Below are positions 1-64,000 of a DNA stretch of 64,000 nt, in pieces. The stretch comes from Polaribacter sp. SA4-12. GTDB taxonomy: Bacteria > Bacteroidota > Bacteroidia > Flavobacteriales > Flavobacteriaceae. Numbering within the stretch: the first letter of the stretch is position 1; each line of letters begins with the position of its first letter. The position numbers were made by a program, and so were the translations under genes. The stretch is from assembly GCF_002163675.1 (NCBI RefSeq), contig NZ_CP019334.1, forward strand, positions 1,250,001 to 1,314,000, in the 5' to 3' direction. The notes below the pieces were generated by a model. It worked only from the letters and a program-made list of their open reading frames with translations, did no database searches and was not told the DNA's origin.

Positions 1-78
1 TTAATGTGACTTTTATCATGTTAATAAAATAATTATTCTTTTAAATTTGGACTTGGATTTTTCAACCTAACCATCATC

Positions 79-453
79 TTGAAAAAAATTATACTTGGTA
101 TTGCTTTGGTTTCCTTAACTCTTTTCAGTTGTACTGAAAAGAAGGATAAAAAGACTTCAAATAAAATAACACTTACTGCTATTGAAAAAGGAAAAAAACT
201 TTTTAATAGCAATACCTGCAATACTTGTCATAAAGAACAAGTAAAAGTAATAGGTCCTGCTTTAAAAGATATCGCTGCAAAATACAAAATTGAAGAAGGT
301 AATATTGTCACTTTTTTACAAGGAAAAAGCAAACCTATTGTAGACACAAAGCCTGGTCAGACAGCAATTATGCAAGCAAACCTTAGCATTACGAAACCAA
401 TGAAAGTAGAAAATTTAAAAGCTATTTCTGAATACATTATGAGTATCGAGTAG
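79..453 (+). CDS. c-type cytochrome, lipoprotein
   Basis: A 124-residue single-haem cytochrome c, probably a small electron carrier tethered to a membrane and facing the periplasm. The first 18 residues form a lipoprotein signal peptide ending in LTLFSC, so Cys18 would carry the lipid. The haem site is TCNTCH (Cys47, Cys50, His51). Met98 or Met108 could be the sixth haem ligand. The size and single CxxCH fit class I cytochromes of the c5/c552 kind. The start is TTG; no in-frame ATG precedes the signal peptide. A hairpin terminator follows directly. No redox partner gene lies next to it, so its pathway cannot be read from the window. Confidence 0.88.
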   Translation: MKKIILGIALVSLTLFSCTEKKDKKTSNKITLTAIEKGKKLFNSNTCNTCHKEQVKVIGPALKDIAAKYKIEEGNIVTFLQGKSKPIVDTKPGQTAIMQANLSITKPMKVENLKAISEYIMSIE

Positions 454-477
454 TTACCCCCATTCCCCCTACAGTGC

Positions 478-518
478 AAAAGAGTTTTTTCCGTAATAAG
501 GAGAAACTCTTTTTTTTT
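478..518 (+). terminator. Rho-independent terminator after cytochrome c
   Basis: The stem pairs AAAAGAGTTT with AAACTCTTTT around a loop of about 20 bases, and a run of T follows. It lies 25 bases past the cytochrome stop codon. Confidence 0.7.
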
Positions 519-610
519 CGTTTTAATTTCTTCACAACAAAGAAGCATTTCTATTCTAGGTTTAACTTTTCATCGAGAACCAAAATCACTAAAAAACAAA
601 CTTTCTTTAC

Positions 611-988
611 TTACTTTTTTTGAGAAGAAATCATCAATAATTCTAATCTCTTTATTTCTCTAAGTAAGGCATTCTTGTTCATTTGCATCCAAGAAAAAAG
701 TTTTAACATAGACATCATTAATATGCATAAAAAACTTGCAGCTGCCCATTTTATCAATTCGAAAGTTGTTGTTGCTTCAAAAAACTGCATCATTGAATAA
801 ATTAAAAAACCTAATATGATAAAGTTGACAAAGAATAAGAGGCTTATCATCCATTTTAGTTTGCCATTAAACAATCCTTTTACACTTGCAAACAAATCTT
901 GTTCTTCTAAACCATCGTAAAATTTAGATTCTTCTTGGGTTAACGTTTCTTTAATTAATTGGTCTATTTCTTCTATATTATCTTTCAT
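611..988 (-). CDS. DUF6768-like membrane protein, partner of ECF sigma factor
   Basis: A 125-residue protein with an acidic, soluble N-terminus (about residues 1-45) and two hydrophobic segments at about 46-67 and 76-100. It overlaps the sigma factor gene upstream by 11 bases, so the two were probably co-translated. Small membrane proteins of this shape (DUF6768 by my recollection) often sit behind ECF sigma factors in flavobacteria. That position suggests an anti-sigma or membrane-sensing role, but I see no zinc-binding HxxxCxxC motif of the classical anti-sigma domain. Function is inferred from position only. Confidence 0.65.
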   Translation of the reverse strand: MKDNIEEIDQLIKETLTQEESKFYDGLEEQDLFASVKGLFNGKLKWMISLLFFVNFIILGFLIYSMMQFFEATTTFELIKWAAASFLCILMMSMLKLFSWMQMNKNALLREIKRLELLMISSQKK

Positions 989-1475
989 GACGTGAATGTT
1001 TTAATTTTGTTTTTAATTTTTCTCTTGCGTGAAATAATCTTGATTTTGTGGTTCCGATTGAAATCTGTAGCAAATCACTAATTTCTTTTAAACTATAACT
1101 TTCCTTATAAAACAAACGAAGCACCATTTGATGTTCTACGGATAGTTTTTCAATAGCTTCTAAAAGCACTTTTTTAATAGCAGTAGTATCGTCAACCTTA
1201 GAAAATGAATCTTCTTTTTCACTTTCATTAAAACTTTTTTCTAATTTAATTCGTTCTCTGTTATTAGTTCTTATCCAATCTATTGCTCTTCTGTTTACAA
1301 TACTAATTGCCCAACTTTTAAATTTACTTGTCTCTTGTAAAGTTTCTAATTTATGAATAATGATGATCCAACTTTCTTGCGCGATGTCTTTAGCAACATC
1401 CGCATCTTTTACAATAAAAAAAGCCAGATTACATAATTTTAAATGCCTTTGTATCTCCTTTTTGATATTTTTCAA
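978..1475 (-). CDS. ECF RNA polymerase sigma factor (N-terminus lost to a frameshift)
   Basis: This frame encodes most of a sigma-70 factor of the extracytoplasmic function group. Region 2 is visible as VAKDIAQESW and the WAISIVNRRAIDWIRT stretch. Region 4 is LSVEHQMVLRLFY followed by the helix-turn-helix SLKEISDLLQISIGTTKSRL. The first residues of this frame (from a TTG) do not look like a sigma factor. The expected start of region 2.1 is encoded just upstream in another frame at 1429-1512. The gene therefore appears broken by a small deletion with a frameshift, unless the sequence has an error there. Its overlapping downstream neighbour is a small two-helix membrane protein. Confidence 0.75.
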   Translation of the reverse strand: MKNIKKEIQRHLKLCNLAFFIVKDADVAKDIAQESWIIIIHKLETLQETSKFKSWAISIVNRRAIDWIRTNNRERIKLEKSFNESEKEDSFSKVDDTTAIKKVLLEAIEKLSVEHQMVLRLFYKESYSLKEISDLLQISIGTTKSRLFHAREKLKTKLKHSRHER

Positions 1476-1512
1476 TCAAAGTTACATCTGATAAGTTATT
1501 GGTGTTTTTCAT
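1429..1512 (-). pseudogene. Out-of-frame N-terminal piece of the ECF sigma factor
   Basis: An ATG at 1512 opens 27 codons ending at TAA 1429-1431. The peptide contains LIEKYQKGDTKAF, the hallmark of sigma region 2.1 (LI..y..GD..AF). The next expected segment, about ten residues before CNLAFFIVKD, is missing, and CNLAFF continues in the frame of the 978-1475 reading frame. AAAATTA sits at the junction and could have served as a short direct repeat for the deletion. Confidence 0.6.
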
Positions 1513-1748
1513 AATCAATTACACTACATAGACGTTTCTAAAATGAAAAGGTTCAATTTATTTTCACTTTTAAAGATAAATGAAATATTATATACATTTT
1601 TAGTTATCAGATGCAATCTTTTACGACAAAAATAATTCCACAAATAATAGTGACCCTTTAGTTACTTTTTGTGTCTAAAAAATGGAACTATAATAAAATA
1701 TCACGTTATAGTTTTCGTAACTTTACATATAAAACAATTTAATATATT

Positions 1749-2225
1749 ATGAAAAAAACCTTATGTATTCTCTTATTTTTAACTGCTATGATTGGATGTA
1801 AATCCACATCGATAGTTAATACAAAATTAGACAACAAAACAGAAAGAATGTTAAAAGGAAATTTTACAATTACTTCTGTAAGTTTCCCAGGATCAGATTA
1901 TTTGAAAGTCACTTCTTTTAATTTAGGGGATTCTAAATGTCTTATTGGAAGTAATTGGAGCTTTATTTCTAACAACAATAAAGGTGAAATGAAAATTAAC
2001 AATCCAGATACTACTTGTAAAGATTTTAGTTCACCAATTACTTGGTACATTAATAAAGATGGAAATTTTGTTTTTAAGTTTATCAATAATTATAAAGCTA
2101 AAGAAGTTACTAATGGTTTTGTTTTAAGCATAAATAACATTACAGAAACAAGTTTCGATTTAGTTGACAGAATTAACGTTGCAGGAGAAACAAAAAACAT
2201 TACGTACTCATTTCAAAGAAAATAA
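1749..2225 (+). CDS. Lipocalin-like lipoprotein
   Basis: A 158-residue protein with a lipoprotein signal peptide ending AMIGC (Cys17). The mature part is rich in short beta strands with a WSFISN segment and a repeating NFTITSVSFPG / SFDLVD pattern. This resembles the small lipocalin-like lipoproteins common in flavobacteria. It lies 17 bases before an OmpA-family lipoprotein gene on the same strand, and the two are probably co-transcribed. The fold assignment comes from pattern and context; the ligand is unknown. Confidence 0.6.
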   Translation: MKKTLCILLFLTAMIGCKSTSIVNTKLDNKTERMLKGNFTITSVSFPGSDYLKVTSFNLGDSKCLIGSNWSFISNNNKGEMKINNPDTTCKDFSSPITWYINKDGNFVFKFINNYKAKEVTNGFVLSINNITETSFDLVDRINVAGETKNITYSFQRK

Positions 2226-2242
2226 TCATAAAAAAATATACA

Positions 2243-2935
2243 ATGAAAAAAACAATAATTTATAGTTTATCAATATTACTTTTATCTACAAGCATTATAT
2301 CTTGTGAAGCTGTTAAAAACGCAAGTAATACTCAAAAAGGTGCTACTATTGGTACAGCAGCAGGTGCAATTTTGGGCGCTGTAATTGGTAATAATGTCGG
2401 AAATGGTAAAAATTCTGAATTAGGTGCTATTTTAGGAGGTGTAATTGGTGGTGTTACTGGTGGTGTTATTGGTAACAAAATGGATAAGCAAGCAAGAGAA
2501 ATTGAAGAAGCATTACCTGGAGCTCAAGTAGAAAGAGTTGGTGAGGGTATTATGTTGACTTTAGGTGAAAATGCCGTTCGTTTTAACACAAATAAATCTA
2601 CTTTATCTGCAACTGCAAAAACTAATTTAGACAAATTGGTTCCTGTTCTTAGTAATTATAAAAACACTAATATTGTTATTTATGGTTATACAGATAGCAC
2701 TGGTAAAGTTGAATACAACCAAGCACTTTCTGCTAAAAGAGCTAGTTCTGTAAAAAGTTATTTAGGAGCTAAAGGAATTGATATTGCAAGAATTGAAACC
2801 AAAGGTTTAGGTGTAAATGATCCTATTGCTTCTAACGAAACAGAAGAAGGAAGAAGTAAAAATAGACGTGTAGAATTTGCGATTGTAGCAAATGAAGAAA
2901 TGGTAAAACAAGCAGAAAAAGAAGCAGGACAATAA
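2243..2935 (+). CDS. OmpA-family lipoprotein with glycine-zipper segment
   Basis: A 230-residue outer-membrane lipoprotein that should anchor the envelope to peptidoglycan. The signal peptide ends in SIISC (Cys21). Residues about 32-78 are a glycine-zipper region (GTAAGAILGAVIGNNVG and a second similar run), likely membrane-associated. Residues about 105-220 are an OmpA C-terminal domain with VRFNTNKSTL, the peptidoglycan-binding YGYTDSTG and the NRRVEFAI ending. A strong terminator follows. It is probably co-transcribed with the lipocalin-like lipoprotein just upstream. Confidence 0.88.
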   Translation: MKKTIIYSLSILLLSTSIISCEAVKNASNTQKGATIGTAAGAILGAVIGNNVGNGKNSELGAILGGVIGGVTGGVIGNKMDKQAREIEEALPGAQVERVGEGIMLTLGENAVRFNTNKSTLSATAKTNLDKLVPVLSNYKNTNIVIYGYTDSTGKVEYNQALSAKRASSVKSYLGAKGIDIARIETKGLGVNDPIASNETEEGRSKNRRVEFAIVANEEMVKQAEKEAGQ

Positions 2936-2953
2936 ATAGAATTGTTACTTTAT

Positions 2954-2985
2954 AAAAAAGACTACTCAAATGAGTGGTCTTTTTT
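2954..2985 (+). terminator. Rho-independent terminator after ompA-like gene
   Basis: The stem pairs AAAAAGACTACTC with GAGTGGTCTTTTT around a 4-base AAAT loop. It occupies the place of a possible upstream GTG start for the next gene, which argues that rlmD starts later, at the ATG at 3037. Confidence 0.85.
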
Positions 2986-3036
2986 GTTTCATCAAACCAT
3001 ATTTTACTTAATTTTGCAACTCCTAAACAATTAAAA

Positions 3037-4491
3037 ATGCCACGTAGAGAACGAAATAAATTTGTAAAGAAGAATCAAGTTTTAGAATTAAGAATTGAGG
3101 ATTACGCTTTTGGAGGAAAAGGAATTGCAAGAATAAAATCTGAAGAAGGTAGTTTTGTCATTTTTGTTCCAAATACTTTACCAGGTCAATTGGTAAAAGC
3201 ACAAATTAATAAATCGAGTAAAAACTATGCGGAAGCTAAATTAATAGATGTTTTAGAACCTTCTGAAGATGAAGTTGAAGTTCCGTTTCAAGACATTCCT
3301 GGAGCGCCTTACATTCAGCTACCTATAGAATTACAACATCAATATAAAAAAGAAAGTACGCTTACACTATTCAAAAAAATAGGAAAAGTAGAAAATATTG
3401 AAGATCTTTTTGATGAGTTTGTAACCTCGCCAAATGTATTTCACTATAGAAATAAAATGGAATATGGTTTTTCTGCTATTGGGTATGATAGAGTTACAAA
3501 ACGCGATAAAGACGAATTCACTTTAGGTTTTAAAAGACGTGGAGTTTGGTGGATGGGAGATAATTTAGAGAAAGATTCTGGTTTGTTTGACAAGCAAATG
3601 GAAGACAGTCTAAAAGATATTAGACAATATTGTATTGAAACAGGTTTAGAACCTTGGCATGGACCAAAAAAGACAGGTTTCTTCAGATATTTTGTTGTTA
3701 GAAAATCTTTTAAAACAGATGAGTTATTATGCAACTTAGTAACAACATCACCCGAATTAGAAAATTTCGATTTACAGAAATTCGCTTCTTTTCTAAAAGA
3801 CATTTTTGGAGAACGTTTAGCAGGTTTATTGCATACCATTAACGATGAAACTGGCGATAGAACAATTGCTACTTCTGGAACTATCGATTTAGTGTATGGA
3901 AAAGATAAAGTTGTAGAAGAGTTGTTAGGTTTAAATTTTGAAATTAGTATGAAAAGCTTTTTTCAAACAAACCCAAAATGTGCAGAAAAGCTATACAATA
4001 AGGTTGTAGAATATGTTTTAGAAGACAAATCTAAAGTAGACAATACGGTTGTTATGGATTTATTCTGTGGAACAGGGACTATTGGTCAGATTGTAGCTTC
4101 TAAAAGTGAAAACGCAAAAATTGTTGGTGTAGATATTGTTGCTTCGGCAATTGAAGATGCAGAAAAAAATGCAAAAAGAAATAATATAGAAGGTTTACAG
4201 TTTTATGCTGCAGATGTTGGTAAGTTCTTAATTGCACATCCTGAATATCAAGATAAAATAAAAACCATCATTTTAGATCCTGCTAGAGCAGGAATAGCAC
4301 CAAAAACATTGCAAAAAATAATCAATTTAAACGCAGACAGAATGGTCTATGTTTCTTGTAATCCTGCAACGCAGGCAAGAGATACAGAATTGTTAAGAGA
4401 AGCTGGTTATCAAATGAAAAAAATTAGTTTGGTAGATCAATTTCCTCATACTTCTCATATTGAGACTGTTGTTTTGTTTGAGAAGAGTTAA
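3037..4491 (+). CDS. rlmD: 23S rRNA (uracil-C5)-methyltransferase, RlmD type
   Basis: A 484-residue SAM-dependent RNA methyltransferase of the TrmA/RlmC/RlmD family that makes 5-methyluridine in 23S rRNA. An N-terminal TRAM domain (about residues 10-75) is followed by the catalytic domain. The SAM loop is DLFCGTGT near residue 341, the proline motif is ILDPARAGI, and the catalytic cysteine is Cys441 in VSCNP. The ATG at 3037 is chosen because an earlier GTG lies inside a terminator. The first 140 residues hold no cysteine, so the 4Fe-4S cluster of E. coli RlmD is absent. The exact target uridine cannot be told from sequence alone. Confidence 0.88.
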   Translation: MPRRERNKFVKKNQVLELRIEDYAFGGKGIARIKSEEGSFVIFVPNTLPGQLVKAQINKSSKNYAEAKLIDVLEPSEDEVEVPFQDIPGAPYIQLPIELQHQYKKESTLTLFKKIGKVENIEDLFDEFVTSPNVFHYRNKMEYGFSAIGYDRVTKRDKDEFTLGFKRRGVWWMGDNLEKDSGLFDKQMEDSLKDIRQYCIETGLEPWHGPKKTGFFRYFVVRKSFKTDELLCNLVTTSPELENFDLQKFASFLKDIFGERLAGLLHTINDETGDRTIATSGTIDLVYGKDKVVEELLGLNFEISMKSFFQTNPKCAEKLYNKVVEYVLEDKSKVDNTVVMDLFCGTGTIGQIVASKSENAKIVGVDIVASAIEDAEKNAKRNNIEGLQFYAADVGKFLIAHPEYQDKIKTIILDPARAGIAPKTLQKIINLNADRMVYVSCNPATQARDTELLREAGYQMKKISLVDQFPHTSHIETVVLFEKS

Positions 4492-4492
4492 A

Positions 4493-4615
4493 GAACTATT
4501 AATTTATACAGAATTAAGTTATATTTCTGAAAATGATTATATTTTAGCAAGACAAAAATTAGAAAAAATTACAAATATGTTAAACTCTTTACGCAACTCA
4601 CAACTGAACGCATAA
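4493..4615 (+). pseudogene. C-terminal remnant of a four-helix-bundle protein
   Basis: A 40-codon open segment without a start codon, ending at TAA 4613-4615. It reads ELLIYTELSYIS ... EKITNMLNSLRNSQ. This matches the C-terminal helix pattern of the four-helix-bundle (S23/23S rRNA intervening-sequence-type) proteins, with its MLNSLR ending. Everything upstream is missing, and the remnant begins one base after the rlmD stop in another frame. It looks like the scar of a lost mobile or accessory gene. Assignment rests on motif recognition. Confidence 0.5.
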
Positions 4616-4667
4616 ACGATTTAACAAATAAACATTAAACCGATTGAAAATCATTAACTTTTCAAAA

Positions 4668-4958
4668 ATGAAAAAACTCTCAGATAAAGAAATTGAAACT
4701 CGATTAGAAAACCTTATTGATTGGGAGTATTATGATGATGCTTTACATACTGATTTTGAATTCGACAATTTTAAAGATTGTATGTCTGCAATGAATAGAA
4801 TTGCTTTTGAATGCGAGGCTTTAAATCATCATCCAGAATGGACAAATAATTATAATACTTTAGACATCACACTAAAAACACACGATGCTTATGGTGTTAC
4901 TGAATTAGATTTTAAATTAGCAGAAGCTATTAATATAATTGTAGAAGTTGAAGAGTAA
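4668..4958 (+). CDS. 4a-hydroxytetrahydrobiopterin dehydratase (pterin carbinolamine dehydratase)
   Basis: A 96-residue enzyme of the PhhB/PCD family that dehydrates 4a-hydroxytetrahydropterin, recycling the cofactor of aromatic amino acid hydroxylases. The family signature is complete: NHHPEWTNNYNTLDITLKTH followed by GVTELDFKLA. An in-frame TTG lies eight codons upstream at 4644, but the ATG at 4668 matches the usual family length. The next gene starts two bases past its stop, so the two are probably in one operon. No phenylalanine hydroxylase gene is in the window. Confidence 0.88.
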   Translation: MKKLSDKEIETRLENLIDWEYYDDALHTDFEFDNFKDCMSAMNRIAFECEALNHHPEWTNNYNTLDITLKTHDAYGVTELDFKLAEAINIIVEVEE

Positions 4959-4959
4959 T

Positions 4960-5418
4960 ATGAGAAAAATAATGTTTCTTTTAGGTATCCTTTTACTCAT
5001 AAATACGTCTTGTGAAAAAGATGATTTTTGTTTAAAAAACCCTGTAACTGAAAGTTTAGTTATAAACTTTTATGATGATTCAAATAAAGAAACTTTAAAG
5101 AATGTTACAGAATTATCTGTTTGGGCAGAAGGAAAAACAGACTTTATTTATGAAAATCAGACTATAAATACGATTACCATACCATTAAATAGTCTTACAA
5201 CAGAAACTGTCTATAATTTTTCAAAAGAGGGTGTTATAAATCAGTTTACAATAACCTACACTCCTGTAGAAGAATACGTTTCTAGATCTTGCGGTTACAA
5301 AGTAGTTTTTAATGAGGTTACTTTTTCATCAGATAATACTTGGATTAAAAGTTTTACTCCAGAGACATTAACAACAATAGAAAATCAAGATGAAGCACAT
5401 GTACAAATATATCATTAG
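4960..5418 (+). CDS. DUF6452-like lipoprotein
   Basis: A 152-residue lipoprotein with a signal peptide ending INTSC and a CEKDDFC start to the mature protein. A second pair of cysteines is seen in SRSCGYKVVF. By recollection this is the flavobacterial DUF6452 family, usually found directly before a DUF6048 gene, as here. The ATG at 4960 follows the dehydratase stop by one base; an upstream TTG would overlap it. The reading frame overlaps the start of the next gene, suggesting coupled translation. Function is unknown; an outer-membrane role with its partner is likely. Confidence 0.65.
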   Translation: MRKIMFLLGILLLINTSCEKDDFCLKNPVTESLVINFYDDSNKETLKNVTELSVWAEGKTDFIYENQTINTITIPLNSLTTETVYNFSKEGVINQFTITYTPVEEYVSRSCGYKVVFNEVTFSSDNTWIKSFTPETLTTIENQDEAHVQIYH

Positions 5419-6106
5419 CATTTGTTTACTTTTTGTTTTTGTTGATGGATTCTCACAAGAACAAAAAAAGGACACACTTATAGATTCTAAAACAGATTCT
5501 ATTACTTATAAGACGAATTACGGATTAAGGTTAGGTATAGATATTAGCAAACCTATAAAATCACAATTTAGTGGTACTTATAGTGGTTTAGAAATTGTAG
5601 GAGATTATAGAATTAAAAAAAATCTATATATCGCTGCAGAAGTTGGTTATGAAGAAGAAACTAGCGAAGAAGATTATACAAACTCAACCTCAAAAGGAAA
5701 TTATATAAGACTTGGTTTCAATTATAATGCTTACCAAAACTGGCTAGATATGAACAACGAAATCTTTATAGGATATCGTTATGGTTTTAGTCTTTTTGAG
5801 CAAACTTTAAATAGCTACACTCCTAATGTTAATTCGCAATATTTCCCTGCAAATAGCATTACGACTCCTTTAACAACATCCGATTTAAGTGCACATTGGT
5901 CAGAATTAGTTTTTGGTTTAAAAGTAGAAACATTTAAAAATTTCTTTATCACATTTAGTGGTTCTTACAAAGTTATGATGAGTGTAAAAGAACCAGATAA
6001 TTTTAAAACATTGTATTCTCCAGGGTTTAATAGAATATTTGAAACCGGAACCGGTTTTGGATTTAACTATACACTTACCTACTTAATTCCTTTTAAAAAG
6101 AAATAA
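5390..6106 (+). CDS. DUF6048-like outer-membrane beta-barrel protein
   Basis: A 238-residue protein with a signal peptide (about residues 1-22, ending GFSQ) followed by alternating hydrophobic and polar strands. Aromatic-rich segments such as GFNYNAYQNW and FGFNYTLTYLIPF at the C-terminus are typical of an outer-membrane beta-barrel. It overlaps the DUF6452-like lipoprotein by 29 bases; a second ATG at 5399 shortens the overlap a little. The pair recurs in flavobacteria and may form an outer-membrane complex of unknown function. Confidence 0.65.
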   Translation: MKHMYKYIISICLLFVFVDGFSQEQKKDTLIDSKTDSITYKTNYGLRLGIDISKPIKSQFSGTYSGLEIVGDYRIKKNLYIAAEVGYEEETSEEDYTNSTSKGNYIRLGFNYNAYQNWLDMNNEIFIGYRYGFSLFEQTLNSYTPNVNSQYFPANSITTPLTTSDLSAHWSELVFGLKVETFKNFFITFSGSYKVMMSVKEPDNFKTLYSPGFNRIFETGTGFGFNYTLTYLIPFKKK

Positions 6107-6167
6107 AAATTCAGGTTTATTGAATTTTTAGTAACTTTATCATCCGTTTTTTATAAAAAATAATAGT

Positions 6168-7115
6168 ATGAATAAAATACCTAGTGTAAATTTAGCAGAT
6201 TTCTTATCTTCAGATAAAAGCAAAAAGCAACAATTTATTGATGAAATTGGTCATGCCTACGAAAATATTGGTTTTGTAGCTTTAAAAGGTCATTTTTTAG
6301 ATGATAAATTAGTAGAAAGTTTATATACCGAAATAAAAAACTTTTTTGATTTACCAGTTGAAACAAAAGAGAAATACGAGATTCCTGGAATTGGTGGTCA
6401 ACGTGGTTATGTTTCTTTTGGTAAAGAATCTGCCAAAGGTAAAAAAGAAGGCGATTTAAAAGAATTTTGGCATTTCGGACAATATGTAGACAGTGATTCT
6501 AAATACGCAAAAGAGTATCCAGAAAACGTTACTGTAAACGAATTAGCTAAGTTTAATGAAGTTGGTAAAGAAACGTATCAAATGTTAGAGAAAACAGCTA
6601 AATACGTATTGCGTTCTTTAGCATTACACTTAGGTTTAGAAGAAACGTATTTTGATAATTATATTAAAAACGGGAATAGTATTTTACGCCCAATTCATTA
6701 TCCACCAATAGAAACAGAACCTAAAGGTGCAGAAAGAGCAGCTGCTCATGGAGACATTAATTTAATTACTTTATTAATGGGCGCACAAGGAAAAGGATTA
6801 CAAGTACAAAATCATAAAGGAGATTGGATTGATGCCATGGCAGAACCAGATGAAATTATGATAAATGTTGGTGATATGTTATCTCGCCACAGTAATAACA
6901 AACTAAAATCTACCATTCATAGAGTTGTAAATCCGCCAAAAGAAATGTGGGGAACTTCTCGTTATTCAATTCCGTTTTTTATGCATCCAATATCAGATAT
7001 GAAACTAGATGTTTTAGAAAATTGTATTGATGCTGAAAACCCAAAACAGTTTGATGATATTACTGCAGGAGAATTTCTAGATCAACGTTTAAGAGAATTA
7101 GGATTGAAAAAATAG
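6168..7115 (+). CDS. 2-oxoglutarate/Fe(II) oxygenase, isopenicillin N synthase family
   Basis: A 315-residue non-haem iron oxygenase. The N-terminal domain carries the DIOX_N pattern (IPSVNLADFL ... AYENIGFVALKGH) and the jelly-roll core follows. The iron ligands are His194 and Asp196 in AHGDIN and His251 in STIHRVVNPP. Arg265 and Ser267 (SRYS) form the RxS that binds the 2-oxoglutarate carboxylate. The substrate is unknown, and true penicillin biosynthesis is not implied. It stands alone on its strand between the DUF6048 gene and a repeat-bearing spacer. Confidence 0.85.
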   Translation: MNKIPSVNLADFLSSDKSKKQQFIDEIGHAYENIGFVALKGHFLDDKLVESLYTEIKNFFDLPVETKEKYEIPGIGGQRGYVSFGKESAKGKKEGDLKEFWHFGQYVDSDSKYAKEYPENVTVNELAKFNEVGKETYQMLEKTAKYVLRSLALHLGLEETYFDNYIKNGNSILRPIHYPPIETEPKGAERAAAHGDINLITLLMGAQGKGLQVQNHKGDWIDAMAEPDEIMINVGDMLSRHSNNKLKSTIHRVVNPPKEMWGTSRYSIPFFMHPISDMKLDVLENCIDAENPKQFDDITAGEFLDQRLRELGLKK

Positions 7116-7126
7116 TAATCAGTTAG

Positions 7127-7352
7127 CAGGCGCAGTTTACAGTACAAAACTGACTGAATACTGCTACTGCAAACTATTTTTATAAGTAGCTATTTCCTGC
7201 TTTTCACTATATCTTTTTTTAAGAAAAATAAAAAAAGGATGCCGTTTCAATCAGGGCTAGACTTAATTGCCAACAAATAGAATAATAAATAATTAAAATT
7301 TACAGTTAGTTACTCACTGAAAACTGAGAACTGAATACTGCAAACTGAACAG
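7127..7352. repeat. Degenerate short-repeat spacer
   Basis: Two stretches beginning CAGTTAG and rich in CTGAATACTG and CAAACT motifs lie at about 7120-7175 and 7303-7352 in the same orientation. Between them is a segment containing GATGCCGTTTCAATC that resembles dispersed flavobacterial intergenic repeats. No coding frame is supported. Confidence 0.4.
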
Positions 7353-7353
7353 A

Positions 7354-7677
7354 ATGGATTTTAAAGATCAACTAAAAAACCTTTTTCCTGAGCACGAAGA
7401 AACTGCTGAACCTGTAAAAGAAAAGTCGAATATTTGGTTACAAGACGACCCAATTATTTGCAAATACGAAAAGCGAAAAGGAAAACCAATTACTATTTTA
7501 GAAGGTTATACTGGTGCAACATCAGACTTTAAAATGTTGGCAAAAGAAATAAAAACAAAACTTTCTGTTGGAGGAAGTTTTAAAGACGATAAAATCATTA
7601 TTCAAGGAGATTTTAGAGACCGAATAATGACAATGTTAAAAGATAAAGGTTTCAAGGTGAAACGTGTAGGCGGTTAA
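7354..7677 (+). CDS. SUI1/eIF1-family translation factor (YciH-like)
   Basis: A 107-residue protein with a short charged N-terminus and a SUI1 domain at about residues 38-105. Recognisable features are the basic YEKRKGKPITIL strand, GASDFK-like loop ATSDFKMLAKEIK, the GGSFKD turn and the IQGDFRDRI helix start. Bacterial members (YciH) resemble eukaryotic eIF1 and act on start-site fidelity in vitro; their cellular role is poorly defined. It is read alone, 50 bases before a DUF1835 gene. Confidence 0.85.
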   Translation: MDFKDQLKNLFPEHEETAEPVKEKSNIWLQDDPIICKYEKRKGKPITILEGYTGATSDFKMLAKEIKTKLSVGGSFKDDKIIIQGDFRDRIMTMLKDKGFKVKRVGG

Positions 7678-7728
7678 AAATTAATCAACACTACAATAAA
7701 AAATCATTAATAACGTTCTTTTTTAATT

Positions 7729-8673
7729 ATGAGTTCTTCTATTCTACATATAACCAATGGAGATAGTACTACAAACTATCTAAAAAAACTTCATTTTTCA
7801 GGAGATTTTATTACCTGGAGAGAAATGTTGTGTGAAGGAAAAACAACAACAGATGTTGGTAGTGAAACCTTCTGGAAAAACAGATTTTCTTTTTTAAAAT
7901 CTTCCTATAATATTAGTAAAAAAAAGTTTATTAATTACACACTTAAAGAATACAGAAACCTCTGTAATAAAAAAGAAACCAAAGAAATAGTGTTGTGGTT
8001 TGAGCACGATTTATTTTGTCAAATTAACATGATTGCTGTTATTAGTTGGTTAAAAAAATACAGAAAAGGATATCATATTTCTTTAGTTTGTAGTGGAAAA
8101 ATAAAAGGTTCAAAAAAACTAAAAGGTTTGTCTGAACTTACTGAGAATCAAATTCATCAACATTACAAAAATAGAGTAGATTTAACACAAGATGATATTG
8201 AGTACGCAGACTATATTTGGGAATTATATTGTTCTGATAGTCCATTAAGGTTAGAAGCTGTTTATAAGTTTAACCCAATGTCACCATTTCAATATTTAGC
8301 AGCAGCTATAGAAGCACATTTATTAAGATTTCCTTCCATTAAAAATGGCTTAAATTCAATTGAAAATACAATTTTAGAAACTGCAAATACACACCAACTT
8401 TCATCTAAAGATGAATTAGTTCATAAATTATTAAAAAACCAAACTACCTATGGTTTTGGAGATATCCAATACGAACACCAAATAGAACAATTACAAAAGT
8501 TATTTACTTCTTTTAATCCTGTAAAATTATCTCGAAAAGGCAAAAAAGTATTAGAAAACCAAATGAATTTTTATAGTGAACTTCGTGATGAAAATTCGTA
8601 TCTTGGTGGAGCAAAAAAATATAGTTTTTTATTCAATAATCAATCCGAAAAACTATTACAAATTACATCATAA
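7729..8673 (+). CDS. DUF1835 domain protein
   Basis: A 314-residue protein. The N-terminus LHITNGDSTTNYLK and the VLWFEHDLFCQINM motif near residue 90 are characteristic of DUF1835. The C-terminal half (about 180-300) is helical and includes LSRKGKKVLENQ, which resembles a winged-helix-like tail. No catalytic function is established for the family. Its stop is three bases before the next gene, so it probably heads a three-gene unit with the phosphorylase and substrate-binding protein. Confidence 0.75.
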   Translation: MSSSILHITNGDSTTNYLKKLHFSGDFITWREMLCEGKTTTDVGSETFWKNRFSFLKSSYNISKKKFINYTLKEYRNLCNKKETKEIVLWFEHDLFCQINMIAVISWLKKYRKGYHISLVCSGKIKGSKKLKGLSELTENQIHQHYKNRVDLTQDDIEYADYIWELYCSDSPLRLEAVYKFNPMSPFQYLAAAIEAHLLRFPSIKNGLNSIENTILETANTHQLSSKDELVHKLLKNQTTYGFGDIQYEHQIEQLQKLFTSFNPVKLSRKGKKVLENQMNFYSELRDENSYLGGAKKYSFLFNNQSEKLLQITS

Positions 8674-8675
8674 AA

Positions 8676-9545
8676 ATGTCTATAAAACAATCCGAACTTA
8701 TCTTAAATCCTGATGGAAGTGTTTATCATCTAAATTTAAGACCAGAGCATATTGCTAAAAATATAATATTTGTTGGCGATCAAGATAGAGTTGATAAAAT
8801 TTCGAAACACTTTGATTCTATAGAGTTTACAACTCAAAAACGTGAATTTAAAACCACAACAGGAACTTATAAAAACAAACGATTTTCAGTAATTTCTACT
8901 GGTATTGGGCCAGATAATATTGATATTGTTGTTAATGAATTAGATGCACTTGTAAACATCGATTTAGAAACAAGAAAACCAAAAGAGAAGCTGACTTCTT
9001 TAAATATTGTTAGAATCGGAACTTCGGGTTCATTACAAGCAGATATTCCTGTAGATTCTTTTGTTATTGGTTCTCATGGTTTAGATTTAAATGGAATGCT
9101 TCACTCCTACCAGATTGATACAATTTCGAATCCTGATATTGAAGATGCATTTGTAAAACACACCAATTGGAGTGCTAAAAAATCATATCCAATTATAATT
9201 GAGAATAGTAAAGAGTTAGAAAATAAATTAAAATCTGACAAAACTTTTCAGGGGATAACTGCCACTGCAGGTGGTTTTTACGGTCCTCAAGGAAGAATTT
9301 TACGTTTAGCGATACAAGACAATGATTTAAACCATAAAATTGATAGTTTCAAATTTAATGAACACAGAATTACCAATTTAGAAATGGAAACATCTGCTAT
9401 TTATGGGTTGTCAAAATTATTAGGTCATAATTCATGTTCTATCAATGCAATTATTGCAAATAGAGCCGATGGTACTTTTAGTGAAAACCCAGGAAAAGTT
9501 GTGGCAGAGTTAATAGAATATGCACTTGAAAAATTAGTTGAATAA
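8676..9545 (+). CDS. Nucleoside phosphorylase (uridine/purine phosphorylase family)
   Basis: A 289-residue enzyme of the PNP/UDP family, which splits nucleosides with phosphate into base and ribose 1-phosphate. The phosphate-binding region GDQDRVDKI, the STGIGPDN loop, the RIGTSGSL motif and the ribose/base-binding NLEMETSAIYGL are all visible. The alignment of motifs is closer to uridine phosphorylase, but the base preference is not certain. It follows the DUF1835 gene by two bases and abuts the next gene. It carries no signal peptide and is cytoplasmic. Confidence 0.85.
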   Translation: MSIKQSELILNPDGSVYHLNLRPEHIAKNIIFVGDQDRVDKISKHFDSIEFTTQKREFKTTTGTYKNKRFSVISTGIGPDNIDIVVNELDALVNIDLETRKPKEKLTSLNIVRIGTSGSLQADIPVDSFVIGSHGLDLNGMLHSYQIDTISNPDIEDAFVKHTNWSAKKSYPIIIENSKELENKLKSDKTFQGITATAGGFYGPQGRILRLAIQDNDLNHKIDSFKFNEHRITNLEMETSAIYGLSKLLGHNSCSINAIIANRADGTFSENPGKVVAELIEYALEKLVE

Positions 9546-10406
9546 ATGACTAACTTAAAAGTTGGTGGAGTTCCAGAACACTTTAATTATCCTTGGTATT
9601 TAACCTTAAAAAACAAAGAATATAGTAAGCAAAATATCAACCTACGTTGGCAAGATTTCCCTGGTGGAACCGGTCAAATGTGTAAAGCCTTAAGAAGTGG
9701 CGAAGTAGATATTGCTATTGTTTTAACAGAAGGTATTATTAAAGATATTGCTGCAGGAAATCCATCTAAAATTGTACAAACATTTGTAAAATCTCCTTTA
9801 ATTTGGGGAATTCATGTAGGTGCAAAATCAACTTTTAAAAATATTGAAGACTTAGAGCATGCAACAATTGCGATTAGTAGATTCGGTTCTGGATCTCACT
9901 TAATGGCAATTGTAAATGCACACAACCAAGGTTGGGATGTTTCAAAGTTAAAGTTTAAAGTAATTGGTAATTTACAAGGCGGAATTGATGCACTTACAAA
10001 TGGTGAAGCAGATTATTTTATGTGGGAACATTTTACTACAAAACCATTGGTAGATAATGGTACTTTTAGAAGAGTTGATGACTGCCCTACTCCATGGCCT
10101 TGTTTTGTGGTTGCTGTTAGAAATGAAGTTTTAGAAAATAATTTTGACGAAGTAAAAAAAGTTTTAGATATTATAAATTATCAAACAAAAGACTTCAAAA
10201 AAATTAATACTATTGATGAAATTCTAGCAAAAAGATACGAGCAACAATTAGAAGACATTCAGCAATGGTTAAAAATTACAGAATGGAATGATGGCAAACC
10301 AATCACAAAAAATTTAGTTACTCGCATACAAAATAAAATGGTGCAGTTTAACGTTATCGAAGAGAAGAAAAATTCAGGTGAGTTCATAAAAAATATGTAC
10401 ATTTAG
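9546..10406 (+). CDS. Periplasmic-binding-protein-like protein without signal peptide
   Basis: A 286-residue protein with the fold pattern of ABC-transporter substrate-binding proteins of the NMT1/SsuA kind. Typical features are LKVGGVPEHFNYPWY at the start, QMCKALRSGEVDIAIV, KSTFKNIEDLEHATIAISRFGSGSH in the hinge region, and GGIDALTNGEADYFMW. The N-terminus has no signal peptide or lipobox, and the ATG directly follows the phosphorylase stop. It is therefore probably cytosolic, perhaps a small-molecule sensor or an enzyme that reuses this fold. No transporter permease or ATPase gene is nearby. Confidence 0.75.
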   Translation: MTNLKVGGVPEHFNYPWYLTLKNKEYSKQNINLRWQDFPGGTGQMCKALRSGEVDIAIVLTEGIIKDIAAGNPSKIVQTFVKSPLIWGIHVGAKSTFKNIEDLEHATIAISRFGSGSHLMAIVNAHNQGWDVSKLKFKVIGNLQGGIDALTNGEADYFMWEHFTTKPLVDNGTFRRVDDCPTPWPCFVVAVRNEVLENNFDEVKKVLDIINYQTKDFKKINTIDEILAKRYEQQLEDIQQWLKITEWNDGKPITKNLVTRIQNKMVQFNVIEEKKNSGEFIKNMYI

Positions 10407-10424
10407 CCTATAAAACCATTATCA

Positions 10425-10565
10425 ATGAAAAAAGTAGTATTTATTGCAGTTTGTATTTTAGGAATCCTTTGTTTTTCTTCTTGTAGAAGCACTTCTAGCT
10501 CTTGTGGGTTAGCAGATAATACAACAACTATTCAAACAACATTAAATCAGATAGATTTTTCTTAA
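10425..10565 (+). CDS. Small lipoprotein (46 residues)
   Basis: An ATG 18 bases past the preceding stop opens 46 codons. The peptide begins with a basic MKK, has a hydrophobic stretch and a lipobox-like CFSSC, and continues with a short Ser/Thr-rich tail containing one more cysteine. A strong terminator follows 33 bases later, which supports a real transcribed end. Many flavobacterial operons end in such tiny lipoproteins. Function is unknown. Confidence 0.55.
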   Translation: MKKVVFIAVCILGILCFSSCRSTSSSCGLADNTTTIQTTLNQIDFS

Positions 10566-10597
10566 AACCTACTTGATTCTTAATTTCAAATTCAATG

Positions 10598-10623
10598 AAT
10601 CCGCTTTTTAGCGGATTTTTTTT
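10598..10623 (+). terminator. Rho-independent terminator after small lipoprotein
   Basis: The stem pairs AATCCGC with GCGGATT around a 6-base loop, followed by several T. It closes the transcription unit that starts with the DUF1835 gene or earlier. Confidence 0.85.
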
Positions 10624-10742
10624 ATGCTTTAATTTACTGAAAAGCAAAACATTAAACTAACTTTAAGTAAACAATTTCATAAAACTCACCTTACCTTTTT
10701 TTCATAATTATTTTACCCAAACAAAACATTAGACTTGTATGT

Positions 10743-10770
10743 TTGAGAAACTTTAATACAAATACTTTTG
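10743..10770 (+). promoter_or_regulatory. Flavobacterial-type promoter for the LpxH-like/glycosyltransferase pair
   Basis: TTG at 10743-10745 and TACTTTTG at 10763-10770 are separated by 17 bases. This matches the Flavobacterium consensus TTG-N17-23-TAnnTTTG. The next gene starts 100 bases downstream. The rest of the 246-base spacer after the terminator shows nothing else I can name. Confidence 0.55.
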
Positions 10771-10869
10771 TCTACTGTTTCCTCAAAAATTATCATTCTT
10801 ATAAAAATTATTAATAACACAAGTATTAATAAGGAAAGAATAAACCTCTTTACTAATCTTTTTTTTTAA

Positions 10870-11748
10870 ATGAAAAAACAAAAAAAACGTACGTTAGATT
10901 ATGTCGTAATTTCAGATGTACATTTAGGTACTTATGGCTGTAGAGCTACTGAGTTATTAAATTACTTAAAAACAATTCAACCAAAAGTATTGATTTTAAA
11001 TGGCGACATTATTGACATTTGGCAATTTAACAAACATTACTTTCCTAAGTCTCATATGAGTGTAATTAAGCATATTACCACACTATTATCTAAAGGAACT
11101 GAAGTTTATTACATCACAGGAAATCATGATGAAATGTTACGGAAGTTTAAAGGTTTCCAATTAGGAAACTTTAAAATTTTAAACAAACTCATTTTAAATA
11201 TTGATGATAAAAAAGCATGGATATTTCACGGAGATGTTTTTGATGTAACCATGCAACATTCTAAATGGCTGGCAAAATTAGGTGGAAAAGGATACGATGT
11301 TTTAATCCTTATAAACACTTGCATAAACTGGTTAAGCAATCTTTTAGGTTATGGTAAATTATCCCTTTCTAAAAAGATAAAAAACAGTGTAAAAAGCGCC
11401 GTTAAGTTTATTAATAATTTTGAAAAAACGGCTTCGGATATTGCTATTGAAAATGATTATAACTATGTAATCTGTGGACATATTCATCAACCAGAAATAA
11501 AAGAAATTACAACTCCAAAAGGAAAAACGATGTATTTAAATTCTGGAGATTGGGTAGAGAATTTAACAGCATTAGAATATACAGATCAAAAGTGGAATTT
11601 GTATGAATATGCAAATGATGAAATAGCCAAAAAAAATGAAAAAAAGTTAAGCAAAAAAGAATTAAAGATTTTAAACAAAGAAGGAAAAAGTAATTTTCTA
11701 TTTGAAGAGTTATTAAAGGAGTTTGATATTCAAAAACCACTAAAATAA
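10870..11748 (+). CDS. Metallophosphoesterase, UDP-2,3-diacylglucosamine diphosphatase (LpxH)-like
   Basis: A 292-residue calcineurin-type phosphoesterase. The metal-binding motifs are complete: SDVHLG (Asp16, His18), LNGDIIDIW, TGNHDEM, FHGDVFD and CGHIHQPE. The family is annotated as LpxH-like, the lipid A pathway enzyme that releases UMP from UDP-diacylglucosamine. The C-terminus extends about 40 lysine-rich residues beyond the catalytic core. It sits five bases before a glycosyltransferase gene, so the two probably act on the same lipid. Whether it is the true LpxH of this organism cannot be settled from the window. Confidence 0.8.
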   Translation: MKKQKKRTLDYVVISDVHLGTYGCRATELLNYLKTIQPKVLILNGDIIDIWQFNKHYFPKSHMSVIKHITTLLSKGTEVYYITGNHDEMLRKFKGFQLGNFKILNKLILNIDDKKAWIFHGDVFDVTMQHSKWLAKLGGKGYDVLILINTCINWLSNLLGYGKLSLSKKIKNSVKSAVKFINNFEKTASDIAIENDYNYVICGHIHQPEIKEITTPKGKTMYLNSGDWVENLTALEYTDQKWNLYEYANDEIAKKNEKKLSKKELKILNKEGKSNFLFEELLKEFDIQKPLK

Positions 11749-11753
11749 TATTT

Positions 11754-12767
11754 ATGAAAATACTATATGCGATTCAAGGTACTGGAAATGGTCATTTAAC
11801 AAGAGCTAAAGAAATTATACCTATTCTTCAAGAAAAAGGTGAATTAGATATTTTAATTAGCGGAAATGAAAATAATTTAGAATTAGGTTTCTATGTCAAA
11901 TACAATTTAAAAGGTTTAAATTTTACATTTGGTAAAAAAGGAGGCATTGACTTTTTGCAAAGTTTTAAGAAGATGAAATTACGCCGTTTTTACAAAGAAA
12001 TAAAGAAGCTACCAATAAAAGATTATGACTTAATTATAAACGATTTTGAACCAATTTCAGCTTGGGCAGCAAAATTAAACAAAGTAAATATTATTTCTTT
12101 AAGTCACCAAAATGCTGTTTTAGATGCTGCCTCTCCTAAATATGGAAAATATAAGTTTGAAAAATATATTTTAAAATACTACGCACCTTCTAATGTACGT
12201 TTTGGTTTTCACTTTAAACCTTATAGTTCAGCAACTTTTACACCAATTATTAGGAAGAAGATTAGAACTACAAAAATAAGTAACAAAGGCCATATTACTG
12301 TTTATCTACCTTCTTATAAAGTTGATAAAATTGTAAAAATATTATCTAAAATACCTATTGTAAAATGGCATATATTTTCTAAAGAAGTTAACCGTTTAAT
12401 CTTTAAAAAAAACATTATAATCTACCCAATTAATGAATTCGATTTTATAAAAAGTATGAGTTCTTCTGCAGGTGTTCTTTGTGGTGCAGGTTTTGAAACA
12501 CCTTCTGAAGCTTTGTATCTTAAGAAAAAACTGATGGTTATACCAATGAAAAACCAATATGAACAACAATGTAATGCATTAGCTTTAAAAGAAATGGGCG
12601 TTTCTGTCATCAAAAAATTAAATAGAAGGAGAATTCTTGAAATTGCAAAATGGATTCATTCAAATTCTTTTATTGAGGTCGCATATCCAGACACCACAGA
12701 AGAAATCATAGAAGCAATTTTATTACCCTATTACAATCAAACAGTTTTACCTACCATTTTATCGTAG
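11754..12767 (+). CDS. Glycosyltransferase, MurG/UGT-like (GT-B)
   Basis: A 337-residue protein with the N-terminal IQGTGNGHLTRAKEI loop typical of GT-B enzymes of the MurG/UDP-glycosyltransferase type. A C-terminal nucleotide-sugar-binding region (SSAGVLCGAGFETPSEAL) is followed by MKNQYEQQCNALAL. It starts five bases after the LpxH-like gene and is surely co-transcribed with it. A role in adding a sugar to a membrane lipid is likely, but donor and acceptor are unknown. Its last 17 bases overlap the end of the convergent ung gene. Confidence 0.8.
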   Translation: MKILYAIQGTGNGHLTRAKEIIPILQEKGELDILISGNENNLELGFYVKYNLKGLNFTFGKKGGIDFLQSFKKMKLRRFYKEIKKLPIKDYDLIINDFEPISAWAAKLNKVNIISLSHQNAVLDAASPKYGKYKFEKYILKYYAPSNVRFGFHFKPYSSATFTPIIRKKIRTTKISNKGHITVYLPSYKVDKIVKILSKIPIVKWHIFSKEVNRLIFKKNIIIYPINEFDFIKSMSSSAGVLCGAGFETPSEALYLKKKLMVIPMKNQYEQQCNALALKEMGVSVIKKLNRRRILEIAKWIHSNSFIEVAYPDTTEEIIEAILLPYYNQTVLPTILS

Positions 12768-13413
12768 CTTTTTGTGATTTTTGTAAAAACGCATTCGTTT
12801 TAGAAAAATGTTTACTTCCAAACCAACCTCTCCAAGCTCCTAATGGTGATGGATGTGGAGCTGTAAGAATTGTATGTTTTTCAACATCAATCAATTTCGT
12901 TTTACTTTCAGCAAATTTACCCCAAAGTAAAAAAACAACATTTTCTTTTTCTTTAGAAATCTGTTTAATCACTTCGTCTGTAAAAGTTTCCCAACCTTTT
13001 TTCTGATGACTTCCAGCTTCATGTGCTCTTACTGTCAATGTTGCATTTAACAATAAAACGCCTTGTTCTGCCCATTTTTCTAAGTTTCCACTTTCTGGAA
13101 TTTCTTGATTTAAATCAGTCGCAATCTCTTTAAAAATATTTTTTAAAGAAGGAGGATGTTTTATTCCGTCTTTTACAGAAAAACACAATCCATTTGCTTG
13201 GTTTTTGTCATGATAAGGATCTTGACCAATAATAACCACTTTTAAATCATCGAGAAAACAAAAATTAAACGCAGCAAAAATTTCGTCTTCTTTTGGAAAA
13301 CACTCCTGATTTGCATATTCAGAAACCACAAAATTGGTTAAATCTTTAAAATAGGGTTTATCAAATTCCTGCTGTAAAATATTTTTCCAAGATTCTGAAA
13401 GGTTTCTTTGCAT
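12751..13413 (-). CDS. ung: Uracil-DNA glycosylase
   Basis: A 220-residue family 1 uracil-DNA glycosylase that removes uracil from DNA to start base excision repair. The catalytic water-activating motif GQDPYHD, the LLLNATLTV strand, the LLWGKFA segment and the minor-groove loop HPSPLGAWRGW are all intact. Length is as expected. It is convergent with and slightly overlaps the glycosyltransferase gene, and it is divergent from mutS2 with only 16 bases between start codons. Promoters of both must therefore lie partly inside the other gene's 5' end. Confidence 0.95.
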   Translation of the reverse strand: MQRNLSESWKNILQQEFDKPYFKDLTNFVVSEYANQECFPKEDEIFAAFNFCFLDDLKVVIIGQDPYHDKNQANGLCFSVKDGIKHPPSLKNIFKEIATDLNQEIPESGNLEKWAEQGVLLLNATLTVRAHEAGSHQKKGWETFTDEVIKQISKEKENVVFLLWGKFAESKTKLIDVEKHTILTAPHPSPLGAWRGWFGSKHFSKTNAFLQKSQKATIKW

Positions 13414-13429
13414 TCTTTGTTATTTTTGC

Positions 13430-15658
13430 ATGAATCTCAAAGATAGTACATTGAACAAAAGTATATCAAAAAAAACATTACAAGATCTCGAATTTACAAC
13501 AGTTTTAAAACATGTTGCAGAATATTGTATCTCTGGTTTAGGGAAAGAACAGGTGCTCGAAATTGAACCAATTAGCAATAAAAAAACGTTGTTTAAAGAG
13601 TTATATTTAGTTAATGAATATGTATCTTCTTTCGAAAGCGAAAATAGAGTTCCAAATCATAATTTTGATAATATTATAGAAAGTGTAAAACGCTTAGCTA
13701 TAGAAAATAGTTTTATAGAAACAGACGCTTTTTTAAAAATAGCAACTACTTCTCTTACTGTTAACGAACTAATTAAGTTTTTTAAAAAATTCAAAATTCA
13801 GTTTCCTACATTTTTTGAGCTTTCACAAGAAATAGAATTCACCACTTTTGTCGATGATGAAATAAAAAAGGTTATTGACATTTCTGGAGAAGTAAAAAAC
13901 AATGCATCAGAAACCTTAAAACAAATAAGAAAAGATATAAATAACGTTAGAGGAAAAATTGGGGCTAGTTTTTCTAGTGCTTTATCTAAATCTATTGCTT
14001 CTGGTTATTTAGATGATATTAAAGAAACTGTTGTAGACAATCAACGTGTTTTAGCCGTTTCTGCAATGCATAGAAAAAAAGTTGCTGGTAGTTTACTAGG
14101 CGCTTCAAAGTCTGGAAACATCGTTTATATTGCTCCACAAGCAACACTTTCTTATTCAAGAGAATATCAAAACTTAATTTATGATGAAAAACAGGAGATT
14201 GTAAAAATTTTACGTGATTTATCAGCTACAATTCGTCCTTCTGTTTTTTTAATTGAAGAATATATTGCTTTTTTAATTCATACTGATATTGTTGGTGCTA
14301 AGGCAAAATATGCACAAGAAATGAATGCTATTTTACCAAAAATATCAAATGAAAAGAAAATATTATTTAAAAATGCGTATCATCCCATTTTATGGAAAAA
14401 AAATAAAGAGCAAAACTTAAATACAGTTGCTCAATCTATAGAATTGAATGAGAAACAACAAATTATTGTTATTTCTGGTCCTAATGCTGGTGGAAAAAGT
14501 ATTACGCTTAAAACAATTGGTTTACTACAAGTAATGATACAAAGTGGAATCTTAATCCCTGTAGATGAACGCAGTCAAACTTATATTTTCGATGCTATTT
14601 TAACAGATATCGGAGATAACCAATCTATTGAAAATCAATTAAGTACTTATAGTTATAGATTGAAAAATATGCGTAATTTTTTACGTAGATGTAATGAGAG
14701 TACTTTGTTTTTAATTGATGAATTCGGTACAGGATCTGACCCTGAATTAGGTGGTGCTTTGGCAGAAATTTTCTTAGAAGAGTTTTATCATAAAAAAGCA
14801 TTCGGAATTATAACAACCCACTACTCTAATTTAAAAGTGTTAGCAAACGAATTAGAAAACGTTACCAATGCAAACATGCAATTTGACGAACGCAGTTTAG
14901 AGCCTTTGTACAAACTTTTTATTGGACAAGCAGGTAGCTCTTTTACTTTTGAAGTTGCACAGAAAAACGGAATTCCGTTTAGTATTATCAACAAAGCAAA
15001 AAAACGTGTAGAAACAGAAAAAATACGCTTAGATAAAACGATTTCTAAATTACAAAAGGAACGTAATAGACTGCAAAAAAACTCTGATAATTTAGAGAAC
15101 CAACATTCAAAAGGTCAAAAGCATATAGATAATTTGCAAGAAAAAGAGCAACGTATGCAAGATAAATTATCTGGTTTTCAAGAATTGTATGACCAAAACC
15201 AAAAAATGCTTTCATTAGGTAGAAAAACAAATGAACTGCTTAATAAATACTTTCAAACCAATAACAAAAAGGAGTTAAATACTAATTTTAATAAATGGGT
15301 TGCAGATTTAAAAGTTAAGCAGATAAAGAAAAAACCTTTAGAACTTAAAACCAAAGCTCAAAAACAAAAAGCTAAAGTTGAAGAAAAAAAACAGCAAGAA
15401 ATTATTAAAAAAGTAGAAAAAGAGGTTTTACAAAAGGTAGTAGAAGTTAGAAAAGAAAAGAAAATAGAGGAAGCTAAAATAGCTAAAGAAAAGTCTTTAT
15501 ACATTTACCAAATTAACGACCGAGTTCGAATTATAGATTCTAATTCTATAGGTACTATTGATAAAATTGAAAGAAAAAGTGTCACTATTAATTATGGTAT
15601 TTTTACAACAAAAACTTCTCTCGAAAAGATAGAATTGGTTGAAAAAGCTAAAAAATAA
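13430..15658 (+). CDS. mutS2: MutS2-type ATPase without Smr domain
   Basis: A 742-residue MutS2-family protein. The N-terminal core begins TLQDLEFTTVLKHVAEYC. The ATPase has Walker A GPNAGGKSIT and Walker B LFLIDEFGTGSDPELGGA, then TTHYSNLK. A long lysine/glutamate-rich coiled coil (about residues 515-680) follows, and the protein ends in a small KOW-like domain (YQINDRVRIIDSNSIGTIDKIE). The C-terminal Smr nuclease domain found in Bacillus MutS2 is absent. A TATTTTTG box lies immediately before the ATG, so translation could begin at a slightly later start. Known roles of the family are recombination control and ribosome rescue. Confidence 0.88.
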   Translation: MNLKDSTLNKSISKKTLQDLEFTTVLKHVAEYCISGLGKEQVLEIEPISNKKTLFKELYLVNEYVSSFESENRVPNHNFDNIIESVKRLAIENSFIETDAFLKIATTSLTVNELIKFFKKFKIQFPTFFELSQEIEFTTFVDDEIKKVIDISGEVKNNASETLKQIRKDINNVRGKIGASFSSALSKSIASGYLDDIKETVVDNQRVLAVSAMHRKKVAGSLLGASKSGNIVYIAPQATLSYSREYQNLIYDEKQEIVKILRDLSATIRPSVFLIEEYIAFLIHTDIVGAKAKYAQEMNAILPKISNEKKILFKNAYHPILWKKNKEQNLNTVAQSIELNEKQQIIVISGPNAGGKSITLKTIGLLQVMIQSGILIPVDERSQTYIFDAILTDIGDNQSIENQLSTYSYRLKNMRNFLRRCNESTLFLIDEFGTGSDPELGGALAEIFLEEFYHKKAFGIITTHYSNLKVLANELENVTNANMQFDERSLEPLYKLFIGQAGSSFTFEVAQKNGIPFSIINKAKKRVETEKIRLDKTISKLQKERNRLQKNSDNLENQHSKGQKHIDNLQEKEQRMQDKLSGFQELYDQNQKMLSLGRKTNELLNKYFQTNNKKELNTNFNKWVADLKVKQIKKKPLELKTKAQKQKAKVEEKKQQEIIKKVEKEVLQKVVEVRKEKKIEEAKIAKEKSLYIYQINDRVRIIDSNSIGTIDKIERKSVTINYGIFTTKTSLEKIELVEKAKK

Positions 15659-15763
15659 TATAAAAAACTAGTATTACTTTTTTTACGAACTTAAAATATT
15701 TTCATATATTAGCATAAATATTAAAATACTTTAAGTTTTTTAATACCCTAAATTAATTACTTT

Positions 15764-18700
15764 ATGATCCCTAAATCTAAAAGTAAATGGTTGTTGTTAC
15801 CATTTATATTCTTTTTCATTAGCCTTAATAGTTTAGCACAAACTAATTATTTTTTAAATAATAATTTCTCTAATGGGCAAACTATTACTACTAATTCAGG
15901 TAACTTTTTTGACTCTGGAAATACAGGAGGATCTTATGGTGATAATGAAAACTATTCCGTTACATTTAAATCTTCAGATGGTAACCCAATTGAGATTAAC
16001 TTTACATCTTGGAATGTAGAAGACAATGCATCTTGTAGTTATGATGGCTTAAGAATATATGATGGACTTACTAATAGTGCAACCTTATTAGGTACTTTTT
16101 GTTCAAATTCACCAGGTACTATTACATCCACTAATACAGATAATGCATTACATTTCGAATTCTATTCAGATACATCTGTTACAGAATCTGGTTGGGAAGC
16201 TACAATTTACACCGTTGCTCCAACGATACCTCTTCCTGTTCCTACAAATACTATAGGTTATAGTTTTGAGGACTCCTTAGATGGCTGGACAAATACTACT
16301 GGAGATATTTTTAATTGGACAAATAGAGAAACCAATACTCCTTCTGGTGGAACTGGACCACAAAGTGGTGCTTCAGATGGTACTTGGTTTATGTACATAG
16401 AAGGATCTGATCCAAGAATTTCAGGAGATAATGCATACTTTCAAAAAATAGTCGATTTTTCAGGTGAAATAGACGCACAAATTTCTTTTGACTACCATAT
16501 GTATTCTACTGGAGGAAGTACAACAATGGGAACGCTAAATATTTCAGTAAGTACTGATAGCGGAGTATCGTTTGCTGATATTCATTCTATTTCTGGAAAT
16601 CAAGGTAATGGTTGGTTATCAGAAATCATAGATTTAAGAGCTTATGATGGTCAGAGTATTATTCTTAGATATGAAGGTATTTGTGGAACAGATTACAGAT
16701 CTGATATATCAATAGACAATGTAGTAATCGGTAGTAATCCTGGAACACCTAGAATACCAATTACAATAACTGCAGATTCTGGACAATCCAAAGACTTTGG
16801 AGATACAGATCCAACTTTAACTTATACAATTACATCTGGAGCTTTAGACAGTGGTGATACTTTAATTGGGGAATTAACTAGAGATGCAGGTGAGATAGTA
16901 GCTGATTACAATATAAATCAAGGAAGCTTACTAAACGTAAACAATCCTAAATATAATATTACTTTTATTTCTGCAATATTTACCATAAACTCAAAAGATA
17001 CTGATGGTGATTCTTATCCTGATGATGTTGATGTTGATATTGATAACGATGGAATCTTAAATGATGATGAAAGCTGTATAAAACAAGGAGCTGCAGAACC
17101 AGAAATAGATAGAATTAAGTATTCAGATGAAGGTTACGATATATACGTTATCGGTGGGAATTCTAATAACGGAATTGGTTACATAGAATCTGGCTTTGAA
17201 AAAGGAGCTTATGCAAAAGGATTAAATTTAACTGTTTTAAATGGTAATAACGATTTTAACTTTTCTAGCACTGGCGCAGAAGGATACGCTACAACAAGTG
17301 CAGCTACTTTTACAAATGGATCCCTATCATATAATACCAATGCAGCAAACCCAACAACACGTAGAAATGAATTTAGAAGAACAACTGGGGGGGCATTTAT
17401 ATCTGGTACTACTGGAGATGCTTTATACATAAAACCATCAATTGAATTAGCTACGGGAGAGGTTTACTCTATTGACATTAACTTTACCACATCTGTACAT
17501 GCATTCAGTTTCGATTTAACAGACATTTTAGATACAACTCAAGACCCAGCAGATTTAGTCGTTAGATATGAAGTTTTTGCAGACTCAAAACTTGTTGCTT
17601 ATTTTGAAAGCGGTTTTATTGGAGATGATGCAGTGGCAAGTGTGAACATTTTTGATGGTAATGATATTAGTAGAGGTACTATGGTGGTTGGCCAAAACAC
17701 AGAATCTACTATAGGTTTTATTTCTTCTACAAAAATTCAAAAAGTATCTATTGTTCACAAAGTTTTAAACGGTACTGTTAGTGGCACCTATGTTGATCTA
17801 CATGGTATGGACAATTTTGTTTGGAGCACTGAAGATATTTCTTGTTTTTCTGATAGCTTAGATTTTGATGGAGACGGTATACCAAACGAAAGAGATCTAG
17901 ATTCTGATAACGATGGAATACCAGATAATATTGAAGCACAAACAACTATAGATTATATTGCTCCAAATAAGATTTACACATTAAATGGATTAGATACAGC
18001 TTATGGTACTGGTTTGTCAACTGTTAATACTGATGGATTTGGAAACGCAGATTATACTGATTTAGATTCGGATGAAGATGGTGAATGGGATACAAAGGAA
18101 GTAGGTTATACAATTGACATAGATGATGATGGGATATCTAATGGAACTTTTGGTGATAATGGATTAGACAATTCATTATTTCCAGCAGACGATTTTACAG
18201 ATATAAATGCAAGTATAGATGATCCTACAACACTTTTAGACGCTGATGAAGATGTATTTACAATTGGAGACGTAGATTATAGAGATGCACATGTTTCTGG
18301 TACCCCAATGATTACACAAATACATCAAACAGTATCTAATAAAGTTATTGAAGTAACAAATATTCATACTACAAATTCTATTCTAGCAAATACCATAAGA
18401 TTTTCATTATTTTCTAATAAAGATGGATCTGAAACAAATCTTGTTCCGGATGAAATTTATACAATTCCTGCAGACATACTTCCTGGAGAATCAGTTTTAA
18501 TTTCTAACACTAATATTATAAATATTGATGATGGAGATGGAGATGATATCTTACTACTTACACACCCAAAATCTACAACAACAACCTCTTGGAAAAATAG
18601 GTATGACACTACAAACAGTATTTCGAACAATACATCATACGTTAGAACTGATGACGTAAAAATTACAAATGAAGATTATACAGAAACAGAATGGATTGCA

Positions 18701-20608
18701 TTTATAGACGACAATTTAGATCCCTATAAAATTGGTGGTGCAGAAAGACACCCACATGCTCCATTATTATCAGAAATTACAAGTGCAAATGCAGAATCTA
18801 ATATGTCATTAGGAAAACATAGAATAAACCCTACTAGTAGATTTGCAGGAAGTTGGAGTAATGGTTTTCCTGATATTACTAGAAGAGTTCTAATATTAGA
18901 AGATCTAACAACATCTACTGTATTAAGTGCAAATGAATTAATCATAGATTCTGGAAAAAAGCTTACAATTACAGATAATTTTTTACGTGTTACAGATGAT
19001 ATTATATTTTTAGATTCCTCAAGTGAAATTCGTTTAGCAGGTACATCACAATTAATACAACTACATAATTCTACTACAAAAACATCAGGATCTGGTAATT
19101 TGTATGTAGACCAAAACTCTTTACAAGCAAGTATCTATAGATATAATTACATGAGTTCTCCTGTTGGAAATGGAAGTGGATCCTATACAGTTGCAAATGT
19201 TTTAAAAGATGGTACTATACCAACTTCTGCTACTTCTAATCCACTAGATATCGATTTTGTTTCTGGTTATGATGGAGGAAGTGGTAGCCCTATAAAAATC
19301 GCGAATTATTGGATATATTCTTATGCAAGTGCAGATGGATCTTATTCTAATTGGGTTCAAAAAACAAGTTCAGGAATCATACCTAATACGGATGGTTTTA
19401 CTTTAAAAGGTCCTGGTATTGCACAAAACTACACTTTTGTAGGCACACCAAATGATGGGGAATTAACTACAGCCATTGGAGCTGAAGAAGCTTATTTGGT
19501 AGGTAATCCTTACCCTTCATCAATGAGTGTAAAGAAGTTTATAGAAGATAATGAAAATTCAATAGAGGGAACTGTATATTTCTGGCAACATGTTGGAGAA
19601 GAAGATACAGTAAGTTCAGCAACTGCCGGTCACTTATATGATGGTTATAATGGTGGTTTTGCATCAAGAAACATAGCGATGGGTGTTTCAGCCTTTAATT
19701 TAGCGACTAACTCGGAAAATTCTCTACCAGGATTAGGTAGTATTGATAATTACACTGCGCCTGAAAACTACATTCCAATAGGACAAAGTTTTTTTATTAA
19801 TGGTGATTCAGATGGTGGACCAGTAGTATTCAATAATAGTCAAAGAGAGTACAAAACTAAAGGTGCAGAATCTGTGTTTTTTAAATCTGAAAAAACAAAC
19901 ACACCTAACTTACCTATTATTAAATTTGGAATGAATTTTACCAATTCTGAAGATAAAAAAATGCATCGTCAAATTGGTATTTCATTTAACTCTAATAATA
20001 GCTTTGACTATGATAATGGTTATGATAGCCAAACTTTTGACTTATCAAGTACAGATATTTACTGGAAATTCCCAAATTATGATTATAAATATATTATTAC
20101 TGGAGTACAAGAAATCTCTCTAAATTTAAGTGTTCCTTTAGAGATTGTTTTAGAAAAAGATAATGAAATTTCGATAGAAATTGATGAATCAAATATAAAT
20201 AACCAAAGAATATACTTGTTTGATAAATTAGAAAATAAATTCTATCCTTTACATGATGAAAAAGCAATTATAGACCTAGAAAAAGGAGAATATGGTGGTC
20301 GATTCTTTATCACATTTACAGACAAACAACAATATGTTTTAGGAATAGATGACAATATTCTTTCAACAAATCTATCTCTCTTTTACGACAACTTAGATAA
20401 AGAAATTAACATCAAACTTAACGATGACATTACAATCTCTAAAATTGAATTATACTCTATTTTAGGTCAAAAAATAAACTCATGGAAAATTTTAAAAAAT
20501 AATGAAAAACAAATAAAATTAAAAATAAATTCAATTTCAAAATCAGTATATATATGTAAAATAACTACTAACAAAGGAAAAATTTCGAAAAAAATAATTA
20601 TAAAGTAA
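15764..20608 (+). CDS. T9SS-secreted multidomain surface protein (CUB, MAM-like, MBG, TSP3)
   Basis: A 1614-residue secreted protein. A signal peptide (residues 1-26, ending SLAQ) is followed by a CUB domain (about 27-150), a MAM/jelly-roll-like domain (about 163-325, opening [10 protein letters not shown]) and an MBG domain (about 333-408, with the [18 protein letters not shown] pattern). Acidic calcium-binding TSP3-type repeats appear as [22 protein letters not shown] and [12 protein letters not shown]. The last 80 residues ([15 protein letters not shown] ... SKKIIIK) resemble a type IX secretion sorting domain. It is probably exported through the outer membrane and attached to the surface or released. 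Ligand is unknown. A tiny membrane-protein gene follows 20 bases later. Confidence 0.82.
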
Positions 20609-20628
20609 CCCCTAATCCCCTACCCCTA

Positions 20629-20832
20629 ATGATTACTTTTTTAAAGGCGATGACCTCGTCTATCCCTCCACCACCCGGAGCTGGAGGACCAGGAGCACCT
20701 GGATTACCTACATTACCAATTGATAATGGTATCATCTTTTTGTTCTTCGCAGCAATTGTATTTGGTACTTACATTCATTATAGAAAAATAAAGGAAAAAG
20801 ATAAAATTAATGCTAAAGGCTCTCTAAATTAG
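20629..20832 (+). CDS. Tiny Pro/Gly-rich membrane protein with PID-type C-terminal motif
   Basis: A 67-residue protein made of a PPPPGAGGPGAPGLPTLPID motif, one transmembrane helix (about residues 34-50) and a basic tail (YRKIKEKDK). This arrangement, a Pro-Ile-Asp motif then a helix then basic residues, matches what I recall as the PID-CTERM sorting signal of Bacteroidota. Here it makes up nearly the whole protein. It follows the large T9SS gene by 20 bases and ends in its terminator, so the two are probably co-transcribed. Whether it is processed by a sortase-like enzyme is unknown. Confidence 0.6.
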   Translation: MITFLKAMTSSIPPPPGAGGPGAPGLPTLPIDNGIIFLFFAAIVFGTYIHYRKIKEKDKINAKGSLN

Positions 20833-20844
20833 AGAGCTTTTTTT
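20819..20844 (+). terminator. Rho-independent terminator of the T9SS surface protein operon
   Basis: GCTCTCT pairs with AGAGAGC around a 5-base loop, followed by seven T. The stop codon of the small membrane protein lies in the hairpin. Confidence 0.88.
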
Positions 20845-21255
20845 ATGGATTAATCTTAACAGATTACAAATAAGTTAAGAAGAAAAAATTAGTCCTTGTT
20901 CTTTTTATAACAAGTGTTAATTTACTTAATACTTCCTTTATATTTACAATAAAGAATAACTTCAACGTAATAAGTATTAACTCAATTGAATGGGTAGCAT
21001 AAATTATAAAATACTAATAAAAAAAACTTTATATTTTATGTTGATGCTAAAAAATAGATAAAGATTATTATTCATTTACTTATTCTGATAAAATAATAAT
21101 TTATAATCAAAAGGAGCATTAAACGATTCTAATTAAAGAACACCCATTTATCTTTTGGGTTTATAAGTTTAAAAAATATAACTTCGCTAAATACTGATTC
21201 AAGTCACTTACCAATACCCTAGCAATATTAACCTTTCATTTTACATAAAAACATC
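20845..21255. other. Gene-free spacer
   Basis: About 410 AT-rich bases upstream of the phospholipase D gene. I found no convincing open frame, RNA structure or full promoter match. Confidence 0.5.
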
Positions 21256-22791
21256 ATGTTAACTTTAAAATTTAAATATTGTTATATAGTTACTTTACTA
21301 TTATTTTTTTCTTGTAATAAAACTAAACAATTAGCATCAGAAAATGATTTCTGTTCTAATATTCATAGAAATGACAGTACAACACTTTCAAAAGAACTAA
21401 AAGATGTTGCCGAACTTCTGAAAAAGAAAACAGGCGTTTATGTTTTAGAAGACGGGAGTGGTTCTATGGTTGCTAGAGCATGGTTAACAGAATATGCAGA
21501 AAAAACGATTGACATTCAATACTTTATTTTTTCTACGGATAATGTTGGTTTAATTGCCTGTGATTATCTAATTAGAGCTGCAGACAGAGGTGTTAAAATA
21601 AGAATCATTGTAGATGATATTATGGTGGATTCTGACATAGAAGATATTTTAACATTTGCTTCTCACAAAAACATTTCAGTAAAAATATATAACCCAGGAG
21701 TTAATTTAGGGAAGAATATTTTTAATAAGATTCATAAATTCTCAACAGATTTTAGAGGCTCAAATCAACGAATGCATAACAAAACGTTTATTGTAGACAG
21801 TAAAGTTGTGATTACTGGTGGACGAAATATTGCGGATGAATACTTTGATTATGATCACGAATATAATTTTAGAGATAGAGATATTTTATTAATTGGTAAA
21901 GAATCTAAAAAAGTACAAAGTTCATTTAATCAATTCTGGGAAAGTTATTTAAGTAAAAACGTAACAACGGTTGTAGATGAAAGACCTAAAAACATCTATT
22001 CAACAAATAAGTTTAAAAATCTACATGAATACGCTTGTAATCCAGATAATTTTTGGCCGCAAATACGACAAAGAATAGCAACTTTACCAACTACATTTAA
22101 GAACATTCAAGAATCTGGAAATTTAATTTGGTTAGACGATATTTCTTTTATTTCAGATCTTCCAGGTAAAAATGACGGTTCTAATGGTTTAGGCGGTGGA
22201 GGTATTTCTACAACTGCTTTAATTAATTTGATTAAAAAAGCAAAAACATCCATAGACATTCAAACACCCTATTTGATTACTACAGAATTGGCTCAAAACT
22301 TATTTAAAGAAGCTGTTAAACGTGGAGTAAAAATTAGAATATTGACAAATAGTTTAGCTTCAACAGATAATGTAGAAGCTTTTAGTAGTTATCAAACCGA
22401 TAGAAATAAATTACTTAAAACAGGAATTAGAATCTTTGAATTTAGACCTGATGCTGCAGAGCGAACAAAAATAATGACAGGCGAATTACAAGAAAAACTA
22501 AACCACAAACCCATTTTTGGTCTGCATGCAAAGTCTATGGTTATTGATAACCAAATAACAGTAATTGGAACTTTTAATTTAGATCCTAGAAGCGCTAACC
22601 TAAACACAGAATGTATTGTAGTCGTTAATTCTGACGAGATATCTAAAGGAGTATTAAAAGGAATGGAAATAGAATTTAAACCAGAAAATTCTTGGGAAAC
22701 AACATTAAAATTCAACCCAGATTCTGAAGTCAGTAAATACAAACGTATAAAAACTTGGACGCGAAAAATACTCCCAAAAGAAATTCTATAA
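21256..22791 (+). CDS. Phospholipase D family lipoprotein (cardiolipin-synthase-like)
   Basis: A 511-residue protein with a lipoprotein signal ending LFFSC (about Cys17) and two phospholipase D domains. The two HKD motifs are HNKTFIVDSKVVITGGRN (His174) and HAKSMVIDNQITVIGTFN (His424), both complete. The family transfers phosphatidyl groups, as in cardiolipin synthesis, or hydrolyses phosphodiesters. The lipid anchor places it at the envelope, unlike the usual transmembrane cardiolipin synthase, and resembles ClsC/YmdC-type proteins. It is a single-gene unit closed by a strong hairpin. Confidence 0.85.
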   Translation: MLTLKFKYCYIVTLLLFFSCNKTKQLASENDFCSNIHRNDSTTLSKELKDVAELLKKKTGVYVLEDGSGSMVARAWLTEYAEKTIDIQYFIFSTDNVGLIACDYLIRAADRGVKIRIIVDDIMVDSDIEDILTFASHKNISVKIYNPGVNLGKNIFNKIHKFSTDFRGSNQRMHNKTFIVDSKVVITGGRNIADEYFDYDHEYNFRDRDILLIGKESKKVQSSFNQFWESYLSKNVTTVVDERPKNIYSTNKFKNLHEYACNPDNFWPQIRQRIATLPTTFKNIQESGNLIWLDDISFISDLPGKNDGSNGLGGGGISTTALINLIKKAKTSIDIQTPYLITTELAQNLFKEAVKRGVKIRILTNSLASTDNVEAFSSYQTDRNKLLKTGIRIFEFRPDAAERTKIMTGELQEKLNHKPIFGLHAKSMVIDNQITVIGTFNLDPRSANLNTECIVVVNSDEISKGVLKGMEIEFKPENSWETTLKFNPDSEVSKYKRIKTWTRKILPKEIL

Positions 22792-22796
22792 AACTT

Positions 22797-22825
22797 AAAA
22801 AGGTTCGCAAAATGCGAACCTTTTT
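22797..22825. terminator. Bidirectional terminator between PLD and leuB
   Basis: AAAAAGGTTCGC pairs perfectly with GCGAACCTTTTT around a 5-base loop. With A on one side and T on the other it can serve both convergent genes. Confidence 0.9.
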
Positions 22826-22848
22826 AAATATATATAAACTAGTAAATA

Positions 22849-23904
22849 CTAGATATTTTTTGCTAACCAGTCTCCTACTTCTTTAGTTCCGTAAGCTTTT
22901 CCTCCGTCTGCTAAATCTTCAGTAACAAAACCTGCATCTAAAGCACTGTTTACAGCTGCTCTAATTGCTTTTCCTTCTTCTTGTAAACCAAAGTTTTCAA
23001 ACATCATTGCTGCAGATAAAACTGTAGCCATTGGGTTTGCAATATTTAATCCTGTTGCTTGTGGGTAAGAACCATGTATTGGCTCAAATAAAGCATTCTC
23101 AGTTCCTACAGAAGCCGAAGGCATTAATCCCATAGAACCAGAAATTACAGAAGCTTCATCTGTTAAAATATCTCCGAATAAGTTTTCAGTAATTAAAACA
23201 TCGTAACTATTTGGCCATTGTACCAAACGCATTGCAACTGCATCAACAAATTCATAAGAAACAGTTACTTCTGGATAATCTTTTTCCATAGCTTGTACAG
23301 TTTCTCTCCATAATCTTGAAGTTTCTAAAACATTCGCTTTATCAACACAACATAATTTCTTACCACGAGTCATTGCCAATTCAAAACCTTTTACAGCTAA
23401 TCTTTGTACTTCTGCTCTTGTGTAAACACAATTGTCAAAAGCAGTTTCTCCACCATCTCTTCTACCTTTTTCACCAAAGTAAATACCTCCAGTTAATTCA
23501 CGTAAAAAAACCAAATCAGTTCCTTCAATTCTTTCTCTTTTTAAAGGAGATTTATCTAATAAAGAAGGAAACGTAAATGTTGGTCTTACATTTGCAAATA
23601 AACCTAATTTCTTACGCATTTTTAACAATCCTTGTTCTGGACGAACTGTCGCTGAAGGATCATTATCGTATTTTGGATGCCCAATTGCTCCAAATAATAC
23701 AGCATCAGAAGCCACACAAATATCATGTGTTGCATCTGGATAAGGTTCACCAACTGCATCAATTGCAGCAGCACCAGTTAAAGCTGGTTTCCAAGTAATT
23801 TCGTGATTGAATTTCTTAGCAATTGCATCTGATACTTTTACTGCCTGATCAATTACTTCTGGTCCAATACCATCTCCTGCTAATAATGCGATATTTAATT
23901 TCAT
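22849..23904 (-). CDS. leuB: 3-isopropylmalate dehydrogenase
   Basis: A 351-residue NAD-dependent dehydrogenase of leucine synthesis that oxidises and decarboxylates 3-isopropylmalate. The same enzyme can use 3-methylmalate in the citramalate route to isoleucine. The start LLAGDGIGPEV, the LRELTGGIYFG motif, the catalytic Tyr/Lys region (CVDKANVLETSRLWRE), the metal-binding ENLFGDILTDEAS and EPIHGSYPQATG are all present. It is the last gene of the leuC-leuD-synthase-leuB operon. A hairpin lies in the 61-base gap before it. Confidence 0.95.
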   Translation of the reverse strand: MKLNIALLAGDGIGPEVIDQAVKVSDAIAKKFNHEITWKPALTGAAAIDAVGEPYPDATHDICVASDAVLFGAIGHPKYDNDPSATVRPEQGLLKMRKKLGLFANVRPTFTFPSLLDKSPLKRERIEGTDLVFLRELTGGIYFGEKGRRDGGETAFDNCVYTRAEVQRLAVKGFELAMTRGKKLCCVDKANVLETSRLWRETVQAMEKDYPEVTVSYEFVDAVAMRLVQWPNSYDVLITENLFGDILTDEASVISGSMGLMPSASVGTENALFEPIHGSYPQATGLNIANPMATVLSAAMMFENFGLQEEGKAIRAAVNSALDAGFVTEDLADGGKAYGTKEVGDWLAKNI

Positions 23905-23925
23905 TTGTTTATTGTTTATTGAATG

Positions 23926-23956
23926 ATTAAAAGATTCAATTATTAAATCTTTTAAT
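23926..23956. other. Intercistronic hairpin in the leu operon
   Basis: A perfect 11-bp inverted repeat (ATTAAAAGATT and AATCTTTTAAT) with a 9-base loop lies between the synthase and leuB. It has no clear T-run on the minus strand. It may be an RNA-processing or stability element that sets the relative leuB level, which is inference. Confidence 0.5.
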
Positions 23957-23965
23957 GTTTAATTT

Positions 23966-25486
23966 TTAAATAATATTAAGCATTTTCTCTGTGGCTTTAA
24001 TTGCAGATACTGTTTGATCTAAATCTAAACCACGTGTTAAAAATTCTTTTTCTTCTAATTTCCAAGTAATAATTGTTTCACACAAAGCGTCTGAATTACT
24101 TCCTGGTGGTATTCTTACTGCGTAATCTATTAAAGCAGGTAAATCTCTTTTACTATGTCTTTTATATAATTTACGCAACGCATTCATAAAAGCATCAAAT
24201 TGCCCATCTCCTTGTGCGTGTGCTTCATATAGTACTCCTTCAACTTTTAATTGTAAAGTTGTTGATGGTTTCATTCCTTTAGCATGACCTAAAACGTAGT
24301 TTTCTACAACTACACGTCTTTCAATAGTTTCACTATCTAAAACATCAGAAATTATATAAGGTAAATCCTCTTGAGAAACGACTTCTTTTTTGTCTCCTAA
24401 TTCAATGATTCTTTGGGTAACTTTCTTAAGCTCTTCATCATTTAAACTTAGACCTAAATCTTGTAAGTTCTTTTGAATATTTGCTTTCCCAGATGTTTTT
24501 CCTAAAGCATATTTACGTTTTCTTCCAAAACGCTCAGGCATTAAATCATTAAAATAGAGATTGTTTTTATTATCTCCATCGGCATGAATCCCTGCAGTTT
24601 GTGTAAAAACATTTGCGCCAACAACTGGCTTATTTACAGGAATTCTAAATCCTGAAAATGTTTCTACCAATTTACTTACTTTATTTAAAGCAGTTTCATT
24701 TACAGAAATTTCAATCTCTTTTAAAAAATCGTTGATTACTGCAATTACACTTGCCATTGGTGCGTTTCCAGCACGCTCTCCCATCCCATTTATGGTTAAA
24801 TGCAAACCGTTTGCACCTGCTTTTACAGCTTCCATAACATTGGCAACTCCTAAATCATAATCATTATGACCATGAAAATCGAAATGAGTTGTTGGGTATT
24901 TCTCACGAACTTCAGTAATAAAATTCGCCGTTTCTTCAGGAGTTAAAACTCCTAAAGTATCTGGTAATAAAACACGTTCTACATTTTGAGAAGTTAAGAA
25001 ATCTAAATATTCAAAAACATAGGCTTTTGAATTTCGCATTCCGTTAGACCAATCTTCTAAATACACATTGGTTTTAATATCATGCTTTGCTGCTAAATCA
25101 ATAGTAGCTTTTACATCTTCAAAATGTTGTGTTGGTGTTTTTTTAAGTTGATGTGTTAAGTGATTTAAAGAACCTTTGGTTAATAAATTCTGAACTTTAG
25201 CGCCAGCATCAATCATCCAATCTATAGATTTTCCTCCATCAACAAAAGTTAACACTTCTATTTTGTCTAAAAAATCATGTTCAATAGCCCAAGAAGTTAT
25301 TTTTTTAACGGCTTGTAATTCTCCTTCAGAAACTCTTGCAGATGCTATTTCTAGACGATCTACCTTTAATTCTTCAAGTAATAATTTTGCGATTGTTAAT
25401 TTTTCAGAAACTGAAAACGACACTCCTGATGTTTGCTCTCCATCACGCAGTGTCGTATCCATTATTTCAATCTTTCTTCTTGCCAT
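23966..25486 (-). CDS. cimA: (R)-citramalate synthase-like enzyme (LeuA family)
   Basis: A 506-residue Claisen-condensing enzyme with DTTLRDGEQT, the HGHNDYDLGVAN metal site, GMGERAGNAP and a C-terminal LeuA regulatory domain (about 385-500). It is usually annotated 2-isopropylmalate synthase. From memory its N-terminal half matches Leptospira citramalate synthase closely. The three hydrophobic residues lining the pyruvate pocket there (Leu81, Leu104, Tyr144) correspond here to Leu79 (VLTF), Leu102 (NLLTKG) and Tyr142 (NVYLED). This favours acetyl-CoA plus pyruvate giving citramalate, an isoleucine precursor. LeuC, LeuD and LeuB next to it could process both products. Confidence 0.75.
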   Translation of the reverse strand: MARRKIEIMDTTLRDGEQTSGVSFSVSEKLTIAKLLLEELKVDRLEIASARVSEGELQAVKKITSWAIEHDFLDKIEVLTFVDGGKSIDWMIDAGAKVQNLLTKGSLNHLTHQLKKTPTQHFEDVKATIDLAAKHDIKTNVYLEDWSNGMRNSKAYVFEYLDFLTSQNVERVLLPDTLGVLTPEETANFITEVREKYPTTHFDFHGHNDYDLGVANVMEAVKAGANGLHLTINGMGERAGNAPMASVIAVINDFLKEIEISVNETALNKVSKLVETFSGFRIPVNKPVVGANVFTQTAGIHADGDNKNNLYFNDLMPERFGRKRKYALGKTSGKANIQKNLQDLGLSLNDEELKKVTQRIIELGDKKEVVSQEDLPYIISDVLDSETIERRVVVENYVLGHAKGMKPSTTLQLKVEGVLYEAHAQGDGQFDAFMNALRKLYKRHSKRDLPALIDYAVRIPPGSNSDALCETIITWKLEEKEFLTRGLDLDQTVSAIKATEKMLNII

Positions 25487-25509
25487 ATTGCAATCTTAAA
25501 AAATATTTT

Positions 25510-26109
25510 TTAAAATGGTCTTGTTTTAGCAAAAGCAGTAATCTCGTCTTCGATGTTTTTTAAATAATCAATATCATCAAAACCGTTTAACATATTGTCT
25601 TTTTTGTAAGTATTAATTACAAAAGATTCAGACTCACCAGTTGCAACTAAAGTTACAGTTTGGTTTGGTAAATCAACTTTAATTTCTGTTTTAGCGTCTG
25701 CCATAATTGCTGCAAATAAAGTATCTGCAAATTCAGCTGAAACTTGTACAGGTAAAACCCCAACGTTTAAACAGTTATTTTTAAAGATATCTGCAAATGC
25801 TGATGAAATTACACAACGTAATCCAAAATCGTACACAGACCAAGCTGCGTGCTCTCTAGAAGAACCAGAACCAAAGTTTCTACCTCCAACTAATATTTTA
25901 GAACCTGCATAAATTTCTTTGTTTAAAGGAAAATCTGCTTTTGGCGTTCCATCTTGTTCAAATCTCCAATCACGGAAAAAGTTAATATCAAAATCTTTAC
26001 GCTCAGTTGCTTTTAAGAAACGAGCAGGAATTATTTGATCTGTATCTACATTCTCTGTAGGTAAAGGATATGCTGTACTTGTTAGTACGTCAAATTTATC
26101 GTAAGCCAT
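25510..26109 (-). CDS. leuD: 3-isopropylmalate dehydratase small subunit
   Basis: A 199-residue swivelling small subunit of isopropylmalate isomerase. The N-terminal PLPTENVDTDQIIPARFL and the substrate-binding GGRNFGSGSSREHAAW motif are intact. It pairs with LeuC, encoded 11 bases upstream, to interconvert 2- and 3-isopropylmalate, and probably citramalate and 3-methylmalate. The next gene starts 23 bases downstream, consistent with one operon. Confidence 0.95.
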   Translation of the reverse strand: MAYDKFDVLTSTAYPLPTENVDTDQIIPARFLKATERKDFDINFFRDWRFEQDGTPKADFPLNKEIYAGSKILVGGRNFGSGSSREHAAWSVYDFGLRCVISSAFADIFKNNCLNVGVLPVQVSAEFADTLFAAIMADAKTEIKVDLPNQTVTLVATGESESFVINTYKKDNMLNGFDDIDYLKNIEDEITAFAKTRPF

Positions 26110-26120
26110 GTTTTTTATAA

Positions 26121-27527
26121 TTAAGCGTTAGGATTTAAAATTGTTCTAGGATCTGTAACAACTCCTTCTACTGCAGATGCTGCAGCAACTAAAGGTGATG
26201 CTAATAATGTTCTAGATCCTGGTCCTTGTCTTCCTTCGAAGTTTCTGTTTGATGTTGAAACAGATAATTTTCCTGCTGGAATTTTATCATCATTCATTGC
26301 CAAACAAGCCGAACAACCTGGTTCTCTTAAAACAAAACCTGCGTCTGTAATAATCTTATCTAAACCTTCTGCTTTTATTTGATCTACTACTTTATGAGAT
26401 CCTGGAACTAACCATGCTGTAACATTAGCAGCTTTTTGTCTTCCTTTTACAATAGAACAAAATCCTCTAAAATCTTCTATACGTCCGTTTGTACATGAAC
26501 CTAAAAATACAAAGTCAATAGGTTTACCAATCATAGAATCTCCTTCATTAAAAGACATATATCCTAAAGATTTTCTGTAAGTATCTACTCCACCTTCTAA
26601 ACTTTCTGCAGTAGGAATCGATTTTGTTACGCCCATTCCCATTCCTGGGTTTGTTCCATACGTAATCATTGGTTCAATATCTGATGCTTCGTAATTAAAT
26701 TCTACATCAAATTCTGCTCCTTCTTCTGTATAAAGAGTTTCCCAATATTTCATTGCGGTGTCCCAATCTGCTCCCTTAGGAGTTTGAGCACGACCTTCTA
26801 AATATTCGTAAGTTTTACTATCTGGAGCAATCATACCTCCACGTGCTCCCATCTCAATAGATAAGTTACACACAGTCATACGACCTTCCATAGACATGTC
26901 TTTAAAAACATCACCTGCATATTCAACAAAATATCCAGTTGCACCAGAAGTAGTTTGTTTTGCAATAATGTATAAAGCAACATCTTTAGGCGTTACACCT
27001 AAACCTAATTTTCCGTTTACGTTAATACGCATACTTTTAGGTTTCATTTGCATGATACATTGTGTAGACAATACCATTTCTACTTCAGAAGTACCGATAC
27101 CAAAAGCAATAGCACCAAAAGCACCATGAGTAGATGTATGAGAATCTCCACAAACAATTGTAGCTCCAGGTAACGTAATTCCGTTTTCTGGACCAACAAC
27201 GTGTACAATTCCGTTATTTACATCTCCTAAACCCCAGTGTGAAATACCGTGTTTAGCAGCGTTGTTTTCTAAAGCATCTAACTGATTTGCAGATAAAGGA
27301 TCTGCTACAGGTAAATGTTGATTTATTGTTGGTGTGTTGTGATCTGCCGTTGCGAATGTACGTGCAGGATATACAACACTGTTTCCTCTACTTTCTAATC
27401 CTAAAAAAGCTACAGGGCTTGTAACTTCGTGGATAAAATGACGGTCTATAAAAAACACATCTGGTCCGTCTTTAACCTGACGAACAACGTGTGAATCCCA
27501 TACTTTGTCAAATAATGTATTTGCCAT
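26121..27527 (-). CDS. leuC: 3-isopropylmalate dehydratase large subunit
   Basis: A 468-residue aconitase-family subunit carrying the 4Fe-4S cluster. Its cysteines are found in FLGSCTNGR and [29 protein letters not shown] and the C-terminal [14 protein letters not shown] are typical. It is the first gene of the leuCD-synthase-leuB operon. A 17-codon open frame with six Leu/Ile/Val residues ends about 12 bases before its ATG (27539-27592), but I cannot show that it is a leader peptide. Confidence 0.95.
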
Positions 27528-27801
27528 TTTTATATTCTTTAATTATTCAAATTATAATCAGTTACCAAAAATAAGATTTTATAGAGTTGCATTAGACTAA
27601 AAGCGTTTCGATACATTATACCCAACTCTCAAACACATTCTTATTGTATTGATATACAATTAATTAACTTACAAAAAAATACGATGTCTATTAATTTTAT
27701 GAAGTATTATTATTTTATAAAAACAGTATTTTTTATCTTACTTAAGAAATCAGTTTTACGATGAAGTCTCTCTATAATTTTTGAAATTTACCTTACTTTA
27801 C

Positions 27802-28449
27802 TTATAAAGCTTTGATTAAATCTAACGGAGTTTCTAAAATGAATTTTGCGCCACTAGCAGTTAACTCTTCTTTTGTTCTGTAACCCCAAACGACTCCTAT
27901 TGGATGCATACCTGCACTTTTAGCTGTTATCATATCTACATCTGTATCACCAACAAAAATGAAGTCTTCTACAGCTATTGCTGTCTTTTCACTAATTTCT
28001 AATGCAACTGTAGGATTTGGTTTTTTTAGCGCTTCTATTTTTAAACCAGCAACAACTTCAAAATTCCATTTAGGCATTACCTCTTTTACTACTTTCTTGG
28101 TTAATTCATCTGCCTTATTAGAAAATACTGCCAATTTTAATCCACGTGCCGTTAACTCATCTAATAAATCACTAATACCATCGTACATTTTGGTTTTTAC
28201 GGTACAGTTAACACGATATTCTACCATCATTTCATTAAAACAACGATTCACCCATTCTTCATTTTGATACTCTTTAGGCAAAGACTTAACAACAAGATCT
28301 CTAAGTCCATGCCCTATAAAACTCTGACAAGCTGCAACACTATGTGTAGGAAAACTATGTTGTTTTAATACTACATTTATTGCGCTTGTTAAATCTTCTA
28401 AAGAATTTACAAGTGTACCATCTAAATCAAAAATTACTCCTTTAAACAT
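27802..28449 (-). CDS. HAD-superfamily phosphatase (phosphoglycolate-phosphatase-like)
   Basis: A 215-residue haloacid-dehalogenase hydrolase with nucleophile motif DLDGTLVNS, motif II VFSNKA, the Lys motif LKKPNPTVAL and motif IV VGDTDVDMITAK. The alpha-helical cap (about 15-90) and overall length match Gph/PGP-type phosphatases. The substrate is probably 2-phosphoglycolate or another small phosphate ester. It stands alone, transcribed away from a repeat-rich spacer. Confidence 0.85.
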   Translation of the reverse strand: MFKGVIFDLDGTLVNSLEDLTSAINVVLKQHSFPTHSVAACQSFIGHGLRDLVVKSLPKEYQNEEWVNRCFNEMMVEYRVNCTVKTKMYDGISDLLDELTARGLKLAVFSNKADELTKKVVKEVMPKWNFEVVAGLKIEALKKPNPTVALEISEKTAIAVEDFIFVGDTDVDMITAKSAGMHPIGVVWGYRTKEELTASGAKFILETPLDLIKAL

Positions 28450-28559
28450 ATTCTATTTTGTTTTGCATTATACGCATTACAAATCTAAAAATTATTCTTG
28501 TTTTGAGGTATTTAATCTATTTAATTTTTCTAATTATAGTTGCTTTAGAAAGCTTTCTT

Positions 28560-29056
28560 AAGTATCAATAAGAAGTAGATATTTATTACTTTTCGATCTA
28601 TCTTTTCTATTGATAAATACTGAATCAAATTAAGTATGAACTTTAATAAAAATGTAGACGTGTTTTATTTCTCTTTATTCTTTTCCATTGATGAAAAGAA
28701 CCAAAAATCTAGACTTATTTTATTATTCTGAAATTCTACTTTTTATTTCATTCCCGTGTCCAGACCGCAAAAGCTCTTTGGACACTTGCCATTCCATCAA
28801 AAATTGAATTATTACGAATAGTAAAAGTATGTCGGGTTTAGTACAGAAATACTACACATCAATAAAGCTTTAAAAAAAATGTAGATCTGTTTTTTATTAT
28901 TCTTTATTCTTTTCCATTGATGAATACTGAATCAAGTTAAGCACAAGCTTCACCAAAAATCTAGACTTATTTATTTTTCTGAAATGCTACTTTTTATTGC
29001 ATAAAAATTGAATTCCTACGAATAATAAAAATAGGTCGGGTTTAGTGCAGAAGTTT
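28560..29056. repeat. Imperfect intergenic repeat units (group A)
   Basis: The 785-base spacer between the HAD and kinase genes holds at least two units with the core CTTTAATAAAAATGTAGACG (at 28641 and, degenerate, 28868), each ending near GGTCGGGTTTAG. The first contains GTGTCCA (28756) and TGGACAC (28779), a 7-bp inverted repeat. Closely similar units recur at 30243-30815 and 31540-31703. No coding frame is supported. Confidence 0.75.
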
Positions 29057-29106
29057 CCTAATAATTAATCTTTCAATCAAAATTTAAAAACTTCATTATA
29101 AATAAG

Positions 29107-29139
29107 AAACGAGTAAGCAATCTTATTACTTACTCGTTT
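29107..29139. terminator. Hairpin terminator downstream of the sugar kinase
   Basis: AAACGAGTAAG and CTTACTCGTTT form a perfect 11-bp stem with an 11-base loop. It lies about 95 bases past the kinase stop on the minus strand, with repeats in between. Confidence 0.55.
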
Positions 29140-29152
29140 ATTAGATTTGTAT

Positions 29153-29177
29153 GGATTCCCGTTTTCACGGGAATGAC
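29153..29177. repeat. REP-like palindrome
   Basis: GGATTCCCG TTTTCA CGGGAATGAC is a palindromic intergenic repeat. Its outer bases GGATTCC and GGAATGAC match the palindromes at 61750-61773 and 61867-61890, while the core differs. Confidence 0.6.
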
Positions 29178-29204
29178 AAACTATTATTTTAGTTTTAATT
29201 TTAA

Positions 29205-29232
29205 GGAGATTGCTTCGTTTCCTCGCAATGAC
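29205..29232. repeat. Dispersed repeat (GATTGCTTCG...CGCAATGAC type)
   Basis: The segment reads GGAGATTGCTTCG then CCTCGCAATGACA. An inverted, longer relative lies at 30824-30872 (CGTCATTACAAG ... ACGAAGCAATCT). Sequences of this type are widespread between genes in flavobacteria as I recall. Confidence 0.5.
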
Positions 29233-29234
29233 AA

Positions 29235-30155
29235 TTACAATTGTTTTAAAACAGCATCTATATTGTGCTTGTGTGCTAAATCTGATCCTTCGCTTAAAGT
29301 AGCCGAAACACCACAAGCAACTCCCCAACGTAACATATTTTTTGGAGTTTCATTTTTTACAATTCCGTAAATTAAACCTGCAACCATACTATCTCCTGCT
29401 CCAATGGTACTTTTTACAGAAATTACAGGTGCTTCAACATAATCTACGCCGTTTTTGTGCGCTATAAATGCGCCATCTTTTCCTAAAGAAACAACTACAT
29501 ATTGTGCAATATTATCAGCAACCATTTTTAAAGCAAAAGCTTCTTGTTCTTCTTTTGTTTGACTTTCTACGCCTGCTAAACGTGCCAATTCTTTTTGATT
29601 TGGTTTTATTAAAAACAACTCGTTTTTTAATACTTCGTTAAACACCGGTCCAGAAGTATCTACAATTACTTTTACTCCTTTAGCAGTTAATTGTTTTATT
29701 ATTTTAGAATAATAATTTACAGGCAATCCTTTTGGCAAACTTCCGCTAATTACAAAAATATCTCCATCGGCAACTTGCTCATTTACCAAGGCTTCTAATT
29801 GTTTCATTTCGCTTTCAGAAAACGAATCTGTTGGCATTCCAAACCTGTATTGTAAACCTGTTGCTGTATTAAAAATCGCAAAATTTTCTCGTGTCCAAAT
29901 AGAAATTGGTGTTGCATACACTTCTATATGTTGCTCTTGTAACAATTCTTTTAAATGTTCACCAGTTTTACCTCCATAAGGAAACACACAATGACTTTCT
30001 ATTGCTAATCTGTGTAAAACTCTCGAAATATTAATTCCCCCACCTCCTGGATGATACGTAATATCATCGCATTCTAACTTATCAAAAGGTATCATTTCTT
30101 TTACTGTAGCGCTTTTGTCTAAAGCAGGATTGATGGTAAGTGTAACTACTTTCAT
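29235..30155 (-). CDS. PfkB-family hexose-phosphate kinase (1-phosphofructokinase type)
   Basis: A 306-residue ribokinase-fold kinase close to 1-phosphofructokinase, tagatose-6-phosphate kinase and Pfk-2. It starts VVTLTINPALDKS, has HPGGGGINISRVL and ISGSLPKG near the substrate, LIKPNQKEL, and the catalytic base motif TIGAGDSMVAG. The phosphate-ester substrate cannot be told apart from sequence. No PTS or sugar transporter genes are nearby. It lies as a single gene between two repeat clusters, and its 3' end touches a dispersed repeat. Confidence 0.85.
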   Translation of the reverse strand: MKVVTLTINPALDKSATVKEMIPFDKLECDDITYHPGGGGINISRVLHRLAIESHCVFPYGGKTGEHLKELLQEQHIEVYATPISIWTRENFAIFNTATGLQYRFGMPTDSFSESEMKQLEALVNEQVADGDIFVISGSLPKGLPVNYYSKIIKQLTAKGVKVIVDTSGPVFNEVLKNELFLIKPNQKELARLAGVESQTKEEQEAFALKMVADNIAQYVVVSLGKDGAFIAHKNGVDYVEAPVISVKSTIGAGDSMVAGLIYGIVKNETPKNMLRWGVACGVSATLSEGSDLAHKHNIDAVLKQL

Positions 30156-30189
30156 TTTTCTTTTAATTTGTATTGTAAAGATAGTTTGA

Positions 30190-30815
30190 ATTTATCTTAT
30201 TTTCTTTTTGATTGATGAATATTGAATCAAATTTTACACAAACTTTTAATAAAAATATAGTCGTGTTTTTTATTATTCTTTATTCTTTTCCAATGACTGC
30301 TGCTGAAACAAGTTCAGCACAAAATAGTTGAGGACAAGCTTTGGATACTTGCCCTTCCGTAAAAATTGAATTATTACGAATAATAAAAGTAGGTCGGGTT
30401 TAGTATAGAACTTATATAAAACATTAAACCTTTAATAAAAATGTAGACGTGCTTTTATTCTTTATTCTTTTCCATTGATGAAAAGAACCAAAAATCTAGA
30501 CTTATTTTATTATTCTCAAATTCTACTTTTTATTTCATTCCCGTGTCCAGACCGCAAAAGCTCTTTGGACACTTGCCATTCCATAAAAATTGAATTTTTA
30601 CGAATAATAAAAGTAGGTCGGGTTTAGAACAGAACTACTATAAAGCATTAAACCTTTAATAAAAATGTAGACGTGCTTTTATTCTTTTTTCTTTTCCATT
30701 GATGAATACTGAAACAAGTTCAGCACAATCGAGTTGAGGACAAGCTTTGGATACTTGCCATTCCGTAAAAATTGAATTTTTAGAAAAGTATAAGTATGTC
30801 GGGTTAGCGCAGGAA
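30190..30815. repeat. Imperfect intergenic repeat units (group B)
   Basis: Three successive units with the TTTAATAAAAATGTAGACG core at about 30243, 30430 and 30654, so the period is 187 and then 224 bases. The second copy carries the same GTGTCCA/TGGACAC segment as group A and is nearly identical to it over about 115 bases. Units end near AGGTCGGGTTTAG. This fills most of the 988-base spacer before the 90-residue gene. Confidence 0.8.
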
Positions 30816-30866
30816 GTTTATTTCGTCATTACAAGGGTTTATGCTGAACTTGATTCAGTAACGAAG

Positions 30867-31092
30867 CAATCTTTTCTTTAGGTAACAAAACCAACAACTT
30901 ATAAACCGTTGTTTGTTGATAAAATAATCTTTAAAAAACTTTTTAAAAAACCGTTTATTTTACTATCTTTATGTACCACCAACTCTTTCTTTTTGCAATA
31001 AACGAATTTCTACTAAGAAATTATATTGTTATCATATTTTCCTATATATGGAAGATTTGAATAATAAAAAATATGTATGCAAACTAGCCTGC
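30867..31092. repeat. Duplicated leader block, copy 1
   Basis: This block, from CAATCTTTTCTTTA to AAACTAG, leads into the 90-residue hypothetical gene. It is repeated at 31704-31908. Shared landmarks are ACTTATAAACCGTTG, TTTATTTTACTATCTTTAT and CATATTTTCCT. The TATCTTTA element resembles a -7 promoter box. Confidence 0.75.
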
Positions 31093-31143
31093 TTTAACCA
31101 CTCATTAATAACCTGAATTATAAACATTTAAAACAAATATAAA

Positions 31144-31416
31144 ATGAGCGCAAAAAAGAAAGTGAAAGATCAAGACTCTTTAGTAACTGTTAATGTTGGA
31201 CTTTTATTAATAGAAATTAATAAGAAAGTTTCTCTAAACAAAATATATCTTCGATCTATATTAAAAAGACAGCTTGAAATAAAAGAGTTATTAAACAAAA
31301 CTCCCGAATCTGAAATAGATCCTTTAGTGCAAACTAAGCTAAAAAAATTAACCTTTAAGATTAAAGAATTTTCTGATAAAACGAACTCAGAGGAGTTAGA
31401 CCTTTTCTTGAATTAA
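31144..31416 (+). CDS. Hypothetical 90-residue protein
   Basis: I do not recognise this family. The protein is small, charged and probably all-helical: a lysine-rich start (SAKKKVKDQD), a hydrophobic helix (VNVGLLLIEINKKV), then basic and acidic helices to the end. No signal peptide or membrane segment is seen. It has its own leader block upstream, which is duplicated before the OLD-like nuclease gene, and a clear terminator downstream. It lies inside the repeat-rich accessory zone. Confidence 0.55.
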   Translation: MSAKKKVKDQDSLVTVNVGLLLIEINKKVSLNKIYLRSILKRQLEIKELLNKTPESEIDPLVQTKLKKLTFKIKEFSDKTNSEELDLFLN

Positions 31417-31423
31417 AAACCAT

Positions 31424-31466
31424 AAAACTCCTTTGAAGTTATTTAAACTTTAAAAGGAGTTTTTTA
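31424..31466 (+). terminator. Terminator after the 90-residue protein gene
   Basis: AAAACTCCTTT pairs with AAAAGGAGTTTT, with a further small inner stem in the loop, followed by T. Confidence 0.75.
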
Positions 31467-31539
31467 ATTTACCTTATTGTGATTGCTTTAGCATCCTTTT
31501 TTAAGATTCCTTAAAATGAAAATATGTTTCACTTTTGCG

Positions 31540-31703
31540 GTCTATCTTTTCTATTGATATATGCTAAAGTAAAAACAGCACAAACATTCATAAAATGTAG
31601 ACGTGTTTAGTACATAATTACTACACATCATTAAACCTTTAATAAAAAACACAAACGTGCTTTTTAGTATTCTTTATTCTTTTCCATTGACAGCTACTGA
31701 AAC
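31540..31703. repeat. Imperfect intergenic repeat units (group C)
   Basis: Further copies of the unit found at 28560-29056 and 30190-30815: AAAATGTAGACGTG at about 31592 and CCTTTAATAAAAAAC at about 31636, then TTCTTTATTCTTTTCCATTG. The copies are shorter and more worn. They lead directly into copy 2 of the leader block. Confidence 0.7.
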
Positions 31704-31908
31704 AATCTTTTCTTTAGACAACAAAACCTATAACTTATAAACCGTTGTTGTTGATAAGTTAATCTTTAACAAACTCTTTATTTTACTATCTTTATAGAGA
31801 CAAATTCTTCCTTTTTGCTATGAAAGAATTTCCACAAAATAAATGATATTATATTCATATTTTCCTGTAGATGGAGAATATGAGTAATTAAAGTATGTAT
31901 ATAAGCTA
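31704..31908. repeat. Duplicated leader block, copy 2
   Basis: Similar along its length to 30867-31092, including ACTTATAAACCGTTG, the TATCTTTA box and CATATTTTCCT. Similarity stops at AAGCTAG, exactly where the cassette core site GTTGTAG begins. The block could supply a promoter for the nuclease gene. Confidence 0.7.
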
Positions 31909-33780
31909 GTTGTAGTGCATTTGAGAAACGATGAAAATAAAGGACATTCACATATCAAAATTTCGGTCAGTAGAAAATGGAAAATTTCATTTTAATCAAA
32001 TAACTGGAATTGTCGGACAAAATAATTCGGGAAAGTCTGCGTTAATGCGCGCACTTAATTCATTTTTTAACCCAGATATTGAAATTCACAATTTTATAAA
32101 CGGAACTAACTTGTACTCACCTACAAGAGCAGTTCCCAGAATTATAATTGACTTTGAATCTGTACCAAATAAAGCAATTTATAATACTTTCTCTAACAAT
32201 GGAGAAATATGTATTAAACAAGAATTTAATAAGCAACGAAATAGATTAGAATATTCAGTAAAAAACAATGGAAGTTTTCAAATAGCAAGTGAAGATTTTG
32301 TAAAAGAACTATTTATAGATGTCCAATTCGTTTTAATACCAACTGAAAGAGGAGCAAAACATAAAGGTCAAGATGAAATAACAATTCTTAAAAGACTTTT
32401 AGACAACTTTTTCACAAATCATACAGCCAAAAGAGATACATTAAGCCCTAAAGTTAAAGATGCTTTTAAGTATTTCAAAAAGAATGCTCTTAGTAAAGTC
32501 TCTAAAGGAATTGAAGATATGTATCTTGCTAAGAAAGGTTTTAGTTTAGAAATTGACAGTCGATTTCCTTTAAATTATGAACTTTTTATTAATGACCTTG
32601 CCATAAAAATAGTTGAAGAAGGACAAAACTTCAAACTTGAAGAATGTGGAAGTGGAATACAAAGTTTAGTTGCTATTTCAATTTATAGATATTTAGCCAA
32701 ATTAAATCACACTAATTTTATAATTGGAATTGAAGAACCCGAAATAAATCTTCATCCTCAAGCACAAAAAGAATTAATTTTTGCACTTTTAGATGAAACA
32801 GATAATAATGATTTACAATTAATTTTCACAACTCACTCAACTGTATTAATAGATGAATTAGACCACACAAAAATTGTATTAGTAAGAAAGGAGAAAGATG
32901 AAAAAAGAAGTTTTAAAACTACAATACATCAATTAAATTCTCAGTTTTGGTCGAATTACAATTTACATACTTTACAATATGATAAATTTCACAAATTTAG
33001 AAATTCAGAATTCTTTTTTGCTAATCACGTAATTGTAACTGAAAGCCCTACTGATTCTGAAGTTTTCAGAAACCTTCTTAAATTAAAAGATGTTATCATT
33101 GAAAGAAACGGAATTTCTGTTCTTGAACTTAGTGGAATATCTTCTTTAAAATACGCTTTTTATCTTTTAAGAGATTTAAAGATTCCCAAAACAATGATAA
33201 TTGACAAAGATTTTTTCTTTGACTATCAAAATGGAAGTAAAGCAAATAGTCGTTATGCAAATGGTTTTTTCAACTATAAAAATACATTTAAGACAGAGAC
33301 ATTAATTTCTGAGATTTTAAACAATCAAACTAAAAGAACACAGATTGAAGGTTTATTAACATCAAATCATAGTCGCGCACTTGATTTAACTTTGGAATTT
33401 GACGTACTATGTATGAAATATAATATGGAAATGGATTTAGTTGCTTCAACAACTGCCAAAAATCTAATTTTTCAAAAACTAAATATTCCACAAGCAGATA
33501 GAAATACAAATAACCTTTTAACAAACTTTGAAGGTGGCTTAAAGAAATTAGAATTGCTTTTGTATGTTATTACAAATTTACCACATCAAAATTTACCGAA
33601 TTCATATAAGAGATTAATAAAGAGATTTAAGGAAATAACGAAATAAAAACGCACTACAACACCGTATATAATTTATTGCTAGTTCTAGCCTACTTACGAA
33701 AATCCTCGCGGATTTTCTATTCGGTTTTTATTTGCTAAATTACGTGCTTAACCACGCAACAAATCATATACAAAACGTTG
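31909..33780 (+). mobile_element. Integron-like gene cassette carrying an OLD-family nuclease
   Basis: The cassette starts with GTTGTAGTGC (31909-31918), 12 bases before the ATG. Its exact reverse complement GCACTACAAC (33651-33660) lies four bases past the stop codon and opens an attC-like structure. That structure ends in GTTGGGT (33777-33783), a perfect match to the integron core GTTRRRY. In integrons the first bases of a cassette are complementary to the inverse core of its own attC, as here. No integrase gene is in the window. Confidence 0.6.
31931..33646 (+). CDS. OLD-family ATP-dependent nuclease (AAA ATPase plus TOPRIM)
   Basis: A 571-residue protein. The N-terminal ABC/AAA ATPase begins ISKFRSVENGKF with Walker A GQNNSGKS, a signature-like EECGSGIQS, Walker B IIGIEEPEINLHP and the H-loop TTHSTVLI. 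A C-terminal TOPRIM region follows, with the acidic motif VIVTESPTDSEVF (about residue 370) and IDKDFFFDY (DxD). This order is that of OLD nucleases and of GajA from the Gabija defence system. No UvrD-like GajB partner or reverse transcriptase is adjacent, so it would be a class 1 stand-alone OLD. A role in phage defence is likely from family knowledge and from its cassette setting. Confidence 0.82.
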   Translation: MKIKDIHISKFRSVENGKFHFNQITGIVGQNNSGKSALMRALNSFFNPDIEIHNFINGTNLYSPTRAVPRIIIDFESVPNKAIYNTFSNNGEICIKQEFNKQRNRLEYSVKNNGSFQIASEDFVKELFIDVQFVLIPTERGAKHKGQDEITILKRLLDNFFTNHTAKRDTLSPKVKDAFKYFKKNALSKVSKGIEDMYLAKKGFSLEIDSRFPLNYELFINDLAIKIVEEGQNFKLEECGSGIQSLVAISIYRYLAKLNHTNFIIGIEEPEINLHPQAQKELIFALLDETDNNDLQLIFTTHSTVLIDELDHTKIVLVRKEKDEKRSFKTTIHQLNSQFWSNYNLHTLQYDKFHKFRNSEFFFANHVIVTESPTDSEVFRNLLKLKDVIIERNGISVLELSGISSLKYAFYLLRDLKIPKTMIIDKDFFFDYQNGSKANSRYANGFFNYKNTFKTETLISEILNNQTKRTQIEGLLTSNHSRALDLTLEFDVLCMKYNMEMDLVASTTAKNLIFQKLNIPQADRNTNNLLTNFEGGLKKLELLLYVITNLPHQNLPNSYKRLIKRFKEITK

Positions 33781-33783
33781 GGT
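33651..33783 (+). other. attC-like recombination site
   Basis: The outer arms GTATATAATTTATTGC and GCAACAAATCATATAC pair over 16 bp with two mismatches. They are preceded by CAAC and followed by GTTG. A perfect inner hairpin GAAAATCC-TCGC-GGATTTTC lies at 33698-33717. The 3' end matches GTTRRRY. The total of about 130 bases is within the attC size range. Confidence 0.6.
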
Positions 33784-33830
33784 AAAAGCTAAAAAAATCA
33801 CTCTGAATTTAATATTTTTAAAAAATAGAA

Positions 33831-34424
33831 ATGAAAAAAAGAAAAATATTCTTTAGCATATTAACCGCTCTTGTTTTAATGATATCAATATTCCTTTATA
33901 TGAATAGAGATAAATTTGTCTATGTAGGGTCAGTAAATATTATTGAAGTAGATTGTAGTAAAAAACGTCAAATTTTAAACGAAGTTTATGAAAGTGATCA
34001 AAGGATTAGAAAGTCAAATAAACTCATAAAATACGCTAAAGAAGATCACAAGAATCAAGAATTAGTAATTAGCATTATTGAAAAGTGTGGTATGCCAACA
34101 TTAAAGGAAGTAACTCAAAAACATATGACTGCAATATGGTTAGGGCTACAACATACTACTGAAAAGCATAGAAAAAAGTATTTTCCTCAGATAGAGAAAG
34201 CTGTAAAAAATGGAGATTTATCTAAACAGCAATATGCATTGATGAAAGATAGAATCTTAATGGATGAAGGTGAACCTCAAATATATGGTTCACAGATAAA
34301 AAACGGTAAATTGTATAAGTTAGAAAATCCTGAAACTGTAAACGAAAGAAGAAAGGAAATGGGAATGGGAACAATAGAGGATTATTTAAAGACTCATTTC
34401 AACATTGAGTTTAATCCGAATTAA
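33831..34424 (+). CDS. DUF6624-like membrane-anchored protein
   Basis: A 197-residue protein with an N-terminal membrane anchor (about residues 5-25) and a soluble domain. The domain pattern IIEKCGMP ... IWLGLQHTTEKH ... YFPQIEKAVKNGDLS ... LMKDRILMDEGEPQIYGSQ ... TVNERRKEMGMGTIEDYL matches my recollection of DUF6624. The function of that family is unknown. It begins about 50 bases after the attC-like site and could be the next cassette in a former array, although I find no attC after it. Confidence 0.6.
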   Translation: MKKRKIFFSILTALVLMISIFLYMNRDKFVYVGSVNIIEVDCSKKRQILNEVYESDQRIRKSNKLIKYAKEDHKNQELVISIIEKCGMPTLKEVTQKHMTAIWLGLQHTTEKHRKKYFPQIEKAVKNGDLSKQQYALMKDRILMDEGEPQIYGSQIKNGKLYKLENPETVNERRKEMGMGTIEDYLKTHFNIEFNPN

Positions 34425-34551
34425 AACCACGACACTTAAGACGTGTAAAAAAACGCTTAATTTTAACTTAATCAAAGTAGTAGCTTTTTTATTCTCTCCT
34501 ATTACCCATAACATAACAACATTCAAGTTATTACAAAAGACTCAAAAAACG

Positions 34552-35019
34552 ATGAACGAAAACAACATAAATGAAAACTCATTTGATGAATTTGAAACGA
34601 ATAAAAGAAGGAAAAAATTGCTTCCTTGGTGGATAAAAGTATTTTGCTGGATATTTATGATTTTTGGTCTTCTAGCTTTTGTTTGCTTACTCCTTGGCTT
34701 TACTAATATAAAACCATCTTTAGCATTTTATGGGTTTGAAACTAACGAACCTTTTTCAGTTATCGGAATGTTAGTAATTACAGTTGGAATCTTAAAAGGA
34801 ATTACCGCATTTTCTCTTTGGTTTGAAAAAGATTTTGCAATTAAACTTGGAAAAATAGATGCAATCGTCGGCATCATAATTTGCGCAATTTCAATGCTGA
34901 TTTTACCATACTTAAATGATGGCTTTAATATCCAAATTAGACTTGAACTAGCATTATTAATACCTTTTTTATTGAAACTAAATAAGATTGAAAAAGAATG
35001 GGAACGTATAACGAAATAA
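34552..35019 (+). CDS. Hypothetical four-helix membrane protein
   Basis: A 155-residue protein from the ATG at 34552. The open frame extends upstream into the preceding gene from a GTG, but that part has no protein-like character. A charged N-terminus (FDEFETNKRRKK) is followed by about four hydrophobic helices at roughly 27-50, 62-85, 95-115 and 122-145. I do not recognise a family. It is probably co-transcribed with the DUF6624-like gene and belongs to the accessory zone. Confidence 0.55.
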   Translation: MNENNINENSFDEFETNKRRKKLLPWWIKVFCWIFMIFGLLAFVCLLLGFTNIKPSLAFYGFETNEPFSVIGMLVITVGILKGITAFSLWFEKDFAIKLGKIDAIVGIIICAISMLILPYLNDGFNIQIRLELALLIPFLLKLNKIEKEWERITK

Positions 35020-35129
35020 AAAAGTAAATTTCGCTTTTAAACAATTGATCAATTTAATAAAACCTAACTTCAATAAACGTCGATTCTAAGAAATTAAAAC
35101 AACACATATCTTTCTGAAGTTATCAAAAT

Positions 35130-35159
35130 AAAAGCTCGGAATAATTTCCGAGCTTTTTC
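35130..35159. terminator. Bidirectional terminator
   Basis: AAAAGCTCGGAA pairs with TTCCGAGCTTTT around a TAAT loop. It separates the accessory genes on the plus strand from the convergent 90-residue acidic protein gene. Confidence 0.9.
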
Positions 35160-35170
35160 ATTACTTAAAG

Positions 35171-35443
35171 TTAATCTTCTAAATCATTTACATCAAAATC
35201 ATCATTGTCATCAAAAGAATCTTCATCTTCTACATAATCTTCCATAACTTGTTCTAACTTAGAACTAATTTTAACTAAATACACGGTGTCTTCAGTTTTA
35301 ACCTCAACCGCTTTTATGGTTTCTCCTTTGGCATTTTTAAAGGAAATAATATCGCTATAATCATATCCATCAGGATATTTATCTACCAACATATCTAATA
35401 TATCAGTGGTTAACTTTGCGTACTCTACGATTACTCTTTTCAT
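35171..35443 (-). CDS. Conserved acidic hypothetical protein
   Basis: A 90-residue protein. The N-terminal part (KRVIVEYAKLTTDILDML, then KYPDGYDYSDIISFKN) has an alpha/beta look, and the last 25 residues are almost all Asp/Glu (YVEDEDSFDDNDDFDVNDLED). I recall similar proteins across flavobacteria that are sometimes labelled DNA primase without support; I see no primase motif. It lies behind a strong terminator, as a single gene. Function is unknown. Confidence 0.6.
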   Translation of the reverse strand: MKRVIVEYAKLTTDILDMLVDKYPDGYDYSDIISFKNAKGETIKAVEVKTEDTVYLVKISSKLEQVMEDYVEDEDSFDDNDDFDVNDLED

Positions 35444-35469
35444 TTTATAATAATTTATTCAATTAGTAT

Positions 35470-35620
35470 GAGATTCCTCAATCGTCAAAAAAGACTCATT
35501 TCGGAATAACACTCCGCTTTAAAATTAATATTCAACTTGTTATTTCTAATGAGAAAAGAATGAGCGAAGAGAAATCTCTATTAAGATTCCTCAATCGCCT
35601 AAAAATATCTCATCTGCCTT
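35470..35620. repeat. Short dispersed repeats (AGATTCCTCAATCG)
   Basis: AGATTCCTCAATCG occurs twice in the same orientation, at about 35472 and 35584. Parts resemble the worn 'fix-frame' repeats found between flavobacterial genes. Confidence 0.4.
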
Positions 35621-35699
35621 TCTAAGACATTTTTTGTGATTTTTTAATTATAAGTTAAAAATTAGCAATTCAGCTTTTATAATAAAAACATCTGCGATG

Positions 35700-36680
35700 C
35701 TACATTTCTAATAAATAAGCAAATATTAATGGAGCAACAATCGTTGCATCACTTTCTATAATAAACTTAGGCGTATCAATATCTAATTTACCCCAAGTAA
35801 TTTTCTCATTTGGTACAGCTCCAGAATACGATCCATAACTGGTTGTAGAATCTGAAATCTGACAGAAATAGCTCCAAAAAGGAGTTTCTGGTTTTTCCAT
35901 ATCTTGGTATAACATTGGTACCACACAGATAGGGAAATCTCCTGCAATTCCTCCTCCTATTTGAAAAAATCCAATTCCGTTTTCTGAATTATCTGTATAC
36001 CAATCTGCTAAAAATGTCATGTATTCAATTCCAGATTTTACAGTACTTGCTTTTAATTCTCCTTTTAAAACATACGAAGCAAAAATGTTACCCATTGTAG
36101 AATCTTCCCAACCAGGACAAATAATTGGCAAGTTTTTTTCTGCAGCAGCATACATCCAAGAATCTTTAATATCTATTTCATAATACTCTTCTAAAACGCC
36201 AGAAAGTAATAATTTATACATGTATTCATGAGGTAAATAACGTTCTCCTTTAGCTTCTGCATCTTTCCATATTTTTACAATATGTTTTTGCAAACGTCTA
36301 AACGCTTCTTCTTCTGGTATGCACGTATCTGTAACTCTATTTAGTCCTTTTTCTAATAAATCCCACTCATCTTGAGGCGTTAAATCTCTATAATTAGGAA
36401 CCCGTTTGTAGTGAGAATGTGCTACCAAATTCATAATATCTTCTTCTAAGTTTGCGCCTGTACAAGAAATAATTTGCACTTTATCTTTACGAATCATTTC
36501 TGCAAAAATTTTCCCTAATTCAGCAGTACTCATTGCTCCTGCTAAAGAAACTAACATTTTAGAACCTTTGTTTAATTGTGCTTCGTACCCTTTTGCTGCA
36601 TCTACTAAAGCTGCTGCATTAAAGTGTAAAAAGTATTTTTCTATAAATTCTGAAATTGGTTTTGTATTTGTATTAATCAT
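35700..36680 (-). CDS. Deoxyhypusine-synthase-family protein
   Basis: A 326-residue protein of the deoxyhypusine synthase fold. It contains VSLAGAMSTAELG, SCTGANLEEDIMN, PIICPGWEDSTMGN and the C-terminal SGAVPNEKITWGKLD. Lys298 in WGK corresponds to the lysine that forms the enzyme-imine intermediate in eukaryotic DHS (Lys329 in human). Bacteria lack hypusinated eIF5A, and some bacterial homologues make homospermidine from putrescine or spermidine. It overlaps the GNAT-nitrilase gene by eight bases and ends the polyamine operon. This supports a polyamine aminobutyl-transfer role. Confidence 0.82.
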   Translation of the reverse strand: MINTNTKPISEFIEKYFLHFNAAALVDAAKGYEAQLNKGSKMLVSLAGAMSTAELGKIFAEMIRKDKVQIISCTGANLEEDIMNLVAHSHYKRVPNYRDLTPQDEWDLLEKGLNRVTDTCIPEEEAFRRLQKHIVKIWKDAEAKGERYLPHEYMYKLLLSGVLEEYYEIDIKDSWMYAAAEKNLPIICPGWEDSTMGNIFASYVLKGELKASTVKSGIEYMTFLADWYTDNSENGIGFFQIGGGIAGDFPICVVPMLYQDMEKPETPFWSYFCQISDSTTSYGSYSGAVPNEKITWGKLDIDTPKFIIESDATIVAPLIFAYLLEM

Positions 36681-38217
36681 TTTTAATTTTATTTATCTTT
36701 TTTAATTCAAAAAGATCTGTTCTTCTATCTTTTAAGTTACGTACACTTCCAAATTGATTTAAATCTTTTAATAAGTCTAAATCTACATCAGCAATTAAAA
36801 TCATTTCTGTATTTGTGGTTGCTTCTGCTTTTATTCCGTTTGCAGGAAAAGAAAAATCACACGGTGTAAATACCATAGATTGCGCAAACTGAATGTCCAT
36901 ATTATTTACTTTTGGTAAATTACCAACACTACCCGCAATGGCAACATAACATTCGTTTTCTATAGCCCTTGCTTGTGCACAATGTCGTACTCTAGAATAT
37001 CCGTTTTGTGTATCCGTTAAAAACGGGATAAATAAAATATCCATTCCTTCTTCTGCCAAAATTCTACTTAACTCAGGAAACTCAGAATCGTAACAAATTA
37101 AAACACCAATTTTACCACAATCTGTATCAAAGGTTTTTAACTCATTTCCTCCTTGCATTCCCCAAACTTTAGCTTCATCTGGCGTTACGTGTAGTTTTTC
37201 ATATCTATCTGTGGTTCCATCTCTTTTACAGATATAACCAACATTATACAACAAACCATCTTTTAATTCTGGCATACTACCTGTAATAATATTAATGTTA
37301 TAGGTAATTGCCAACTCAGAAAATTTCTGAACAATTATTGGTGTATATTTTGCCAATTCTCTAATTGCCTCAGATTCTGGAAGATGATTATTATCCGCCA
37401 TTAAAGGCGCATTAAAAAACTCTGGAAACAAGGCAAAGTCAGATCTATAGGCAGAAACTGCATCCACAAAATATTCTGCTTGCTGCATTAATTCTTCTAA
37501 ATCTTTATACAAACGCATTTGCCATTGTATTAAACCTAAACGAACTACTTTTTTCTTTATAACCGCTTTTACAGTTTCTTTTTTATAATACACATTGTCC
37601 CATTCTAATAAAACGGCAAAGTCATTAGAATCTGCATCTCCTTCTATATAGCCTTTCATCACTTTTGAGGGATGAAAATCATTAGAGATTTGAAAGTTTA
37701 AAACAGGATCATGAATTTCTTTACGTTTTACCTTTTCTATGTATTCTTTAGGTGAAATTGAATCTGAATGTTTGTGATAATTAGGAATTCTTCCTCCAAA
37801 GGCGATTCCTCTTAAATTTAATTTTTCACACAATTCTTTTCTATAATCATACAATCTTCGTCCTAAACGTAAACCTCTAAATTCTGGTTTTATAAAAACA
37901 TCTATTCCGTATAAAACATCTCCAGAATTACTGTGCGTACTAAACGTATAATCTCCTGTAATTTCTTTGTATGTGTGATGATCATCAAACTTATCATAAT
38001 CTACCATTAAAGACAAAGCACAACCTGCAAGCTCGCCGTTTATTTTTATAACAACCTGCCCTTCAGGAAATTTTGTAATTAATGATTGTATTTGAGATTC
38101 TTCCCAATAGGTACTTTGCATATTAGAATACACCTCAATCATTGCTTGTTTTAACTCTTGATAATCGTGAATTGTTAAATACTGCAATTCAATATTTTCT
38201 ATATTTTCTATTTTCAT
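36673..38217 (-). CDS. GNAT acetyltransferase / carbon-nitrogen hydrolase fusion
   Basis: A 514-residue two-domain protein. Residues about 5-165 form a GNAT-type acetyltransferase with the acetyl-CoA loop RGLRLGRRLYDYR. Residues about 225-505 are a nitrilase-superfamily amidase. Its Glu-Lys-Cys triad is seen in LFPEFFN, RYEKLHVTPDE and VLICYDSEFPE. Its position between agmatinase and the deoxyhypusine-synthase-like gene suggests a polyamine or carbamoyl-polyamine substrate, but this is inference. It starts six bases after the agmatinase gene ends and overlaps the next gene. Confidence 0.85.
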   Translation of the reverse strand: MKIENIENIELQYLTIHDYQELKQAMIEVYSNMQSTYWEESQIQSLITKFPEGQVVIKINGELAGCALSLMVDYDKFDDHHTYKEITGDYTFSTHSNSGDVLYGIDVFIKPEFRGLRLGRRLYDYRKELCEKLNLRGIAFGGRIPNYHKHSDSISPKEYIEKVKRKEIHDPVLNFQISNDFHPSKVMKGYIEGDADSNDFAVLLEWDNVYYKKETVKAVIKKKVVRLGLIQWQMRLYKDLEELMQQAEYFVDAVSAYRSDFALFPEFFNAPLMADNNHLPESEAIRELAKYTPIIVQKFSELAITYNINIITGSMPELKDGLLYNVGYICKRDGTTDRYEKLHVTPDEAKVWGMQGGNELKTFDTDCGKIGVLICYDSEFPELSRILAEEGMDILFIPFLTDTQNGYSRVRHCAQARAIENECYVAIAGSVGNLPKVNNMDIQFAQSMVFTPCDFSFPANGIKAEATTNTEMILIADVDLDLLKDLNQFGSVRNLKDRRTDLFELKKINKIKND

Positions 38218-38223
38218 CAGAAA

Positions 38224-39162
38224 TTAAAAATCGTCGTCATTATCTTTAAATTTTGATAATTTGCTAAATGCATCTTTAGAATTATCATAATCTTCTTCAT
38301 CTTCCATTTTTGAAGAAAATTTATAGCTTAACATTTTGTAATACAATTTTGCTGCTAAAAAGTCTGAAGATTTTTCTTTAGAATTTGGGCAAAGTTCAAC
38401 CATATCAAAACCGACCACATTACGTTCTGTAAACACTTTTTTTAAGAATTCTAATGTTTCATAGTATAATAAACCTCCTGGTTCTGGAGTTCCTGTACTT
38501 GGCATAATTGAAGGATCTAACGCATCTAAATCAAACGTAATAAAAACATTACCAGTAAGTTGATCTAAAACATCATCCATCCAATCTTCATTTACAGCCA
38601 TATCATGTGCAAAAAACACTTTGTCAAGATTCATTACTCTTTTCTCAGAAACATCCATACTTCTAATACCAACTTGTACTAAATTAGTATTTTCATTTGC
38701 TTCATAAACAGCACAAGCATGATTGCAAGAAGAGCCTTCATATTCTTTTCTTAAATCTGCATGCGCATCTATATGCAACACAGAAATATTATTGAAACAT
38801 TCATTAAATGCTCTAATAGTTCCTATAGAAACGGAATGTTCTCCACCAAAAACAGTCACAAACTTATTTCTGTTGATATATTTTTTAGTAATCTCATGTA
38901 CCTTCTCTACCATTTTCTCTGGCGAAGAATTCTCATAAATTGGATGTGCTAAATACACCCCTTCTTTATAAACTTCAGAATCTGTTTCAATATCATACAA
39001 TTCCATATTTTCTGATGCATCTAAAAAAGCTTGTGGCCCTTTATCTGCTCCTTTTTGCCAAGTACTTGTTCCATCATAAGGAACTGGAATTAATACTATT
39101 TTTGATGTTGGTAGGTTTCCATATTCTTGTGGAATTCCTGCATAGGTTTTATTTGTTGCCAT
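38224..39162 (-). CDS. speB: Agmatinase family ureohydrolase
   Basis: A 312-residue manganese ureohydrolase. The metal motifs are complete: FGGEHSVSIG, HIDAHADLR and FDLDALDPSIMP. Directly after an arginine decarboxylase gene, its likely reaction is agmatine to putrescine and urea. The C-terminus is extended by an acidic tail (SKMEDEEDYDNSKDAF ... DNDDDF) of about 40 residues. It is the second gene of a four-gene operon. Confidence 0.9.
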   Translation of the reverse strand: MATNKTYAGIPQEYGNLPTSKIVLIPVPYDGTSTWQKGADKGPQAFLDASENMELYDIETDSEVYKEGVYLAHPIYENSSPEKMVEKVHEITKKYINRNKFVTVFGGEHSVSIGTIRAFNECFNNISVLHIDAHADLRKEYEGSSCNHACAVYEANENTNLVQVGIRSMDVSEKRVMNLDKVFFAHDMAVNEDWMDDVLDQLTGNVFITFDLDALDPSIMPSTGTPEPGGLLYYETLEFLKKVFTERNVVGFDMVELCPNSKEKSSDFLAAKLYYKMLSYKFSSKMEDEEDYDNSKDAFSKLSKFKDNDDDF

Positions 39163-39190
39163 TTTATTTATTGAAGTATTATACTACTTC

Positions 39191-40627
39191 TTATTTTGTT
39201 AATGCTACTGTATTTTTTTCTTCTTTAACTGGTTCTCCATATCCTAAGATAGAAAGCATTTCACTACTTTTTTGTTGCTCTTTAAATATTCTTGTTGTGA
39301 TATTTCCGTTTTCATCTCTGTCTATGATTAAATGTTTTGGATGCGGAATTAAACAGTGTTGTAATCCTCCAAAACCTCCAACAGATTCTTGATACGCACC
39401 TGTGTTAAAAAAGCCGATATATAATGGTTTTTCTTTTTCAAAAACAGGCAAATAGATTCCGTTTACATGTTGCTCTGAGTTGTAATAATCATCGCTATCA
39501 CATGTTAAACCACCCAATAAAACACGTTCGTATTGTTTATTCCATTTATTAATTGGCAGCATAATAAAACGTTTATTAATTGCCCAAGCATCTGGTAAAG
39601 TAGTTATAAATGAAGAGTTTATCATGTTCCAACGTTCTCTGTCATTTTGTTTCTTTTGATACAAAATCTCATAAATAGCTGCGCCAGATTCTCCCACTGT
39701 AAAGCTTCCGAACTCTGTAAAAATATTTGGCACCTCTACTCCTGCTTCATCACAAGCTTGTTTTATTTGGTTGATAATTTCATCAATCATATATTGATAA
39801 TCATAATCAAAACCCAATGAATTTTTTATAGGAAATCCGCCTCCAATATTTAAACTATCTAAAGTTGGACAAACTTTTTTTAGGTTGATGTAAACGTTTA
39901 AACATTTCATCAATTCGTTCCAATAATATGCGTTGTCTTTGATGCCTGTATTGATAAAAAAATGAAGCATTTTTAAATCTACTTGTTTGTTACCAGCTAT
40001 TTCGCGCTCATAAAAAGAAACGATGTTTTTATAGCCAATACCAAGTCTAGATGTGTAAAACTCAAATTTTGGTTCTTCTTCTGAAGCGATTCTAATACCA
40101 ACATTTATTTTTTTATCTGTTTCATCTAACAATAGATTTATTTCTTCGTAATTATCAATAATCGGAATTACATTTTTGTGACCAGAGTTTATTAAACCTC
40201 CAATATTTTTGATGTATTGATCACGCTTAAATCCGTTACAAATAATAAACGTATCGTCTTTTATTTTACCTTCTTTTTTAAGATTATTTACAATATCTAT
40301 GTCAAAAGCAGAAGATGTTTCTATATGAATATCATTTTTTAAAGCTTCATGTAAAATGTGTTTAAAATGAGAGCTTTTTGTACAATAGCTATAAAAATAT
40401 TTTCCTTTATAGTTATGTTTATTGATACTTTCTTGAAACCAATCTTTTGCTTTATTGATATTTTCTGAAATTTTTGGCAAATAAGTAAATTTTAATGGAG
40501 AGCCATATTCTTCTATTAATTCCATTAAATTAATTCCGTGCCAAAACAATTTATTATTTTCTGTTTTGAATTCTTCCTGAGGAAAATCGAACGTTTGCTC
40601 GACTAAATCTATATATTTTGTGTTCAC
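39191..40627 (-). CDS. speA: Biosynthetic arginine decarboxylase
   Basis: A 478-residue PLP enzyme of the alanine-racemase-fold (DapDC/SpeA) class, converting arginine to agmatine. The PLP lysine is in YSYCTKSSHF, the glycine loop is NIGGGFP, and the C-terminal GGLTCDSDDYY holds the conserved Cys-Asp pair. It is shorter than E. coli SpeA (about 660 residues) but matches the Bacteroidota form. It heads the operon speA-speB-GNAT/nitrilase-DHS-like. Confidence 0.88.
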   Translation of the reverse strand: MNTKYIDLVEQTFDFPQEEFKTENNKLFWHGINLMELIEEYGSPLKFTYLPKISENINKAKDWFQESINKHNYKGKYFYSYCTKSSHFKHILHEALKNDIHIETSSAFDIDIVNNLKKEGKIKDDTFIICNGFKRDQYIKNIGGLINSGHKNVIPIIDNYEEINLLLDETDKKINVGIRIASEEEPKFEFYTSRLGIGYKNIVSFYEREIAGNKQVDLKMLHFFINTGIKDNAYYWNELMKCLNVYINLKKVCPTLDSLNIGGGFPIKNSLGFDYDYQYMIDEIINQIKQACDEAGVEVPNIFTEFGSFTVGESGAAIYEILYQKKQNDRERWNMINSSFITTLPDAWAINKRFIMLPINKWNKQYERVLLGGLTCDSDDYYNSEQHVNGIYLPVFEKEKPLYIGFFNTGAYQESVGGFGGLQHCLIPHPKHLIIDRDENGNITTRIFKEQQKSSEMLSILGYGEPVKEEKNTVALTK

Positions 40628-41254
40628 TTTTACTTTTAAATTAATTGTACGATAAATCCGTCTGAACTAAAACAAAAAAAAGTTTTAGAATAGAAATTAT
40701 AACCCTAATAAAAAGGATGTTATCACTGTAATATTTGCAAGTAAACTACGTGCAACTTTGAGAAAAGCTGCAATTCTTGAAGAATTGAAAATGGAGATAC
40801 CTTAATTTTTTCGTTGCATTTCCAAAATGCCATGTAACTATCATTCTCCGATTGAGAGTTACTTCCGAAATAAGAAAAACGTAACATTTGACTTAAATAA
40901 GTTAATCAAATGTAAATTATTTTTGAATACAAAAAACAAAAGCAAAAAAAAAAATGAAAATATTTTTACTTTTAATTTTTCCTTTAAAACACTGCTATTA
41001 TGGAGGGTAACTATGTACTTTTTAGATGTCAATATATAATTTAATTCTTAAAAAGACTTTCAATTTCTTCTTGTAACCGTATTTTAACTAACCAATAAAG
41101 TCGTGTGTACTTTTAAAAACACACTTTGCGTATTTATAAATTCTCTCTTTTATTCTTTCTGATTATGAATTAAAAAAGAACCTTATGCAGTATAAAAACT
41201 TAATAAAAGCCAATTTTCAAAAAAAAACATAAAAATCACTATATTTAAAAATCT
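40628..41254. other. Gene-free spacer with small inverted repeats
   Basis: The 627 bases lie between the divergent speA and TlpA-like genes. CAATTCTTGAAGAATTG at 40771-40787 is a 7-bp palindrome. GTAACT (40835) and AGTTAC (40857) form another. A 70-codon open frame at 40827 looks random. No clear promoter box was identified. Confidence 0.5.
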
Positions 41255-41746
41255 ATGAAAAAAATTACATTATTATTTATCAGCCTTTTTTTTATGACTT
41301 CTTATGCTCAAGAGAAACGATTATGGGCAAAGTCTTTTATGAATAAAAAAGCACCAGATTTAGTGGTAGAAAAATGGTTAACTAAAGTACCCAATACTAA
41401 AGATAAATTTGTTTTGATTGATTTTTGGGCAACTTGGTGTGGGCCTTGTGTGAAAGGAATTTCAGAAATGAATGCTTTTAGTAAAGAGTTTGCAAAAGAT
41501 TTGGTTGTTATTGGTATTAGTAAGGAGTCTAAATTTAAGATTAAGAGATTTAAAAAGGCTACCATTAAATATTATAGTGCTATTGACACAAAAGGAAGAA
41601 CGAGTAATGAGTTAGAAATTAAAGGGATTCCACATTGTATTATTATTAATCCTGATGGTATTGTTGTCTGGGAAGGTTGGCCACAATTAAATAACCAAGA
41701 ACTTACTTCTAAAGTGATACAAAGTCTTATAAATGCTAATAAATAA
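41255..41746 (+). CDS. TlpA-like thioredoxin-fold protein
   Basis: A 163-residue periplasmic thiol-disulfide protein. The signal peptide covers about residues 1-19 (ending SYAQ). The thioredoxin domain has FWATWCGPC (Cys62, Cys65), VVIGISKESK and the cis-proline loop IKGIPHCIIINPDG. Proteins like this keep envelope or cytochrome cysteines reduced, or defend against oxidation. It stands alone. Confidence 0.85.
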   Translation: MKKITLLFISLFFMTSYAQEKRLWAKSFMNKKAPDLVVEKWLTKVPNTKDKFVLIDFWATWCGPCVKGISEMNAFSKEFAKDLVVIGISKESKFKIKRFKKATIKYYSAIDTKGRTSNELEIKGIPHCIIINPDGIVVWEGWPQLNNQELTSKVIQSLINANK

Positions 41747-41871
41747 CCTGTTTTATTACTAGTTTTTAAATGACTTTAAAAATTTTTATGGTTACTAATT
41801 AATTTTAATATTATTTAAAAATACTTAACCTACAATCAATTACAAACCGTATAAAAGCTGTTTTAAAAACA

Positions 41872-41930
41872 GGTATTAATACCCCCTTTTTGTTTTAAGT
41901 TAAAAATAGTTAATTTTTTCACTACTTTTG
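41872..41930 (+). promoter_or_regulatory. Palindromic operator and -7 box upstream of the LuxR-type regulator
   Basis: GGTATTAATACC (41872-41883) is a perfect 12-base palindrome followed by CCC. TACTTTTG (41923-41930) fits TAnnTTTG, though no TTG lies at the usual -33 distance. The palindrome centre is 45.5 bases before the box. The same arrangement, with 46.5 bases, precedes the giant adhesin gene. The remaining spacer up to 42124 is AT-rich and holds one 20-codon open frame at 41951. Confidence 0.5.
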
Positions 41931-42123
41931 CAATAACCAAAACTATCCAAATGAAACTTTTTTTTAATTACAAGAAACTAAAAACTTTACTTTTTTTAAA
42001 TTTTAGGGCATAATTTTTTATTACTTTTTTTTTGAACCTATTTTTTAATCGTTATTATTTTAAAGATTAAAAATTTAGATAAAAATTGCTACATAAAATT
42101 TAACCATCAAATTATTCCCCAAT

Positions 42124-43632
42124 TTGTATATAAATAATAAAGTACGGTTTTTACTCATACTATTTTGTGTTGTTTTTTTTCAAAAAAACTTCGCTCAAAA
42201 AATTTCTGAATCTCAAAAAATTAAACATGAACAAGTAGATTTCAAGTTGTTATATTATGAAAACAACAATAATGATTTTCATAAGAATGTGCTACTAAAT
42301 GAGTTTAAAGAGATGCCAAAAAGCAATAGCTTTGGTGTTTCTAATGGTGAATACTGGTTTGAATTAACCGTAAATAAATCATTAAAAAACAAAGAACTAA
42401 TTGCCTATTTACCAGTACATAATATAGGTGAAATTGGTATCTATAAATTTGTAGATACTAAATTAGAGTATCTAGTATCTACAGGAAATAATATTGGTAG
42501 AGAAGAAATTCCTGTAGATTATAAGTTTCCTGCTTTTAAAATTAATCCTGAAGAAAACCGAATATTTTATCTGAAAGTAAATTTCCAAAAAGAAGCTAAC
42601 TTTCCTTTAAAAATTATCTCAGAAAAAAAATTTACTTCATATATTTCTAACAAACAAGTAATTAATAGTTTTTATTACGGTACTTGTATTGTAATTATCT
42701 TTTTAAATTTCTTTTTCTATTTAAAGTTAAAAGATAATAGCTACTTATTCTACATGCTGTTTCTTTTGTCTTTAATGATTACTTTTTTATTATATGATGG
42801 TTCTTTAATAAACCTATTTAGAGGAAATTCTTTCTATTATAAACTAGAGTTTTTAACTCATTTCTCTAACGAAATTTGGTTTTTATTATTCTCTATAAAG
42901 TTCTTAGACCTCAACAAAAGACATCCATTAATTACAAGGTTATTTTTTGTTTTTCCAGCATTAGTGCTTGTCTTTTACATATTATATTTTTCTACAAATA
43001 ACTTTGTTTTTTCTGCAATTGGTGATTTTATAGGAATATCTCTATTCCCAATTTTGTGGTTTTTTGGGTTTTATTATCTAAAACAGATACCACATGCACG
43101 TTTTTATGTTTTAGGTTATTTACTAATCGTTCCTTTTGCCGTATTTTTTATTATAGGTTTTCCTTTTGGGTTTTGGGAAGTTCATGGAGAAATGCTCATT
43201 ATAAAAATTGCAAGCTGGTTAGATATTTTTGTATTTACTTATGCTCTTAGCTTTAAAATGGATAATAGTGAATTAGAAGGAAATAAAAAAATAATAAGTC
43301 TACAAGACCATATTGAAAACCCTGAAACTGAATTGCCTTTAAAAAACGAACCTCAACCTAAAGAAACTTATTTTTATCTTTTAAGGGAAAATAAGTTAGT
43401 AATTAATCCGCTTACTTTAAGAGAAATTGACATTTTAAAAGCAATTTTCGAAGGCTTAAATAATACTCAGGTTAGTGAAAAATTATTTATCTCTAAAAAC
43501 ACGGTTAAATATCACGTTCGTAATATTTACAATAAGTTAAACGTGAGCAATAGAAATGAATTAAAAGAAAAAGCATCTTTATTAAAAAAACAACAAAGCA
43601 CTCAAAAACAAATACTTAAGGTAGGTGGGTAG
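42124..43632 (+). CDS. 7TMR-DISM membrane sensor with LuxR-type HTH
   Basis: A 502-residue membrane-bound regulator. A signal peptide (about 1-25, ending NFAQ) is followed by an extracellular 7TMR-DISM beta domain (about 30-175, with GEYWFELTVNKS). Seven predicted transmembrane helices come next (about 185-395). The C-terminal LuxR helix-turn-helix is LTLREIDILKAIFEGLNNTQ ... NTVKYHVRNIYNKLNV (about 437-490). The start is TTG; no in-frame ATG precedes the signal peptide. It lies upstream of the giant adhesin gene and shares its palindrome-promoter arrangement. It is therefore a candidate regulator of that gene and of itself. Confidence 0.82.
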   Translation: MYINNKVRFLLILFCVVFFQKNFAQKISESQKIKHEQVDFKLLYYENNNNDFHKNVLLNEFKEMPKSNSFGVSNGEYWFELTVNKSLKNKELIAYLPVHNIGEIGIYKFVDTKLEYLVSTGNNIGREEIPVDYKFPAFKINPEENRIFYLKVNFQKEANFPLKIISEKKFTSYISNKQVINSFYYGTCIVIIFLNFFFYLKLKDNSYLFYMLFLLSLMITFLLYDGSLINLFRGNSFYYKLEFLTHFSNEIWFLLFSIKFLDLNKRHPLITRLFFVFPALVLVFYILYFSTNNFVFSAIGDFIGISLFPILWFFGFYYLKQIPHARFYVLGYLLIVPFAVFFIIGFPFGFWEVHGEMLIIKIASWLDIFVFTYALSFKMDNSELEGNKKIISLQDHIENPETELPLKNEPQPKETYFYLLRENKLVINPLTLREIDILKAIFEGLNNTQVSEKLFISKNTVKYHVRNIYNKLNVSNRNELKEKASLLKKQQSTQKQILKVGG

Positions 43633-43730
43633 GAAAAACCACCCTAGTGTTTTTAGGAAATTCAACTTTCATTTAACATATTTGTATTTAAGTAAAAAGC
43701 AGGTGCCATAATTCAGTTTTTAAGCACCGC

Positions 43731-43789
43731 GTATTAATACCCGTTTTTAAACAGATTCTTTTTTTAACAGAATTTAACACATACTTTTA
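43731..43789 (+). promoter_or_regulatory. Palindromic operator and -7-like box upstream of the giant adhesin
   Basis: GTATTAATAC (43731-43740) followed by CCG repeats the palindrome before the LuxR-type regulator. TACTTTTA (43782-43789) lies 46.5 bases from the palindrome centre. Both sites are then followed by an AACCAAAAACTA-like stretch. About 240 AT-rich bases of untranslated leader separate the box from the ATG. Confidence 0.5.
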
Positions 43790-44030
43790 CACTAACGAAC
43801 CAAAAACTAACCTAAGTGATCCCTATATTCTTTTAAAATCTTATAAATGAATACACAATTCTTCTAGCTATTTTCTAACAGATTATAAACATCCTACAAT
43901 TATTGAATTAATTGATTTCTAATTTAGATTTAAAAAATTTTATTTCTATTTTTTAATAGGATAAATACGTCCAAAAAATTAACAACAAATATTATCAACC
44001 CAAAATTATTACTAACCAAACTTATCTATT

Positions 44031-53183
<9,153 letters not shown>

Positions 53184-53233
53184 TAATTATTAAACTTTTT
53201 GATAAACTGTAGGGGGTTTATCAATACAAAGAG

Positions 53234-53262
53234 CAGGCTAAGAATTTTCTTAGCCTGTTTTT
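53234..53262 (+). terminator. Terminator of the giant adhesin gene
   Basis: CAGGCTAAG pairs with CTTAGCCTG around a 6-base loop, followed by five T, 51 bases after the stop codon. Confidence 0.88.
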
Positions 53263-53338
53263 ACTTTTTATAAATTAAGTTAATAATAAAAATAATCAAA
53301 CAGTATACATCTAAGGTTACTCTAGTTTACTAATAACC

Positions 53339-54645
53339 TTAGTTTCTAATACTATCTGCTTCTGTTATTAAAGAAGTTTTTGCAGTTGAAGCTTCTGTAG
53401 ACAACGTTGTTCCTATTAAATTAGAATCTTCATAAGCATCTATAGACAGTTGGTAAAGTTCTTCTGTGCCATTATTAAACTTTATGTATTTATAATTAGC
53501 ACTTCTAATAGTGTACACATCTTCTTTTTCTGAATAGACAAATTCTCTTTTGGTTGCTTTTTATCAGTAAATAAATCGTAAAAACTTGTACTGTTATAAA
53601 TTTCTGTAGTTGTAACGCTTGCGATATTCCCAATTGTTGTATACAGATCTGTAGAACTTATCAATGCAGTTTCTCTTATCCCAATTCTATCTACTCCAAC
53701 TCCAGACACAACCATTGACACATTAATTCCTCCTTGATATAAACTTCCTTTTGCTTTGGTTTTTTCATAAGGAAATTGAGCAACTTTGTTTGGCGTGCCA
53801 TTATCACCAATAAAAATAATAATTGTATTTGCTCTTTCTTCTGCGGATAAACTACTAAGAAAACGCCCCATTTCTGTATCTAAAGCTTCTAAAGCTGATA
53901 AATAATAAGGTAAAGGATTTGCGTTTATAGAAGCATCATCTGTTGGTAAACTTCCTTGAGAATGTAAATCTGTTGGCGCTAAGTGAAAAGGTGTATGAGG
54001 AGCATTGTATGCCATCCATAAAAACCAAGGCTTTGTTTGTTGTGCTGTCCAATCAATAGCTAAATCTGTTAATTTTGTGGTTGCATATTCTGTAGAAAGT
54101 GAACTTGTTCCGTTTTCATATAACGTCCAATTATTATAATCAGGAACACCTCCATTTAAAATCCCTGCATAATAATCTACACCCATTTTTATAGGATCGT
54201 TTGCATCTTTTGATAAATGCCATTTACCAATAATTGCCGTTGATTATGCATCGTTAGAATTATCCTTTATATATTTTTGTAAAGATATTTCATTTGTAGA
54301 AATAGGATCATCAACTTTTAAAACACCCGTATTAATTCCGTATTTACCAGTAATAATAGAAGCTCTAGTTGGTGAGCAAACTGAATATCACCAAGTATTA
54401 TCAAACGTAATTCCGGTATTCATTAAATCTTGTAGAATTGGCATATTTGCTTTTGTGCTACCTTCTGTATAATTAGGAACTGCATCTTTGCTTACATCAT
54501 CTGCAATAACTAACAAAATATTGGGTTTAGAAGAAGTAACAGGTATTTCGATTTCCTCTATTTCGTCTTCTGTATTAATGCTTGATAAACCACAACTTAT
54601 TAAAAACAGACAGAGTATAATGATTGTAAAAGAAGATAACTTCAT
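53339..54645 (-). pseudogene. Sulfatase lipoprotein pseudogene
   Basis: The conceptual product is a type I sulfatase: a lipoprotein signal ending FLISC, NILLVIADD, the formylglycine site VCSPTRAS, the IIGKWHLSKD and GDNGTPNK motifs, and a C-terminus IKFNNGTEELYQLSID. Three lesions break it. TGA at 54388-54390 falls four codons before the active-site cysteine. TAA at 54244-54246 precedes STAIIGKWH. A one-base loss (or two-base gain) near 53545-53565 moves the last 70 codons to another frame. The rest is well preserved, so decay is recent. No SusCD partners are nearby. Confidence 0.85.
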
Positions 54646-54766
54646 ATATAATAGTTTATTCTTTGACCTAGATATTAAGTAATAGTTTAATTTTAGGTTA
54701 AAATTTGTAACAAAACCTATAAATTAGTCGTCTAAAATAGAGAGTCATTTTAACAAACCAATAACT

Positions 54767-55447
54767 ATGAAAAAATTTCTATATCCATTATTTGCACTTT
54801 TATTATTAGCGAGTTGTACATCACAAAAAAATTCTGAAGAATTTATTACCTCCACTCAAGGTCGTTATTTATTTAATGCCAATGAAGTAATAGAAATCTA
54901 CTTTAAAGAACAAACATTACATGCAAAATGGCGTGGTAATGATGACATTGAGCTATTAAAAGTAAATGATAGTTCTTTTTACATGAAAGAATTGAACGAA
55001 AAAATGATGTTTGTAAGTCAACCAGAAATGCATATTCAATTAGCTCCAAAAACGGAACATGAAGGTGTAAAATATCATTTTAGACAAATGAAAAATGGAG
55101 AAAAAACACCCAATGAATATTTTGAAACCAACCAATTTGATAAAGCTTTAATCGCTTTTAAAAAGATCCAAGAAAAAGATTCTTTGAGTCCAATTATAAA
55201 ACAACGTACTTTAAATAGTTTAGGATATAAATATATTAGAAAAGATAATTTTGATGCAGCTATAGAAATTTTTAAAATTAATGCTATCTTATACCCAAAA
55301 AACTCAAACGTTTTTGATAGTTTAGGTGAAGCTTATTTTCTAAAAAAAGATACTGTAAATGCAATTGTTAACTTTAAAAAAGCTTTGTCTATAAACCCAG
55401 AAAACAGAAATTCTAAACGTTTCTTAAAGAAAATAACTGAAAAATAA
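54767..55447 (+). CDS. TPR lipoprotein
   Basis: A 226-residue lipoprotein with a signal peptide ending LLASC (Cys17). The middle part (about 30-110) is a beta-rich domain of unknown type. About three tetratricopeptide repeats follow (NQFDKALIAFKKIQ, LNSLGYKYIRKDNFDAAIEI, VFDSLGEAYFLKKDTVNAIV). TPRs bind protein partners, probably in the periplasm. Its stop codon directly abuts the next gene's ATG, so the two are co-translated. Confidence 0.75.
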   Translation: MKKFLYPLFALLLLASCTSQKNSEEFITSTQGRYLFNANEVIEIYFKEQTLHAKWRGNDDIELLKVNDSSFYMKELNEKMMFVSQPEMHIQLAPKTEHEGVKYHFRQMKNGEKTPNEYFETNQFDKALIAFKKIQEKDSLSPIIKQRTLNSLGYKYIRKDNFDAAIEIFKINAILYPKNSNVFDSLGEAYFLKKDTVNAIVNFKKALSINPENRNSKRFLKKITEK

Positions 55448-55984
55448 ATGACAATAGAAGAATTAAAATACCCAATAGGACAAGCAGATATCCCTGAAAA
55501 AATTACTAAAAAAAATATTGAAGATTGGATTTCTGATTTAGAACGATTTCCTCAAGAATTAGAATTTTTAACCAGAGATTTATCAGAAAATCAACTAGAT
55601 ACTCCTTACAGAGAAAGTGGTTGGACAATTAGGCAAGTGATACATCATTGTTATGATAGTCATCATAATTCGTACACACGTTTTAAATGGGCTTTAACAG
55701 AAAACAAACCTGTAATTAAGGCTTATTATGAAGAAATTTGGGCCGAATTAAATGATGCTAAATCTGCGCCTATCTTTTTATCTATTGATGCTTTAAAAGC
55801 GTTGCATTCTAAATGGGTCTATTTTTTAAGAGATTTAACGGATAATGATTTAGAAAAAACGTTTATTCATCCTTCAGGAAATGAAGAAGTTAGTTTAAAA
55901 GAAAATATCGGAATTTATGCATGGCATTGTCAACATCATTATGCACATATTGAACAATTGATGATTAGAAAAAATTGGAAATAG
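55448..55984 (+). CDS. YfiT/DinB-family putative thiol transferase
   Basis: A 178-residue four-helix protein of the DinB superfamily, YfiT/BstA branch. It starts with LKYPIGQADIP and has the metal-binding histidines in RQVIHHCYDSHHN and AWHCQHHYAHIEQL. Relatives act as metal-dependent hydrolases or bacillithiol transferases; the thiol used in this organism is not known from the window. It is translated with the TPR lipoprotein upstream. Confidence 0.82.
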   Translation: MTIEELKYPIGQADIPEKITKKNIEDWISDLERFPQELEFLTRDLSENQLDTPYRESGWTIRQVIHHCYDSHHNSYTRFKWALTENKPVIKAYYEEIWAELNDAKSAPIFLSIDALKALHSKWVYFLRDLTDNDLEKTFIHPSGNEEVSLKENIGIYAWHCQHHYAHIEQLMIRKNWK

Positions 55985-56050
55985 CAGTTATTTTCTGTTT
56001 TAATATTCTTTTTATAAAAACTCTTATCTTTCAACCTTTAATTTAGATAT

Positions 56051-56518
56051 ATGAAAACTGCCAAAGAATATTTTGATGAGTATGCTGTAAGTCATCAAAA
56101 CGAAACAAACCAAGCCATACATTATGTTTGTGTTCCATTAATTTTCTTTAGTGTTATTGGTTTGCTTATGAGTATACCAACAACGTTTTTAGAAAACACC
56201 TTCAATTTATCTAACCCATTACTAGAAAATTGGGCAGTAATTGTTGGTCTTGTTATTTCTATTTTTTATTTACGATTAGGGTTTTGGTATTTAATTGAAA
56301 TGCTGTTTGTTATTCTAATTTCTATTATTGCTAATTTTTGGTTAGGCAACCAGGTAAACTTACTATATGCATCAATTACAATTTTTGTTTTAGCTTGGAT
56401 TGGTCAATTTTACGGACATAAAGTGGAAGGAAAAAAGCCTTCATTTTTAAAAGATTTAGAATTTTTATTAATTGGTCCTTTGTGGGTAATTCAGAAATTA
56501 GGAAAAAAGAAAAATTAA
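56051..56518 (+). CDS. Mpo1-like (DUF962) membrane protein
   Basis: A 155-residue protein with the DUF962 start YFDEYAVSHQNETNQAIHYVCVP and end GHKVEGKKPSFLKDLEFLLIGP, and four hydrophobic helices between. The yeast relative Mpo1 is an Fe(II)-dependent dioxygenase that shortens 2-hydroxy fatty acids; the conserved histidines are present. A role in fatty-acid oxidation is plausible. It starts a tight gene run, with csaA one base behind its stop. Confidence 0.82.
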   Translation: MKTAKEYFDEYAVSHQNETNQAIHYVCVPLIFFSVIGLLMSIPTTFLENTFNLSNPLLENWAVIVGLVISIFYLRLGFWYLIEMLFVILISIIANFWLGNQVNLLYASITIFVLAWIGQFYGHKVEGKKPSFLKDLEFLLIGPLWVIQKLGKKKN

Positions 56519-56519
56519 G

Positions 56520-56858
56520 ATGAAAGAAGAAATTACTTTTGAAGACTTTTTAAAGGTTGATATTAGAATAGGAACTATAATTGAAGTCAATGATTTTCCG
56601 AAAGCAAGAAAACCAGCATATCAACTTACTATTGATTTTGGAGATTTAGGAATTAAAAAATCGAGTGCTCAAATAACAGATTTATATTCTAAAGAGGATT
56701 TACTGAATAAACAGATTTCTGCTGTTATCAACTTTAAACCTAGACAAATCGCTAATTTTATGAGTGAAGTTTTGGTAATTGGGGTTTATAATACTGAAGG
56801 AAACGTTGTTTTATTACAAGCTTCAAAAGGTATTAAAAATGGAGAGCAGGTTTCTTAA
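56520..56858 (+). CDS. csaA: tRNA-binding-domain protein, CsaA-like
   Basis: A 112-residue protein made only of an OB-fold tRNA-binding domain. FLKVDIRIGTIIEVNDFPKA, SSAQITDLY, VINFKPRQIANFMSEVLVIG are classical family motifs. CsaA has been described as an export-related chaperone, and the domain binds tRNA. It sits one base after the Mpo1-like gene. Confidence 0.88.
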   Translation: MKEEITFEDFLKVDIRIGTIIEVNDFPKARKPAYQLTIDFGDLGIKKSSAQITDLYSKEDLLNKQISAVINFKPRQIANFMSEVLVIGVYNTEGNVVLLQASKGIKNGEQVS

Positions 56859-56888
56859 ACTTGGTATTGTTTTTGATAAAATAGAAAT

Positions 56889-58046
56889 ATGAAAAACTTA
56901 TCTTTTATTCTATTATTATTTTCTATCGGTAGTTTTTGTCAATCTAAAACAATTACTATTTTAGATTCACTAACAAAAGAACCTATAGACTTAGTTCATA
57001 TTACTTACTCTAATTCATCTACTGGAAATATTAGTAATGCTGATGGAATTGTAAAAATAAACTTACAAAAAGACTCTATTTACATTAGTCATATTAACTA
57101 TAAAAATAGAGTATACTCTTCTAAAAACTTATTTACAAAAGACACCCTTTTTATTCATCCAACTTTAAATACTTTAGATGAAATTGTTCTATATGATTAT
57201 GATTTAAAGAACAAATTAAAGCAAGTATTAGATAATTATAAGAAGTATTATTATAATGGTCAACTAACAAATACTCTTACCTACAAAGAAAACTTTGAAA
57301 TAAATGACAAAATTGTAAGGCTATTTCAAGCTCAATATAAATGGTGGACAAGATATAATTTCTTTGAATTAAATACTGAAGTAAAAAAACAAAATAAATT
57401 ATCTTTAGAAAAAGTTGACTATTCTAAAATAACTTCATCAGACAAAGATGAAAGAAATGGAGGCTTCCTTAAAAGCATTCCTCTAATAAAGTTTTCAAAT
57501 TTAAATTTCAATTTAATACTATTGGCACATCATACCAAAGATGTATATATAAACTCCATTAATAAAAATATACAAACAACAGATATTAATTTTGATGCTG
57601 ATTATTTTGAAGATGGAAAAAATTTATTCAACTATAAAAACTCTATTATTTCTATAGATAATAAAACAAAAAGTATAAAATACATACTTCTAAATATGGT
57701 CTATAAAGACAATAAAAAGGTTAGTCTTTCAAGAAAATCAAAAATTAGTTATACCTCAGAAACAACGAAACATAAAGTTGAACTATTTTTTAAGAAATTT
57801 AAAAACAAATATTCTTTAAGTTACTTTACATCTGAATTAAATGGTTTTTTAACAATAAACAATGAAAAAAGTAAAGCCTTTAGTTCTCAAAAATTTTTAA
57901 TTACCAATACAGAAAAAGGTAAAAAAAATAAAAAAGCAAAAGAAATAAATTTAGATAAGGCTCTCTACGATTACATACCTTTAAATAAAAATAAAGAAAC
58001 TGAAATTCTTTTAACGAAAAAAGAAATTGGTTTTATTAAAGAATAA
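56889..58046 (+). CDS. Secreted protein with CarboxypepD-reg-like domain
   Basis: A 385-residue protein with a signal peptide (about 1-18) and a carboxypeptidase-regulatory-like beta domain (about 20-100; ITILDSLTKEPIDLVHITY, NADGIVKINL, HPTLNTLDEIVLYD). The remainder is lysine-rich with mixed strands and no recognised family. This start is common in flavobacterial envelope proteins related to the TonB-dependent plug extension, but there is no barrel here. Function is unknown. It is convergent with a Pmp3-like gene one base away. Confidence 0.65.
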   Translation: MKNLSFILLLFSIGSFCQSKTITILDSLTKEPIDLVHITYSNSSTGNISNADGIVKINLQKDSIYISHINYKNRVYSSKNLFTKDTLFIHPTLNTLDEIVLYDYDLKNKLKQVLDNYKKYYYNGQLTNTLTYKENFEINDKIVRLFQAQYKWWTRYNFFELNTEVKKQNKLSLEKVDYSKITSSDKDERNGGFLKSIPLIKFSNLNFNLILLAHHTKDVYINSINKNIQTTDINFDADYFEDGKNLFNYKNSIISIDNKTKSIKYILLNMVYKDNKKVSLSRKSKISYTSETTKHKVELFFKKFKNKYSLSYFTSELNGFLTINNEKSKAFSSQKFLITNTEKGKKNKKAKEINLDKALYDYIPLNKNKETEILLTKKEIGFIKE

Positions 58047-58047
58047 C

Positions 58048-58206
58048 TTAATTCTTAGGATTATTTAAAATTACCAACGCTCCTATTACTCCAGGAATCC
58101 ATCCACAAAGTGTTAGTAAAAAGATAATAAAGAATGATCCACAACCTTTGTCTATTACAGAAAGTGGAGGAAAAATAATGGTGAATAAAACTCTAAAAAA
58201 ACTCAT
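58048..58206 (-). CDS. Pmp3/YqaE-family small membrane protein
   Basis: A 52-residue protein with two transmembrane helices. The family signature FPPLSVIDKGCGSFF and the C-terminal CGWIPGVIGALVIL are clear. Pmp3/YqaE proteins are stress-induced small membrane proteins linked to membrane potential and salt stress. The start is the ATG at 58206. The stop lies one base from the convergent gene's stop. Confidence 0.85.
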   Translation of the reverse strand: MSFFRVLFTIIFPPLSVIDKGCGSFFIIFLLTLCGWIPGVIGALVILNNPKN

Positions 58207-58309
58207 TTATATATTTAGTTGGTTACATATATAAGACGAGTTGAATTCAATTTTGTTACAAATCTTAGATAATACATATGTAATAAAGTATCAGCAATAA
58301 AAAATAAAC

Positions 58310-58924
58310 TTACAGTAAAATCATAATTGCAATAAAACAGAATACAATTATTTGTCCCCATTTTAAGTAAACACCTACTTTAGAATGTTCTTTTAAATAA
58401 TTAGAGATACTTCCAGCTAAAACGGCTATAATTCCAAAAACAATAAAGGAAACTAAAATAAATATTCCTCCTAAAGTATAAAATTGAATGACAGTAGAAA
58501 TAGTTTTAGAAAACAAAAACTGAGGAAAAAAAGCTAAAAAGAATAAAGCAACTTTAGGATTTAAAACATTCATTATAAATCCTTTTTTAAACAACTGAAG
58601 TACAGATTCCTTTTTTACAGAGTCATTAGACAATACTATTTTAGAATCACTTTTATAAACTTTATAAGCCAGAAAAATCAAATAACTTGCTCCTATTAGT
58701 TTGATGACAAAAAAAAGACTTTCATTTTCTTTGATGATTGCAGAAACACCAAAAACAACCAACGTAGTATGAACCAAACAACCAGACATTAATCCAAAAA
58801 CGGTTGCCAAACCATATTTTGTGCCATTAACAATACTTTGTGTGAGTACAAAAATATTATCAGGTCCTGGAGAAAGTGATAAAATAGAAGTTGCTATTGC
58901 AAATGAAATGAGAATTTCGAACAT
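58310..58924 (-). CDS. LysE-family exporter
   Basis: A 204-residue inner-membrane protein with about six transmembrane helices. SLSPGPDNIFVLTQSI near the N-terminus and FKKGFIMNVLNPKVALFFLAFFPQF in the middle are typical of the LysE/RhtB superfamily, which exports amino acids or derivatives. The substrate is unknown. It lies 52 bases downstream of pyrD on the same strand. Confidence 0.88.
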   Translation of the reverse strand: MFEILISFAIATSILSLSPGPDNIFVLTQSIVNGTKYGLATVFGLMSGCLVHTTLVVFGVSAIIKENESLFFVIKLIGASYLIFLAYKVYKSDSKIVLSNDSVKKESVLQLFKKGFIMNVLNPKVALFFLAFFPQFLFSKTISTVIQFYTLGGIFILVSFIVFGIIAVLAGSISNYLKEHSKVGVYLKWGQIIVFCFIAIMILL

Positions 58925-58976
58925 TCAGTAAAAGCGTATTATTATTTACTGCAAAATAAATATAATTTATTAGAAA

Positions 58977-60011
58977 TTAAGATTGTTGTAAAATTGCTTT
59001 ATTGATACGTTTCACCAAACCTGGTCCTTCATAAATAAAACCTGTATACACTTGCACTAAATCTGCACCTGCATTCAGCTTTTCTAAAGCATCTTTTTCT
59101 GAATGAATACCTCCTACTCCAATAATAGGAAAAGATTTATTAGAAGTATCCGCTAAATATTTAATAACAGCTGTACTTTGATTTTTTACAGGTTGCCCAC
59201 TTACTCCACCATTTCCTATTTCTGCTAAACGCTCTTTAGAAACTGTTAGATTTTCTCTATTTGTAGAAGTATTAGAAGCAATTACTCCATCAATTTTTGT
59301 TTCATTTACCAAATCTATAATTTCATCTAATTGCATATTATTTAAATCCGGAGCAATTTTTAATAAGATTGGTTTTTGTATTTCTTCTTTAGAATTTAGT
59401 TCTTTACAAGCAGAAATCAACTCTAATAAATAGTCTTTATCGTTCAGTTTTGCATGACTCCCAACATTAGGGCAACTCACATTCAGTACAAAATAATCTA
59501 CATAAGGATGTAATTCTTTAAAAACCTCACAATAATCTTCTGTATAATTTTCTGGAGTTGTTGCTGTATTTTTACCAATGTTTCCACCAATAATAACTTT
59601 GCCTTTATTATTCTTTAAGTTTTTAATGGCAGCTTCCATTCCGTCATTATTAAAACCCATTCTATTAATAATTCCCTGATCATCCTTTAATCTAAATAAT
59701 CTTTTCTTAGGATTCCCTGCTTGTCCTTTTGGAGTTACAGTTCCTATTTCAATAAAACCGAAACCAAAATTTGCTAATTCGTTGTATAAAACAGCATTCT
59801 TATCAAAACCAGCGGCTAAACCAACAGGGTTTTTAAAAGTAATTCCGAATAAAGTTCTTTCTAAACGTTTGTCTTCAACAACGTATAAACTTCTAAAAAT
59901 TGAAGAAACAAAAGGAATTTTACACAGTGTTTTTACTAAAGAAAAAGTGAAATAATGAATCTTTTCTGGATCGAATAAAAAGAAAATTGGTCTTACAATA
60001 GATTTGTACAT
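58977..60011 (-). CDS. pyrD: Dihydroorotate dehydrogenase (quinone), class 2
   Basis: A 344-residue FMN enzyme of pyrimidine synthesis bound to the inner membrane. The amphipathic N-terminal helix needed for quinone access is present ([19 protein letters not shown]). Also seen are [42 protein letters not shown] with the class 2 catalytic serine, and [12 protein letters not shown]. It is divergent from the sterol-desaturase-family gene. Confidence 0.95.
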
Positions 60012-60147
60012 GGGTTACTAGAATTAATTTGAGTAGCTTATTTCTAGTTTTCAAAATTACAAATTTTAATACTGATATAACTCGAAAACACATTTGAATT
60101 TATGACTTACCCAATTTTCACTATTTTAGTAAAAAATAAAAATCAAT

Positions 60148-60987
60148 TTGGAAACCATCTTTAATTATTTCGAAACAATTCCTTCTGCACATAGAAGTTT
60201 AATTTTAGTCGGCGGAATTACTTTTTTCTGGCTTTTAGAAGGCGCAATTCCGTTATTTAAATTTGATTATAAAAAATGGAAACACGCTTTTCCTAATCTA
60301 TTTTTTACGTTTACAACCATACTCATCAACTTTTCATTAGCTTTTTTATTATTAAAATCTGCAGATTGGGTTCAGGTCAATAATTTTGGTTTGATTAACT
60401 GGTTACCAGAAATGCCACTTTGGTTATATGTTGTTTTAGGAGTTTTGTTTTTAGATTTTTTCGGTGCTTATTTAGCACATTTTACAGAACACAAAATAAC
60501 ACCTTTGTGGATGGTACATTTGGTACATCATTCAGATCATAAAGTAGATACAACAACAGCAAACAGACACCACCCAATAGAAAGTGTCATCCGTTTTGCA
60601 TTTACATTATTAGGTGTTTTTATAGTAGGAACTCCCATTGCAATTGTTATGATGTATCAATCTATCTCTTTAATTTTCACACAATTTACACACGCAAATA
60701 TTAAAATATCACCAAAGGTGGATAAGCTTCTAAGTTACTTTATTGTGTCTCCAGATATGCACAAAATTCATCATCATTATAAGTTGCCTTATACAGATTC
60801 TAACTACGGAAATATCTTTTCTATTTGGGACAGACTTTTAGGAACGTATATGGAAATGGATCGTGAAAAAATCATCTATGGAGTAGATACTTTTCCCGAT
60901 GAAGTTAAAAATTCTTCTTTAAAAGAACTATTGAAGCAGCCTTTTCTAGGATCTAGAAAACCAACTAACTTAGATGAAATAAATTAA
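60148..60987 (+). CDS. Sterol desaturase / fatty acid hydroxylase family protein
   Basis: A 279-residue membrane enzyme with four hydrophobic helices and the eight-histidine di-iron pattern: AHFTEH, HLVHHSDH, NRHHP and HKIHHHY. Such enzymes hydroxylate or desaturate lipids such as fatty acids or hopanoids; the substrate here is unknown. The start is TTG with no better ATG in frame. A hypothetical gene begins three bases after its stop. Confidence 0.85.
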   Translation: METIFNYFETIPSAHRSLILVGGITFFWLLEGAIPLFKFDYKKWKHAFPNLFFTFTTILINFSLAFLLLKSADWVQVNNFGLINWLPEMPLWLYVVLGVLFLDFFGAYLAHFTEHKITPLWMVHLVHHSDHKVDTTTANRHHPIESVIRFAFTLLGVFIVGTPIAIVMMYQSISLIFTQFTHANIKISPKVDKLLSYFIVSPDMHKIHHHYKLPYTDSNYGNIFSIWDRLLGTYMEMDREKIIYGVDTFPDEVKNSSLKELLKQPFLGSRKPTNLDEIN

Positions 60988-60990
60988 ATT

Positions 60991-61647
60991 ATGGATATTG
61001 GTTTTTTAATGAAATTTGGTTCCGAAAAGAATATGAATGATTTACTTAAAAATGGAACAATTTATTGCAATCCTTTATCTTATTTTCAAAAATTAGATAA
61101 AGACGGTTTTATAGCTGATAAACTAGAAGGAACAATATCAATCAAAAATTTCAGTGAAGAAAAAAATCATATTTTGACTATTAATCCTAAAAGTAAAAAA
61201 CCTATAAAAATGAAAATTAAGACTGCTCAAATGAGAGGTTTTTATAATAATTTAGAAGGTAATGTTTATTGTCTTTATGCTTTAAGATACAGTAATATTA
61301 TAAATGAAAAAAGATATAAAATAGATGAGCGAATGATGAATGACGATTATACACATTGTGTTTTAATTGAAAAGGTTGGAGAATTTTTAAAGAGAATTCA
61401 AAATGAATTAAAAAAACAGAATGTAAGTTTTAATTGGGATTTAGTAAAATACCATGATTTTGGTATTGATAAATCTGAAATGACTTTATTTCATAAATCT
61501 AAAAATTTTGAATTTCAAAAAGAATTTCGAATCCTTTTAAAAACGAGTAAATTAGAACCTTTTTCAATTAAAATTGGAGATATTTCTGATATTGCATCTT
61601 TATATGATTCCAAAATTATTAAAGATATAAAAATAGATATAATTTAA
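60991..61647 (+). CDS. Hypothetical protein
   Basis: A 218-residue soluble protein that I do not recognise with confidence. The N-terminus DIGFLMKFGSEKNMNDLLKNGTIYCNPLSYFQ and the late FEFQKEFRILLKT motif weakly recall DUF2971-like proteins, some of which appear in defence loci. It follows the sterol-desaturase-family gene by three bases but differs in character, being lysine-rich and without membrane segments. It lies beside a repeat pair and a GIY-YIG gene, so it may be an acquired gene. Confidence 0.55.
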   Translation: MDIGFLMKFGSEKNMNDLLKNGTIYCNPLSYFQKLDKDGFIADKLEGTISIKNFSEEKNHILTINPKSKKPIKMKIKTAQMRGFYNNLEGNVYCLYALRYSNIINEKRYKIDERMMNDDYTHCVLIEKVGEFLKRIQNELKKQNVSFNWDLVKYHDFGIDKSEMTLFHKSKNFEFQKEFRILLKTSKLEPFSIKIGDISDIASLYDSKIIKDIKIDII

Positions 61648-61749
61648 TCTACTAATTTATGATCAGTAATAACTCAAAAGTATTTGAATTTACGGTTATT
61701 CTAATCTTGTTTTCTGAGTTTGTTATATAAAAATTCTTCTCACCATTTT

Positions 61750-61890
61750 GTCATTCCTGCGTACGCAGGAATCTATAATTGGTAAATAGAACAGCACTTA
61801 AAAATTCATTTAAAACAATTACTTATTTTAAAAATTAACTTTTCGGTATTCTAAAGTCTTAGTTTGGATTCCTGCCTACGCAGGAATGAC
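61750..61890. repeat. REPIN-like pair of palindromes
   Basis: GTCATTCCTGCG-TACGCAGGAATC (61750-61773) and its inverted copy at 61867-61890 differ at one position of 24, with 93 bases between them. Each arm is itself a palindrome around CCTGCGTACGCAGG. The second arm ends five bases before the GIY-YIG stop codon. Confidence 0.75.
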
Positions 61891-61895
61891 ATATA

Positions 61896-62204
61896 TTATA
61901 AAATAGTATCATACCAATCTTTAGATAAATCCGACCATTGAATATTCTCTTTTTCAATCAATTTAATTTTCCAAGCACGTTTCCATTTCTTCATATTATT
62001 TTCTCTTGTAATTGCTTCTTCAATATTTTGGAACGTCTCAAAATAAACCAATTTGTTCACACCATATTTTTGAGTAAAACCTTTTTTGATTCCCATTTTA
62101 TGTTCGTAAACTCTTCTTTGTAAATCATTTGTTACACCAATATATAATGTTCCTCTAATTTTGCTTGCCAAAAGATAAACATAATATTGATGGATTGTTT
62201 TCAT
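61896..62204 (-). CDS. GIY-YIG nuclease-domain protein
   Basis: A 102-residue protein consisting of a single GIY-YIG domain. YYVYLLAS and TLYIGVTNDLQRRVYEHK give the GIY and YIG motifs, with Arg in RR and Glu in AITRENNMKKWKRAWK. This short form (UPF0213-like) is common and its substrate is unclear. REP-type palindromes lie directly at its 3' end. Confidence 0.85.
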   Translation of the reverse strand: MKTIHQYYVYLLASKIRGTLYIGVTNDLQRRVYEHKMGIKKGFTQKYGVNKLVYFETFQNIEEAITRENNMKKWKRAWKIKLIEKENIQWSDLSKDWYDTIL

Positions 62205-62247
62205 TTATTTTTGAAGTATGGATTCATGCGCAATCAAGAATAAAAAA

Positions 62248-63525
62248 TTATTCATAAATCAAATATTTGTTCCTAATTAATTTAAAAGCCTCCAAATCTT
62301 TCTCCCAAGTTTTTCTAATATCTGATTCAGACAAACCTTGCTCAATTTGTTTTTGAAGTTTTGTATTTCCTGCATGAATCGTAAACGTTTTTCCAAAGAA
62401 TTTTTCTGTTTTTGGTGTTTTCTGATACGCATCAATTAGCCATTCTAAATTTATAGCACTTAATTTTTCTATATTACTTAAATCTACACCATAACAAAGT
62501 TTACCTTTTTCTTTTGGATATTTAGAACCAAAGTTTGGTTTTGGAATATAATTAAAGTTGCTTTTAGGAAAAAATGAAGCTCCATATCTTTGAAACTGAA
62601 ACTCTGTTCCTCTACCTGCATTAATGATGGTTCCTTCAAAAAAACCTAAACTGGGATACAAGTTTATAGATTTATCATTTGGTAAATTTGGTGAAGGTCT
62701 TATCGTTAAACTGTATTCAGAATCATGCGTATAATTAGCCAAAGGAATTACTGTTAAATCACACTGAATTCCGTTTTTAAGCCATTTTTCACCATTTATC
62801 ATTTGTCCATATTCGCCAATTGTCATTCCATAAACAACAGGAACAGGATGTTTACCAACAAAAGAGGTATGTTCCATTTCTAAAACTGGCCCATCAACAT
62901 AATGTCCATTTGGGTTTGGTCTGTCTAAAATTATCACTCGGATTCCGAGTTCAGCACAAGCTTCCATCACATAATGTAGAGAAGAAATATAAGTGTAAAA
63001 ACGCGCTCCAACATCTTGAATATCAAAAACCACAACATCAATTCCTTCTAATTCTTTAGCAGAAGGTTTTTTAGTTTTCCCATATAAAGAAACAATTTTT
63101 AAACCTGTTTTAGTATCAAAACCATCTTTTACAAGTTCAGCAGCATCTGCTTTTCCACGAAAACCATGTTCTGGTGCAAACACTTTTTTTACGTTTATGC
63201 CATTATAATTATGCAAATAATCTACTAAATGTTGTGTAACTTTTTTAGACCCCATAATATTAGGCGCAACTTCTGCTCTTTGTAAAAGCGACAACACTGA
63301 AGTCTGGTTTGCAACCACAGCAACATACTTCCCCTTTAGCAAGTTTACGTATAAATTGGTTCTTTCTGCTCCTGTTTTAATTATTAGGTTTTCAGCTTTT
63401 TCCTTTTTAACGTTCGACTTTTTAACTTTTAATCCAGAACTTTGAGCGCAAGAAATCAGCTGAAAATTCAGCATTAGAAATAAGAATAAATATGTACTTT
63501 TGAAAGGTTTAAAATCAATCATCAA
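62248..63525 (-). CDS. namZ: DUF1343 exo-beta-N-acetylmuramidase (NamZ)
   Basis: A 425-residue exported protein with a signal peptide ending LISCAQ, possibly lipidated. The DUF1343 domain covers about residues 60-420: VAVVANQTSVL, FAPEHGFRGKADA, VFDIQDVGARFYTYISSLH, LDRPNPNGHYVDGPVLE and NAGRGTEFQFQRYGA. NamZ enzymes release N-acetylmuramic acid from peptidoglycan fragments for recycling. It is divergent from an ABC-type permease gene with one base between starts. Confidence 0.88.
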   Translation of the reverse strand: MMIDFKPFKSTYLFLFLMLNFQLISCAQSSGLKVKKSNVKKEKAENLIIKTGAERTNLYVNLLKGKYVAVVANQTSVLSLLQRAEVAPNIMGSKKVTQHLVDYLHNYNGINVKKVFAPEHGFRGKADAAELVKDGFDTKTGLKIVSLYGKTKKPSAKELEGIDVVVFDIQDVGARFYTYISSLHYVMEACAELGIRVIILDRPNPNGHYVDGPVLEMEHTSFVGKHPVPVVYGMTIGEYGQMINGEKWLKNGIQCDLTVIPLANYTHDSEYSLTIRPSPNLPNDKSINLYPSLGFFEGTIINAGRGTEFQFQRYGASFFPKSNFNYIPKPNFGSKYPKEKGKLCYGVDLSNIEKLSAINLEWLIDAYQKTPKTEKFFGKTFTIHAGNTKLQKQIEQGLSESDIRKTWEKDLEAFKLIRNKYLIYE

Positions 63526-63526
63526 T

Positions 63527-64000
63527 TTGAATTACGAGTTATTTATTGCAAAACGCATTATTGCTGGCAAAAAGTATAAAAATAGCATTTCATCGCCAAT
63601 AATAAAAATTGCAATCACTGCAATTGCGTTAGGAATTATTATTATGCTAATTGCTGTGGCAACTGGTGCTGGCTTGCAAAATAAAATTCGCGATAAACTG
63701 GCTGGTTTTAAAGGCCACGTACAAATTATCAATTACGATGCCAATAATTCTGATGTTTCTACAGTACCTATAAAAAAAGACCAAGATTTTTATCCGAAGT
63801 TTAAAAATGTAGACGGAATTAAAAATATTCAGGTTTTTGCAAACAAAGGCGGAATTTTAAGAACAAAAACCGAATTTGAAGGTATTATTTTTAAAGGAGT
63901 TTCTACAGATTATGATTGGACTTTCTTTAAAGAGTATTTATTAGAAGGTAGAACTCCAAATTTAAAACTACCAAGAACTAAAGAAGTTCTTTTATCACAA
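63527..64000 (+). CDS. ABC transporter permease, LolC/E (FtsX-like) type, partial
   Basis: 158 codons of a permease cut by the window end. The start is TTG at 63527 (NYELFIAKRIIAGKKYKNS), followed by the first transmembrane helix (IKIAITAIALGIIIMLIAVATGAG) and the start of the periplasmic MacB/PCD-like domain (GFKGHVQIINYD). The N-terminal pattern matches flavobacterial LolC/E-like lipoprotein-release permeases. Its start lies one base from the divergent namZ start. Confidence 0.82.
   Translation, partial: MNYELFIAKRIIAGKKYKNSISSPIIKIAITAIALGIIIMLIAVATGAGLQNKIRDKLAGFKGHVQIINYDANNSDVSTVPIKKDQDFYPKFKNVDGIKNIQVFANKGGILRTKTEFEGIIFKGVSTDYDWTFFKEYLLEGRTPNLKLPRTKEVLLSQ

Follow-up and report, generated by a model that had tools for sequence, protein, structure and literature searches.

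A single-gene OLD-like cassette in Polaribacter sp. SA4-12 and its relation to an integron-like array behind a XerA-like recombinase

Integrons are held to depend on one family of integrases, IntI. The IntI-specific domain is called unique to IntI and a defining characteristic (PMC9668308), the IntI-specific insertion is used for selection (PMC2426708), and the insertion in the catalytic domain is described as essential for integrons to function, although it is incompletely conserved in an integron-like subgroup (PMC8138268). As to Bacteroidota, a review counts the phylum among the integron carriers (PMC8618304), and IntegronFinder 2.0 reported a complete integron in Salinibacter, after earlier reports had been limited to In0 elements (PMC9024848). 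No description of the cassette system reported here was found in the searchable parts of the open-access literature, preprints and most subscription journals aside, and one may exist elsewhere. A working cassette system without the insertion would reveal which parts of the integrase the reaction needs, and it would place a gene-capture system with partly defence-like cargo in most of the sampled genera of Flavobacteriaceae. The system is also a source of unknown genes and offers a reaction open to laboratory tests.

We analyzed a window of 64,000 nucleotides from the chromosome of Polaribacter sp. SA4-12 and compared it with the described systems. With sedentary chromosomal integrons the system shares cassettes of one or two genes that follow one another in the same direction, a GTT core, complementarity between the start of a cassette and the inverse core of the attC belonging to it, attC sites that are conserved in structure and polarised by strand, an attI-like site at the head of the array and lone cassettes elsewhere. 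Unlike theirs, its recombinase has no IntI-specific insertion, mostly carries an N-terminal domain of about 75 residues and is encoded in the direction of the array, with attI behind the 3' end of the gene, whereas a classical intI is usually divergent from its array. The complementarity of the arms over 14 nt, a near-constant A/G mismatch and a stem of 22 pairs are further differences. As with CALIN, lone attC sites and insertion at attG, a lone cassette occupies a chromosomal site, whose left flank in this case is attI-like, but neither the site nor the recombinase family is that of IntI. The XerA or archaeal Xer-type model (NF040815) gave the recombinase its best NCBIfam score, 220.9 bits against a cut-off of 220. 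Known recombinases of this type act on dif-like sites, whereas here there are cassette arrays and an N-terminal extension. The cargo of the window resembles the single-gene OLD proteins and GajA of Gabija in combining an ATPase and a TOPRIM domain in one protein; unlike Gabija, the cassette holds one gene and no partner such as gajB.

As read from sequence, the system is integron-like in its anatomy and its footprint and departs from the integron in one defining point, the integrase: the IntI-specific insertion, on which the strict definition of an integron turns, is absent in the 17 array recombinases compared. Since the recombinase lacks this insertion, the term "integron-type" chosen in an earlier, sequence-only reading of the window is right for the cassette anatomy, but "integron" in the strict sense is wrong. 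We consider it very probable that the window locus is a mobile cassette of a Bacteroidota-wide integron-like system.

The window cassette, its boundaries and its gene

The sequence-only reading had started from an exact 10-mer and its reverse complement, placed 12 bases before the start codon and 4 bases after the stop codon of a gene, and direct reading bears out these positions and spacings. GCACTACAAC occurs twice in the window, at 33651-33660 on the forward and at 31909-31918 on the reverse strand, with an expected number of 0.05; the left copy lies 12 bases before the ATG at 31931 and the right one 4 bases past the TAA at 33644-33646. The complementarity extends beyond the 10 nt, GTTGTAGTGCATTT matching GTTGTAGTGCGTTT at 13 of 14 positions with an A/G difference at position 11. 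The imperfect inverted repeat that was said to end in GTTGGGT is indeed 124 bases long, from CAAC at 33657 to the GTTG ending at 33780, and its strong support is comparative, coming from 17 related sites. As had been proposed, the unit begins with bases complementary to the inverse core of the attC that it carries, and in this it fits the rule that the array cassettes of the same genome follow. The features are collected in Table 1, where R1 denotes a covariance model trained on 17 sites of this genome, the one in the window and 16 beyond it. A search of Rfam gave only one irrelevant sub-threshold match near the site.

Table 1. Features of the window cassette and its flanks, and the plasmid array of Persicobacter psychrovividus
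Feature	Position	Strand	Basis
Insertion site left flank, attI-like: ..AAGTATGTATATAAGCTA|GTT	31875..31911	+	Resembles sites behind cassette integrases of this and other genomes (by eye, unscored)
Cassette, 1868 bp: start arm, one gene, attC-like site	31909..33776	+	Start/attC complementarity; A/G signature as in 15 exact array cassettes
Cassette start arm GTTGTAGTGCATTT	31909..31922	+	10-mer search, arm complementarity
OLD-family single gene, 571 aa: AAA_15/AAA_21 ATPase and OLD-like TOPRIM	31931..33646	+	Pfam, PADLOC
Inverse core AAACGCACTACAAC, complementary to the cassette's own start	33647..33660	+	Direct reading, arm match
attC-like site, bottom strand modelled	33647..33783	-	R1 131.6 bits, E 4.3e-28; the site is itself one of the 17 R1 training sequences
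Left arm of long stem, GTATATAATTTATTGC	33664..33679	+	Covariation over 17 sites
Inner hairpin GAAAATCC-TCGC-GGATTTTC, variable terminal part	33698..33717	+	Folding; outside the 22-pair consensus
Right arm of long stem, GCAACAAATCATATAC	33756..33771	+	Covariation over 17 sites
Core GTTGGGT, part of downstream flank	33777..33783	+	Direct reading
DUF6624 gene, ordinary downstream flank	33831..34424	+	Pfam PF20329 3.4e-13
Array on plasmid pPP2 (L249)	NZ_AP025294.1 362260-392389		

The encoded protein has the arrangement of the OLD family, an N-terminal ABC-type ATPase and a C-terminal TOPRIM domain in one chain (PF13175, 5.2e-27; PF20469, 3.4e-11). PADLOC scored it at 161 bits with Old, 103 with AriA and 94 with the best GajA model, and the Retron Eco8 effector model NF038234 gave 54.9 bits, below its cut-off of 250. 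The protein probably acts in phage defence. A related OLD unit with 69% identity lies inside the array of a congener (G234), which together with the start/attC rule upholds the earlier reading of the gene as cassette cargo. The window unit is a real cassette, a single OLD-like gene with its own attC-like site. The gene that follows it, of the DUF6624 family, was considered as a second cassette and rejected: homologues with 86-88% identity were found in four congeners, and searches with R1 over about 1.5 kb on each side of these loci gave no match. By present evidence, it is no cassette.

The crossover falls somewhere in GTT and is taken by analogy as G^TT, which predicts TATATAAGCTA|GTTGGGTAAAAGC as the empty site. 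The flanks without the cassette were sought in congeners, and none was found; at other loci, the junctions are indeed at GTT. By eye, the insertion point GTATGTATATAAGCTA|GTT resembles the sequence ..ATATAACNA|GTT that precedes the first cassette in much of one clade of the array-linked recombinases. The remark that no integrase is in view holds for the window; for the genome it does not, the integrase being encoded about 0.9 Mb away on the same chromosome.

The cassette array, its attC-like sites and the traces of movement

The genome-wide look for an integrase and more copies of the arms that had been proposed with the cassette reading led to a 392-aa tyrosine recombinase and, directly behind it, to an array of 17 cassettes at 2182789-2200436. 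A BLAST search of the 3.99-Mb chromosome with the window repeat gave 23 places at E <= 1, 11 of which form a series in one direction at 2184987-2200439. With R1, the same genome gave 47 matches at E <= 1 and 41 at E <= 1e-3, the latter comprising 16 in the array, that of the window and 24 elsewhere; the total of 17 cassettes consists of the 16 R1 sites and one divergent site found by the start/attC rule. The start matches the cassette's own attC over exactly 10 nt in 15 of the 17, each showing A against G at position 11, and over 9 of 10 nt in the remaining two, one with and one without the A/G difference. Fourteen of the 15 exact cassettes contain a sense open reading frame of at least 141 aa and one has no such frame. 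The frame starts 12-59 nt past the cassette start in 12 of the 14 and at 1 and 113 nt in the other two, and in 10 of the 15 exact cassettes it stops within 20 nt of the end of the 10-mer of the site. Pfam matched four of nine array cassette proteins (SIR2_2, pP_pnuc_1, AIPR and PIN_8), and PADLOC matched two of ten (SIR2 and AbiU). Just past the last recognised cassette lie transposase-like frames that look by eye like an insertion sequence (L025:16511-17764). Two arrays of other loci (L119 and L124) contain an identical cassette start two or more times, which suggests duplication of cassettes.

Outside the array of this genome, 29 sites were checked for a start partner: eight have an exact 9-nt partner, two a credible one with one mismatch and 19 none. 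Five sites (G000:C1 1765848, 1672852, 1095792, 2903986 and 433117; L137, L032, L135, L140 and L030, respectively) are all followed by GTTAGYGAAYC, and two of them have about 28 bases before the cassette in common. The joined target pattern of these two solitary cassettes is absent from the genome within 3 mismatches. The GTTAGYGAAYC sites could represent either a recurrent target or a second type of element.

Folded alone, the window repeat is only modestly better than shuffled sequence and by itself unremarkable (bottom strand -17.5 kcal/mol, z = -2.2; top strand -14.6 kcal/mol, z = -1.6). Across the 17 sites of the genome, that of the window included, a consensus stem of 22 pairs was obtained, 11 of them with changes on both sides. 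The paired cells amount to 98.4%, compared with 84.4% in shuffles and 27-52% when the arms are slid by 1-3 columns, and the covariation score is 0.330 against 0.095 in shuffled alignments; the 17 sites are mutually related, and these counts are not independent. On the bottom strand, three pairs are G-U in every sequence that has letters there (16 or 17 of 17), and in 13 of 17 sequences a fourth pair is G-U as well; on the top strand, these pairs would be C-A mismatches. In 14 of 15 sites the bottom strand folds more stably than the top strand, the means being -19.1 and -15.0 kcal/mol, respectively. In structure and folding, the attC features of conserved structure and bottom-strand preference are present, and an unpaired stretch separates the GTTG and GTATAT helices. 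A conserved extrahelical base was not recognised in the consensus of the 17 sites. The strand polarity is indirect evidence of a likeness to attC.

These properties bear on the form in which the cassettes move. They could do so as double-stranded DNA through ordinary recombination at core sites, the stem being a pair of binding sites, and both the inverted repeats in some attI-like targets and the XerA-like nature of the recombinase would suit such a reaction. Covariation along the stem, the retention of G-T pairs that are C-A mismatches on the top strand, and the better folding of the bottom strand in nearly all sites speak against it, and we regard it as rather unlikely. Our preferred account is that single-stranded DNA is probably the substrate and that cutting would occur at G^TT. 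The XerA-like recombinase at the head of the array, 0.9 Mb from the window, would recognise the folded bottom strand of the attC-like sites, excise cassettes, and insert them at the attI-like site behind its own gene, at another attC or occasionally at attI-like chromosomal sites, the OLD-like cassette of the window being an insertion of the last kind.

Comparisons between genomes show cassettes ending at the core. The array cassette at 2193817-2194724 has counterparts in four congeners, with 92-94% identity in three (G234, G260 and G254) and 83% in the fourth (G238). In these five genomes, our own included, it is followed by five different cassette starts, and the homology stops at ..AC|GTT or no more than a few bases from it. 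Its left end, too, is at GTT in G238; in G234, G260 and G254 another attC lies on the left, and the left break is therefore invisible. Four weaker homologues of the gene (72-75%) showed no such boundaries and no R1 match. Two plasmids of Tenacibaculum finnmarkense are 98.7% identical over 7.9 kb and then differ, the break lying at ..GTATATTTGGGT|GTTGGC, also written ..TACGTATATTTGGGT|GTTGGC. Past it, one plasmid has a full rule cassette. In the second, a sequence resembling a cassette start follows, for which no partner of its own was found; R1 sites lie about 3 and 6 kb beyond it.

Immobile palindromic repeats scattered over the genome (of the REP, MITE or terminator-like kind), standing behind genes by chance or as processing signals, would account for the many copies and the strong inner hairpin. 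We have dropped this explanation as barely conceivable because it leaves unexplained why the start of each unit pairs with its own following site, why one unit has different neighbours that break at GTT and why the plasmid backbone held in common ends at GTT.

The linked recombinase and its attI-like sites

The genome contains six tyrosine recombinase matches. The one at the array ends 33 bp before the first cassette, in the same direction as the array, and consists of Phage_int_SAM_4, a catalytic domain and an extra N-terminal part. Its score with the integron integrase model TIGR02249 is 206.6, below the cut-off of 265, and the match is in two pieces. Some sources label close relatives "site-specific tyrosine recombinase/integron integrase", a label that comes from the XerA model and is no evidence. 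An alignment to the solved IntI4 places positions 275 to 299 of the family profile opposite residues 180 to 247 of IntI, a shortfall of about 43 residues. In an alignment of 92 proteins, the interval from KDR to HxLRH is 58-59 residues in the 17 array recombinases of this and other genomes, 57-63 in other recombinases with rule pairs and 66 in a host Xer of this genome, compared with 100-105 in eight IntI. An interval of 56-66 residues is also seen in several recombinases that have no array in view, which makes the short interval the ordinary state of a Xer and no mark of the cassette system. The catalytic R, K, H, R, H and Y are invariant in 35 of 35 recombinases, and an initial impression that integrases were pseudogenes with internal stops was discarded for the 16 integrase regions that were retrieved with long flanks, none of which has such a stop.

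The eight IntI group in one clade (SH-aLRT 100) in a tree of 91 proteins, and 38 of the 42 recombinases that carry an array-linked label fall into two Bacteroidota clades (support 92 and 97), the four outside being L196, L208, L215 and L218. The tree gives no supported placement of these clades relative to IntI, and the recombinase may have an origin separate from that of IntI.

The extra N-terminal domain of about 75 residues (L024:11599-11830) is present in most array recombinases and absent in some, such as L125; L194, L215 and L218 have much longer extensions. In an AlphaFold model of the whole recombinase (mean pLDDT 83.8) it is arranged as beta-beta-alpha-beta-beta-alpha-beta, with a nearly invariant Trp42. 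A search by sequence among solved structures gave no credible counterpart; a presumed likeness to HARP or DUF5710 is not claimed here, and there was one sub-threshold match (E 0.062).

The sites could also be the remnant of an ordinary integron, lone attC or CALIN, on which a classical IntI acts in trans or acted formerly. The attC-like anatomy agrees with this, and predicted attC sites of Polaribacter phage P12002L have been assayed with IntI1, one of them recombining with attI1 (PMC9892861). The 17 array recombinases compared are nevertheless without the insertion, and TIGR02249 exceeded its cut-off in 0 of 199 Flavobacteriaceae genomes; none of the 14 controls of that run matched, whereas in a positive control all 8 genomes with IntI exceeded it, at 372-508 bits. 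The IntI account is largely refuted, and we hold it to be highly improbable.

Behind the recombinase genes, the first cassette was located in 25 of 33 loci, 23-155 bp past the gene in 22 of the 25; in five of the eight loci where it was not located, the motif could be read by eye. Besides the ..ATATAACNA|GTT of much of one clade, there is, again by eye, in part of the other clade an inverted repeat that follows the recombinase gene and ends in ..ATCCAATT|GTT. Position and motif suggest that an attI-like site adjoins the integrase gene. They also bear on the proposal that the host XerC/XerD moves the cassettes in place of the linked recombinase. The genome does encode two further XerC/D-like recombinases of 302-303 aa, and 53 of 168 R1-positive genomes have no strong integrase match. 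Host enzymes would nevertheless not account for first cassettes placed so close behind the recombinase gene, or for the difference in attI type between the two main recombinase clades. We judge the proposal very unlikely and favour the linked recombinase as the enzyme that probably moves the cassettes.

Distribution of the sites and the recombinase

R1 (E <= 1e-3) found sites in 168 of 199 sampled Flavobacteriaceae genomes, which represent 198 genera. At E <= 1e-4, it matched 39 of 296 genomes of the phylum Bacteroidota, 24 of them outside Flavobacteriaceae, and 0 of 24 genomes outside Bacteroidota. Eight of 15 further Bacteroidota genomes, that of L189 left out, were also positive at this threshold, with 33 matches in Winogradskyella ursingii, 26 in Algibacter onchidii and 21 in Zunongwangia mangrovi; six of the seven genomes from outside Flavobacteriaceae among the 15 had none. 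Two of these six, Rufibacter and Arundinibacter, have 5-6 rule pairs behind the recombinase, and R1 mainly covers the Flavobacteriaceae type of site.

Close to the integrase, R1 matched in 16 of 29 loci with flanks of about 1.5 kb and in none of the other 13. Among 16 longer integrase regions, 15 gave 189 matches between them, and L127 gave none. Start/attC rule pairs lie behind the recombinase in 25 of 80 loci, many of them short, and 14 have two or more. Over 18 array regions (355 kb), 212 A/G rule pairs were counted in cassette orientation, repeated cassettes being counted more than once, against 14 when the sequence was reversed and 14 when it was shuffled. Other types of mismatch gave 2-45 pairs, except for G/A, which represents the same pairs read on the other strand. 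In 21 loci (L219-L239), 19 titled as non-Bacteroidota and two (L224 and L227) as Bacteroidota, no rule pair was found behind the recombinase.

The integrase (E <= 1e-45) is present in 115 of the 168 R1-positive and 6 of the 31 R1-negative genomes (Fisher p = 4e-7, with a threshold chosen after the scores had been seen and a 2x2 table counted by hand). In the 53 R1-positive genomes below this threshold, the cassettes may be orphaned or moved by something else, or the integrase may have been missed.

A bolder reading is that there is a second Bacteroidota integron platform apart from IntI, in which a recombinase of the Xer lineage, equipped with an N-terminal domain of its own, either took over the recombination of cassettes through a folded strand or invented it independently, and built chromosomal and plasmid arrays as well as lone defence cassettes throughout Flavobacteriaceae and beyond. 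Such a platform would have escaped surveys because these look for IntI and IntI-type attC. We find the case for it evenly balanced.

Three observations from other replicons may be added. In a metagenome-assembled genome of Firmicutes bacterium HGW-Firmicutes-8 (L221), a 286-aa recombinase without the IntI insertion is encoded at 5102-5962, divergent from four pairs that obey the cassette rule (sites ..TTCGTTTAGCCAATATGC|GTTAG), which is the classical orientation; this is perhaps a second non-IntI platform, outside Bacteroidota. Plasmid pPP2 of Persicobacter psychrovividus (Cytophagales) carries 20 rule cassettes in 30 kb, most of them annotated as hypothetical. Such sites are also carried by a phage: Tenacibaculum phage JQ (L245, MT002873.2) has four R1 matches (E <= 1e-3) within 3.8 kb, which adjoin two methyltransferase genes.
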